Source: Polytrichum commune (taxonomy: Eukaryota; Streptophyta; Polytrichopsida; Polytrichales; Polytrichaceae). From it: DNA of 64,000 bases. The notes beneath the pieces were generated by a model. It did no database searches and was not told where the DNA came from. It saw nothing but the letters and a program-made list of their open reading frames with translations. Position numbers and translations under genes: made by a program. Shown in pieces: positions 1-64,000 of the stretch. The stretch's first letter is position 1, and every line of letters begins with the position of its first letter. Location: contig OX485807.1 in the NCBI GenBank assembly GCA_950295325.1, positions 23,841,666 through 23,905,665 of the forward strand. The letters run 5' to 3'.

Positions 1-109
1 TCCTGATACGAAACTTGCTGATATTTGTGGGAAAAATTTGTAGTCATTCTCAAAATTTTGCAAGCATGCAAAAAAATCAATTCCTTTGGAGCTGAAATTG
101 CCTTGGTCG

Positions 110-3100
110 CTATCTAGTAATTTGGAATTGATCACCAACAGTACCATTTGTTGAGATGAACTGCACAAAACCCACAACCCACCGAATTTGTCAATATTAA
201 CTTCATACTTGTCATAATCTAAGAATGCTAGGTTTCAAGGAGCTCAATTGCAAAAAAATGTTTGACGGCACTGTAGAGCACACATCACCTAGTACACCTC
301 ACAATATATTTCTTTCCCAATTGACAGCAAATAGAAAGATTATGAAACCTCCTACCTGAAATGAGAGGTTACTTGTATTTGCTTGGAGATAACTGTAACC
401 ATAGTCTTTAATCCGCACTAAACTCCATGCTGGAGGCTGCCATTACCAATGCAAACCAATTAATCAAATGTAAAATTTCTTGTCACAGAAAGTATGAGTT
501 TGACATGCTTCCCGGACTTCCTGGACTTTAATCAATTTCATTCCATTGCATAAAGGTTTCTTCTATTAATCAATGAATTGATGGAGTTCAGTTCTACTTA
601 CAGTATTAGAGTCAGTGTCATCAAGGGTGTAACCAGCAGTTCCGATGACAACATGAACAGGAGCTGTGTAATTTGCATTGTTGTAGGTGTCTATTCCTGC
701 GCTATTCTTTGTTGGAGACCCTAAGCATGTGCTTGAATAGACAGCACATGTGCGCTCGTAGTTGTGCACATGTCCCCACACAGCGAAATCCACCTGCAAA
801 TGCATCTTATGAGGTTAGAGGTGCCATTTATATCTTATATGATCATGTTAGTACTCACATTTGAATCCTCATATAATTAACCGAATCTAGTGCGAATTTA
901 GGGTCTATGGATTAGTCCATCATTGTCATGGATCATGGTTTAAGGTTTAGGGTACTGGTTGAGGACAATGATGGACTAAGTAACAAACAAATGGACCTCA
1001 GTGATTTGTATGACACGAAATCTGCCTACCTTGGCATTCAACAGTAAGGGTTCGATCTGAGGAGCAAAAGCTGAATCCACAGCAGGTGTGATCAAGTTGA
1101 TGATATTTGTATACGAAGAATATGCTGGGCGGTGCCTGCACGAATGAGTCAGAAGGTCAAATAAGAACAACCTGTAAGTTACCTTAGAAATGTGACATTT
1201 AATATTTTCTACCATCATAGACAAATGGGTAGTAAGAGAGAAGGTCGCACATTGAAGTAAGGATAGGATATGCTACCCTATTTTATTACAGTTTCTATAC
1301 TCATGCCACAGCGATATGACAGCAACCTCGAAACTTACCCAGTAAAAACAATCCATGGAGTGATTGTGCGATTGACTGCTGCAAGGTCCGCTTTAATCCA
1401 GTTGTACTGTTGACGGCAAACAAGCACCAGAATTCAGAAATTCACCAGCCAATTTTAAATTATGTGCCGTAATATTGCATCCCACTCAATATGGATTTAG
1501 GGCTTAGAGTTTGAGGTGGATTGAGAATTATGCGAAGGAATAGCCTTGGCAAAGCCCTTCAAAATTCATAATGAAAGCAGAAATGAAGGAAGCCCAATCT
1601 TGTTTATGATCTGGAAGTAGATTGATAGATACCTGCTCACTGCCACTAGTCCAATTGTGTTCGGTGGACATGATGGTGAAATGCACCGGCCCTGAAGCGA
1701 AGGAGTACCAGGGTTTGTCTGCTGCAGATGTGGGCATTGGGAAGTATGCCTCATATGGCACACCGATTTCTCCTCCGGAGTCTTTTGAAGTATATATAGA
1801 TCCCGAGTCAGGAAAGTCTCTGCCAAAATATGTGAAACCGTTCAGTTCGAGAAATTCGTACTCACACCCGAAGTAAGCACAGTAGGTATGATCTCAAAGC
1901 GTCACCAACACGCCAATCCTTGTAGTGGAACACAGTTCTCGAGGATATGTGACAATGCAGGACCGTAAAGGTTTACTGGAATCTGGAGTATCCACTTTTG
2001 TGGAAGATTGATTGGAGATATCGACGGAAATTATCAATCACACGCAAAGAAGTAGATCCGTGAAGCAGAAAAAACGTGTCCTCTTTGCAAAGGCAATATG
2101 ATCTCAAAGCATCACCAACACGTCGATTCTCGTAGTGGAATACAGTTCTTGAGGATCTCTGACAATGCATGACCATAAAGGTTTACTGAAATCTGGATTA
2201 TTTGTGGAAGATTGATTGGGGAGAATTTGAAGGTTAAGGTACTGACGGAAATCGTCGACCAACTACAAAGAAGAAAATGTGTGATTATGCAGAGGAAATC
2301 TGTACCTCTCGTGATTGCCGATGGCAGTCATGTAGGAAACCCTGGAGGCGACAGGATTAATCAACTCCAAGAATGAATCCCATTCCACCATGAACCCCGT
2401 GGCATAGCTGATGTCGCCTATATGAAGTACCAGATCCATGTCGCTTCTTTTAGCCAATGCGTCATTAACTCCAATTGCTCCAGGCTGCACATCAGCAGTG
2501 ATGCAAAAATTATTATTGATGCGTGTGTAAAGTGAGCCTATTTTCTTGATGATTCCTCCAACCATCTGCTTGAAGAGCTCTGAGTCTAAGTGATTGTTAG
2601 ACATGTTGATCTGCTGATAAGCCTATTGTTGAGATTGTTCCACTTCCGTTCACCAAATCTTAACATATAAGTACTGAGCCTGGGTAATGTTGTTGTACAT
2701 TAAGATAGTGTTCACTGGAGTTGTCGCGCTCGCCTTTGCCCATGTCTCCATAAATGACTGCCCTCACAGAGCTTGCGCCAGCGGCTGGGGGCGTGGTGAA
2801 ATTTTTGCTCGTACTCCATCCAGCGCTTGCACTGTATACGAAACACGACCAAGTCTTAGGTGCGGCCTTCTAAGTTTTTCGCCTTCACCCTCTTTTAACT
2901 TCCACATCTCAAAATCGACATTCTGTGATTAATTTTTGTACGTAATCTTATAAAATACCTAACACGAGAAAGAAGTGAAAGACGAAAGGAATGGTATTCA
3001 TTCGGATGACGCAGATGTGGTAAAATTTTAGTGAAACCATGCCAAGAAAGATGAACGTGAAGTTATTCAACATTCTACCTTCCATAGGAATAACTGTAAG

Positions 3101-5954
3101 ATGTAGAAGGAGTGAGGCCTGTCATCACCGCTGTGTGAATGTATCCGGGGTCGTGCCATCCAAAATCATTGGCAGGATTAGACGCATTAGCTGCACACAC
3201 AGTGATCCATCCAAAATAAGAAATCCTGCCGATACATCATATGGTCGAGCTATATACAATCCTTCATTTCTTCCCATCTGTAGTACACTGGCTACTCTGC
3301 ATGCTTATAAAATTTCGTCGGTTAATGACTTACTAGAGGACATATCGATTTGAGTCCTGTCCGATTACACGTTGCTTAAATTACAATATTATTTGTCCTA
3401 CGAGATCTTACAGGACATTTGCGACGCTGTGAAGGTGGAAACGCTCGAATTAACGAGGGAGGCGCCATTGTATGCCACTTGCTGCGAGACACTGTCGCCA
3501 CTCACCCAGGTCAATCTCATCTGCCAATATGCCAAAAGACTTCTGTAAGTATAACTTCCTATGCAGCAGTTTGCAACTCAGCGAGGAGTCAGTCTGAGGC
3601 TATTTAGCACCTGACATGCATATATACTTATGTCGTACTTGATTAGGATGCTAGCCCATCTTTGATTTGTTGACATAAAGTGGAATAATTAGTACTACCA
3701 AGTAGTGGCAGTGGAGTCACAGAGGAACGATGGCCATAGAGTGGAGACTTAGGGTTGCCAATTTCCCAAAAGACTTCTGTAAGTACTTCTGCAACAATTT
3801 GAAACTCAGTTTGCAGTCTTTCTGAGGCTAATTAACCACCTGACATGCATACATATGCCGCAATTAGCATGCTCGATCTTTGTTAATATGCAACGCATAT
3901 TAAAATACATACCTGAGTGGCAGTGGAGTCCACTGAGGAAAGATGGCCATAGAGTGGAGACTTAGGGTTGGCAAACGGGAGCGCGGCGGATGTATTGAGC
4001 ACGCAAGGTACCAGGAAGCCACCCGTGAAGAATACGAAGGTGATGTCCGTTCGGATGTTGATCAACCGGAAGGTTAAGGAGCCACTGCAAGTGGTTGTCA
4101 AGCAATGTCCGGCCACCGAGTGCTGGCATGTGGACTTGTTACAGGATGTATAAAGGGGATCGTTTTCCAGCTTCTGGTACTGCAGGACCATTCATCACAT
4201 CATCAGACTCTTAAGACACCAATCTTATTGAGTTATGGCTGGATTTCTGTCAAAGCACTCTCCGCAGTAGGAGATTCATTTGAATTTTGAAGGATAGAGC
4301 TCACCACCGCACCGTTCAAAACAATGAAGTTGCTTCCTGTAAACTAAACTCAATAGTATAACCTATTATTACAATTTTCATGAAAGTTTGAACGCATTCA
4401 ACACAACATGACCTTCACTAAGTTAGAGCCCAGCTTTCCTCAGAAAGTAACCGGTTTAAATACTCTTCCATTAAGCAGGAAAGTGAATTTTCCTATGCAA
4501 TAGTTGCTACAGGGTGAGTTACGGAAGTTGACATGAATTGTATCTGCTCCAGATTAGAGAATGAAAAAGCAGGTTCGAGTGTAAACTGTGAAACGCATAC
4601 CTTGACAGGATAGTGACAGGTGTAAGGATTGGAGCTCGTGTCTCCAGTTTCAATATACAGCGCTGATACTGACAGACACTCATCCGTGCCGCTGGTTCCC
4701 AAACCCAAGCAGAAAGAAGCAAATTACATGAGCACCATAAATAATAACCTAGTCTGGTTTGCACAATGAATGCACGAGTGTCCAAGTTGATTGTTCCAGA
4801 AGTCCGTAGCTGGAGGTAGGGTATGATTTGCCAAGGATGATTTTCCTCACGGAATCCTCCATTAATTGATTCAAACAGGAAGCAGTACTTTGATCGTCTT
4901 GACCATTACGGAGTTGAGCTCTATCATTCCAAAGGAGGAGAGAAGTTCCTCCCTTTCAAGAGACTCCGAATCTTGAAGAAACTTAGTCCAAACTAACCGG
5001 TAAATTTTAGTAACCGTGAGTCATGCATAGGTTGCTACTACTTCCCCGGATTCACTGCAATTCTTGATCTCACTTGAACTGCACAACATGAACTTGGAGA
5101 ACACTATGTCTAACCTCAGCTACTGTATACTCTCAAGCAGATTGTTTAACGGGTCAAAACATCAACCTTCTACCAATTCAACTTCCAAAGCAACACCACC
5201 ACAAATCAAAGCAAGGCTCACTGCATCAATCAATTCATCACGAAGAATACTGCTTGAAGCTGAGTAACCGAGAGAAGGAAGAAAGTCTCAATTTGCGGTA
5301 CTGTAACGATGACATCTAGTCTTGATGCAGTAGTTTTAAGCCCGTAGTTCAAATTCCTACAAAATTTACATAGATCTTTCGGTTGAATCATCGTAGTTGA
5401 AGTAAAACTGCAAGCTGAATTAGTAACAGGTGAATGTGCTATCAAATTCAGGTGCATATGTGGAGAGTCTAATTAGTGCAATGTATTGCTCACTTGGCAG
5501 TCATAGGCGACATGATACCAATCCAATCCGAGCTGTCCGGGTTCGACACTCCGCTTACTGTCACGGTCACATTCTGCACATCCGCCAGGCTTCCGGAAGC
5601 ATCAATTGTCATGCCGATGTAAGGGTTAGGATCTTTGCACTGGGCGAGGTGTCGACGTCTATTGATACTGCTGAATACTTCATTCCGCAACACATGTTGC
5701 TCAGGATGTGATGGTATTCCTCCGGCAGCAGTACTAGCACTGGATGTTGTTGATGAATCATCTTTTGCCTGCAGCCTCCTTTCGACTGTGATGAATCCAG
5801 CACTCGGTTGCTCATGTTCTTTTGCAAATTCTCGCCCTGATGCTGGGTTCGTGCTCAGAATCATCAATAGACTGATGGTGAAGACGAACATAGCCATAGA
5901 CGAGTGCAGATTGCACAAACTAATTGTCAACATCGACTTCTTCATATTCGTCAT
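110..5954 (-). CDS. PAP: Purple acid phosphatase (PAP27/PAP1-like), 13 exons
   Basis: Binuclear metallophosphatase that hydrolyses phosphate esters, probably secreted. Exons in gene order: 5954-5494, 4691-4601, 4179-3913, 3520-3412, 3190-3079, 2831-2699, 2484-2306, 1819-1633, 1406-1339, 1135-1030, 793-602, 436-356, 160-110. All introns are GT-AG and all junctions keep frame, giving about 678 residues. Residues 1-40 look like a signal peptide (hydrophobic MFVFTISLLMIL, then ASG). An SSDWIG motif ends exon 1, followed by the fibronectin-like N-domain (CHYPVKYQ, MRLTWVSGD). The seven metal ligands of the family are all visible: GDMG (D376), GDISY (D415, Y418), GNHE (N448), GHRP (H537) and GHVH (H579, H581). 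Relatives are often labelled 'probable inactive', but no ligand is missing here. The protein is longer than Arabidopsis PAP27 (about 610), mostly because of a Ser-rich stretch after the signal peptide. The exon 6 end (before GTACAA) is the least certain junction. The start is the first ATG of exon 1; Met4 is an alternative. Confidence 0.9.
1887..2277. repeat. Direct tandem duplication inside PAP intron 7
   Basis: Two diverged copies lie side by side: about 1887-2056 and 2097-2277. Both begin TATGATCTCAAAGC and share TTTACTG-AATCTGGA and GTGGAAGATTGATTGG blocks. Both lie wholly within the intron between exons 7 and 8 of the phosphatase gene, so no coding sequence is affected. Confidence 0.8.
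3523..3969. repeat. Tandem duplication across PAP exon 3 / intron 3 border
   Basis: Unit 2 (3757-3969) contains the last 57 nt of real exon 3 (3913-3969) plus intron 3 sequence. Unit 1 (3523-3756) is a diverged second copy that runs up to the acceptor of exon 4. Shared blocks include CCAAAAGACTTCTGTAAGTA and GATGGCCATAGAGTGGAGAC. The exon-like part of unit 1 (about 3703-3756) has lost the CAG|GTATGT donor of the original, so it is probably a dead pseudo-exon within the intron. Confidence 0.85.
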
Positions 5955-7590
5955 ACAGCTGAATCAATTGTGGAATTGTTATAAGTTCTGCTGTGCAGGA
6001 TGTATAGACTAGAGCTCAAGTTTTTAGTTCTGTGCACTTACAAATTACATCCCACTCATGAAAATATTTGCAGCCAAGAGCCCGCCGTGGGAATGTAATC
6101 TAACACATGAAGCCGACTCCGATAGTGTAACATCGTATGTCTGGGAATTTTATACTATTTGGCCGACCTAGATTTTCGAATCCTAGATATGCTTCCATCA
6201 CTTCCATCACTTCCGAACCTTCGCCTTTGTTTCCACTTCCTGCTGCTTGAGATGACATGACAAGGCTAGCAGATTGCTACTATGGTGCCCATGATGACCC
6301 TTTGCCAAAGTTGCTGAGAAATTGTAAGAGTAGTAGTACTGCCGGCTTCTGTTGCTACGAAACCTCGAAGTTGTGTGCAACTGACTCGTCTTGCCACCGG
6401 CCGAAAGTTCTTTCGGAAAGCTCGGAAGAAGAAAGGAGCGGGAAGGTTCACGTTTGTTTTGCAACGACGGCCCGGCGAGCTCGCTTGGCAAACAGCAAGA
6501 ACAAAATTGGATTCTGCATGTAGTGCTTCGTCGTTAACCCCTAAACCCTTTTAACATGTTCATACCAATTGTGTATTCTTCTCTTAATACTCTCTTCATA
6601 ATGGATAACAACCAACTCCCTACCAAAACTCCGGTTGAATTAATGGATAACTCTAATATGTATCAGATATTGTTCATGAGGAGCCCTGCTATAGCTCGAC
6701 ATATCGACAAGATTTGAGATGGCGAGTGCTATGAAATGTGCATTAAACTCTGGGTGTCAAGAAGAACAACTTCGCAAAGACAACAAGCTATTAGTATCTA
6801 TCAAAATTCACATCAAAGTATTTAGTCATATTGTATAATCTCATAACATCGTATGTAGAGAGGCCCAAACCACGTTCCAAAAGTGTTTAGGGGTTCAATG
6901 GAAGGGATAAGAAGGACAATTGTTAAATATAGACTAAGTCCAAGTCCATGATTATAACATGTTGAGTTCTATCAAAGGATCCTACAATAGGATTGTATAA
7001 TAAGATCCTCCAATAAAATATGTAGAGTTCATTATGATAATATTATGACACGTGTTTTGATTATATAGTAAGATCCTCCAATAAATTATGTAGAGTTGGT
7101 TATGATAATATTATAGCATGTGTTTGGATTGTGTATTCTCTATTCAACATTTATTCTATAATTCACACAAAAACTAGAATTTCTTTTTCATCACATCTTC
7201 ACCCTTAAATGCTTAAGCAACCCGAAATGGGTTGCCACCTAATATTCTACCGGGTTTGAAATCCACCATGTGGCCATCTACATGGATGGTAAGGTAACTA
7301 CTGGTGTAGGGTGGTGCTCACTATCATGTGAGCCAAAATAACATGTAAAAACCTCATACTCCAAGCATGTAGGATTTTTTTGGTTGGGTTGGCATTGCTT
7401 GTTGTGGGAGGTGGTTCCATATGTTGCTCAAATGTAGGAGCCATATATAAGAGCCAATATCTTTCACATATGATGCTCAATTTGGGTGGGTATTTGTTCT
7501 CTTAGGATAAGGTGGCGGTTGTGCACAACTTGACCAGATAGATTTGAAAAAATAAACTTAGTGCACACTACACATGTTGCTTGCCCCCTG
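5955..7590. other. Intergenic, upstream of the phosphatase gene
   Basis: No gene recognised. The part nearest 5954 must hold the phosphatase promoter and 5' leader, but I cannot assign a TATA box with confidence. Around 6950-7120 the AT-rich phrase AAGATCCTCCAATAAA-TATGTAGAGTT occurs twice (about 7004 and 7070), a short direct repeat. Short open frames here show no family motifs. Confidence 0.5.
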
Positions 7591-8050
7591 AAAAAGGAGA
7601 ATCTCCCTCAATGAAGTCATGTGGCCCCTCCAACTTTGAGGGTGATGGACTTCATCTAGATTTGCTCAAAAATACCCAAATTTTTGGGAGTAACTCATTT
7701 GTCATCCATATACCATATTATGGCAAAGTTGTCAACTTTCCAAAATTTATGGCATGACCGAAATGGTCATATAAACAAAAACAAAAACAAACCAAAAAAA
7801 AAAAATTAAAAAAAAAAAACTTTAGTTGTCCCCTAGATGAAGGTCTTGTTCATATGTCAAGCTGGCCTAGCAAATATGGTCCAATTGACTTCAAATTTTC
7901 ACAGCAAGAATATATGGTAGCCTAGTTCAAATCGGTACAGTCGGATTTGAAGAAAAAATAAAATTTATTTTTCTACATAACAGAAAGGTCCAGCATTGAT
8001 GTTGGATGCGCCCAAACATGAAATATGAAGACTTGAGCGTTTAGGGGTTA
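7591..8050 (+). repeat. Dispersed repeat, copy 1 (partner at 58516-58975)
   Basis: Shares long blocks in the same order with 58516-58975, for example GTGGCCCCTCCAACTTTGAG, GGTGATGGACTTCATCTA and CATATTATGGCAAAGTTG. Both copies have an A-rich AAACAAAAACAAA tract in the interior and end in a GACTTGA-CGTTT-GGGTT phrase. No open reading frame spans either copy, so this is probably a non-coding mobile element fragment of unknown class. Confidence 0.8.
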
Positions 8051-8864
8051 ATAACATAACATTCAAATAATCACTAAAGATCCACATATCTCTTGTAAAA
8101 TATTGATAAATCAAAAGTGTAGAGTCTGTATTTTGAAAATACGTCCAAATTTACTTAAATACGTCATTCAGTTCACTCCCTAATTGGTACACATATTGTA
8201 CATTTCAAGTGATACAGAAAGGAATTAGGGTGTTCCCTCTCGCTCATTTGGGTAACCGGTCCTAATTCATGTGCTTATATTACTTGAACTTCTATAATTA
8301 TATGGTGGGGTCACTAGCTAGAAAGATTATTGTCTGTTTCATCCATCCGTTGCGCTATGTATGGTATAAGTGTATGTTTCTTGTACCTTACTCGTCCTTT
8401 CACTTGACTTGTACATTCTAAAATGGGACTCCAAAAAAACATGTACTTCTTCTTAGACATAGCTATTGAGATTGTCTATCACTTCTAGTAGCGTGATCAT
8501 AAATTTTCCTTAATGGTAATTCAAATGTTCATGCCACGAAGTGCTCACATTCCAAGAGGTATTTTGATAATTTGATGGCTTCAAGATTGTATTTTTATTT
8601 ACAGTTTTCACCAATCTATCTAGTATATGTCATTTCAACCCATGTTTAACAAATTTCTCATTGAAATGATGAGACTTGTTATCTAAACATGATGAAATTT
8701 CATTTACTTGCTTCTCTCTCTCTCTATATATATATATATAACATTTCCCTTTTGTGATCATAGTTGGAGAAAACCCTTGGAAGTGTTATTTTACAACACA
8801 TCTTCCAAATAATTGTGCTATCTATCTTCAAGCCTTGAAGGTTAAGTAGACGGGTCTTAAGTGG
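8051..8864. other. Intergenic, no gene seen
   Basis: AT-rich sequence without a recognisable gene. It contains a compound microsatellite at 8712-8740, (CT)n followed by (TA)n. No conserved protein motif was found on either strand. Confidence 0.5.
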
Positions 8865-9210
8865 CTTGTTTTCTTGATTGGGCCCCTAGATCTGATTGGT
8901 ATGTGGTTCAGTGAGGATCAAACACCCTGAAGACACATGTTTAATAGAGATTGGACTTCGTCGTCAAATATTAATACCCACTTTACATTCAATAATGAAT
9001 AAAATTGGGAAGACCTATGTATCCAATTAACAAACCAACAAACATGCACTTCCAATAACCATGACTAAATCATAAGATTTTTGTCAATTCTCAACATGAC
9101 TTTTGTCAATGTTTCATTGTAGACTTGGTAATACAACCCGAGTCTTATTGTGTAAATCTAATCGGTAGAAGTTGGGCAACACGAAAACTGAACCCAATTA
9201 CGTACACCCA
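8865..9210 (+). repeat. Dispersed repeat, copy 1 (partner at 44335-44705)
   Basis: Matches 44335-44705 in order and orientation: TGATTGGTATGTGGTT, GTGAGGATCAAA, AATTGGGAAGAC and AACAAACATGCACTTCCAAT, with scattered differences and small indels. It does not code for protein. Confidence 0.75.
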
Positions 9211-9452
9211 CCCACACACACCTTTACGTAGATCACCTACCGCAAGTCTTCGGTCTAAGGTTCGATGACCTCTTCGGTGACGAAAGTACTCGGCCTATTC
9301 AAAGCCGAACTCCGAACTACCTTGCTACCGGCCCCACACACCCAAGTCACACATGCTTGCTTCGATTATATCAAATGAAGAAGGTTCCGAAATGCTTGAT
9401 CCCGTGTGCTCTTGTGCTACACGGGGTCGGTGTAGGGCCGCTGTGAAACCAA

Positions 9453-9975
9453 GGGCCACTTTACACCTAGAGGCCGGGCCAATTCGTTGTGTAAGAGGCT
9501 TGAAATCTGCACTTGTGATTGGCCAAAAGGCTAAAATCGGCCCCAAACCCCTTTACACCTAGAGGCTGGGTCGATTGGGTGGCATGGTTTTTTCAATCAA
9601 AAAAACTGCATGGTATGATATGGCCCGAGCTCATTGAATTGGGTGCACCCAAAATAGAAGGCCAGTGTCAAATTTCAATACAATTTCTTTTTAATATACT
9701 ATAATCTTTTCAACGAACCATATCCATTGGATGATGTGGAAATGTGAACAACTCTATGTTAAATTATGCTAGATCCGTTGGAATATGCTACATTTATTAA
9801 ATCGGCCCTAGCTTCTTGACCCTAAGACCTTTACACATGAAAAAATTGACCCCCCCCCCGTTATAATCTTATTGTATATGTGTAGTTGAAGTCGGCCTCC
9901 TGCCCAAAAGGGGTTGAAATTTCATGCGATTGGCCTCAAGGGGAATTGGCCCGGCCTCTACGTGTAAAGTGGCCC
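9453..9975. mobile_element. Harbinger-like MITE, copy 1 (523 bp)
   Basis: Begins GGGCCACTTTACACCTAGAG and ends with the inverted match CTCTACGTGTAAAGTGGCCC; the inverted match continues as GCCGGGCCAA for about 30 bp in all. The flanks are CAA on the left and TAA on the right, a slightly decayed 3-bp target duplication. It is closely related along its length to 60255-60786. TIRs starting GGG with TAA/TTA duplications are typical of PIF/Harbinger (Tourist-like) MITEs. No transposase is encoded. Confidence 0.8.
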
Positions 9976-10447
9976 TAAGCAACCATACACTTGGGCCTTG
10001 GAGTCAGAGAATGGCAGCCGGAAAAGAATGAAAGGGCGGGGGGAGGGGGGGTGGGACACCACAAGTTGATGAGATCGATCCAACGAGAACCCCCAAACTC
10101 CTAAGATTTGGACACATGGCGTGGACGGAGGCTAGTCTTAAATTAAAGCGCAAGACCATGGCTCCCTCTCGGTTAAAGTGCACGACTTGTGCTCCTTTCG
10201 GAGCCTTCAATGGTGGTTTGCAAGGGAAGGTTCATACACACAACCCAACCCAAAACAAAACACAACACAACGCGACACAACACAATGCGACACTTTAGAA
10301 GGGTAGCTTTATTACACTTCTAGCGGTGGGGGTCCCAAGACCGAAGGAACGTTGGAATCGAGCCATCTTTGTTGGTTGAGAGCCACGTTTCGATGCACGA
10401 GGTGTACATTGAAGTCGAAGTCATGAAGTATGGGTGGGTTTAAATAC

Positions 10448-10693
10448 CCCCATCGAGCGTGGCTCGGAGGCCAGGTTCGGTGGGGTTCATTTTTCTGGCC
10501 CTCCCCATTTTGGTCCCTTGGGGACTTTTTTTGGTCTTTTTTTGCTAAATTTGGGTCCTGCGGCCCCAAATTACTCTAGGAAGCCCCCTATGAGATCAAG
10601 TAAGGCCCCACCCAATTAAAAAAATAAGGGACATGTTTTATCCCAACCCTGCCACCCCTCCCGAACCTGGCCTCCGAGCCACGCTCGATGGGG
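10448..10693. repeat. Perfect 33-bp inverted repeat with 180-bp spacer
   Basis: Arms at 10448-10480 and 10661-10693 are exact reverse complements; the core of each arm is CGAGCGTGGCTCGGAGGCCA or its complement. The arms are GC-rich against an AT-rich background. Weaker similarity continues outside (ATGAAGTATG beside one arm, CGAAGTATGA beside the other). This could be the inner part of a foldback element. Confidence 0.8.
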
Positions 10694-10697
10694 ATTT

Positions 10698-13527
10698 TTA
10701 GGCAAATCCACGAAGTATGATCAGATGAGGTGGCATTTAGTGTGGCAACTGCACCCGATTTGAGGAACTGCACTTCGAGCTTGGGTCCGACTTTGAGTCC
10801 GAAACTGAGGTCCATGAACAAGTGTTTTGGACTCCGAGCTCCTCGGGACCCGTACCCTAATGCAAACTTGCCCTTACATGTTTTATATAGAAGCACTTTT
10901 GTTTTTATTCAAAAATAATAACCAATCGTCGTTATTGTTGTTTGAGTAAATTAGGTTAAACTCCTAAAGGTTCCAAGTCTGTTTATTCACATTTGTAAAC
11001 ACATGTTGTTCATTTGTTAAGAAGTAAAGGTTGCAAGGTGAAAGTTTAAGAGCTTTGAGAAGCTTAATTATTGGCATCGAATTCAAGATTACATCCATAG
11101 GGTTGGTGTCCTCAAATCACTTGGTGAACTCTATGTAAGAATTTTTCAACTTGATATTCAATCAATTCCTCGTAAATTAAGTTTACATAGGTTTGGGTTG
11201 AAACTCGTTATGTACATTGAGCGCATACATGCTTATGATTAATCAAAAGAAAAAGAGATTAAAATAGAATTTTAATATGGATATTATGGAAAGAAATGCT
11301 AGTTGGAATGAAAATAAATAGTATTTAAGGCATTTATATGAGTGAAACGTTTAGATGATTTACGTAATGGCGATAATCGTGTATGTGTCAATTTTCCTTC
11401 AATTGTGATTTGATGTGCAATTTTGGGGCTTTCTTGATGAATTATGAACATGTGAATTAACTTGCATCAGTTTTAGGGACATTATAAGGTCTAAGATGAA
11501 CTTTGAGTGCAACTAGGCTTGGAGATAGGTATATGCAAAGACACAAGGTTGGAGCATGTTGAGGGATTGCCACTTCCATTGACATTACAAGTTCAAGATT
11601 AATTATCTAGTATTTGTGTATGTGTCTTGTCTTTGGTGTGAGAGCCAAAAAAATTCTATTCCAACAAATACTCCATATATAGAAAGGCAAAGCCCCCATC
11701 AACTTTACAACTCCCTCACATCTCCCAAATTCCCAAGCTCCATTTACATGTTTGTCAGAGAAAATAACCAAACTTGATTAGGATTAAACTCGGACAAGAC
11801 CAAGAATAGAAGGAAAAATCTTGGAGCTTGTGTTTATTAATAGGTCCTATCCAGGTAGAGACAAACTATACAAGAATAGAATTGCATCAAAACTTGGAAT
11901 TTGACTTGTGTGCCACCCTCTATCCCGGCCTTTCTAGTGCCCAAAAAACCCCAAATATGGCTCAAATTTAATAATTGTGTTGATTATTTTTGCCATGCAG
12001 TATGAGAAGTAATGACCATCTCTAACCATGTAGATTAGATGGACATAAAGTCATGAATATGTCATAAGAATTTCAACCATCCAAGTGTCATTATGTTATA
12101 GATTATAATATATAAGTGCTAGGTGGTAGTAGTGGGCCACACTTGGACCAAAACGTTTGCAAGACTTTGTTTCATTGGATGGATGACGGGATTACATCCA
12201 TTTAAATGAAATAAAGTTAACATGTACGTTCTAGAGGATGTGCTAAACAATCCTATTCATGCGGGCCATGGCAATTCACTAGAACCCACATTACTTTTCA
12301 AGTCTCTAGTTGAAAAGTAGTGTGGGCCACATATATATCTATATTATAAATTTATTAATCGATTTGTTTGATTTTTTATTGTATGCTATCTTTTGTCCTT
12401 GAACTAACACTTAGAGTGTTAGTCATAAATCTTTAAGAATCCACATTATTTCCACTATGACGATATAGTTAATGTGGCCCACATTAATTTTCCATCCATA
12501 CTACTAGGAATATTTAGTGCACCTCATGGTTGGGCTTAAAATTTTGTGATTGCCACTCACTATGTTTTTTTGGGATGGCTTGCAACATCATGATGTTGTG
12601 CATATTGACTTTCGTCCTTCTGGAGGATTCTTCATCCTCATCAACCACAAGGGTATATATATTACAAAATATTAATAGAAATTTCATTCAATCTTAGGGG
12701 ACATTTAAACATAATTGTTGCTTGCATAACCTTACATAATGGATTATTAAAAGTTGCTTCAAGGTCAAAAAATAGTGCAAGAATATGGCTTTGGAAAAAA
12801 AAATCCCCATACCAGAATCAACTCTAATTTCAAATCATTTTGGTGTGTTGCATTGTTGAAGATCAAGGGCACATTGAGCTTGAGTGTAGCCAACTTTGGA
12901 CACATGAAAGTGTGTCAATCAAAACATCAAAAACGTGAATTTTGTGGTAAATTTTGGCAAAAACAAGGTTTCCGGACGATTTGTGGCAAATAAAGCCCAA
13001 GGGTTGTGGCATTGTGTGAATTAAAGGCATGCCCAAGGGTTGGCATGCTATTCAAACAATGCCTCCTTTGGAGGGCCTTATCAAGTGTACAAGGTTGATG
13101 TGGATTTGACGAGTAGATCAAGAGGAGATCAATGGTCCATATTATGATATGCATAAGTCCCTTCAGTGGTGGGAGTTTATGCGGTGTAAAGATTTCACCA
13201 CTTACAAAGGGAGAACTACGGAAGGGCTTCACGTGTGCACTTTGGTTTTGGACTGAGTGTACCTAGGCAATGACCCAAGTTTGTCAACACTTTTCAATGA
13301 AAACATAAATTCAAAAACATGCAAATCTTGGAGTGATGATGATGAATTTTTGAAATAATATTAAACCTTGATTTGCAAGCAACAAACCATATCCAGAATC
13401 GTGCTATCTCTATCATTTTACATGACGTATTCATATTTTCTATACCTTTCTCAAATCAATGATGAAATTCTTGGAAAGTTTAAAATAAATTTTTATGAAG
13501 AGCTTTCATCCAAATGACTACACCCTA
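10698..13527. other. Intergenic, no gene seen
   Basis: No gene recognised over this 2.8-kb stretch. A short hairpin lies at 12285-12326 (CCCACATTACTTTTCAA and its complement, 7-nt loop), and related CCCAC-GTGGG palindromes occur near 12410-12490 and 37700-37740. Short open frames here lack family motifs and have no splice-compatible neighbours. Confidence 0.5.
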
Positions 13528-13996
13528 AACTCCGTAATATCAACCTCCATAATGTCACACACTCTCTAATATCCTGAAACCCTAGGGAACAGTTGTTCGT
13601 AGTTCAAATCTTACTCCTTATTGTCACATTTCTCTCCCTTATATCATGAAATCTGTCATTAATGCAAACCACCAAAGACGTTAACCCACACCTTGGCATT
13701 GCGCCATGTGCCAACATGTGGAGTGTCTTCTTCTTCTTCTTCTTCTTCTTGTGATGCCACGTGTTGAATGTTGGTGCATGCCTCCGCCACATCGCCCGGG
13801 AAGGCCGAGTGGGAGTGGACCACACTAGCGCAGGTAATGGGAGAATGAATTCAAATCGCCCTCACATCTCCTTTGTGTTATTCCATAATGTCACATGCTA
13901 CACTAATTCTATAGTATTACACATCCATGTTTACACTACAAAACTCCATAATATCACGTGCACTTTGGTTGCCACCGGTGTGATACTACGGAGTCC
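13528..13996. mobile_element. Pogo/mariner-like MITE upstream of NDUFS8
   Basis: Left end AACTCCGTAATATCAACC is matched inverted by GGTGTGATACTACGGAGTCC at the right end. TA dinucleotides flank both ends (13526-13527 and 13997-13998), as expected for Tc1/mariner-class elements. Internal phrases such as CCATAATGTCAC recur. A (CTT)n tract lies at about 13725-13750. No transposase frame is visible. Confidence 0.6.
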
Positions 13997-14135
13997 TACC
14001 GGTAATTTGGTGGCTGGGAAAAGAGCGGCCACGTCAGATAGGGCCTGGAGCAACGGTGTTGGGAACTAGTGCGAACGGTGTTGGGAACTTGAGAACGGCG
14101 GGGAACTGCATCTCTCTCTAAAGAGCCGGGCCATG

Positions 14136-14140
<5 letters not shown>

Positions 14141-14175
<35 letters not shown>

Positions 14176-14184
14176 CTAGGGTTT
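14141..14184 (+). promoter_or_regulatory. GA tract plus telo-box in NDUFS8 5' region
   Basis: A (GA)n tract at 14141-14175 runs straight into CTAGGGTTT (14176-14184), the reverse complement of the plant telo-box AAACCCTAG. GA/CT tracts and telo-boxes are common near transcription starts of plant housekeeping genes. They lie about 125-168 nt before the proposed start codon of the complex I subunit. Regulatory function is inferred from position only. Confidence 0.55.
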
Positions 14185-14308
14185 CGTGGGCGTGTGCCAT
14201 CCATTCGGCTTGTTGCATCGATTTCCAGTTATTGCTGTTGCTCCAATTCGACTCGCTTTCGCGGGGGAGCACGCATTGTAGTACCGAGGGTGACTGGCCG
14301 TTGCAAAA

Positions 14309-16701
<2,393 letters not shown>

Positions 16702-18248
16702 TGGTTTACTTTATGATGACACATTTTTCTATGTTGACCAATTGCTTGTTCACCCTGAATAAATGGCATACTCCAGTTACTCAAAGGTAATTTAACTGGA
16801 GGATTTCTTGCTCATTGTAAGATCTTCAGCAGAGTGATGTCTCTTGTAGCTGGATCAGTCTTATTAGCCATGGTATTGCTGCAATACCTTCTGAGCTGTT
16901 CTGAATAGTTCAGATCTTAGCCTGTAGAGATGAAATCTCCTGGTTTGGTAATCAACCTGAAGCTCTACTCATTATAGGGGCTGTTTACGAGCAAGAAATG
17001 GGAATTTGGTGCACAGTTTTGTAGAGCTTGAAGTATTTTGTAATTTTCTACTTTATGTTGATCTTGTTAGAGCCGTCAGCTTGTAGTTCTTGGGTAGCAG
17101 AGGGAGTTTCCATGCAGAAAACTTTTAGGCATCTAATTCCAGTTCACACATGTGTAAATGGTGCTTGAATTCAACATTGAGAGTTTCATGTGCGCAATTT
17201 GATGAACTATGAGATCCCTCCCATTTGATGAACTATTGGATCAATGTTACATAGATTTTTGGACGTCCAAGACTTCGTTTGTGTCAGTCTTGCAACCAAG
17301 ATGTGCAGATAACCTCACTTCTCACCATGCTCTTGATTCGATTCAGGATCCACCTGTCAGTTCAAAGAGACTGCATAATCCTGCCTTAGCCCTCGCTATT
17401 AATTTAACCAGTATGTTGAGAATCTCACTAAGGTACATATGTCATATTCAAATATTCAAATATTCTCTTAAAATGAATACTTTGTAATATAATTCTGAGG
17501 AACAACACAATGGGTCATCAGGGAAGCCAAAAGTTGATGCTCACCAATGTATGGCGAGTGCCTAGGTTTAGTTGATTTCTGAATGAGTTCAGAATGATTG
17601 GGATGAGGACCGATGTAATTGTCGAGGTCAAAAATTGAATGGGTCAAGGGAGAATAGGCAATATGGTTGGTTGAGGCATCATAGTTTGGGATATAACTGA
17701 GGCATGGTGGGGGCTAGGCAAGGTTCAACTTCTTCAAAGGATATTTGGGACTTTTTTCAACACAAATTCACCCCTTTAAAAGCATAACATCATTTTTCTT
17801 TTATTATTAAAAAAACACTGACTTACTTTACACATTTTTGGAAGCATACCGAAGTCAAATTTAAAAACTAACGAAATTACTAATGGTAAAGACAAATGAA
17901 GAAATTTAGCTGAGAAAAAAACTGGCTTTTGGTAGCTTCCGAGTAATAAGAAAAAAATTTAACCTCTTTATAAAGGGTAGGAAATGTATCGATTATTATA
18001 TATAACTCCCCGGATTGTGATGCTCATCAATTATCACCTCAATATTAATCAATTTCTATACACTTATTTCTCCCTTTAGAAGATTCCCTTTTAGATATTT
18101 CAAAGTTTGTCACAAGATATATTGTCATCTTGATCTCATTCTTATGGCATTGGGTTTGTACAAAATTTGCTAATCAATCAGGTAATTATCTGAAATTAAT
18201 TGGACATTGGGAAAGGGCAAACCTCTTAGAAGTAAACGCAAAAGGTTG
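16702..18248. other. Convergent intergenic region between NDUFS8 and TBCE
   Basis: The 3' regions of two converging genes meet here. The first few hundred bases after 16701 are T-rich and resemble a plant 3' UTR. No further exon or conserved protein motif was seen on either strand. Confidence 0.5.
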
Positions 18249-21200
18249 TCAAGTGCACTTGATCTCATCCAAGATGATTGCTCTGCCAGGGTAAACCCCA
18301 ACATCTGCTAATGTCTCTTGGTCATCCTCTAATGGAATCGGTAGTGGAGAATCCTGAAGGCATTGGTGAGCTCATTACAACCATTTCCCCTTTTGAATTG
18401 TAGATTGTGTATTTTATTTTTTTGTCATGATAGTTTAGCATTCTTGTGATATTCATTACTTTCAAGCACAACTTACATTATCCTTGAAGTAGAGGCGTTG
18501 TTGCTCAGGTTGGAGTTTGAAGAGGCTACCGCATAACACCTTCAACCTGCCAATCTGCACTCTTTTGGAAAATAAGCAACATTGATTTGAAAAATTACAC
18601 ATTTTGGACATACAGTTTGCCACTCTATCACATAATTGAATCAATTTTGTGCTGAACATCATGTAGGTTATACATGTTCGTAGAGAAAATTTGGACAATG
18701 TGAATCTAAACAATGTGGAGGGCAAGAAATTTGGAAAGGGAGTAGAGCATCAACTGTTGTGGAGATTGGTAACTTCTTAATAATAGGTGCTCGTTCTCCG
18801 ATTCTTGAAGCAACACACATGATTGTTATAGCTGTTACAATAGATGACCTAATTAGCCAAAGTGCATGACACATCTACAAGTCACACTTAAAACACTTGG
18901 ATATTGTTCCTATGTGTTCATCATACAACATAATGGCTTGGACGCTCAAAGAGCACTCAGAACCATACCTTCTTGCAAACCATTGTGAGTTTCATTTTTT
19001 TATGAGGGCTTTCGCTAACCTGTCACCATTCTCAAATTTGTATTTGGAACATTTGTTATGCAATATGCTCTAGTGGGATATACTAATAAGGTCCCATATA
19101 ATCCTTGGACCTAAAAACTATTAAAAGTTTGAAGTAACTAGGGTTCAATAATTTCATGGATATCCTTAGGAATATTCATCAAATTTATGGAAAGCTCTAA
19201 GAATATAGCCGCCCCCCCCCCCCCAAAAAGGAACAATCCCTCTACACACATGGTATGAACAAATTCCATATAGTGCACCCCCAAGTATATGCTACATGTG
19301 GGCCTGGGTTGACACAATTGCCATCTTTACACCAACCCCATCCATGGCTATTTCTAAAACAAGGAGCATTTTATGTAAAGTTTATGACCATTAATGGGGG
19401 GATATATTGTTGGACACATGAGTGTAATGGCACAAATTGATGTGATCTAAAGGCAAAACAAGGGTAACAATACTAACTTGCTTAAACCAATTACACATCA
19501 TATTAGTCTTCAACATATACTAATCCGCAATTCAAATGCCACAAGTGCAATGGGCTAGAGCTAGTGTGGTTACTTGTGTAACACCAAAAATGCAAATTCT
19601 TGAAGATGAGTTTGGACAATACAAAAAAATGTCCAAACATATACTAAGGTATATTGTACTCAAAAGTGGTATGCAAATGAACATGGTTTAAGATGTCAAT
19701 CCGGTCTACTCACAAACATGGAAATTTGGAAAGTGGTGGATTTTTGGGTGTCCATTTAAAAAACACCAAGAATGTGTGTTGCATTTTTAAGGGCATCAAC
19801 TACTATCCGAGAAGTTCTCTTTCAACATCCATAACATTATTTAGCCATGTGGATCGGTTCCATGACCCTAGAATATGTCAATTATATTATGTAGGCCCCC
19901 CAAACAAAGTAAGAATATTCTTTTACTATTCATATATTCAAGCCGACACTTGGAAATTTGGATGGAGTTATACTCCTTACACTATTCATAAGAAATATTG
20001 TTCATCCCGGTATTATTCACTAAAAATACTATTCATAGCAACACTATCATTGAAAACACTGACACTATTCGAATATTCATACCATTCATACCAACATTAT
20101 ATATTATTCGTACCAACATCAATTTCTTCCTATTTTTTGAGTTTCTTCCCATGAAGGTAAGATAGTGGATGCCTGGTGTCATGCTAAATATATAATGGAT
20201 CCATAATCTACAAAATTATCAATTATATGAATTTATAATCATGGAATGAGATGTGTTGCCTAATTTGAAACTTCTTTTTTCTCCAGAAAGCCCCATAACT
20301 TACACACGAGTGTGGTAGCAAATTTTTGAGAATTACTGGGGTCGGTGCCAATAATAGAATTGCAAGTATCTATTGGCAAGTCATGCAGCACCCTGAGCTT
20401 CTCAAATCTGCAGTTCCACTAGCCATACAACTCCGATAGGCCACATTTCTGCTGCCTAAAATTCATCTTACTGGAGACATCCAAACTTCCAAGCTAAGGC
20501 TATTATAGATTTGAAGGAAAAAAGGGGTTTAAGAAACATTAATAGCGAAATGTAACCAGCAGTTGAATGGATTTTAGCGAGTGTTTTTAAATATTAAATA
20601 TTATTCTGACAGTACCTACCTGGGATGAGCAGTTGCAATCTCTTTAATATTTTTTGTTTTTGCTGTAGTCAGCACATGGCGGACATATCTGAAGATCTCG
20701 CCTCCAATGTCCATGCACCAGAAGTTACCAGAGTTGGTCATTTTGTAGCAGCCATGACATTTGAAGATGTTGCTCATTTAGAATGTAGGGTAAGAAATAG
20801 GATGATATGGACCTGATTTCTGAGTCCCTTCTCTCCCTTGGTCTCACCTGTCAAACAATTATGAAACAAACACTTTGCTCTTCAGGACTCTTCAGTTTCT
20901 TTTTGAGAGCCTATTAAGCATTAGGTGAAGCTTGCAACCTTGAAAAATTGGAGTTGGGTTCATCTGTATTAATGAGCTGGAATTGCATAACTTTCAAAGT
21001 AGAGCTGATTAATCATAGTAATCAGATATCAACTAAGCTATTTATTCTTTGTATAGAGTTTGCTTTACAGTGTGCTGTCATCAATCAGAAATTGATCTCA
21101 TGTCAACTGGGCTAACTTCAAAAAAACTGCTCCCAAGTAATTAAGTGAAGAGGATGCATACTTGACTACCATTAAGGCAGGTCAAATTGCCAATGCGCGC

Positions 21201-24200
21201 AATTAACACATAGCGCGTTGCGGTCCCTGTCTTTGAGTCTGTGAGTGGGTTATCAGATAGTCGAACATCCTGCACTAAAGTTATATTGTTAGAAAGTAGT
21301 TTCATTTTGAATTATATATCCAGAACATGAAGGTTACTTCGCAATGTTCAGAGAATTGATCCAAGGGAGGTCACTCCCTTTTTAGAGATATGAACCACCT
21401 AAGATAAAGGGTAATTTTCAATAGGCTATGAATTATGTGCATCATTATGGGGTATTCTGCATAATTGATGAAAGTTCTTAGAGAAAATCCAATATATTCT
21501 CAAAACGAATTTTCGTTATCCTAAATTTTCTATTAATTATTATTTCTATTTTGATAAATAGGACCCTATCTTTTAACGCACCACGTTTTCTAGTGGTATG
21601 CTGGTGCCCCCCCCCCCCCCCAAAATATTCATTGCTTGCAGTACCAGGAATATTGACCATTTGATTTATACTTGTTCTACAATTTGTTTGTTATGCCCGT
21701 GAGATCAGCAAGTACCTGAAGGGCTGGGAAATGGTCCAAGGAGTCCACAGATTGCCAGTCTGCAATTTTGTTCCTCGCTGAACCAACACCTTACTGTGAG
21801 TTTCAGCTGCATTAACCTCATAACAGCTCTTATACTAAAAGCCTCCAAAAACAGAGATTCCAACCTGATATCGGAATGACAAACTTCACTGGGTTTGAAT
21901 ACACAAACTGCTAAAAAAAACATAAAATAGAACCCTTCACATAAAAGAAGGTAAATTTGCAAAACAGAATTAGCATGTAAACTCACCCAAGTACAGGCAG
22001 CGCAAAGCTCCAAAAGGGACTATTGAGCTTTTCTCAAATTGATCCGAGTCTGATGTGTTTGGAAAGTCGATTGTATGGAGACTATTGCCGCTAAGATATA
22101 GCTGCTCCAAACTGCACAAAGACGTCATCCAATTAAACTACCACTAACAGAATGAATGACACTGGAAGTAAATAAGAACTCTCTATTGTGCACCATATAG
22201 TAAGCAACTTCCAGTGTGTTATTATGTAGTTCAAGAAATTTTAGAAAAATGAAAAACAATCACTTCTGAGTAGGAACCTTCGGAGTTGAGAAAGCTTCAT
22301 GACTTCATCCCAGCTTTCCAAGCAATTATCCTCTAAGTTCAAAAGACGTAGCGTCTCCAGTCCTTGAACATATGTACTACCTCCTTTCTGATCTGTGGAA
22401 TTGAAGCCTTCCTGCCCTACCACTTCCCAGAGCCAACATCAAGTAGCATTTAAACTTGCAACCTAAGAGTTTTGAGGTAATTTGTTGTGGATGGGAACAT
22501 GCAGCTTTCTAAGATTCAAGGGCTGGGGCTGCTAGCTAAATTCAGGGTTTGTGTGAGACGTCAAAACTCAAGCTAATTTCTTATTGTATTCCCAGAGCAT
22601 ACCTCAAACCTTTGTAACTTGTTTCCACAAAGTGAAAGGTCCTGAATGTTTGGGAGGCATTTCTTGAGAATCTCCACCTGAGCAACAAATACAAGCATTA
22701 ACCCACTTGCCAACTTGCAACCGTGTTCAATTCGTTTCTGAAGGCTGTAGATAATTAATTTGATTGCCAGAGCCCACAACCAAATGCTATATCCTGACCA
22801 TTCTACACAATACATTGAAGTAAATCACGGGTTGTGAGATTTTGAAGTGTCATGGTCTCCCAGTTTTCTGTCAGACCCACCGCTTTGAGGCGGGATTGAC
22901 GCAAAATCTAGTAGAATCACAAAACATCATCCATTGCATGCCATGTAAGACTCCATGTAGGTTTGTTCATCCATCCAAACTTCCCTGGTCACTTGGTCCT
23001 TAGGCACTCAAGCTCTACACTGTTTTGCTAATTAGTGTTGGTTACCATTTGGAGTTACATGTTGCTATAAATTCTGTCAACATTAATTTTCTTTTACTAA
23101 TTAAGTTATATCATATTCTATGGTGTGGATACTAATCACTTATGTTACTTGGGTAAAAATGATACTCTCAGTAATGCGTTCCAAATGGTAACCCACACTA
23201 AATAGACAAAACAGTGTTAGTGTAGAGTGAAGTGGAACGGTTGTGAGCATTTTCCACCAATGAGAGATTTTAGATTTCAATGATCACAGGCCTCAAACTC
23301 TTGTGTAAAGTGCCCCTCAATCTACACAACCATGTCTCAGTTAGCAATGGCATTGTCTGAAAGGGAGAGGGTGTCCATTCAAGCAAATGTATGCACCTTT
23401 TTTGGACACAGTAACTGCCATTAACTGACAGTTACTCCTCCCAGCCTAAACATGGTGAGAAATCCGCACAACAGGATAAGAAAGAAGTTTTAACACTTAA
23501 AGGACGCAGGGGCTCAATGCACAAGATATAGGTATACACAATTTCTACAAGCCTCGTTAAGTCCTCAACTCATATGTTTTACATTTATGGGTTTAAAATC
23601 GTCTTCAGTGCATTATCTCATGTCAAGGAGAAAAATAAAACATAGTTATGTGTGACATCAATGATCAAACTACTAAGTATGTGCTTGCATTCAAGGGCAC
23701 TCGTACTCTGTATTTGATCCCAATCTTCACTTACACTTAAGTATTCAATCGTTTTGATAAGTGCACTCAAAAAATGAGTTAATTTTAAAATATGGTCAAT
23801 TTCAACACAATTGGCTAAGAATGGAAGTCTATAGCTCAAATACATGCTTGTGTGCTCAGGGTTCAATTGCCATATCATAAAGAGGGGTGACATACCTGGC
23901 CCCACAAGATAGCGCAATTGTTGAGTGCGAGTGCTTTGAGATTTGCTAAAACGGGCAATGACGAACTGGGATCTGCTGTGATTCGACCATTACTGAGGTT
24001 GAGAATTCGAAGTTTTGGTAGCTCGTCACAGATCCGTTTCACCTCCTACAGATATAATTTCATGTGTAAGAGCCCGTACTGTGTTCAAATGGAATTCATG
24101 TTCACTAGAGATGGCTGACTTCTTAGCAACTTTGAAATTATGGTAACATCAAGAGGTTGCAGAACAAGGCATTATAAGAGTAACAAGGAAAAAATTCTGA

Positions 24201-26342
24201 AATAACTAGATGGGTCATGGGTTCAAAGATAATTGTCCTACATGCCAATCGGGCACAAGGTGTCCAGTCAGATCAAGCTCCTCAATGTCTACAACAAGAA
24301 AGGAAACAATGAAGCCATTAAATTATTATTTTCATCCTCTAAGTCGTCTGAATTAACAAGGAACTACACATCCACTCTGACTTCACAACATGTATCTCCA
24401 ACAGATAAGACAGATACATAACCAATAAGAACTACCAAAGAGTAAATCTTTGTGTCATCTTCTTATAGAATAATGTTACTGAGTTGACCAATGTTGTCAA
24501 GGATTCACAGAAGCAAGCACTACTGTAGTTCAAAATAGGTGAATCTTTTTGAGATTACTTGAGGCAGCAGCTTTTATCTGTCCAGGCGGGCCAGCCCAAG
24601 ACACTCCTGCATATGCAAGAGCAGCTAATTTCAAAATATGCAGTTGACGCTGCCGATCTTCGACTTGAGTTTTTCCCACAAGCTCCACAGGCACTCGTAC
24701 TTTTGTTACACTGGAGAGAATGAACATGTCCTCTGCACGAATTTAATTCAAAACCGTGATCAGGGTTACCAAGTTCATTCTGTAAATTTCTCATTGATAC
24801 AGCATGGTTGACCAACTCTTGTACAAATTTACCACCCCTGAGATAGACTACCAACATACTGTACGAATTTCCAAACCATTCTCACAAGCATCATACAATC
24901 CCTAATTTCATAATGCAGAGATCAAAGCCAGAACTTCCCAAATCAACTACAGAGCACTTACCAACTATTACCATATCTCATTGATGAGCTCTAAATCATT
25001 GGCCATCCGATGACCACATTGTCATTTATACCAAATATATCTAGAACATAAAACTTTCAGCCTAACATCTCTCAAAAGATTTCATGATAGGATGAAAAGG
25101 ATTTTCTTTTAGCTTCTTTTTTGCAAGGGAAACTCCTTCGATCATATGGAAGTTGTGAGGGATAAGTACCCCCCGAAGAAAAATCAACGAAGGTTTGTGG
25201 GCCTTAGGTGGTCAATCTTCTTCATCAGACACCTAATATATACATATATATTTATGAATGGTATATGGCATGGGCTGTAGTCAAGAACGGAGACCAAAAA
25301 GCCACGTCTTACGAATGAGATTGGACTATTTGCTCAAAAACATAGAAAACGTTCTAGGTTCAAAAGTTAGCGCAATGGGGACTTGGGCTTATGTGATCAT
25401 TTTAAGAGAAGAATGAATCTTCACTTTGACGACCTTTTCTGTTTGCATCTCAACTCCAATTCTGGAACTTTAAAATGACAGTCTTTGTGATTGATCCCAA
25501 CTACTAACCGAATGAAACAAGTCCCAATGAAACAAATCCCCAACCGATCCTACAGCCAGAAATGTCTATGCAGTTGGAAGTGTCCACACACCTTAAGGTA
25601 AGCAGGTCTGTCAAGGTCACTTTTTCTACTTGGACTACTATATTTGAGTGGCGTGTGGGTAGGTGTGGATCTACGGACGGACACCAAAAAGGCAAGTGTT
25701 TAAAAAAGATTGGACTCCATACTCAGAATCTTCAAACAGTCAACATTATTGGGGGAACCTATATGACCACTTAATGAGCTCAAGAATCTTCACTTTGATG
25801 GTGAATGAGATATACACACGAGCTCCCAAATTTGTGAGGAAAATGGCTACAGCCACGATTTGTGTTTGTCAATCATCTCGCACTAATCGTGTGTTTCATA
25901 TACTTCGAAAAGTGGGTACAGGGCTAAAAGTGTCTATCTAAGGCTGACTTACCTTACCTTATAAGCACCCTGCACATTTGTCACTCGCCTGGTGTTGTTG
26001 AGGTGACTTACTTTGTGTATTCTCTGTGGGATTGGCTTTGTAACGGTTGGCGAGAGCGTCGAAGAGGGAAACTCCTGTGGTCAATGTATGAGGCCGCACA
26101 AAGGAGCCTGACTGGGGTCCACCGGTGTCGAAGTAGCGGACTCCATTAACGACGCCATTGTGGCGCGCCTGGCCGTTATCCCAGTCCACCCCCACCCACA
26201 CGCCCTGGAAACCATCCACGCAGCCAATATACTTCACACTCCCATATTGGGCAGTAGTGGTAGGAGTAATTTTCCCTGCTCCTAAACAAGACACTCGTTG
26301 GCCCAGCTTCAAGTCTGAAGGAGCCTCCGAATCAGCTGCCAT
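18249..26342 (-). CDS. TBCE: Tubulin-folding cofactor E (CAP-Gly, LRR, ubiquitin-like), 15 exons
   Basis: Cytosolic chaperone that binds alpha-tubulin and, with cofactors C and D, assembles the alpha/beta heterodimer; essential for plant microtubules. Exons in gene order: 26342-26012, 24732-24559, 24288-24242, 24045-23896, 22677-22603, 22411-22278, 22111-21987, 21777-21716, 21269-21162, 20847-20813, 20688-20620, 20407-20304, 18831-18755, 18554-18477, 18353-18249. All junctions keep frame; total about 557 residues (Arabidopsis about 530). The CAP-Gly domain covers residues 10-85 (GVWVGVDWDNGQARHNG). Leucine-rich repeats run from about residue 170 to 400 (LRLLNLEDNCLESW, LEQLYLSGNSL). A helical linker (VRPRERRDSEI) follows. 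A C-terminal ubiquitin-like domain spans about residues 470-557 (IIKKLPISTT, IGRLKVL). Exon 6 ends at a weak donor (AAG|GTTCCT), but the next exon continues the LRR in phase. The 1.5-kb intron 12 and 1.3-kb intron 1 carry repeats. A Met 21 nt upstream is also in frame. Confidence 0.93.
23015..23225. mobile_element. MITE with ~40-bp TIRs in TBCE intron 4
   Basis: Left end CTACACTGTTTTGCTAATTA is matched inverted at the right end (AATAGACAAAACAGTGTTAG); both arms continue through a GGTTACCATTTGGA-type block. The element is about 211 bp, AT-rich inside and without coding capacity. It lies entirely in the intron between exons 4 and 5 (22678-23895). Confidence 0.75.
25240..25945 (+). repeat. Dispersed repeat family C, two partial copies in TBCE intron 1
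   Basis: Two related segments (about 25240-25470 and 25650-25945) share the order 'GATTGGACT..., TATATGACCA/TGTGATCA..., AATCTTCACTTTGA' with copies at 29195-29400 (inverted), 40180-40410, 47290-47470 (inverted), 47620-47920, 60955-61115 and 63275-63450. No protein is encoded. Class unknown, possibly degraded LTR or MITE sequence. Confidence 0.65.
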
Positions 26343-29194
26343 GGCCTGCAGCCAGTACCACACGATACTTAATTAGTATCTCCAACTATTATTATGAAGG
26401 AAACCACGGTACTTAAGTCAACAGATGTGAGACATAATTTGAAAATGCAAGTGGCGTGCGTTTAACGTTGATGAGTCAGTGTGGTTACATACTCCCCTTC
26501 AGGGTTTAACATCCACCTATCTTCATAGTGCTAATTCATCTAATGCTTCACTCAACATGGATTCACCTCACATTTCATACTTGTAGACCTTGCAACTGTG
26601 AAATGTAGGAACAATGCAACCCTATGTTTGGTGGGCAATATTCCATGTTGTTGTTTGATGTGATTGAATAATGTGAATTCAGTGGTGATATTGTATGGAT
26701 CTAGAGGTATATGAGGGAAGTTGTTCTGGTATGTTAGATCAGATCAGATCAGTCGAAAGGGACCATAAAATTTGGCTCCAAGCGCATTGTGGAGTTGAGT
26801 CAATGCCACCTGCATGATGATGATGCTAATGCAGTAATTGTGAGGAGAAACAGATGAAATTGGCATAATATTGCTATTCCTATTGCTGGAAGATTTGTTG
26901 CGGACATGTAGATTAGTGAGCGGATATTTACCTCTTTCTTCTCAGCACGGGAGGAGCAACGATTTTCTTATAATTTCTTCAAATTGAACCGAGCTGTGTG
27001 AAGCTGCCCAATTATAAGTTTCAAGGTAACACCAAACCTCCCAAATTTTCCTCTAGTCTGCAGCTCAAGATTGGAAGGTTCGAAGTAGGGCTCCCTCTCT
27101 CATCATCCACAACTGTATTTCAAAGTGCTCAACATCCTAATTCCGAACAGCTCGAGTACTTTGGGATGCTTTAGTTTCCTCACATCTGCAACATGAGCCC
27201 CATGACAATCTTCCAATGTATTTGAATTCCTGTATCAGTAATTTCAGTATTGAAATCAGCAAATGGATCCAAGCACTTCAAGATTACATTTCTCTAGGTC
27301 GTTACACTTCAACTTGCAGCATGATAGGGCCTTGTGTTCACCTTAATATTCCTGCTATCCCAGGTATAAAGAGCATGGCCTATACCATCACAAGTAAAGG
27401 ACCTTCGGATCCCAATTCAGAAATAGAGTTTAGAAAACAGCATCCAACTTTCATCTTCACTTGGGGCAAATAAACGAATAAATGTGCTTGCCTGTGTGGT
27501 GTAAGAAACCTGTTTATGGCCCCTTCTGCCAAACACTATCGAGAGCCAGAAATCTCCTATGTCTGTGAATAAAGAGACAAGGGAAATGCATAGGGAATTC
27601 ATAGGGAATGCATGTGAATAGAACTGGGGGTTCAAGCGGGTACACGTAGATAACTACCCTCATAACGGTAGTTATCTTCTTAACGACCTCCGCTTCGCCT
27701 GAACTGTGCTTCTACTTCACTAGGTTTCACATGTAACGGCCAGAGTTCCTGCATTTAGGGTCCTAGTGTAACCGCTTCTAGAAATGTACTGAAAGCATTA
27801 GATGAGTTCCAAAATGTTCTCGTGATTTATCTGAAAGACTTCAATGAAGACCAGCCTCGCAGCCTCGCAAGGCAGCCTCGCAGGGGTACAATAGCCATGG
27901 CTACATTTTACTGAGGATGGCATGAGTGAAGTGGTACTTTCACAGGTGATTTCAACCCCACGTTATAGCAATGTTAATGCTAAGATACCAGAAATGGGCG
28001 TAGGAAGGAAGGCTATCAAGAAGTACAAATGTGCGACCACAATTAGAAACCAACAAGAGGAAGCTCAAAGAACACATAGAACTGAGGTCTTTACCTAATT
28101 CTGATTGTTGAGTCCGAAGCCTCAAATGTATGTTATTCCCTAACGTACCCTTATAAACATTCGTATGACTTCCAAGCAATGCATTTAGAATTGGACAATC
28201 TCCTTCTAATCATACACATGTACACTGCCGTACATACTCAATCGTGCTACGGAACAGGACGAGGCATGGTGCAGTGAAATGTTCCCTAGAGATGCTAACA
28301 TAGTTACGAGAGATAGCCTTTCCATTGAAGATATTCATCTGGCAACAAAGTAAAGACGAAAATTCATATCGTACAAACCGCGTAGGTTGACATTCTCGAG
28401 TCAGATAGACATTTGGACAATAACATTATTGCGTGCGAGAGGAGATGGACGTTGGTGGCGGAATTGTTTTATAACTGCGAGCTCATGAATTGCTGTACAC
28501 TTGAAACAAAAAGAGGGAAATTAACCCGAGATTGTCCACTGAAAAGGAAACATGGATGCATCAAGGAAGTTGCGGCCTACAAATCTTTTAATGTACAATC
28601 GCGAATATTTTCATTAGCATTCTCTAATATCAGCTGCGATATTGCTTGGAGGAATGAGGATTGAGAACATTCGTGATAGTGGCCGACAACAGCATTTGTA
28701 GAACGTAGCTTCCTTGATGCATCTGTAAACTTTGCACCCTCCATGAACACATGACATTAGCGATTCGTTTGATGCATCCATGCCTTCGTCATTGTGAGCT
28801 GCCAACCTTTGTAGGCCGCAGCTTCATTGGTGCATCCATGTTTACACGAAGGTGTGGATGCCTCAAGAAATGATGTTGACAGCAACACACGAATGGTGTC
28901 AAGTGAAAACATGGGCATGGCTATGATGCTGGAAAAGACCAATGAAATCTCTGCAGTGTAATCTGCAACTCGGAAACCATGGAAGCACTCAAGTTGGGCA
29001 CTCTCCACGAATGATCCTTGGAGAAGCTCATCCACTTAAAATTCTGTATGCTAAAACCCTGCCGAAAGGTGGCACAAATTCAACCTTCAGGCGAAGAGGA
29101 GCTTCATGAATGCGTCTTATTCTGTGTAATTACCCAATATTGAATCTGGAGCGACTTTCTGCGTAACCTCAATCCATCCCTCGCTCTTCTCTAA
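26343..29194. other. Intergenic, upstream of TBCE; no gene seen
   Basis: The segment next to 26342 must contain the TBCE promoter. No further gene was recognised. An 86-codon open frame at 27216-27473 has no motif I recognise and no convincing exon partners. An inverted repeat lies at about 28547-28586 and 28802-28845 (AAACATGGATGCA and GCGGCCTACAAA in both arms), with partial third and fourth copies between them, suggesting a decayed foldback or local duplication. Confidence 0.45.
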
Positions 29195-29400
29195 ATCAAA
29201 TGATCCAAAACATCTTAGCCATCATCAAAGTGAAGAGTCTCTCGCGTCTTAAATGATCACAATAGGCCTCCCCGATGATGTTGACTAGCTATGGAACCTA
29301 AAATAAGTAAAAACAATTGAGCATGTAGTCCAATCTTTTGTAAACACGTGTCCTTTTGACGTTCGTTCTTAACCACACACTATTCAAAAATAGGTGTGTG
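29195..29400 (-). repeat. Dispersed repeat family C (inverted copy)
   Basis: The reverse complement contains GACACGTGTTTACAAAAGAT, TGGACTACATGCTCAA and a terminal CTTCACTTTGATGATG, in the order seen in the 25240 and 40180 copies. Non-coding. Confidence 0.6.
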
Positions 29401-30096
29401 ATCAAGATTAATAACCAAATTAGGCACACTTGCCTAATATGATGAAAGATTGTTTGGGTTTTGGATGCCAAATTTGCAAAATCCTAACCCTTGCCATTGT
29501 TAGACATGCAGTATTAGCTAAAGGTTTATGTTCAATGTAGATAGATATATAGAAATGCGAACTTTGATGAGAGGCACACGTGAATGGAGAGTCACTTCGG
29601 CCACAAGCTACTGCCACCTTTTGGTGGTGGACTCTAAGTTCAATGTAAAATATTCTCCTCCTCTTATCATGGATTTAGGGTGCCCGGAATCACTTGTGGA
29701 CATGCTGATCAAGCCCTCGCATGTTGCCAACCCCTTCAATCTTGAGTGTGAGGGTGCACCACAGATTACGTGTGTCTTCTTGGTGTATGCCCTCTTCTTG
29801 ACTTCATAGGAACGACATGCTTATTGTCCACATGGCCGGAGCATTTGGCGCTCAAGTTGACCTTTTGCATGCTTTAATTGCAAGAGAAACTAATGTGGGT
29901 TACTCAAGCAAAATGTCCAACTAACACATAACTTTGGTGTGTGTACAAAATAAGTAGTGTGTCTCTCCATAGATTAGCTAGAGTGTACACCATGGAAATT
30001 TTTGGGAGTAGAATCCCCATTGGTTGTTGGGGGGCAAGAAGGGTTTATGAGAAGTAGCTAGGTTGGTGTTGGCTGCCAGGTGGTTGGCGTTGTATC

Positions 30097-31404
30097 ATGA
30101 AAAGGAAGGCAACGGTCATGCGTAAGGAAAATGAGGTATGCGGTGACAACAGACTATGGCTAGTGCATTCGGAACCAATGTTGGGTGTGCAATGCCTTGG
30201 TGTTCTCCATTCAAAGTCTATGGGTTGTCACTATAGAGGTTGTCACAAGTTTTTTGAGGCCTCTGTGACTATTGCAGTGACTATTGAGTGAAGTTGATAT
30301 TGATATTAGACTTCTTATGGATTTGAGGAGGTTTATTCAAGAAAATTATAATGTTGGGTTGTGCCCTTTTGAGATGGGTGGTGCTTTGACTCATAAGCAT
30401 TTCCAAATGATGGTGAAGGGCAATTTTAGTAGCTTATGTGTGTTGAACAACAATATCAAGGTGGCTTTGGATGGCATGAAAATCCTCCGATGGGTCATGT
30501 GGTATCTTATAGGAAATTGAGAGATCATGTATTGCATACCTTCTTGGGCATAATTTGGTATTGCATGAAGGACAATGGGGAGGATCATTTTCAGTTTGTT
30601 CATCACAATGTGTCTATCGATGACATGAATGAGGGTGAAATGGAGTATGTGAAGTTTGAAAAGGTCAGTCTAAAGAATTATGTTAGTTTGTCTTATAGCA
30701 ACACTCTTCAAAGGATTCATCAATAGGCACAATTTCGTATGAAGAAGCATAATGAAGTCTATCTTCCCGGTACTTTGTTTCATATGTTAAGAGTAGGCAA
30801 TTTTATCCAAACTATACATGGATGATTTCATTGAGGTCTAGAGCATGGATGTGAGGAGGGCTACTTTCATTTAGAAGATTATAATGTATCCTCGATCATG
30901 ACATTCAAATGGAGGATATTTTGATTTTTTTTTTAAACAATCATGGACGTGGTGAACACGAGGTATTTTAACTTGCAACAAATTGCCCTTGACCATAGGG
31001 TGGAGGAAAGAGAAATAAATAATACCTTGCATCATGATGATGATGGTCGTTTGAAAGAGGATAGAAGAGATCTTGCACTTCATGATTTGCAGTAGAGATG
31101 ACTAGAAGAAGATCTCCAAGCAAGAGTTGTTGAGGGTGGTAGCGATTGTTTTGTTGTGCGCATTGTGGGATATGTTGGAGAGGTTGTTGATGTTGTTGCT
31201 TACGACGCCAAGGTGGGCAGTAGGTGGTGTTGGGTTGGTAGCCTCAACCATGCATATTTGGCTTCCTCCGGGGTTCAACTCCGGTTTGCATCGGGGCAAG
31301 TTGGGTTCAGGGACGGCCTCACTGTTTGTCCCCTTGTATGTACCATCAACAAGTTGAAGGAGTCCAACGTAGAAGTAGCTTTGAAGGATTCCAATTGTAA
31401 ATAG
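30097..31404 (+). pseudogene. Decayed Rep-like (HUH endonuclease-type) transposon protein
   Basis: Broken coding region on the plus strand. One frame (30284-30520) carries GGALTHKHFQMMVKG; the His-Lys-His-Phe-Gln core (codons 30392-30406) resembles Rep motif II (HUH or H-L-Q type). A one-base slip near 30470 moves the reading to the next frame, where WYCMKDNGEDHF (Tyr codon 30559-30561) resembles Rep motif III (Y-x-x-K-D, the catalytic tyrosine). That frame reaches a stop at 30724-30726. It stays readable past several stops through YLPGTLFHML and an acidic/basic stretch to 31404. I see no clear motif I and no helicase Walker motif. Eukaryotic transposons with single-tyrosine HUH Rep proteins (Replitrons) and CRESS-type Reps are the candidate relatives. 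The identity rests on two short motifs. A Lys in the middle of H-x-H is atypical. Confidence 0.5.
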
Positions 31405-31596
31405 TTATGCTTGGCAATAACTTAAAGTTTTTTTTGGTATATATATCCATGACATGGGTGTTTTTGTTGCTTGTTTTTTTGGAATTTTCCAACAAGTAGA
31501 TGCTAATTTAATCGAATTGCCAATAATGAATTAATGGCCTTTTATGTATGTTGTGGGATGTTCATGTGCACAACTAATCATAGTGTGAATGGGTAA

Positions 31597-32010
31597 AAAG
31601 AGCACTTCACGCTAAAGCTTGAGGGCCTACAGAACCAAGTTTGAATAATGAAAAACATCCATGGAATCCTGTAATATGACATCCAATGGATATTACTCAT
31701 AAAATACTAGTTCCTGAGTCAAGCCCACCTCAAAGAGATGGGTCCAACAAAAACCGGAAGACCACGGCACTTCAAAATCGCACAACCCTTGATGTTTTAA
31801 AACTTTATGTGTAGAAGAGCCCCGATGGAAGAGGATGATAATAAAAATAGCATTCGACTGAGAGCTCAGTTGTGTACACATGGCTTTCGCCTACACTTGA
31901 AGGTCCGTGACCACAAAAAACTAATTTCAAAAGGCCCATGGTCCAGCCTTCAGATGAGTTTGAAGCACCTCACAATGGCATGGGCACGGCCCTTGGCCAT
32001 TGTTTAAAGT
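31597..32010. mobile_element. Diverged relative of the 44.8-kb TIR element
   Basis: Starts near AGCACTTCACGC and ends near CATTGTTTAAAGTGGGCG, resembling the termini of the element at 44808-46506. The interior shares ordered blocks with 44808-45190: CATCCATGGA-TC, CATCAAATGG/CATCCAATGG, AGCCCACCTC and GAAGACCACGGCACTTCAAA. It has no satellite array. Its ends are decayed, so the limits are approximate. Confidence 0.45.
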
Positions 32011-32630
32011 GGGCGTTAGTGTGCAAGGTCCGATACAGGGCATGGCTGGATATGCTCAATTTCTTGCACTGGGCGTCACAAAGACGAGTGATGGCATCAT
32101 CCTTACGTGGGCCATCAGCATCCCAGCATACTCTTGCACCCCCCCCGCCTTCCCTTCTTGGTGGGATTACTCATCACCAATTACATCGCATTCTCCGGAT
32201 TACCACTCCCCTCACCCTCTTCAATCCAGCGTCCCTTACTCCGATGCACTTGCATCCTGCAATTAGACACAAAGCCCCATTCATCATCGCCAGTTTGGAC
32301 TTCAGAGCTGCTCTGGATCTCCACTTGTTGCAAAATGATCACAAGTATATGCCCCACATGTTCCTGAGGCGATGCAATCCCTCAAAACCGGACCCAATTG
32401 CGCATGGTTTGGTTTCGGAAAGTCGGCCACCATGATGGGCTATGTACTCACTGCGTTCCTTTCTTATGAAGATGTGTAGAAATGTGTGTGGAGAAAGACT
32501 CACATAAGCTGTTCAGAAGAAGAAGCAGCAGCAGCAGAAGAAGAAGTGGGTTATGTGGGGACATGCTTTGCTGGCTTCTGAATAGTGTGGAAAGATGATG
32601 CAGAGGTTGAGGTGAGAAGGAATTATTGCC
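32011..32630. other. Region upstream of the NYN nuclease gene
   Basis: Likely promoter and 5' leader of the plus-strand NYN gene. A purine-rich trinucleotide run, (GAA)n(GCA)n(GAA)n, occupies about 32516-32546. The open frame 31938-32435 overlaps the preceding element and cannot be spliced in frame to the nuclease exons, so it is not annotated as coding. Confidence 0.45.
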
Positions 32631-35600
32631 ATGCAGGCTCCTCATGGCCACCCGCTTCTGGCGCTATGTCTTAGTTTGCAAGTGGTACCCCGCACAGCTC
32701 ACCGCCCCGCTCATCATCCCACAGTTGTGACGCAAGCCAGCAGTGACCAACCTTATAATGTATGTATGCCTTCATTCTTCACCTTTGTTTCCTTTGTCCA
32801 GTTGTCTATATGTTATGAGATTACAAGATTGTTGTGAGATTCCTGAGTAGATTGTGGTGTGGTAGTAATGATATATATGCTCTTGCACGTGTGGATTTTC
32901 AGTGGCCCTAATATATACATTATAAGTTAGTGGACCATACACCCTGATGTCATCTTTGGGATGAATATCATAGCCACAGCCACTGCAACCCACAATATTT
33001 ATACTAAAAGGTGTGTGCCCTAGGGTAAGGCGCAAGAACTAATTGCAAGAACGTTCTATATCAATCACGAGAGATAGTAGTCTATGAATGTACACAAGGT
33101 CTTGTGCTGGATCTTTCGACAGGCCCTAACAATCTTAATTGGGCTACATTTGCGACTCTGGATAAGAAAAACTCATGTGGTTTGTCAATTTTCCAGAATT
33201 TGACACTTCCCACCTGCTAAATTCGTGTACAAGATCCCTGAGTACAACTGTGGAGTGGTAGTAAGGATATCCTCTTGCACATTTGGACTTTCAGCGCAGC
33301 TGAGTGAAGTCAGTGCCCCTAACATGTACATAATTATAAGTTAGTGGCCGCACACCTTATGTCACTTTTGGGATGCATATCATAACCACATCAACTAAAA
33401 CCACAATATCTGCACTTAGAGGTGTCTCCCCTAGGGTAAGGCACAAGAACAAAATGCAAGAATATTCTAGATCATTCACGAGAGTTCGGAGTCTATGAAT
33501 GTACACTAGGTTCTGTGCTCGGTCTTCGACAGGCCCTAATAACAATCCTAATTGGGCTAAATCTGCGATTCTGGATAAGAATCTCATGTGGTCTGTCAAT
33601 TTTCCAGAACTTGACAATTCCCACCAACAGTAGGATATTCCTCGGCTGAATTCATGTACAAGATTCCTGAGTAGATTATGGTGTGGTGCTCTTGCGATGG
33701 AACCACGTTTGGATTCTCAGTGCAGCTGAGTGTAGTCAGTGGCCCTACATATCCATGATGAGTTTGTGTTCATTTGAGGACAGTACACCTCGTGTCATTT
33801 TGGGGATGCAAAGTATAGCCACATTTAAGTGGAGCCCACAATATTTGCACTAAAAGGTGTAAGCACTAGGGCAAGCACAAGAATAAAATGCAAAAATGTT
33901 CTAGATAATTTGAGAGAGATAGTAATCTATGAACGTACACAAGGTTTTGTGCGTGATCTTTCGACAGGCCCTAATAATCCTAATTGGGCTACACTTTGGA
34001 CACTGGATTCCTGCACATGTAACTTATATGGTCTGTCAATTTCCACCAGCAGTAGAATATTACCCACCCCACATAAAGCTCTAATGGGAGGGTTTTGATG
34101 TAGAGTGGGGTTCACGAGTGCAGGGGTAGGGATTTAGCATTTGCCTACACTTGTCAGGTCGATTTTTGGTGACACTTGAATTGTCCAGCCGATATTTGAC
34201 ACTGGCTATTGCAGATTGCAGTGTGAACCGTCTTTGTTATTTCAGATTGCACAGTTGCAAGTCATTTTGTAAGTATACTTTCATGCAGAAGCATTTCTCC
34301 TTCTCATTTCGTTGTGCATCTGCATTACCAAGATTTATAGCTCTCTTCATCTGTATCACAGAATCATGAGCCCCAGCCAAGAAGGATTACTTCCAATGTG
34401 AAACGCAATCTGCACTTGCTGAAAATCTTCAAGGTAATATAGAGTTATGCATTCTATCCTTATGATTGACACATGCCACTCTTACTCCTGGTTCTTTTGG
34501 CGATGAAAGACCAAACTAGAAAGAGTTTTGTTGCTGAGTGTTGAGATAGGCTGTATTGTTGTTATTAACACAGCATCTTTTATTCTTCATTTGAAAGGAA
34601 TATGCAAAGAAGCAATCGAATTCTGCAAGGCCCACCACAAGTTACCGCAGGAAGAAGATAGAGAAGGAAGACCTGCCTGATGATATTGACGAGTACGAAG
34701 ACCCTACAACAAAGCTCTATTTGTAAGTTACCGAGCACTCCATCATGTTTCATACAAATGACATTTTTTCAGGTCCTTTTATTCTTCGAGGTTGTACCTA
34801 ATTCCTGGATATATTTGTTTGTGACAGTACAAATGATGGATTTGAGCTAGCAACTCCAGTGCTTCTAGTGGATGGTTACAACATGTGTGGATATTGGCCC
34901 AAGCTAAAGAAGCACTTTGCACGTGGCAATCTAGAGGCAGCCAGGGACAAGCTCATTGATGAGCTCATTACATTCACACACATCAAAGGTAATTCTAGGA
35001 ACAATACTTTGTTGCGTTAACTTTCATGCAGATTGAGGTAAAGAATGCATCATTCAATTCCTTGATCTCATCCTCAAATTCTTCTGCTATTGATGTGTCC
35101 ATGATTTCCTTCAGCTGAAGTTGCAGAAGCCTGGTAGTACTTGAAGTTCTTCTAGCATTGATTGACTTCTGTTACCCCTTTCATTGGCATTACAGGGGTG
35201 AAAGTAGTTGTGGTCTTTGATGCCGTATTGTCTGGGCTGCCAAATCATAAGGAAGTTATGAGCAGGTAATGCTGCTCTGAACTTGGCGGTTACAATTGGT
35301 GTCAGTGCAGAAGTAATAGTCTTTGTTGCGAATAACTACTTCCTGTTTCTACTTGAGACTAGCATAAAGGTTTAAGAAAGTTCTTTGTGCAAAAATACCT
35401 ACCATTTTGTATTGGGTATTTGTGAAATTTCGAGGTCTATGCAGACAGGTAGTCCAAAGTTGGACTCTTGTGAACAGATTGGCCACTTGTTGATTCTAGA
35501 AGATCTGTTGTGTGACAGTGTGGACATTGTCTATGCTGCAAGCACAGATTCAGACTCATGGATTGAGAGAGAGGTATTCATGTTTGCTCCACTCGAATGT

Positions 35601-37447
35601 TTCGTTCCTAATGTCTTTGTCCCTAATGTCTTTGTCCTAAAGTTTGCAAACTGATGTAAGGAGAGGTTCCATGCACAAACTGACTCATATTTCTTGTGAT
35701 AATCTGTATTGTGTACATCATCTTGCACGACTCTTGTGACATTCTAAAATTCTGTATGAATTTATTAACAGGTCACGTTGTTAAGGGCAGACGGGTGTCC
35801 CAAGGTGTGGGTGGCCACATCAGATACTTTTCATCAACATGCAGCACATGGCGCGGTTTGTGACCTCCTCTATTTGACAGTCCGACCAGAAGGTCAACTT
35901 CTAGGTTGCATGTGTTCACTTTGCAAGTCACAACAGAGCCTGGGCTTAGCGTTATTAGAGCTTGTGAGTGTGGTTTTGTCAACTGATGCATGTGAACCAT
36001 TGTGAGTTAGGGTATAGGGCAATACTTAAAATCTACATAGTGTAATTGTGCCAGCATCAATATAAAGAGCCTTTGCACAACTGTATGTGTGCAGTGATGT
36101 TCATGAATGTGTGGTCTTCAGCATTATGTCCTAGTTTATGGAACACCAAAGCTAAGGGAATTTTAGCTAGCAAACCATAACGTCTACATCCACTAAGATG
36201 TTGGATTTCCCAACCCAAAATTATCATGGGAAGTGTTGTGGGTGTCATGGATCAAAGGGCCCTTTAGATTTATAAGGTCTATTGGTTCGTTTGGAATTAA
36301 ATGGTTTGAACAAGACATGTAACCGTGTTAATGTGCAGGGCGCTTTTATATGGAGCTGTAACATGCTCATTTCAGAGGTAAAATATGTTTCAGTGCCCTT
36401 GTAGAGCATGTGAATCTCTGTGATGCACTTTTTCCTGTTGTGTTTCTTAGGTCCAACCTGGACTACTGGACATTTCCTTGGTCACCATTGAGTACTTTCT
36501 GGACTTTATACTTCATGCATATGCATTATGGGATTGCCTATCTGGAGTTTCATAAGGTACCTATGTAGATCCAACATCTGCCTTATTTGATTGTGAAGTT
36601 CATGAGCGTGGTGAATCACTTACATGGACACCAATTTGCAATAACCATCACATCAGTAAATGTAGTTATGTTCTGAAGTATCCTACTTCTACATGAATCA
36701 AATGAGGAGATGAGATGAATCTTATTGCACTATTGTAAATTGTTTGGTTATGTTTACTATCCTTTCAACCCATATTCTTCCTGATATTTTACAGGATGAC
36801 ATGGGGTGCGTTAGGATCTGCCTTATCTCAAATTTGTTTGATAACCAACCTCCATGGGTAATTGTAGATTAAAGATGCCAAGAAGGAGCTGCAGGAGCTT
36901 CTGCATGATGAGACGTAGGTTTTTCATGCAATTCAAAGGATTCTCCAGTTTCTGTGTTATCAGAATTAGCTATCACTTACATTATCAATTCTAACCAGTA
37001 TTGTTATATGCGTACATTTTGCAACGCCTTCTTTGCACATAGTGGGGAATCCCACTTTTTTTTTCTTTTTCTTGAGTAACATACATGTGTGTGATTTCTG
37101 ATGGATGTTATAGTATTTTGATGTTATAATACGTCCTAAATGAAATTTTTTGATACTTGTGTGTGGTTGATGATGAAGGCATTTCTAAATGTGCACATGA
37201 GATAGTTTAAGACTCGATCTCAGTTCTGTAACCTTGCCAAATTTGATTGTAGCCTGTCCATTTTCAAAGCCTTTATGTATCCTTCACGGACATGGTCTGG
37301 CACATTGCTCAAGACATGATGACCCTGGGCTTTGTTGACTGCAGGATGTATTCAACCAAAGGCAAACTTTTGGAACATAACTTGGATCCAGAAGTGAGGG
37401 ATGCGCTGCAGGCTTTGAAGCAACAGCTGCGCACTGGAAACAATTAA
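32631..37447 (+). CDS. YacP/Rae1-like NYN-domain ribonuclease, probably plastid-targeted
   Basis: Homologue of the bacterial YacP (Rae1) family: PIN-like NYN nucleases, of which Bacillus Rae1 cleaves mRNA on ribosomes. Exons: 32631-32759, 34362-34433, 34598-34722, 34828-34988, 35196-35265, 35435-35573, 35772-35855, 36339-36377, 36868-36914, 37345-37447; all junctions keep frame, about 322 residues. Acidic catalytic-site candidates sit in LLVDGYNMCGYW, VVVVFDA, AASTDSDSWIE and VWVATSD, the usual NYN order. A Lys/Arg-rich linker and acidic DDIDEYED precede the domain. The C-terminus is a helical tail (DALQALKQQL). Exon 1 encodes 43 residues poor in acids, ending VVTQASSDQ, like a chloroplast transit peptide; it is inferred from phase and composition, so it is less certain than the others. 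Intron 1 (1.6 kb) holds a triple repeat. Confidence 0.88.
32820..34075 (+). repeat. Three-unit tandem repeat in intron 1 of the NYN gene
   Basis: Units at about 32820-33232, 33233-33660 and 33661-34075 (spacing 395 and 429 bp) share ordered blocks: TCCTGAGTAGATT-TGGTGTGG, TAGTCAGTGGCCCTA, CACAATATTTGCACTAAAAG, TCGACAGGCCCTAA-AATC and TAATTGGGCTACA. The units are diverged from one another and contain no conserved protein. Confidence 0.85.
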
Positions 37448-38860
37448 ATTTTTTCCTGGATTTGATAATTTATTCTACATCAATCAAGCTCAAATCAGTT
37501 ATTGTTGCCGGTAAGATCCCGCATTTACCTGTTCTATCTGTAGTATTTTTTCTCATCTATTGAATCAATCTTTGATGTCTTAAGTTTCACCACTGTCCGC
37601 CTCAAGGTATCTGAACACAGAAGTGGCTTCAGTAAGTACACTAAATAGTCCTATTAGTGGGGGCTATAGCAATTCTCCAGGACCACAATACTTTTCAACC
37701 CACGCTAAATCTTTAGTTTAAGATTTAAGTGTGGGCCACATTAATTGTTTCCCTAGGAAATTGATGTGGGTGACTATTATATTTATTTAGTTATTTATTT
37801 ATTTCTCCCTCTTCTGTAAATAAGTGTCACCCACACTTATGAGACTGCCGTCCTGATGTCTTAAGTTCTCATTATAATTTTACCATCAAGTGACAAAAAG
37901 TTTGATACCATCGATAATGAATCCTTTAACATCAGCTTCAAACTGGCAGGGTTGGAGATGGATAGCACTACAACTGCTCTCAAAGGGAGATGCACAACAT
38001 ATGGACAAGACTTGTTGTAGAGCCTCTTTGGAATATCGTGTACAATGCAATGGTTTGAACAAGAATGCGATTTGTGACTTCCTACGGAATTGTTGGAGCA
38101 CTTTAACAAGACATGATTGTTTCACTCAGCAAGGGCCCTTTGTGCTTCTTTTCTCAAGTTTAATATGCCATGAGAAAGCCAGTGTCTGGAACTAACACCT
38201 CCAGGTCTGGAGCGTTTAGGTTTTTTGCTTGAAAGGGCTAGGACAAAGCATATCATTTTTTAAAAGGAATCCGGAAGGTACTTTTGTTTACACTCCTTAA
38301 GCACACAATCATCTAGATTATAGCCACTACTCGGTTTTGTCTGAGCAATACCTACATCTATTCTATCAAATGGTGTACATTCAGATCTATGCCAGGATGT
38401 TAGTGGATGCAATTTCTAGTACCTTTCTTGAAGTTCTGCCATTCAAGTTCCGCCTCAGGGAGATGTTTTTTTTAATGGCTTGTGGCTGTGTACATGAGGA
38501 TGGAAACTCCTTCAGCAGCTGGCATTGTTTTGGAAACTCATTTTCAGCATTTTAATTCCTAGGTGACGGATACGTGACGGATACAAAGGTTAAGAAGACC
38601 TCGTATCTGTCACCTATAAAGGTGCATTTATATAGGATATGTGACGATTTGTACAAAAAACCCCTAACAAGGATTGTGATATTATTTGATTATGTCATTG
38701 GATCCATGTTAAGCACAACCTCTCAAAAAGAGGAAGTGATAATTAAATCATGTGTCAATGGCAATAGATGATATGTATTGAAGTGTAGGCTATTTAAATG
38801 AGCTCAAATCTATCTTTATATGTATTCTCTGATTGGATTAATATATATTCACAAGGAGAT
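37448..38860. other. Intergenic, downstream of the NYN gene
   Basis: The first few hundred bases probably include the 3' UTR of the nuclease gene. A CCCAC...GTGGG hairpin at about 37701-37737 and a second at 37745-37835 (GTGGGTGACTATTAT against AAGTGTCACCCACAC) suggest small foldback sequences. A short direct repeat GTGACGGATAC occurs twice at 38562-38583. No gene was recognised. Confidence 0.45.
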
Positions 38861-38865
38861 TGATA

Positions 38866-39064
38866 GAGGGCATCCCCACATCCTTGTTTGGATATCAAAT
38901 CCTCTAAAATTTTCATTTATTGAGCAGAAAATCATTTCTTTCCGAATTTCCTCGATTCATCCATTCCTCTCTACTTTAATCTGTGGACCTCTCGGACCTG
39001 TTAAGGTTTAGGCTAGACCTGGCTCCTCTTGGATCCTGGTCCAACAGGATGTGGGGATGCCCTC
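38866..39064. mobile_element. 199-bp MITE with perfect TIRs and TA flanks
   Basis: GAGGGCATCCCCACATCC at the left is matched exactly inverted by GGATGTGGGGATGCCCTC at the right, with TA on both sides (38864-38865 and 39065-39066). Size, perfect TIRs and TA duplications fit a Tc1/mariner (Stowaway-type) MITE. The termini are well preserved, suggesting a recent insertion. Confidence 0.8.
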
Positions 39065-39066
39065 TA

Positions 39067-40179
39067 TCAGGCTCACCATTTTTTGTTTAGTTACGAATAC
39101 TCACAATTTTTGAGCATATGAGTGCTCTTTACTAGAATAGTGAGGACTGAGAGAATCTGTTTAACATGAAACAGATGTAGACTATATGTAGGCAGAGATA
39201 GTCTATGCGTTACTGAAAATAAAAGTTCAACAAAATGCAACATGAAGTATTGTGCGGGATATAACTTCTCTGTCACCACAATCTTGTGCATCCATGTGAA
39301 CTCACACATGATACTACCAACTGGAGTTTTCTGTGTTGATGTACTATACCGTCAATTTTCATTTCTTGTGAGTTGGGTAGGTACCCACATCGCATGTGAG
39401 GATATAAATGCTACACAAGTTAGCCATGCTTTGAGCTTCATCATGGAGTTCAAAATTGACTGTCCAGATGCAATTCAGCTACACCAAATATCTGATTTAG
39501 TGTAGTTGTAAAATTGGTATGCCATGTTAATTAAAGCGGTCTTTGTGATTTGTCATGTCACACCAAGACCATAAGACAATCAATGTGGATCAATAATGAA
39601 TAGTATGTACCACACTAAATCAAATGTCTAGTATACATACTTTAGCATTTAATGTGCATTACATGGGTATTCACCATCTCTCCAAAATGGTTGAATGTAA
39701 GTGATAGTCATGTGGATTGCCATTGTATTGGTTCAAAGATTGTGTTCTAATTGATATCATAAGGCATGTGACCCTAAGCAGTTCCAACTTCACATACATA
39801 TGTGACCTTTGAAATAATTCATTCACTTATCCCAAATCACAAAGATCGTCATTTTCAATCTTCATATTTGAAATTGAGGGCTTGGGTGGATCAACCCCTC
39901 CTCTGTATTAGATATGGTTGAAGGTGAACATGGATGCAAAACATCAAATGAGGATTCTCTTTCCTCTTTAATTGACTATGTAGTCCCTATCCCCTCAAAA
40001 ATACAAATTGCATTATCTATTGAACCTAACAGAGTTGATTAAATTTGAGCACATAGTCCAGTTTCTTTGTAGCATGTGGGTTTTTAGTGTTTGTTCTTAC
40101 CTACAAGCCATGTCATACACCACTCCATTTATGAAGTATGTGGGGCCTACTAGGTTATGGGGTCACTCTTCTTGATCAC
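39067..40179. other. Intergenic, no gene seen
   Basis: AT-rich sequence without recognisable genes. A short phrase near 40030-40100 (ACATAGTCCAGTTTCTTTGTA) resembles repeat family C in the inverse orientation. Confidence 0.4.
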
Positions 40180-40410
40180 ACCTTTATTTGAGTGGTATAT
40201 GACAATGCTTGTTGTTAAGATGGGACACCAAATTGACACATGTTGCGATGAAATTGGATTGTGTGCTCAAAATATAGACGTCGTTCTAGGTTTAACATAA
40301 AACACAATCAGGAGGGCCTATGTGATCACTTAAAAAGAAAGAGGATCTTCACTTTGACCTCACAATTTTTGCATCTCAACTTCGATTTTGATAACTTGAT
40401 GTGGAAATTT
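40180..40410 (+). repeat. Dispersed repeat family C
   Basis: Contains TTGAGTGGTATATGACAATG, GATTGTGTGCTCAAAATATA, GTTCTAGGTTTAACA, TATGTGATCACTTA and ATCTTCACTTTGACC, in the same order as the copy in TBCE intron 1 near 25240-25470. Confidence 0.65.
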
Positions 40411-41682
40411 GCTTCATTTGCAAATGCTAATGATATGAGACAATTCGGATCTGATGAAAATAGCTTGCAATAAGGTCACATACCTTTCAGTTAAGTGTTT
40501 GATTAAGATGGGTGAGCACACAAGCATGTGTCTGTTGACTGTTTAACCTAGTTCTTGATAGGTAGGAAGAATTGGAAACTCATCTAATATGTGGTGGTGG
40601 AAACAATTTGCATTGCACCAATCAGGGAATTTGTGCTTATTGTGGGCACTTCCAACTCTACAAACCAATATGATAATTGGGTCGGGAAGTAAGAGAACTT
40701 GTTATGCCATCAATTATAATTGAGGAAGAATGTTAATGAGAAATTACATTGCCTACGAGGCAAAGTGATCTCAAAGGGTGGTTAGAAACTGAGACTCGAT
40801 TCCTTCTTTGATAGAAAGTAGTCTCAAAGTGGTTATATTCCTCCATTGATAGTTGACAACAAGTTCCATACATGAAAGTGGGGGTTTCCTTCAAAGTTGT
40901 GCAACTATACCTCAAATGGTATGATCACGTCCAATATACAAAGTATGAGAATATGACGTGTTTCGGTATATATGTGCTTGATCCCTAATAAACGATTGTG
41001 GAGCCCTATTTGGGCCTCTCATTGCATATAGTATGTTGAAATTTTAAGAATGTGAATATAGAGAATGATGTGACATTTTTGATAGATAATTGTAGGTTGT
41101 TGTCTTGCAAGGTCATTTTTCTTGACACGTGAAAATGGACCAACTTGAAAAGGTTTTTATGAAAATTTCATATCATTCAAACTAAAGAGAGAATACACAC
41201 AACTAGTATGCGCATGTTGACACCATTTAAGCACTAAACTCCAACTATAACCCAGAATTAGGTAGCCCCATAAGACAAGCGAGCATAGAAGGCAAGCATA
41301 CCCTAAGGTATGTGGGTGTTATTTGGTTCATTCTTCATGTTGTCCAACTCCTACCGATTAGATGTACACAACAAAACTCATGTTGCATTAAAAAAAATCT
41401 ACGATGAAACATCTACAAAAACTGGATTGAAAATTTAAACCTCCCCCAATTTAGTTATGGGTATCAGTAGTGCATGATTGTCAATTCCATAACTAAATAC
41501 ATAGTTCCTCCCAATTATGGTCACTATCAAGTGTAGAGTAGTTAGTAATATTTGAAGACGTAATCCAATCTCTTTTAAACATGTGTCTTTATGATGTTTT
41601 CTCTTTGAGCCTCACTGAACCACGTACCAATCAAATATAAGGGTCCGATTAAGAAAACGAGCCACTTAAGACCCATCTATTG

Positions 41683-42430
41683 TTCTCCCTCTTTAGTATG
41701 ACACGTTTGAGAAACACAAAAAGTCATATTAGCGAGGTGTCGTCTTCTCATTAATATGACAAATGGCATAAAGTTGTCGTACTATTGAGGGAATACAAAA
41801 ACATAATTAATAGGAGCTTGAAAATATAAACAACGAGTTTAAGAAATATAGATGGTATAAAATAATAACTTATAACTCCAAAAAAATACGAATATTTTCA
41901 AGAACTCTTGAAATCGGATGTCCGAAGATCTATGGTGTTGCCTACCCAAGTTAGCAACTCCCATCTTATCTAAATTCCCTACTAACTTTTGAAAACTAAT
42001 AATTTCATCAACACCAAAATATAAAGAGTTCTCTAACAAGAAAGTAGACAACAATGATGCATGACGTTTAGCATCAAGCTATTGGTGATACTATATCACC
42101 CGTATACAAGCAACATACTAGGTAGGAGGCCACTCTACCCCTAACCATGTCCATTCTACACCAGTAACCCTAATTATCATTAAGTTCCCAATGATAAGTG
42201 AAGTTTCCAAGTAGCCCCCAAGTGAAAATGGATGTACATAACATAGATGAAGGGAATTTTAGCATTAACTACCTCTTTACTATGACAAAACAGAGATTCT
42301 AAATGTCACATTATCGAGTGCCATAATCGTATTAAAGAGGGAGTTTTGGGCTAGAAAGTTGGGTCTTGGCAAAAATGTGTTGTAATATCGAGGGTGTCGT
42401 ATAAACGAGTGTCGTATTAATGAGGTTCGA
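41683..42430. repeat. Possible pogo/mariner-related fragment
   Basis: The right side carries GTGTCGTATTAATGAGGTTC followed by GAGTG and TA; its complement (CTCGAACCTCATTAATACGAC) resembles pogo-class terminal repeats. Related phrases (CTCTTTA-TATGACA, CATTATCGAGTG, GCGAGGTGTCGT) recur at 41690-41790 and 42270-42420. A matching left terminus was not found, so the left limit is arbitrary. Confidence 0.35.
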
Positions 42431-42492
42431 GTGTACATTATACAGTGGAGAGCCCAGCACCATCTCTCTCTCTCTTTCATCCTCTCCACAGG

Positions 42493-42530
42493 CTCTTGGG
42501 TTTAGGGTTTGGGGGTTTAGGGTTTTGGTC
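42493..42530 (+). repeat. Interstitial telomere-like run
   Basis: Three imperfect copies of the plant telomere unit TTTAGGG/GGTTTAG occur in a row (GGTTTAGGGTTTGGGGGTTT...). A (CT)n tract precedes it at 42463-42478. It could be an isolated telo-box cluster of an old promoter or a short interstitial telomeric repeat. Confidence 0.5.
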
Positions 42531-43048
42531 GCCCAAGAGTCTTTTGGCTTGAAATTGGGCATTGTGTGACCCAGCCCCCTTTGCTGCAGGCTCAACATTG
42601 CTCCTCAAAAAGTTTTGCCCTTCACTTCGTGGCGTGTATTGTGGTTTCATGAGATCATCTCAAAAGTAAGCTTTCTAGAGTTCGATTCTTCTTGTGAAGC
42701 CGAAAAGGAAAGTCGTCGCCAACGATTTTAAGGTCACATCAATAGGGGTAGCAATATTTAGTAGATTTGTGATTTGTTAGGAATTGATTTAGAATCGGTC
42801 AACTTCAAGAAATTCGGACAAATGTCCGCGATCAAATGATAGTCCATAATTTTGAGATTATCCTAAGAATAGATGTACACTTAGAGTAAGGAAAAGAGTC
42901 CATAAGAAATTGACAATTTTCAATCAAAAGACTATGAAGATACTATATATAGTAATGTATCAACAGTTGGATGAGTTAGTTTATTCTTGACTTTTAAAAC
43001 TCTTGTGAACAACCCATCTCTTCATATTGAAATGGGATCATCGCCATT

Positions 43049-43051
<3 letters not shown>

Positions 43052-43090
<39 letters not shown>
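43052..43090 (+). repeat. (GA)n microsatellite
   Basis: About 19 uninterrupted GA units. Open frames running through it encode Arg-Glu dipeptides and are artefacts. Confidence 0.95.
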
Positions 43091-43093
<3 letters not shown>

Positions 43094-43320
43094 TGTTGTG
43101 ACCTTCCTAGCACCTTCCTTTCGGATGAATTTGCCTCCAAGAGTCATTCATAAGCCCGAAACAGGCCTCTCAAGAAGTTAAGGTTAACCACTTGATGAAG
43201 AAATATGCATCACCAAATGTTTGTCCTTCATGGATATTGCCCCCTAGTGGATATCCTAGCAAACGACAAAAGAACCTCAACCTTATCAACACCTTCAAAT
43301 CCGTCCTATGCCTAGACTAA

Positions 43321-43475
43321 GGGTCAATTTAGACTACAATGAAGTGCACCAATTGGGCAATAATTTCAATCCAAAACAAGGTTATTTGAGGCAAAAATTT
43401 GTATGGCGGACAAAATGGAAATAAACCACCCAAAAGACAAAACAATGAGACAAAAAAACAAAACAAAACAACACG

Positions 43476-43548
<73 letters not shown>

Positions 43549-43723
43549 AAGTTGGAATTCTCCAAAGGCCAAGTTTCTTGTCTAAGGGTCTGAGGTTGCC
43601 CAAGAAACTTGACTTTCAGAAAACTCCCCCAACAAAAAGTGTTGCTATGTTGGCAACCATGTCGTACTTTCATCCATGCTACAAGTTCTCCAGCATAATA
43701 GTCTTGATTATAGTGTAAACCCC
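43321..43723. mobile_element. Harbinger-like MITE with internal hairpin and (CA)n tract
   Basis: Starts GGGTCAATTTAGACTACAAT after TAA (43318-43320) and ends near ATTATAGTGTAAACCCC, an imperfect inverted match. An internal hairpin has arms CAAGTTTCTTG (about 43570) and CAAGAAACTTG (about 43601). Its interior matches 62102-62409 in inverse orientation, and the ATGT-GGCAACCATGTC phrase resembles the 56562-56915 element. A (CA)n tract fills 43477-43546. No coding capacity. Confidence 0.65.
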
Positions 43724-44334
43724 AACTGGTGAAGAACCCATTTTTATGCTATGAAACTTGTTATATGGATTGGAAAAAAAGTTATATGTTTTTGTGACCT
43801 AATGTTGACCCAAGGTAATTTGCATGGGTAAAGAGCCAACCTATGCACAAAGGCAACCTAATGACACACACCAGTGTACATATTCGTAAACTCGTCATAC
43901 ACAAACTACAAAACCAAGGATGGCAAGTCAACCTCTCCTTATTGTCACCACAGGTGTCCGAGGGGCAATACGTAACCCTCTGTCTAGTCCCTCAAAGACC
44001 TAGAACTCCAAAACTCCCTCATCAAAAACACCCAATGGAAAAGAATAGAAAAGAAAAGAAAAGAAAAAGTAAAATAACCATTACATACTTAAACCACCTT
44101 GTATCATCATATACGAGTGTACCTCTCATTCATCCAACATAAAAGCGCTCAAACAATATGCAACAATGGATGTTACTGTCTTTGGTTGATTTAATACCAG
44201 GATTAGCTTCAAGGATCCAGACTTAGTGTACTTGACGTCATTTGAGATGAATTGACAACAAACCTATAGATAGGGGGTCGAGTTTTTATGTTGGATGGAT
44301 GAAAATCTCTCTCTCTCTCTCTTCGAAGTGGCTC
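43724..44334. other. Intergenic, no gene seen
   Basis: AT-rich sequence with an AAAGAAAAGAAAAG tract near 44048 and (CT)n near 44308. No protein motif was seen. Confidence 0.4.
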
Positions 44335-44705
44335 GTTTTCTCTTAATCAAATGCCTAGATTTGATTGGTATGTGGTTTGGTGAGGATCAAAGAGCAAAGG
44401 TCATAAAGACACATATTTAAAAACATATTGGCTACGTCTCAAAAAATTAATAACTACTCCACACTCAATAGAGAACACAATTGGGAAGACATATTGTATG
44501 TATCCAGTCAAGAATTCAACAAACATGCACTTCCAATAACTAAAAATACATCTAGGGGGGCCTTATTTTCAGTCCGGTGTTTGCATATGTGTCATCATAG
44601 ATTTGCTAATACACCACGAGGTTTGTTGTGTTCATCTAATCGGCAAAAGTTGGAGAATGTGAAAAACAAGCCAAATAACACACCCATGTACCTCACCACA
44701 AATGC
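44335..44705 (+). repeat. Dispersed repeat, copy 2 (partner at 8865-9210)
   Basis: Same block order as 8865-9210 (TGATTGGTATGTGGTT, GTGAGGATCAAA, AATTGGGAAGAC, AACATGCACTTCCAATAAC). It ends about 100 bp before the large TIR element at 44808. Confidence 0.75.
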
Positions 44706-45204
44706 CTTCCACAATTACTTGTAAGTGTATGGAACGTCCTTCTTAATAGTGGTTTTTATTTCTCAACAAGCTCCAGTGACTCTCCAGGTTCCTGAGGCTG
44801 GTATTAAGGGCCACTTCACACACGAGACTGAGAGCCTGTGACCATTAGACTTCAAGCACTCTCATTGGTGGAAAAGGCGGAGCCAGTCCAAGTTCGCTTC
44901 ACACTATGCTTGAGGGACCAACAGAGTAAGTGAATGCAAGATGGATGTAAAGTCCACATGGATTTCTACATGGCATCAAATGGATCATGTTTCATGGTCA
45001 CTTGGACTATTTTGCAAAACCCACCTCTTGAATGTAGGCCTCACACAACACTGGGAGACCATGGCACTTGAAAGCTCACAACAGTTGATTTATTCTATTG
45101 TATCATGTGTGAGGACCCGCATGAATAGAAATCCATTGAAATACCATTTAGTTGAGAACCCGGTCACATATGACTTCACACTTCACCAATGGTTGGGGAA
45201 AACC

Positions 45205-45400
45205 GGTAGTTAGTTACAGTTGAACCGGTTGAGTTTGAGAAATAACCGGTTGAAGTTCCAAACTGCACAAAAATTACCGATCGTTTTAGAGGAATTCATA
45301 AAACATACCTCAATTTCATAAAGGAAACCCGGAGGATGTGAACATACAACTGGTTGGACTTGCAAACATTAGAATCTCAACTGATTATGCCCAAAAAACT
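45205..45400 (-). repeat. 'accggtt' repeat family, inverted copy
   Basis: The reverse complement matches 59590-59805 and 61385-61605: CATAATC-GT-GAGA, GTCCAACC-GTT, CAACCGGTTATTTCTCAAAC. Multiple AACCGGTT palindromes mark the family. It lies inside the 44808-46506 element, just before the satellite array. Confidence 0.75.
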
Positions 45401-45402
45401 CC

Positions 45403-46506
45403 CCGATCGATGCGCTTCACATGAGGGCCCGTGACCACACTACATGATTTTGGAAGTGTGTTGGGGCGGCCTTTGGGCACTTTCTCTTGGGCTCTCACAT
45501 CTTCATGGTCACGGCTCTTGGCTCATGAGTGAAGTGGTCCCCAATCACTGCACTTCACATGAGGGCCCGTGACCACACTACGTGATTGTGGAAGTGTGTT
45601 GGGGCGGCCTTTGGGCACTTTCTCTTGGGCTCTCACAGCTTCATGGTCACGGCTCTTGGCTCATGAGTGAAGTGGTCCCCAATCACTGCACTTCACCTGA
45701 GGGCCCGTGACCACACTACGTGATTGTGGAAGTGTGTTGGGGCGGCCTTTGGACACTTTCTCTTGGGCTCTCACATCTTCATGGTCACGGCTCTTGGCTC
45801 ATGTGTGAAGTGGTCCCCGATCACTGCACTTCACCTGAGCGCCCGTGACCACACTATGTGATTGTGGAAGTGTGTTGGGGCGGCCTTTGGACACTTTCTC
45901 TTGGGCTCTCACAGCTTCATGGTCACGGCTCTTGGCTCATGTGTGAAGTGGTCCCCGATCACTGCACTTCACCTGAGCGCCCGTGACCACACTACGTGAT
46001 TGTGGAAGTGTGTTGGGGCGGCCTTTGGGCACTTTCTCTTGGGCTCTCACAGCTTCATGGTCATGGCTCTTGGCTCATGAGTGAAGTGGTCCCCGATCAC
46101 TGCACTTCACCTGAGGGCCCGTGTCCACACTACGTGATTGTGGAAGTGTGTTGGGGCGGCCTTTGGGCACTTTCTCTTGGGCTCTCACAGCTTCATGGTC
46201 ACGGCTCTTGGCTCATGTGTGAAGTGGTCCCCGATCACTGCACTTCACCTGAGGGCCCGTGACCACACTACGTGATTGTGGAAGTGTGTTGGGGCGGCCT
46301 TTGGGCACTTTCTCTTGGGCTCTCACAGCTTCATGGTCACGGCTCTTGGCTCATGTGTGAAGTGGTCCCCGATCACTGCACTTCACCTGAGGGCCCGTGA
46401 CCACACTACGTGATTGTGGAAGTGTGTTGGGGCGGCCTTTGGGCACTTTCTCTTGGGCTCTCACAGCTTCATGGTCACGGCTCTTGGCTCATGTGTGAAG
46501 TGGCCC
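45403..46506 (+). repeat. Satellite array, 8 x 138 bp
   Basis: The phrase GAGGGCCCGTGACCACACTA, or a close variant, recurs at 45423, 45561, 45699, 45837, 45975, 46113, 46251 and 46389, exactly 138 bp apart. Units are nearly identical; variants include ACATGA/ACCTGA, GAGGGC/GAGCGC, CAATCA/CGATCA and GGGCAC/GGACAC. Each unit begins CACTTCACxTGAGGGCC and ends GGCTCATGxGTGAAGTG, so each is bounded by imperfect inverted repeats like the termini of the host element. Frames open through several units arise because 138 is divisible by three. Confidence 0.95.
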
Positions 46507-46662
46507 TAATGTTACAAACAAACTACTGGAGAGGTCGACCTGCTGGGGGAGGGACATGTGCAGCGGGAGTCTATACCACACTGTCATAGTGGTGCCAGTT
46601 CCGTTCCAACTAGAATGCCTTGGGGCAGATCTGGGCTTCGGAATGTGTGTAAATAATGTCCT

Positions 46663-46697
<35 letters not shown>

Positions 46698-46904
46698 GCT
46701 GTTGTGGTTGTAAGTTAGTACCACCCATGTGACCCTGAGGGGTGAACTGTACCAATTTTATTCTGGAAATCTGGATTCCTGCAATAGGCCACCAACCTTA
46801 TCTGGGCATACTCTTACTACAATACAAGCCTAGAAGCACAGGCTCCTCCTCCCTCTCAACCACACCTAGATATAAGGTAAGGTAAAGTGCTAGAATGGCT
46901 CTTA
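46507..46904. other. Spacer between two TIR elements, with (CT)n tract
   Basis: Contains a (CT)n microsatellite at about 46663-46694. No gene was seen. Confidence 0.5.
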
Positions 46905-47237
46905 GGGCGAGTTTTCATGTAGGCCGTTCGTCCACTAGATTCTAGATGATAGTGGGTTGGAGGTGTTCTCATGTATATAAAGAAATCCAAGCAACCCATC
47001 GCATTTGGGTGGTCGACTAGAATGTGGAGGGTTGTGGCTTTGGGCTGCTAGACTTCCATGCGTATACTAAACACTTGGAATAGCAATAGTTGGTGCACAC
47101 GTACCAACATCAGACACTTGAAATAACAATTGTTGGTTGACACGTACGAACACCCCCCCCCCCACCAAATTCCATCTACATTTGTCTTTATTCCCACTAG
47201 AATCTTGTGGGCGAACGACCTACATGGAAACTCGCCC
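46905..47237. mobile_element. Harbinger-like MITE with ~40-bp TIRs
   Basis: Begins GGGCGAGTTTTCATGTAGGC after TTA (46902-46904) and ends with the inverted match ACCTACATGGAAACTCGCCC before TCA. The inverted match extends about 40 bp, through TTCG-CCAC-AGATTCTA. The interior has an 11-base C tract at about 47152-47163. 333 bp, non-coding. Confidence 0.8.
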
Positions 47238-47289
47238 TCAAATGGTTATCGTTTTCTCCAACCATCCCACTTCTTCCTGGATGTGAAAC

Positions 47290-47920
47290 ACGTTAACGTC
47301 TAAAAATGAGATGGTTGGCAATTCCAAATTGAGGCTGTCATGATTTTTGGAGCTCGTCTAAATATTTGATTCACTATCAAAGTGAATATTCTCATGCTCG
47401 TTAAGTGGTCATCTAGGTCCCCCCCCCTCCAAGTATATTGACTATTGAGTTTAGGATGGTTATCATATTTTGACCACTCCACTCAGGTATAAGTGTTTGA
47501 TTAAGAAGAGTAACCAAGTAAGTCCCGCGTATCTTAGCTCGCTACCATTACTATGTAGACGTGCCTAATTTAGGAACTTATCTAAATCGAACACATGTAT
47601 TTGTGCAGTAACTAGTTGGGTGTGGATATAAGAATGGACATCTTTAAAAAATGCATGTGTTTAAAAGAAATTGGACTATGTGCTTGAAATTTGTTAACCA
47701 ATGTATGTTCAATTGTCAACATAATTGGGGGAGGACCTATATGACCATTCAATGAGCTCAAAAATATTCACTTTGAGGATAAGACATTCATATGAGCTCC
47801 AAAACATTATGAGGAAAATGGCTATGGCCACGATTTGGATTTGTCGATCATCTTGCACTAATTGTGTATTTCGTATCCTACAATAAGTGGGTGTAAAAGC
47901 TAAAAGTGGCCAAAGGTCTA
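47290..47920. repeat. Repeat family C, two copies in inverted arrangement
   Basis: The segment 47290-47430 read in reverse and 47620-47920 read forward share the order ACCTA-ATGACCA, GAGC-C-A-AATATTCACTTTGA and GAGCTCCAAA. Together they could fold into a long imperfect hairpin. Non-coding. Confidence 0.6.
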
Positions 47921-48335
47921 CTTTTCTTACCTTGACTCCCTAGGTGTCCACTCTTCATCGGAACTCTTAAATGACATGCGAGGGTGGTTATGAATAAAAC
48001 ACCCTATAGGCAAGAAAAACTATAGAGAAAAATAAAGGTATACGTACCAATGGTATCCTAGATAGCAGACTTGTGTATTTAGACCAATACTTTCAATTTA
48101 ATGTGATAAATGCCTCCATTACTTACCCAAAATACAAATCATGGAGAAATTTGGTACAATCCACTTTATTTTTCATTTTCATCCAAATCACGTACTTTGA
48201 CCATACAAAAATTATGGTCGATAACACATCTATGATAAAACAAAATCTCTAAACTTTAGGACACCTTTTTGTACATCTACCTCTACTTTAAGATTCTCAA
48301 CAGTCTTTTGTATTTGTTCATGGCCTTCTATATGT
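47921..48335. other. Intergenic, no gene seen
   Basis: AT-rich and without motifs. It leads directly into the decayed open frame that begins at 48336. Confidence 0.4.
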
Positions 48336-48923
48336 GTGACGATGGTATACCGGCCATGCAATTCAAGGTTTTGTGCACTCCACCAAATTAAGGCCCAGAG
48401 GCGAGGTACTCGTTTGGCTCTAGGACGAAGATGGCAAATGTATGTTCTTAAATGGAGAGCCAAAGACTTGCACACCCCAGCCCTCATGACGAATGGGCTG
48501 GAAATCATCAAAGGTATATCCAGAAGCATTGAATATTAGAAAGAGTTGTGTGAGGAAGACACAAGATCACCTTTTGTTCAGGATACCCATGAACCATTGA
48601 TCTTCTATTGGGATTGCATTTGGTCCACTTTGCAAATAGTAGGTGTCCATACTCATTTAATTTTTGCACAAGGATTATGGCCACAAAGTCGAGTAACAAT
48701 TGTGGATTCCAACACCGTGTTCTTCAGCAATGGAGATGTTCGCGAAGACTTCACTTCATATGAGCATTATGTTGGCCTTACTCATAATCATCTAGATCCA
48801 TCATTTCATGTGGCTATTAATTGCTACAAAGGGTATATGGGCCTCACATGCGCAAGAAAGGAGCACCCCAAAAACCAATTTGTTGGTAAAAGCATTATTG
48901 TCACCCAATTTAATTTCAACTAG
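48336..48923 (+). pseudogene. Decayed open frame of unknown family
   Basis: About 195 codons stay open in one frame with a single stop (48537-48539). The predicted product is rich in Trp, His and Tyr (FYWDCIWSTLQ, TSYEHYVGLTHNHLDP), which is unlike random AT-rich translation. Downstream, in the same frame to about 49000, the composition remains protein-like but stops accumulate. I do not recognise the family. A fragment of a transposon-encoded or captured gene is plausible. Confidence 0.35.
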
Positions 48924-51080
48924 CCCCAACTTTTATCAAATCGAGGTGGAAAATTGCCATCCAAGCACCGAAGACCCGAGTTAACAGTCAACTCGGTCAA
49001 CTCAGTGTATGGACCGGTTTGAATAAACATGGACTTTGTGCTTGGAAGACGCGCAAAGGTTCCAAACCAAAGACAATGACCATCCCCAAGAAACATATAG
49101 ATTTTGCCAAAGACAACTTGGCACGTATCACTTTTGTGGAAAACGGTGCCAAGAATGGAGATGAAACTAAAGATGAAGATGGGGGATGATAATGTAGGTT
49201 GGGGTTGGTGTTTAAAACATACATTTGTTATTTCAAGAGTTACACGACAGTAGGATTGAAGATTGAATTAGCTTGGGGGGATCACAACCCCTTACGTTTT
49301 GTAACCACGTGCGATAATGGGGTATTTAATGGGGGGATATTTATGAACCTCTCAATATTTTTTCCCGCCCTATTTGTAGATATAAAGCTACTTTGATGTA
49401 TTTTTTAGCACCCTACATTTATTTATAATTATTTAGAGAGGCTAATTTTTGGCACCATATTTTTTGTATAAATCATGCAAGTACCAAATAGTGGATAGAA
49501 TACTATAGCATTGCAAAATCAACTATGTGAGCAACAAACATTTCATACCATTCATCTTGTCATTCAATTGGTTTCAATTAGTTATACCAATCCTAAACCA
49601 TTCGAAGTACCATTCAAAACACAACCAATAGCATTTGGGTACTAGTTAAAGGGTTACCAATAAACACGGAGATAACAAGATATACCAGCCAACATAGACA
49701 AGTTGTAAACATGGATAGAATAAAACAAGAATTACAATCACTTGTGACAAGACATAGAATTTTGCACAACTACCTACTCCAAAAAGAAAATTACATTCAA
49801 ATACAAGAAAGCTAAATACAAACGCCATAATTATTTGATTGATCCTACTACACACTTTTAGGGGGATCCAATATCTATAACTTTATTTTTTTCTACTGAT
49901 TACTAAAATGAAGGAATTATTCACCACCTTATTTTACATATAATCATGTAGGGGACATATCTCCAATGTTATGGTAGATCTAACGAATTTATAATTTTTA
50001 CCCTCAACAAATTAAATTGATCTTATTTTTTATCTCACGTGGTTTCTAAGATTCCGATAGTCACCTCCCCGTGTGAATTAGGTGCACTATATAGAGGTCC
50101 TTTTAAGATAATTAATTTATAGATTACAATATTGCGTGCTTGTATTAGTTCACGGATGTGGAGACCAAAATTTCCATATGATGTCAAATGTTATTTATAT
50201 GTTGTTGTCAAGAATGGGAAATCCTAAGTATACATTGATGTTTAAAAAATGAGGATTTGTAGGAACACATTATTTTAAATGTAAATAGGTTTGAATGTGC
50301 CATCTAATTCAATACGACCTCTATATTTTGGATGTGCACCCAATAATTCATAATCATTACAAACCAATGGTTGTTTTTTTTTTCAATGAATCTTTTTGGT
50401 ACAAATCTAGCAATATAGGAAACATCACATTTGGTGCATGTTTTGGTTATAATTTTGATACTCTTTATATTTAGAATGGGCATATTCCTCGCATAGAATA
50501 TGCAAAACAACTTGTTCCCATTGCTTTTCATGTTTTGTATCTTACACCCTAGAGAGAAAAACACTACCTCCTCTTTACTCATACATAATGTGTACACTAA
50601 TGCCTCAAGCTATCACTCCCCTCCACAAGGTCTGACTTTATGTTGCAAACACTCATGATCAATTGGTGCACGAGGCGGCAGTCCATAATTGGGGAAGAGG
50701 ATGATTTTCCTAAAAGAACAATCTTCATCATCCTTTGCTCTATATTAACCCATACATCTCCACGATCAAAGATTCTAGAGGAGATCACCCCCAAACATTG
50801 ATTTCTAATACCCCCCACCCCCTTCTTTTCCATAGGCCTCCCCACTCACGGAGATTAACTTAGCTAGTCCTACACTAATATGTGCACTCATGTTGCCATT
50901 GCTAATAGATTGTCTTTTTACCCATGTAAATTACCATGGGTCAAAATCATATCACAAAAACTTATAACTTTGTACATTTATTCATATAGCAACAACAATA
51001 AAATAAGTATTCATGTATTTTGCTATTGTGGTAGTAAATATTCAAAATAGTGTGGAATGACAATTAGCATGGGCGACCTA
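48924..51080. other. AT-rich intergenic, no gene seen
   Basis: Roughly 2.1 kb of AT-rich DNA with no gene, tRNA or TIR pair that I could support. A short open frame at 50304-50597 (minus) is low in complexity and unassigned. Confidence 0.45.
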
Positions 51081-53338
51081 TGTCGTAGCACGGTGATGAC
51101 GTATTCATTAAATTAACCTGATAAACGCGTAAAACGTCACAACCGCGCCAAGTTTGTTTCCACGAAGAACTTGCAGTCGTTCACAACACAGAGGGAGGAA
51201 ATCTTTTACTAACACACACACAAGAAACACCAGAAACTAAGATAACACAAATCAGATTAAGAAATCCGGGATATTACGGAAATTATAGCACCTAAATTTC
51301 CGCCTTCCCGGTAGTGGACCGAGGTAGGGAACACAACACAAAGTATGAACAAGCTTCCACCCTAGAGTAGTAACAACAATAGACTCAGCGTCCCGAATCC
51401 ATAGTATAACAACTATATACACTCCATTCTAAGATTCCTTATTACGGGTCATGACTTCCGGGATAAGGTTTCCGCAATAGAGGTAGCGGATTTGACTTGT
51501 ATTTCCACTATCCGCTAGATTTTTTACTGTGTCACAAGGACAATAATTCTAGTGTTTTAGGCTAGAATGCTTAGAGAGACTTGGTAGTTGTTCATTAGGA
51601 TCTCGCCCTTTGGGTTGGTTTCTCCGGGTTATCTCCCTATCTCCACTTCCGACTCCTAACTACTACTCCCTTAGACCGGTATTATGATGGGGGCAGCCCT
51701 CCCTCGGGAAGGTGTCCCACTCGGGTATCTGACACGTGTCACCCCCTTTGACGGGGGGAAAGGTGGAGAAAGTTTTGGGTCTACAAAACCAGCCTGATCC
51801 GCTTTCCATGATGGCACAGTTTCTACTATACAACACGCGGAAACCGAATCCTCCCTCGAGAAAGGTGGAAACGCAACATTTGCGCTCCTATCCTCACAAT
51901 GGGTAGTTTGTGTTGTTCCACCGGTTACACAAGATAGGACCCAGGGTATGTTGTTTTCCGTGACGACGGGGCTAACATAGGGATGGGGCTATCACGCCTA
52001 CCATCCGCAGTGGGAACCAAACGCCAGTCGCGGCAGGTGCATGAGTGTTCTAGACCAGTCCGTTACTGTTGATCGGTATGATCCACCTCCAGGTCACGGC
52101 AAGCGGAAGGCGTAAATCAGAACTCTCCCCCTACTATTGGACATGTCTATCCACTGCTGCTCATTGTCAGTCCCTAGTTGGACGGAGTAAATGGGGAAGA
52201 CCTACCGTGTGAGCGGAACTCCCCTTGCCCAACAACCCCACGATGGGGTTCTTTCCCCTTGCTCGTCCAATCATTTCCGCCATTCCGTGCTTAAGATTCC
52301 TCTGCCCATCACCTGCTCACACAGGGGCGTTTTAATCACACGCACCTCGGGGTATTACTGACCCTCTGTCCTATCACGGAATACTAACCTAACTAACCTA
52401 CACAGTGATAGGGAATGGCGGAAAACTCGGAAACCTCAAGTATGGAAAGGAGGGACCACTTGCATTACACATGGACTTAAGACTCAACTAAAACCGAAGG
52501 TGGAGTAAAGCATAAGGTCTGAATTGAACAAAAGAATACTTGCATTGCAAAATGATGAGGAAAATACCAAAGTGCTCCCTCTTAAACCAAACTAACACCC
52601 ACATGTCATGGTTTCTATGCTGGAAATCGCGGGCCACGTAGCAGTTCTGACAATCCACCTTATTGAGAGGTCAGAATCTAAACAAAGAAATTGACAAAGC
52701 ACACAACTCAGGGCCAACTAATTATTTACCCAAAATAACCCAAAATGGAATCCTAACTAAAATCTACTCCCTATCATTCCGCTTCTTCAGCTTGGTTTCC
52801 TTCTTATTATGCTTCCGCTCCTCGCGGTGGTCCACTCTGTCCGTTGCCAAAGATGGAGCACGTGGTGGTGGCACTGACACCTCGTGTCTATTGGGCCCGG
52901 GAATCACTCCCACGTGGTCCACCGTCTCCGCAATGTCCGGCGCTAGTGGTGTGGACAGTTGGCTGTCCGGCGGAAATCCCGGAGCAAGCAGTGCAAGCGG
53001 CGGCAGATCCCGGGCAACCATCTGGAGGCCATGGCAGGGCTCGGTGGTGTTACCTCGGCCATGTGGCAACCATCTAGGGTTTCCTCCCCAACCGTGGAGG
53101 AAATTGGGGTGGCAATGGGAACCACCACCTTAGTGGCGGAAACCGGCGAGGCCGTAAGCGCCGTGATCGTCGGGATGTCTTCCACTTGGTCCACCTCTTC
53201 CACATGTTGGTGTCCACCTCCTACCGCGGCACCGTGAATTTCCACCACATCCTCTTCTCTCAGTCTGCCGCTTTCCTCTCGTAAGCGCTCCGCTTTCTCC
53301 ACCTCGCCGAAGTCTCATATTTTTCCTCTTTCCCCCAT
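51081..53338 (-). mobile_element. Truncated LTR retroelement: 3' LTR plus end of internal region
   Basis: On the minus strand, 52652-51081 starts TGTCAGAACTGC and ends CTACGACA, a TG...CA long terminal repeat with TGTC/GACA termini, about 1.57 kb. Just before it on the same strand is AATAAGGTGGAT, a candidate polypurine tract. Before that comes a minus-strand frame (53069-52764) ending in a highly charged tail (REERKHNKKETKLKKRNDRE), then stop. A second minus frame (53302-52943) is also open. The block is clearly GC-richer than its surroundings. No reverse transcriptase, integrase or second LTR is present in the window, so the element is 5'-truncated. No TSD was confirmed. Confidence 0.5.
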
Positions 53339-53644
53339 TTCCACTACCCGCAGTGGGATTTCTAACATAACTTAATTTAGGGTTTTCAACTACTTTAAGG
53401 ATTTTTATTTTTCTTCTCCCTCTTGAAGAACTAACCTACATAATGCCTACCATTTACTCTACCTATCCTACTTTCTTACATCCGTACTACTCTTTTAACC
53501 TAACAAGACGGTTAATTGATAAATCCAGAAAACCTGGGCCACGACAACCTAATTGCACATATTTGTGTGGAAGCAATCCTTCCTCTCTTGGCCCTCCATC
53601 ATAATGCATGTCAATTATGCATACATGAAAAGAATGTGGACTAA

Positions 53645-55320
53645 AGGCCAATTCATGCAGGTTTCAAGTCATAAGTCCCAAGTCACTTGAGGTCAATCCG
53701 TGCAATCTTAGCCGTTGACAGCATGGAAGTCGGGACTTACCACTTCATATGGGGTCCCCAATCCTAATTCCCAAGTATGACATGAATGCCTTCATGGCAA
53801 CACTTTTGGAGGTAAGGCACATGGCTTGAGTCGAGAGTTGGGTCAAGCAGCTAGACCCAACTCTGAACACAAGTCCCCATAATATTTTTGCATAAAATGG
53901 TCAAGATCCAGCTCTAATCCCCCTCCCCACCTAACTTTAGTGAGGTGGGTTTTAGCCTAAGACTCGATCCTCAATACCGGCCTTCCCCACCTGAGCCGGT
54001 ATTAGGTTCCAAGCTAAGTTGGCAAGCAAATGTGTCACCCCTAATACCCCCGATCCTGGAGTTACAGTGCTGAGGCTTGCTGCCTCCACTAACAACACGG
54101 AGGGATTCTAGGGCCGCTAAGGCTCACAGACCACGACATCGGATTGGGCAGGGGTGGTTTTAGCTATCTCGCCTCCTTGCAGGATTTTACCGGTAAAACT
54201 GAGGGGAGGGTCCCACTCCTGGACTTGGTGAAGGCGAGAAATGGTCTACTCATTTCAAGTCATAAGGAAATTCATAGCCCAACGGAATTCTCATCCCAAA
54301 TCACTGAAACCGGCGGCGGTGAGAATCCTTCTTAAGGGATTTTGGCAACACAGTTCACAAAATTTTCACCGAACTTAGGTTATGGGTTTTGTGAGCTGCG
54401 CATTTCGGAGTCCACTTTTCCTAGTCAGGTGGTTGGTTTAGCTCAAACCATGCTGCACATTTCCACAAATTCATTTCAATGTGCACATCCTAATCAGGTC
54501 GTTGCTCCAGCAAGAGCGAGCTCTACATTTCGGAAGAGGTCAGGGTTGCATTCTCATGTACACGTCCTTTGCGGGTCACAAATCAACATAATTTGAGTCA
54601 AGGGTTCAGGGTACACATGTGATTAATCAAGTTGCAGGTTTTGCTGGGAGGGAGCTGTGCATTTTAGAGTCCAAGTTACTGTGAATTTCAGCATACATGG
54701 CCTACAACAAGTCATTGCTCTAGCTAATACTAAGTTGCGCATTTCGGAGTCCAGGTGAGGTAAACACAAACACGGTATAAAGCAAGGATTGCTCTTCGAA
54801 AATTCTTTTGGTTGGAGGAGTAGAGTTTGCTTCCAGTAGCAATCATGCGTTTCAAAATAACCCGATCGAGGAAGTCTCATTGCAAAAAATGCCTACTACA
54901 GTTGAGCGGATTGTTACGAGCCTTTGACAAACGCGGTACGCATGATTCTCCCCTCAATTTTACGGGTACCATTAAGAAGGTTGCTTTGACAAGCCCAAAA
55001 ACCAGGGCCCTCCCTTTAGAATTACCAACAGAGTGAAGAATATTGTTAACAAAATGGCATTAAGACATCCTTGGGTATTATGCCCTAGGTTGCCATCCTT
55101 GCCAAACCTAGTGATGGACCCTAATACCCTACCACCGGATATAACAGTGGGTTTTAGCTTTAAGACCCAGTCTTTACTAAGACCAGGTGGGGAGGGGCCA
55201 TAATAAATATAAGCCATACTTTATTGATTTCTTAAGACTCAAAAGTTGGGACTTTACCTCATTTTGGGACTTGGTAACATGCGTGGGACCCGGGACTTGT
55301 GACCCCATGTGAACCGGCCC
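53645..55320. mobile_element. Possible 1.7-kb non-autonomous TIR element
   Basis: The left end AGGCCAATTCATGCAG and the right end CCATGTGAACCGGCCC are imperfect inverted matches; AAGTCCC blocks recur just inside both ends. TAA lies at both flanks (53642-53644 and 55321-55323). The interior has several related phrases (GCGCATTTCGGAGTCCA twice, near 54398 and 54735) indicating old internal duplication. No transposase was recognised. Confidence 0.45.
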
Positions 55321-55323
55321 TAA

Positions 55324-56561
55324 AGTTTCCTTGAATTAGAGAGCCAAATGGAGCATGCTCCCCCTCTCCCTCTCCCTCTCCCCTTTGGATCCGGGTAGGG
55401 TAGGTTAGGCTCCAAGATGTGCCTCCCAGCCACATGTGCAAAAGGCTTGTGACCACCTTATATATGACCCATATATATATATGCATGTTGGGTGGAATGA
55501 ACTCGCGTGTGTGAGCTTCCCAAGGAACTCGCCCACCTTTTGTCCATGTGCCCGAGTGATTGGGGAATTGATGGTGATTGCATGCTCACATTCGTAGTTG
55601 TGGAGGAAACGTTTTTGTAAAATCAATGAGGGAGACTAGGTATTCACTAGTGTAGGGCGGGTATTTGGTTTTGTTACCTACCTTTGTTCCGGCTTTCAAA
55701 AAACAAATTAGAAACAAAGAATCTCCGGTTCCGAGTTTTGAGAGCTTTTATAATATAATAATATATCTGGTTATTTAAAAAAATCAAAGATCCAATGGTT
55801 TTCATGAAAAAAATTGACCAAAAAATCAATAGTTTTTTAAAAGGTTGTTTCACTTGGTTTCAATTTTATGAGAACCTCACTTTTAAATCAAGTCCGGTTA
55901 GTTGAAAATTCGAGGACCATGGTCCTCAATGTAAAGAACAACCTTGATAACCAGCGGGAGTTTGGTGCCAATGTTTAATACCCACCCAACACAAGTATTC
56001 ACTTAGATTTAAGGCCATAAAATAAGCTAAAGTTGCCTAACCACCCAGCTTTGCTTTTCTACAATAAAATATGGTCTTTGGCGTGCATTGGGCAAGGACA
56101 ACTACATTAATCTCCCGCTTAAGTACACACCCGTTTAAGTACGCACCCCAGTTAAGTGCGCAATCTTTTTGACAAAAATCATGGTTCACACTTTATTGTT
56201 TGAACATGTCATGCAGAGTCATTTGCCATGAATGCATTTATTTATTTATTTTTGCTTGACATTCAATGTCAATTTGTTAACGCTTTGCTAGAATGTCTCA
56301 AACGATTGTCACAGTTCATCATACATATGTCCAACTTCTGTTTGAACATCATACCAAAGTAATTGGTCATCAATGTTGAGGACAATGTTGTGTAGAGCTT
56401 CAAAGCCTTTGAAGTCCATAGCACTTTCAATTTCAACCAATGCCTCGATAGGTTGGATTTCGGTCAAGTGGGTTGCCTCAAGTTCATCCATTTCCTGTTG
56501 CGATTCATTGAATCATAAGGTCTAGAAAGTAATATGAGTAAAGTACGCACCTTCCAACTAA
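55324..56561. other. Intergenic, no gene seen
   Basis: Contains CTCCC repeats near 55360, a TATATATATA tract near 55477 and the phrase AAGTACGCACCC-GTTAAGT repeated near 56120-56150. No protein motif was seen. Confidence 0.45.
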
Positions 56562-56915
56562 GGGCCGGTTTACACTACGGTGGAGAAGGCCTCCGGTCGG
56601 TCAAGAATGTTTGGCCAAGACATGGTTATATGAGGCAAATGGTGGATGTGCCGGAGAAGAATTAAAGGCAATAAAATATTTTCATTGAGTTGGGCTTCTC
56701 CGGCCTCTTGAGGCCGGAGAAGCCCAACTCCAAAAAGTGCCGCCATGTAGGCGGCCATGTCATTTTATCATCCATGAGAAAAGATCACCACCATTGTTTT
56801 CTTCACCTAGTGTAAACACCCACTGGTCAAGAGTTGCATTTTCGACCAATCACAATTGCGAAATGCCCTTTTTTTCATGACCGGTGGACTTCTCCACCGT
56901 AGTGTAAACCGGCCC
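56562..56915. mobile_element. Harbinger-like MITE with central 21-bp perfect palindrome
   Basis: GGGCCGGTTTACACTACGGT at the left is matched inverted by ACCGTAGTGTAAACCGGCCC at the right, extended by GGAGAAG/CTTCTCC. Flanks are TAA (56559-56561) and TGA. In the centre, 56687-56707 and 56710-56730 are perfect 21-bp complements with a 2-nt loop (core GGGCTTCTCCGGCCTC). It is 354 bp, non-coding, and related in layout to 43321-43723 and 62102-62409. Confidence 0.85.
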
Positions 56916-58404
56916 TGAGTGCACATCAACGGCTCCGGTTCAAAGTGCGTACTTAAGCAGGAGAATATGCTTGAATCCCCACAACCCTCAAACCCAGCTC
57001 CCTGATGAGTATGTATTGCTCACCCCAAGCTGACATTAGAAGTTGATGAACTATAGGCAAATGTGCATCAAAGTGCCATAGCTACCACTTGTGCATTGCA
57101 ATATTGTCCATGGTAGGATGTGTTCTTAAACTAAAGAATCATGTGATCTTCCCATGGTTTTTATCTAGTTGTAGGACACCATATGTGGTCTTTAGTGTCA
57201 CATGTGTAATAGCATCACTTGCCTATTTTTTTAGGCATGTGTTAAGGTTACACTAATGACCAACAACTCCATCATTAGTGTCATCTCATGACACTTGGCA
57301 TTCAAGTGCGCTTACTAATATCTTGGCATGGAAATTTGTTGAATAGTGTTATGAGCTGCATGCTTATCTTATACAATGGTTTACAAGTTGACTAAAGCGT
57401 TTGTACACAAGTGGCACTTGGCATTAGTATGCTCAAGAATATCTTCCTCTTGCATACTAAAATGTATACACATGACACTTGCCTTTAGTGTGCTCAATCA
57501 CAACTTCTCCTTGCATACTACAACGCAAAATTGTCATCTCAAGTATCCCAAACTTTCACTTTAAAAAGTTACTTGTGTTGACGAATAGTGTCATATTGGC
57601 AATTAGCGGACATGACACCTTGAGACCTCTAAGCATCCAGTTTAGACCCTTCACAAATAGTGTACTTGACACTAAACCCATAAATGGTGTAGCATCCTTG
57701 AGTGAATGCGAGGGGGTTTAAAGGTTTGGACCATCAATATTGAAGTGCATATATGGTCAAATTTTTGGCAAGGAGCACAACTTTGGAATTCGTGGGTTTA
57801 TTGATGGCAGAGGTTGTGAAATTCCAATTTAAAATTTTGGTCACAACACAAATTCGTAGAGTATGCTCCAAACCTTAGCTAAAAAAAAGGGGGTAAAATC
57901 TTCAACAAACTAACCAAAGGCATTTGTAATAGATTAAAAAGCACAGCCAACATCCTCACACACCTCCTCACATAAGAATTGGCATCAACACAACCTCACT
58001 ACTCCCATACTACGTAAATTGCATTAGCCAACAACATATATAAGCACTTGATGATCTAGGATAAATGAGCACTATATATCAAGGACTCACAAAACATAAT
58101 TCCGCCAGTTATGGAGAGTTGTTGCCCCTACCAAAACTAAAACACCAAGCATATACTAGATCACATTATACCCAAACCGTGTTCATGCTAGACAGAGAAT
58201 TTTGACCCGTACGTTAATTTACACCAAGGGCATACATATATAGGAGATTGTAGAAAGTTGGAGTGAATTATTAAATATGTTTGCATGCAAATATTGGAGA
58301 CCTTAATTGTGCGAGTTTATTTCTCGTATGCATGTGTTATGATACCACCTTTTATTTTATTTTATTTTATAATAAATGAAATTCTTGCTATTTCTTAGCC
58401 ATAA

Positions 58405-58443
<39 letters not shown>

Positions 58444-58515
58444 TATCAACCCAAAAATCGTATACATGGGTATTTAAATTAAAGGTGGCGCACAAGTGTG
58501 AGGTATGTCCATGAA
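56916..58515. other. Intergenic, no gene seen
   Basis: Phrases such as ACACTTGGCATT-AGTGTGCTCAA recur between 57230 and 57500, suggesting small degenerate tandem duplications. A (GT)n microsatellite lies at 58406-58438, and TTTTATTTTATTTTA near 58351. No gene was recognised. Confidence 0.45.
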
Positions 58516-58975
58516 AAAAGGGGAAATCTCCCAAAATGACCTCATGTGGCCCCTCCAACTTTGAGGGTGATGGACTTCATCTAAATTTGCTGAATTTGCT
58601 AAAAATTTTGGGAGTACCTCATTCGTCATCCACATAACATATTATGGCAAAGTTGACAACTTTCTAAAATTCGTGACATGACAACAATGATCATGAAACG
58701 AAAAATTTCAAAGTTTTCTCAAGCCACCCCACGGATGAAGGCCCTCTTCATATGTCAACCTACACTAGCAAAATGTGGTCCGATTGACTTCACGTTTTCA
58801 CAACAAGAACATAATGCAGTCTAGTTCACATCCGTACAGTTGGACTTGAAGAAAACAAAATCCATTATGCTACATAACAAACAAACAAACAAAAACAAAA
58901 ACAAAAACAATCCAACACTAGTGATGGAGTTACCCGAAACTGGAATGGGAGGACTTGAACGTTTCGGGGTTCAAA
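58516..58975 (+). repeat. Dispersed repeat, copy 2 (partner at 7591-8050)
   Basis: Collinear with 7591-8050 over about 460 bp. The A-rich middle (AAACAAAAACAAAAACAAAA) lies near the 3' end in this copy. Confidence 0.8.
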
Positions 58976-59589
58976 GAGAAAGAGAGAGGGAAAGTTCACT
59001 TTGACCTCGTATAACTTTTGTGTCTACATGCACTACTACGTACTCCGCCTTTTAACTTAACACGTGAAACACAATCTAATCTGCATGATTCAAAATGTCT
59101 GACCAAATTAAACAAGACTATTTGTGATCCTTCCTGCCCAACCGACGGCCAAAAGTGGTGTAGTATGTGGAGTTGGAATCAGTGCCCATTCTTATTAAAT
59201 GCTTGCTAGCTAGGCCTATCTATCTTTATATATATCGTGCCTTAATAAATATCGAGTGATCTACCAAGAATCGTGAGCCTTCAGTGTCAAGTGCACGAAT
59301 GAGATGAGGGCCGGAGGGGAGGGGCTTTGAACAACTCAATTGCATGCACTTTGATGGGACTTTGATGCATGTCACGTGTCTTTGGAGCCACTTTGAAGTT
59401 GGACCCAACTGAATGAATGAATGAGTGAATGAAAATCTACCATCATCATTATCATGTGGGCTGTTGGAATAGCAAGGCCCATGGTCTCCTTACTTTTCCC
59501 CATCCCGGTTGGAACACCAAAGACCATCGATTTATATTTTTTCTAATTTTTGATATAAAAACACGACGGACCGACACTCATCGGGGAGA
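58976..59589. other. Intergenic, no gene seen
   Basis: No gene recognised. The short open frames here have no family motifs. A GAATGAATGAATGAGTGAATGA tetranucleotide run lies near 59412. Confidence 0.4.
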
Positions 59590-59805
59590 AATTTGGGCAT
59601 AATCGGTTGAGATCCTAGTGTTTCCGAGTCCAACCGGTTACATGTTAACATCCTTCGGTTTTTTCTAGATTAATTTGAGGTGTGTTCCGTATATTCCTCT
59701 AAAGCGATCGGTAATTCTCCTGAAGTTTTGAACTTCAACCGGTTATTTCTCAAACTAAACCGGTTCATTTGTAACTAACTGTCGGTTCTCCCCGATCGTT
59801 GTTGA
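59590..59805 (+). repeat. 'accggtt' repeat family, copy 2
   Basis: Shares with 61385-61605 the order GGGCATAATCGGTTGAGATC, GTGTTTCCGAGTCCAACCGG, ATTTGAGGT-TTCC and CAACCGGTTATTTCTCAAAC. The copy at 45205-45400 is inverted. Confidence 0.8.
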
Positions 59806-59891
59806 CCGAGGAGAGGTATGCCCCATGCTGGATCACATCTTCATTCGGGTGGGTCTCGCCCCTCCCACGCCTCTTTCATTGTTTGGTCCTC

Positions 59892-60103
59892 CTGCCCGCA
59901 CCTGCACGGGAACTCTTCCCCGTCGGGAACCAATGTGACAACACCCGATTACTTAAGCCATTGAGCTCCTTTGGCATGTGAAGGAACTCCATCAATCAAC
60001 TTGGGAGTAATGAAAGCGATGTCAACTTGAATATTTGTAATTTTGATCGGGTATTGTCACATTGGTTCCCAACGAGGAAGAGTTCCTGTGCAGGTGCGGG
60101 CAA
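59892..60103. repeat. Inverted repeat with 58-bp arms
   Basis: Arms 59892-59949 and 60046-60103 pair with few mismatches (CTGCCCGCACCTGCACGGGA against TCCTGTGCAGGTGCGGGCAA; ATGTGACAACACCCGAT against ATCGGGTATTGTCACAT). The spacer is about 96 bp. The ATTGTCACATTGG edge resembles an LTR end (TGTCACA), so two LTR tips in head-to-head order are possible. Confidence 0.8.
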
Positions 60104-60254
60104 GAAGACCGGACCCTTAGTTCCGTGCATTTTTGAAAGGACGTACATGTCATGAAAATGTTACACGGACCCATATATAGACAAACAAAAAGAAAAATTC
60201 CTAAATACTAAACCAAATAGAACCCGGCATAACATGAAAAATTAGACTATCTAA

Positions 60255-60786
60255 GGGCTGCTTTACACTTAGAGGCCGGGCCAATTCGTTGTGTAAGAGG
60301 CTTGAAATCCTCATTTGTGATTGGTCAAAAGGCTCAAATCGGCCCCAACCCCTTTACATCTAGAGGCCGGGCCGATTTGGTGGTATGATTTTTTAAATTA
60401 AAAAATGTATGTTATGACACGGCCCGAGCTCGTTGAATTGGGTGCACCCAAAATGGAAGGCCAATTCTTGGCCTAGAGGCCAATGTCATATTCCACTAAA
60501 AAAATCTTCTTAAATAAAGTATAATTTTTTAAAGTGAACTAGATCCATTGGATTATGTGGAATCTAAAGGCTCTATCTTAGATTATGCTACATCCGTTGG
60601 ATTAGGCTAATTTTTTTGAATCAGCTTGGCTTCTTGGCCCGAGGGCCTTTACATATGGGAAAATTGGCCCCGGTATAATCTTATTATAATGTGTAGTAGA
60701 GGCCGGCCTCCAACCCAAAAAAGGCTAAAATTTTGTGCAATCGGCCTCAAGGGAAATTGGCCCGGCCTCTAGGTGTAAAGCGGCCC
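60255..60786. mobile_element. Harbinger-like MITE, copy 2 (532 bp)
   Basis: Begins GGGCTGCTTTACACTTAGAG and ends CTCTAGGTGTAAAGCGGCCC; the TIRs continue through GCCGGGCCAATT. Perfect TAA duplications lie at 60252-60254 and 60787-60789. Nearly collinear with 9453-9975, including an internal second CTTTACA-CTAGAGGC phrase. Non-coding. Confidence 0.85.
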
Positions 60787-60954
60787 TAAGATGAGCAACC
60801 AACCTCCTAAAAAGACCAATTTACATAGACTGGGAGAGTAAGGGTGCATCTCCATAACCCGCTTTCAATGTTGACCTTTTGAGCACAAGGGTCCACCGTT
60901 GTGATTTAAGGTAGGTTTGTGGGCTGCATCCGGTAACTTTCCTTAAACATACAC

Positions 60955-61115
60955 ATGTATTTGAGTGGCATGTTGCAAGGCATGTAGTTGAGAATGGTGC
61001 CAAAAAGACATGTGTTACAATAACATCGGACTGTTGATTCAACATATAGACAATATTTGAGATTCCATTCTTAAGATAATCAAGATGTCATCTGTGACCA
61101 CTTAGAAAGAGAAAA
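60955..61115 (+). repeat. Dispersed repeat family C
   Basis: TTGAGTGGCATGTTGCAAGG, AGTTGAGAATGGTGCCAAAA and AAGACATGTGTTACAATAAC follow the family order; closest to the copy at 63275. Confidence 0.65.
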
Positions 61116-61384
61116 AGATTCACCGTTGCTAACTAGATGAGACAATTCTCAATTCCAGCCAAAAATCAAAATTGTTTGTGGGGTTTGAAACATCCACAAT
61201 GAGATCATATACCTTAGAACGACAAAAAGAGAATCGTTGTAAACGAACGTACCTCTCACTCCAACATAAAACCCTAAAATAAAGTGTAGTATGGGTGCTA
61301 CTTTTTGGAATTGGTTGACGACAAAACTAACCTCAAAACCCCCAAATCAGTCTAGTCCAAGTCAACGTCCAAGGACAATTCTGC

Positions 61385-61605
61385 ACATAATCAGTCAAGA
61401 CCCTAGTGTTTCCAAGTCCAACCGGTTACATGTTGCAATCTTTAGAGGTTTCTTTTCTGAATTTGAGGTACATTCCATAGACTCCTCTCAAATGATGGGT
61501 ACCTTTTATGCAGTCTTGAACTTCAACCAATTATTTCTCAAACTCAACCGGTTGAAGTTCAAAACTCAAATTTCAATATGTAACTAGCGGTTGGTTCTCT
61601 CCGTT
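61385..61605 (+). repeat. 'accggtt' repeat family, copy 3
   Basis: CCTAGTGTTTCCAAGTCCAA, CCGGTTACATGTT and TTATTTCTCAAACTCAACCG occur in the same order and orientation as in 59590-59805. Confidence 0.8.
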
Positions 61606-62101
61606 CATTGGTCCAAGTCATTTGACATGAATCAACCATAAACCTATAAGGACCAAGTTGATTTTTTTGTATGTTGAATGGAGGAAAGGTGAAGTTGTAT
61701 GTGACAATTCCCTTTTGCCCCTTAACCTAAGTCAAGGGAAGAATGGTAAAAGTCTTCAGCCCCATGGTCTCAGCTATGGTAACGTTCCGTACATATATAG
61801 ATGGTGGATTTTTTGTTGAGCGGTTTTCCAATTGTGGGAAAGGGGGGGGGGGGTCAACATGGGACATGCTTTGACTAGGGTCACAAGGGCTAGGATATAT
61901 GCCACTCACACACTATCCCTTCACTTGTGTAACTTTAATAAGTTACTGTTGAGTACCTCCCCGCATCTAGTTGTTGGGTGTCCATAATTAATTGCACACA
62001 AGACTATACTAATGGGCAAGGGCCTTCCATTTGTACGTTTGTTCAAGAGTCCGATTAGGAAGCATGCTATATATATTGCACATACAACATATAGTCTACT
62101 A
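61606..62101. other. Intergenic, no gene seen
   Basis: Contains a G-tract at about 61843-61853. No gene was recognised. Confidence 0.4.
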
Positions 62102-62409
62102 GGGGTCGGTTTAGACTACGGTGTGAAGTGCACTAGTCAAGAATTTTAGGGGAATGGAGTATTATGCTTGGCTACGAAATGGGCTCTTCACCGGCTGGGG
62201 TTTACACTACATCCAAGGCTTCTCCTGTGAAGAATTTCAAGTATGAATGGAAAAGTAACATGGGTTGTCAACACGGCAATAATTGTTGCTAGGGGTGTTC
62301 TCCGGAGGTCAAGTTTCTTGGGCAACCTCAAACCTTCGGACAAGAAACTTGTTTTGGGTGAAATTCTTGACTGACGAGTGCACTTCTTCACTATAGTCTA
62401 AAATGTACC
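62102..62409. mobile_element. Harbinger-like MITE, inverse relative of 43321-43723
   Basis: GGTTTAGACTACGGTGTGAA at the left pairs with TTCTTCACTATAGTCTAAAA at the right. The right flank is TAA, the left CTA. An internal hairpin CAAGTTTCTTG / CAAGAAACTTG (62310-62351) is the inverted form of that in 43321-43723. 308 bp, non-coding. Confidence 0.65.
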
Positions 62410-62474
62410 TAACATCGTTGTCATGTTTGATGTGCATGTGCTCGACATCAAGGGCTCCTTAACAAGGGTGGTGA

Positions 62475-63226
62475 GGGCGGGTTTACGTTAGGATCCAGCC
62501 CCAAAAGACTTGGGGTCCAAAAGACTTGGTACATAATGGACCTTATAGTTGGACTCAAGCTTTGAGATTGGTATTCTCAAACTAGGAGGATGTTTTCTTG
62601 ATTAAGGACCATCGAGATTTGGCGTGAACTACATTGGGTGCCCATACCCATGCCCATGCCCATACCCACCCATGCCCATGGGTTTGGGTGGGCATGGGTG
62701 CAATATTATTGTTCATGGGTGGGCATGGGTGGGCATGGTTGCGATATTATTGTTCATGGGTGGGCATGGGTGGGCATGACTGCGATATTATTGTTCATGG
62801 GTGGGCATGGGTGGGGCACAATTACACAATCATACAAGACACATTACATAATTACACAATACACATTATACAATTTTTGAATACATGGGCGCAATTTGAA
62901 TAGCATGGGTGGGCACATGTCATGCTATGTGTAGGCATGGGTGGGCATGGGTGCGCACATGTCATGCTATGGGTGGGCATGGGTGGGCATAGGTCACTGC
63001 TGATGGGCATGGTCTGGGTATGGGTGCAATTAAAAAGGAAAATGTTGGGCTCTGGCGTGAAGTGAGGCCACATAAGCACCATTTCAAAACTTTAATTCAT
63101 AGCTTGGACTAAGATTCTATCATAAAACTTTGTTGTAACTCCTTGGATCCAAAACTTTGCTTGACCCATAGGATCACTCAATTTTAGGGTTTTTTTTTTG
63201 TCCTGGACCCTAGTATAAACCCACCC
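62475..63226. mobile_element. TIR element containing a GGGTGGGCAT minisatellite
   Basis: GGGCGGGTTTACGTTAGGAT (then CCAG) pairs with CTGGACCCTAGTATAAACCCACCC at the other end. Flanks are TGA and TAA, a near-match 3-bp duplication. 752 bp; the centre is the minisatellite at 62640-63020. Non-coding. Confidence 0.7.
62640..63020 (+). repeat. Minisatellite, GGGTGGGCAT-type units with a higher-order repeat
   Basis: Ten-base GGGTGGGCAT units and CCCATGCCCA complements alternate. A 57-60 bp higher unit (TTCATGGGTGGGCATGGGTG, then ...GCGATATTATTG) occurs three times between 62690 and 62815. The left edge (CCCATGCCC) is inverted relative to the rest, so the tract can fold back. Open frames through it are artefacts of the repeat. 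Confidence 0.9.
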
Positions 63227-63274
63227 TAAGGCGTGTGGATCTTATGCGGTCACTCTACTTTGTCATAGACCTAT

Positions 63275-63450
63275 GTTGAGTGGCACGTGACAAGGCTTGG
63301 AGTTGAGAATGGACACTAGAAAGACATGTATTACAAAGGGATTGGGCTATGTGCACACAATTTACTAACCATTATGAGTTCCATAGTGCACATAAATGAG
63401 AGGAACTTTATGACCATTTAGAAAGAAACGTAGTCTTCATTTGTGGACTC
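63275..63450 (+). repeat. Dispersed repeat family C
   Basis: GTTGAGTGGCACGTGACAAG, AGTTGAGAATGGACACTAGA and GATTGGGCTATGTGCACACA match the family order. Confidence 0.65.
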
Positions 63451-64000
63451 TTATAACTTACCCTTAATGTACCCAAACTGCACCCTTAATGAGAGGTATT
63501 GTGAACTAAACCCATTCACATGTTACACATCATTTGTGCATAGCAAGTGAATCTTTAGCTAAAATACTTGAATTTGGCAATAGTAGCATGAATTATATTA
63601 TAGAATTCACGAGTAGAATCCATGTGGCTAGTGTTTTATGTACTCAAACATAACATTTGACATATCTAAAGAAATCCTTGGATGTGGATGTGACCACACA
63701 CTCAAACTTCATGGAAGAGTGTAAAGTCTTGTTGCACACAACCATAGTGACATGCACAACAATTGGGGTTGGCCTTACCCTCAACTGACCTCATGTCCAA
63801 TGGGTTAGACCTTTAAAGCCAACCACTACAACCAAATTTGGTCATGGTGGCACTTAGGGGTTAAAGTTGAGTGGAACCCCAAAGTCTACTTGGTCATTTG
63901 TCTACAATTAGCATCAATAACTCATATGCATGTGAACATCTTGAGCTTCTACTAAGTGATTTGAATGATTGTTTCTACATCCAATGAGCCCTCTTATGCA
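63451..64000. other. Window end, no gene seen
   Basis: AT-rich sequence with no recognisable gene, TIR or microsatellite. Confidence 0.4.

Follow-up and report, generated by a model that had tools for sequence, protein, structure and literature searches.

The broken element at positions 30178–31525 of the window (the whole 64,000-nucleotide stretch of Polytrichum commune DNA analyzed here) is almost certainly an old Replitron copy, now inactivated. Replitrons are eukaryotic transposons in which a single-tyrosine HUH endonuclease precedes the Replitron C-terminal domain. This assignment is based on sequence homology to the Replitron nuclease family and on many further copies in the same genome, all of those scored showing decay. 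The assembly comprises 407.8 Mb in 64 contigs, including seven chromosome-sized contigs (42 to 78 Mb, summing to ~406 Mb), and the window lies on contig C5. Loci designated by L-numbers (L009, L014 and so on) are relatives of the window copy in this same genome.

All parts of the element are read on the plus strand. The N-terminal piece (30178–30288, frame 1), placed from ATG positions in a DNA alignment of 21 copies, runs from an ATG close to the one in the other copies up to FEASVTIAV, the first strand of the HUH domain; its start is approximate, with a second ATG at 30192. The HUH domain continues in frame 2 with a piece carrying GGALTHKHFQ (30293–30469), which was located by its motif, by PF21859 and by 69% identity with L014 residues 14–72, and then in frame 1 with a piece carrying WYCMKDNG (30433–30723), located by PF21859 and by 54% identity with L014 residues 61–157. 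These two pieces overlap and the frame switches near 30469. Within them, HKHFQ (30392–30406, frame 2) precedes YCMKD (30559–30573, frame 1), confirming the two Rep-like motifs and the order in which a sequence-only reading of this DNA had placed them; on the relative L014, 56 residues separate the first H from the Tyr (H47, Y103). Past a TAG stop the frame resumes as AQFRMKKHNEVYLPGTLFHML... (30727–30822), a piece that falls within DNA similarity to L009 over 30299–31148 and occupies the place where relatives run into Replitron_C. It is followed by the C-terminal piece of the reading frame (30937–31083; 45% identity with L014 residues 229–277, E = 5e-10), a poorly conserved C-terminal tail (31102–31404; DNA similarity to L009 at 31100–31148 and 31330–31420) and the 3′ untranslated end of the element (31438–31525; 78% identity with L009 over 31438–31518). 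No Pfam match was obtained for the N-terminal piece by itself, the 32-residue continuation, the C-terminal piece or the tail.

The frame is more heavily damaged than the one slip and several stops originally described: three frame pieces are required to read the HUH domain, and the Tyr-bearing frame contains 7 stops across query residues 55–275. In a local alignment of the window copy with L009, 16 of 17 gaps have lengths not divisible by three; L009 is itself broken, and some of these gaps are its own. Both proposed boundaries had to be revised as well. Similarity to other copies begins not at 30097 but at ~30178–30195, near their ATG (the start codons can be equated only to within a few bases), and similarity to L009 continues beyond the proposed end at 31404 to ~31518. 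From the beginning of similarity to the 3′ end (30178–31525) the element spans ~1.35 kb, its 5′ end not being located.

Pfam represents Replitrons by two families, PF21859 (Replitron_HUH; curated cut-off of 28.5 bits) and PF21860 (Replitron_C). In the profile search that the sequence-only reading had proposed, piece 30433–30723 alone matched PF21859 above the cut-off (35.5 bits, E = 1.5e-8, profile positions 90–127 of 128). A weak match was found for piece 30281–30517 (14 bits, E = 0.064, profile positions 8–64), collinear with the first, and three pieces joined with X at the two breaks reached 53 bits (E = 5.7e-14, profile positions 3–127 of 128). Masking individual residues of the joined pieces removed 2.5 bits for the first histidine of the H-x-H motif (H1), 5.7 for the second (H2), 4.5 for Q, 5.6 for Y, 4.1 for K, 4.7 for the D after this K and 4.4 for the first G of GG; masking a distant Q removed 0.8 bits and masking the K between both H removed 0. 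Among the 147 ORF pieces scanned, out of 162 in the window with at least 70 aa, the one at this locus was the sole Replitron_HUH match at E ≤ 0.01. Short motifs such as H-x-H-x-Q are present elsewhere in the window, and open frames might resemble Rep motifs by chance, but given the E values above and at least 150 matched rows in the plant's own genome for an 84-aa window piece (150 of 182 candidates scored, with several rows at some loci), the probability of such a coincidence is vanishingly small.

Replitron_C was not detected in the window copy's own short pieces. Among eight relatives scanned, L014, L011 and L023 have both PF21859 and PF21860 above cut-off, L026, L015 and L025 have a Replitron_C match below cut-off, and L010 and L024 have no Replitron_C match; a helicase family was found in none of the eight. 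These scans bear on whether the locus could instead be a degenerate fragment of a Helitron (RepHel) that lost its helicase. HUH endonucleases are common to both groups, and that of Replitrons is called distantly related to Helitrons in a passage of a 2023 review (PMC10741241). However, Replitron_HUH is the only family above cut-off for window pieces, no helicase family appears among the 147 window ORF pieces at E ≤ 0.01, and some relatives run on into Replitron_C, aligned over one common layout. Together with the presence of one tyrosine motif, this upholds the earlier statement that the layout is not that of a Helitron, and we consider a Helitron origin highly improbable.

The same reading had named two candidates, an element of Replitron type and a CRESS-like Rep that had been captured, and only the first of these is borne out. 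Chromosomal integration of a CRESS-DNA (geminivirus-like) Rep gene is suggested by the order of the motifs, which resembles that of motifs II and III in rolling-circle Reps. Against this, Pfam gives Replitron_HUH, no CRESS or geminivirus Rep family and no Rep helicase family was found either for five pieces of the locus (E ≤ 1) or for the 147 ORF pieces (E ≤ 0.01), and Replitron_C is present in some relatives. Similarly, 24 pattern matches in viral contigs included 0 confirmed relatives, the best tblastn matches in plasmid and phage records (E = 3 and E = 2) were no better than chance, and a search of PHROGs gave chance-level matches only. Viral capture is thus a very unlikely origin for this copy.

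Conservation of the H-x-H and Tyr residues, which had been suggested as a check in intact relatives, was assessed in 28 broken copies, no intact relative having been found; these copies, used for both the residue counts and the tree below, are a non-random choice of mostly best-scoring matches. H1 and the Tyr are each kept in 24 of the 28, the Lys three residues after the Tyr in 23 and the Q in 22, and H2 is kept in 18, which is only about the column average. Over 253 columns the mean majority fraction is 0.66, and by conservation the Tyr ranks 24th, H1 28th, the Lys 47th and H2 153rd. Each of these catalytic residues is the majority state at its position. The window copy itself retains H1, K, H2, Q, Tyr and Lys. 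In the general HUH pattern a hydrophobic residue stands between the two H; the lysine found there in the window copy is present in 20/28 copies and is therefore a family trait rather than a product of decay in this copy.

Structure prediction was less informative. AlphaFold2 run on L014 with 41 aligned pieces produced a weak model (pLDDT 61.5, pTM 0.28) with a strand-helix-strand-helix start, and a fold computed from the window piece as a single sequence had no value (pLDDT 34.8). When the weak L014 model was compared with the PDB by Foldseek, no match reached E ≤ 0.001 and the best 50 of 333 matches included no HUH protein, a profile search of PDB sequences gave a single chance match (E = 1.4), and a PDB sequence search with the window piece gave nothing. 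An HUH fold is not contradicted by the weak predicted structure.

Searching the genome with PF21859 yielded 74 rows, 71 of them above cut-off (119 of 119 candidates scored), and searching 14 control genomes yielded 0 rows. The 289-aa open frame of L014 gave at least 144 rows in its own genome (135 of 389 candidates scored). Except for the L014 self-match, none of the 144 listed rows has an uninterrupted match without a stop longer than 179 residues (6–184), and no intact copy was present among the rows scored. L014 is not intact either, because reading of the sequences shows its beginning to be out of frame with the start of the other copies. Copy-to-copy DNA identity is ~65–81% over 570–890 bp among the best 120 rows, of which one, at 89.5% identity, falls outside the element. 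A tree of the 28 copies has long terminal branches and places the window copy as sister to L009 (support 0.98).

Across 79854 codon pairs from the same 28 copies, pairwise differences at codon positions 1, 2 and 3 are 0.313, 0.272 and 0.500, and we read the third-position excess as a sign that the protein was once under selection. Visible codon selection is also what recommends the idea of a domesticated Replitron protein gene retained by the host; the seven stops in the Tyr frame, the three frame pieces needed for the domain and the long terminal branches on which the 28 copies sit all argue against this, and we assign it very little probability. The window copy is no longer able to make the protein and now lies between two genes as neutral sequence. 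It is one of many old copies, all broken among those scored, of an already described kind of plant and algal transposon.

The earlier reading had also called for a genome-wide search for intact copies and their ends, and here the outcome was partial: in addition to the absence of intact copies among the rows scored, the 3′ end was recognized in 6 of 21 loci and the 5′ end was not found. The conserved 3′ terminus is an 18-bp sequence, TTAATAAAACACYCAATA, which is clear (≤4 mismatches) in L013 and L015 (0 mismatches each), L027 (one), L021 (two), L026 (three) and L017 (four). In the other 15 of the 21 loci, among them the window copy, the best match has five to seven mismatches, a level that shuffled sequence reaches or nearly reaches. 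In the window, the decayed terminus lies at 31508–31525 with 5 mismatches of 18, which alone is no better than shuffles, and similarity to L009 stops at 31518, inside a query extending to 31600. The exact 18-mer occurs 3 times genome-wide versus 0 times for a backward control, and two of the three occurrences are L013 and L015; extended to 21 bases with 3 mismatches allowed, the motif is found no more often than its backward control (342 versus 575). This looser search identified L052 (C1:45.22 Mb), which combines the broken reading frame with the 3′ motif. In some copies a G run and then a C run precede this motif.

A Replitron is expected to have direct terminal repeats of 5–11 bp, a target-site duplication of 2–8 bp and a length of 0.9–4 kb. 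Sequence upstream of the ATG region could not be aligned among the 21 copies, no consistent 9-mer was common to the upstream regions of 8 copies examined for terminal direct repeats, and no target-site duplication was found, the 5′ end being unlocated. A block 0.8–2.5 kb upstream of several copies (window 29201–29440) was tried as a 5′ end and rejected, as a two-strand search identified it as a separate dispersed repeat. The window contains ten more examples of this repeat, seven of them on the minus strand and three on the plus strand, with a unit of roughly 200–380 bp, for example at 8893–9067, 25615–25878, 41452–41657, 44360–44548 and 47309–47824.

Four further loci, L041, L046, L048 and L053, have their last 26–100 bp in common with one another, and no match to the L014 protein was found at E ≤ 1 in the ~1.5 kb before their termini; judged from their sequences, they may be non-autonomous derivatives. 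It is conceivable, though we think it rather unlikely, that the copies represent an extinct separate Replitron lineage, distinguished by the lysine in its HUH motif and by the 18-bp 3′ terminus, that mobilized these short elements. At L053 (C1:51485045 and 51485235), two Replitron-like 3′ termini of opposite orientation are separated by ~190 bp, and the L014 protein has no match near either.

The Replitron copy is flanked by a CAP-Gly gene and an NYN gene. The CAP-Gly piece (25962–26372, minus strand, E = 6e-18) appears from its reading to be the first exon of tubulin-folding cofactor E, and the YacP-like NYN piece lies at 34802–35017 on the plus strand (E = 3e-13). Purple-acid-phosphatase-like pieces were found on the minus strand at 2266–2622 and at 5493–5963, the latter below the family cut-off, and scans of the window for tRNAs and Rfam families were negative. 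The window also contains a tandem array of eight 138-bp units with 97% matches (45400–46503), three diverged block copies spaced 411–440 bp apart (32984–34042) and, at 14750–15284 and 62685–62994, a twice-repeated 270-bp unit together with short arrays of 41–42 bp units. On the coding strand of the element, G exceeds C (skew of 0.2–0.4) from ~29.8 to 31.4 kb, and the coding regions of the 28 copies have a skew of 0.22–0.43; codon content is as good an explanation for this as a boundary or a signal of single-stranded DNA, and we make no claim from it. Elsewhere in the genome, the dynein heavy-chain stalk (PF12777) gave 19 rows and GRAS gave 70, with several rows per gene in places. Angiosperms and conifers are not known to have dynein heavy chains and GRAS genes are numerous in land plants, so this gene content is likely to be that of a seedless land plant; seven chromosomes and ~408 Mb would suit a moss of the Polytrichales.

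By analogy with the Replitron family, the protein of the living element would have made a single-strand nick at the end of the element and remained attached to the DNA via the tyrosine encoded at 30559–30561. The element would then have been moved or copied as single-stranded DNA, its second strand being made by host enzymes. A passage of the 2023 review (PMC10741241) states that there was no software for annotating such elements, and a set of copies with a partly recognizable 3′ end could help to annotate Replitrons. Raw sequence in this case indicates that Replitrons were formerly active in this lineage, and the copies seen now are dead. The window Replitron leaves the general picture unchanged, and its novelties are small: an H-K-H motif, a 3′ terminus of 18 bp and the absence of intact copies among those scored.

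Compared with known systems, the window family has the order of motif II and then motif III in common with the Reps of CRESS-DNA viruses; it differs from them in that neither a match to a viral Rep family nor a helicase domain was found. With Helitrons it shares an HUH nuclease, and the G run and then C run in some copies may be set beside the hairpin shortly before the Helitron 3′ end that is described in a passage of the review (PMC10741241). Unlike in Helitrons, no helicase family was found, and the window family has one tyrosine motif and belongs to another Pfam family. From other Replitrons it differs in having no intact copy among those scored and in the K at the middle of H-x-H (20/28 copies), a position that is hydrophobic in the general HUH pattern. 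It resembles the Replitrons of Craig 2023 (PNAS, as given in PMC10741241) in several features: the window copy has an HUH domain with H-x-H and Tyr-x-x-Lys motifs, some relatives have the Replitron C-terminal domain, no helicase family was found, and the host is a seedless land plant, inside the range given in the relevant passage of that review.
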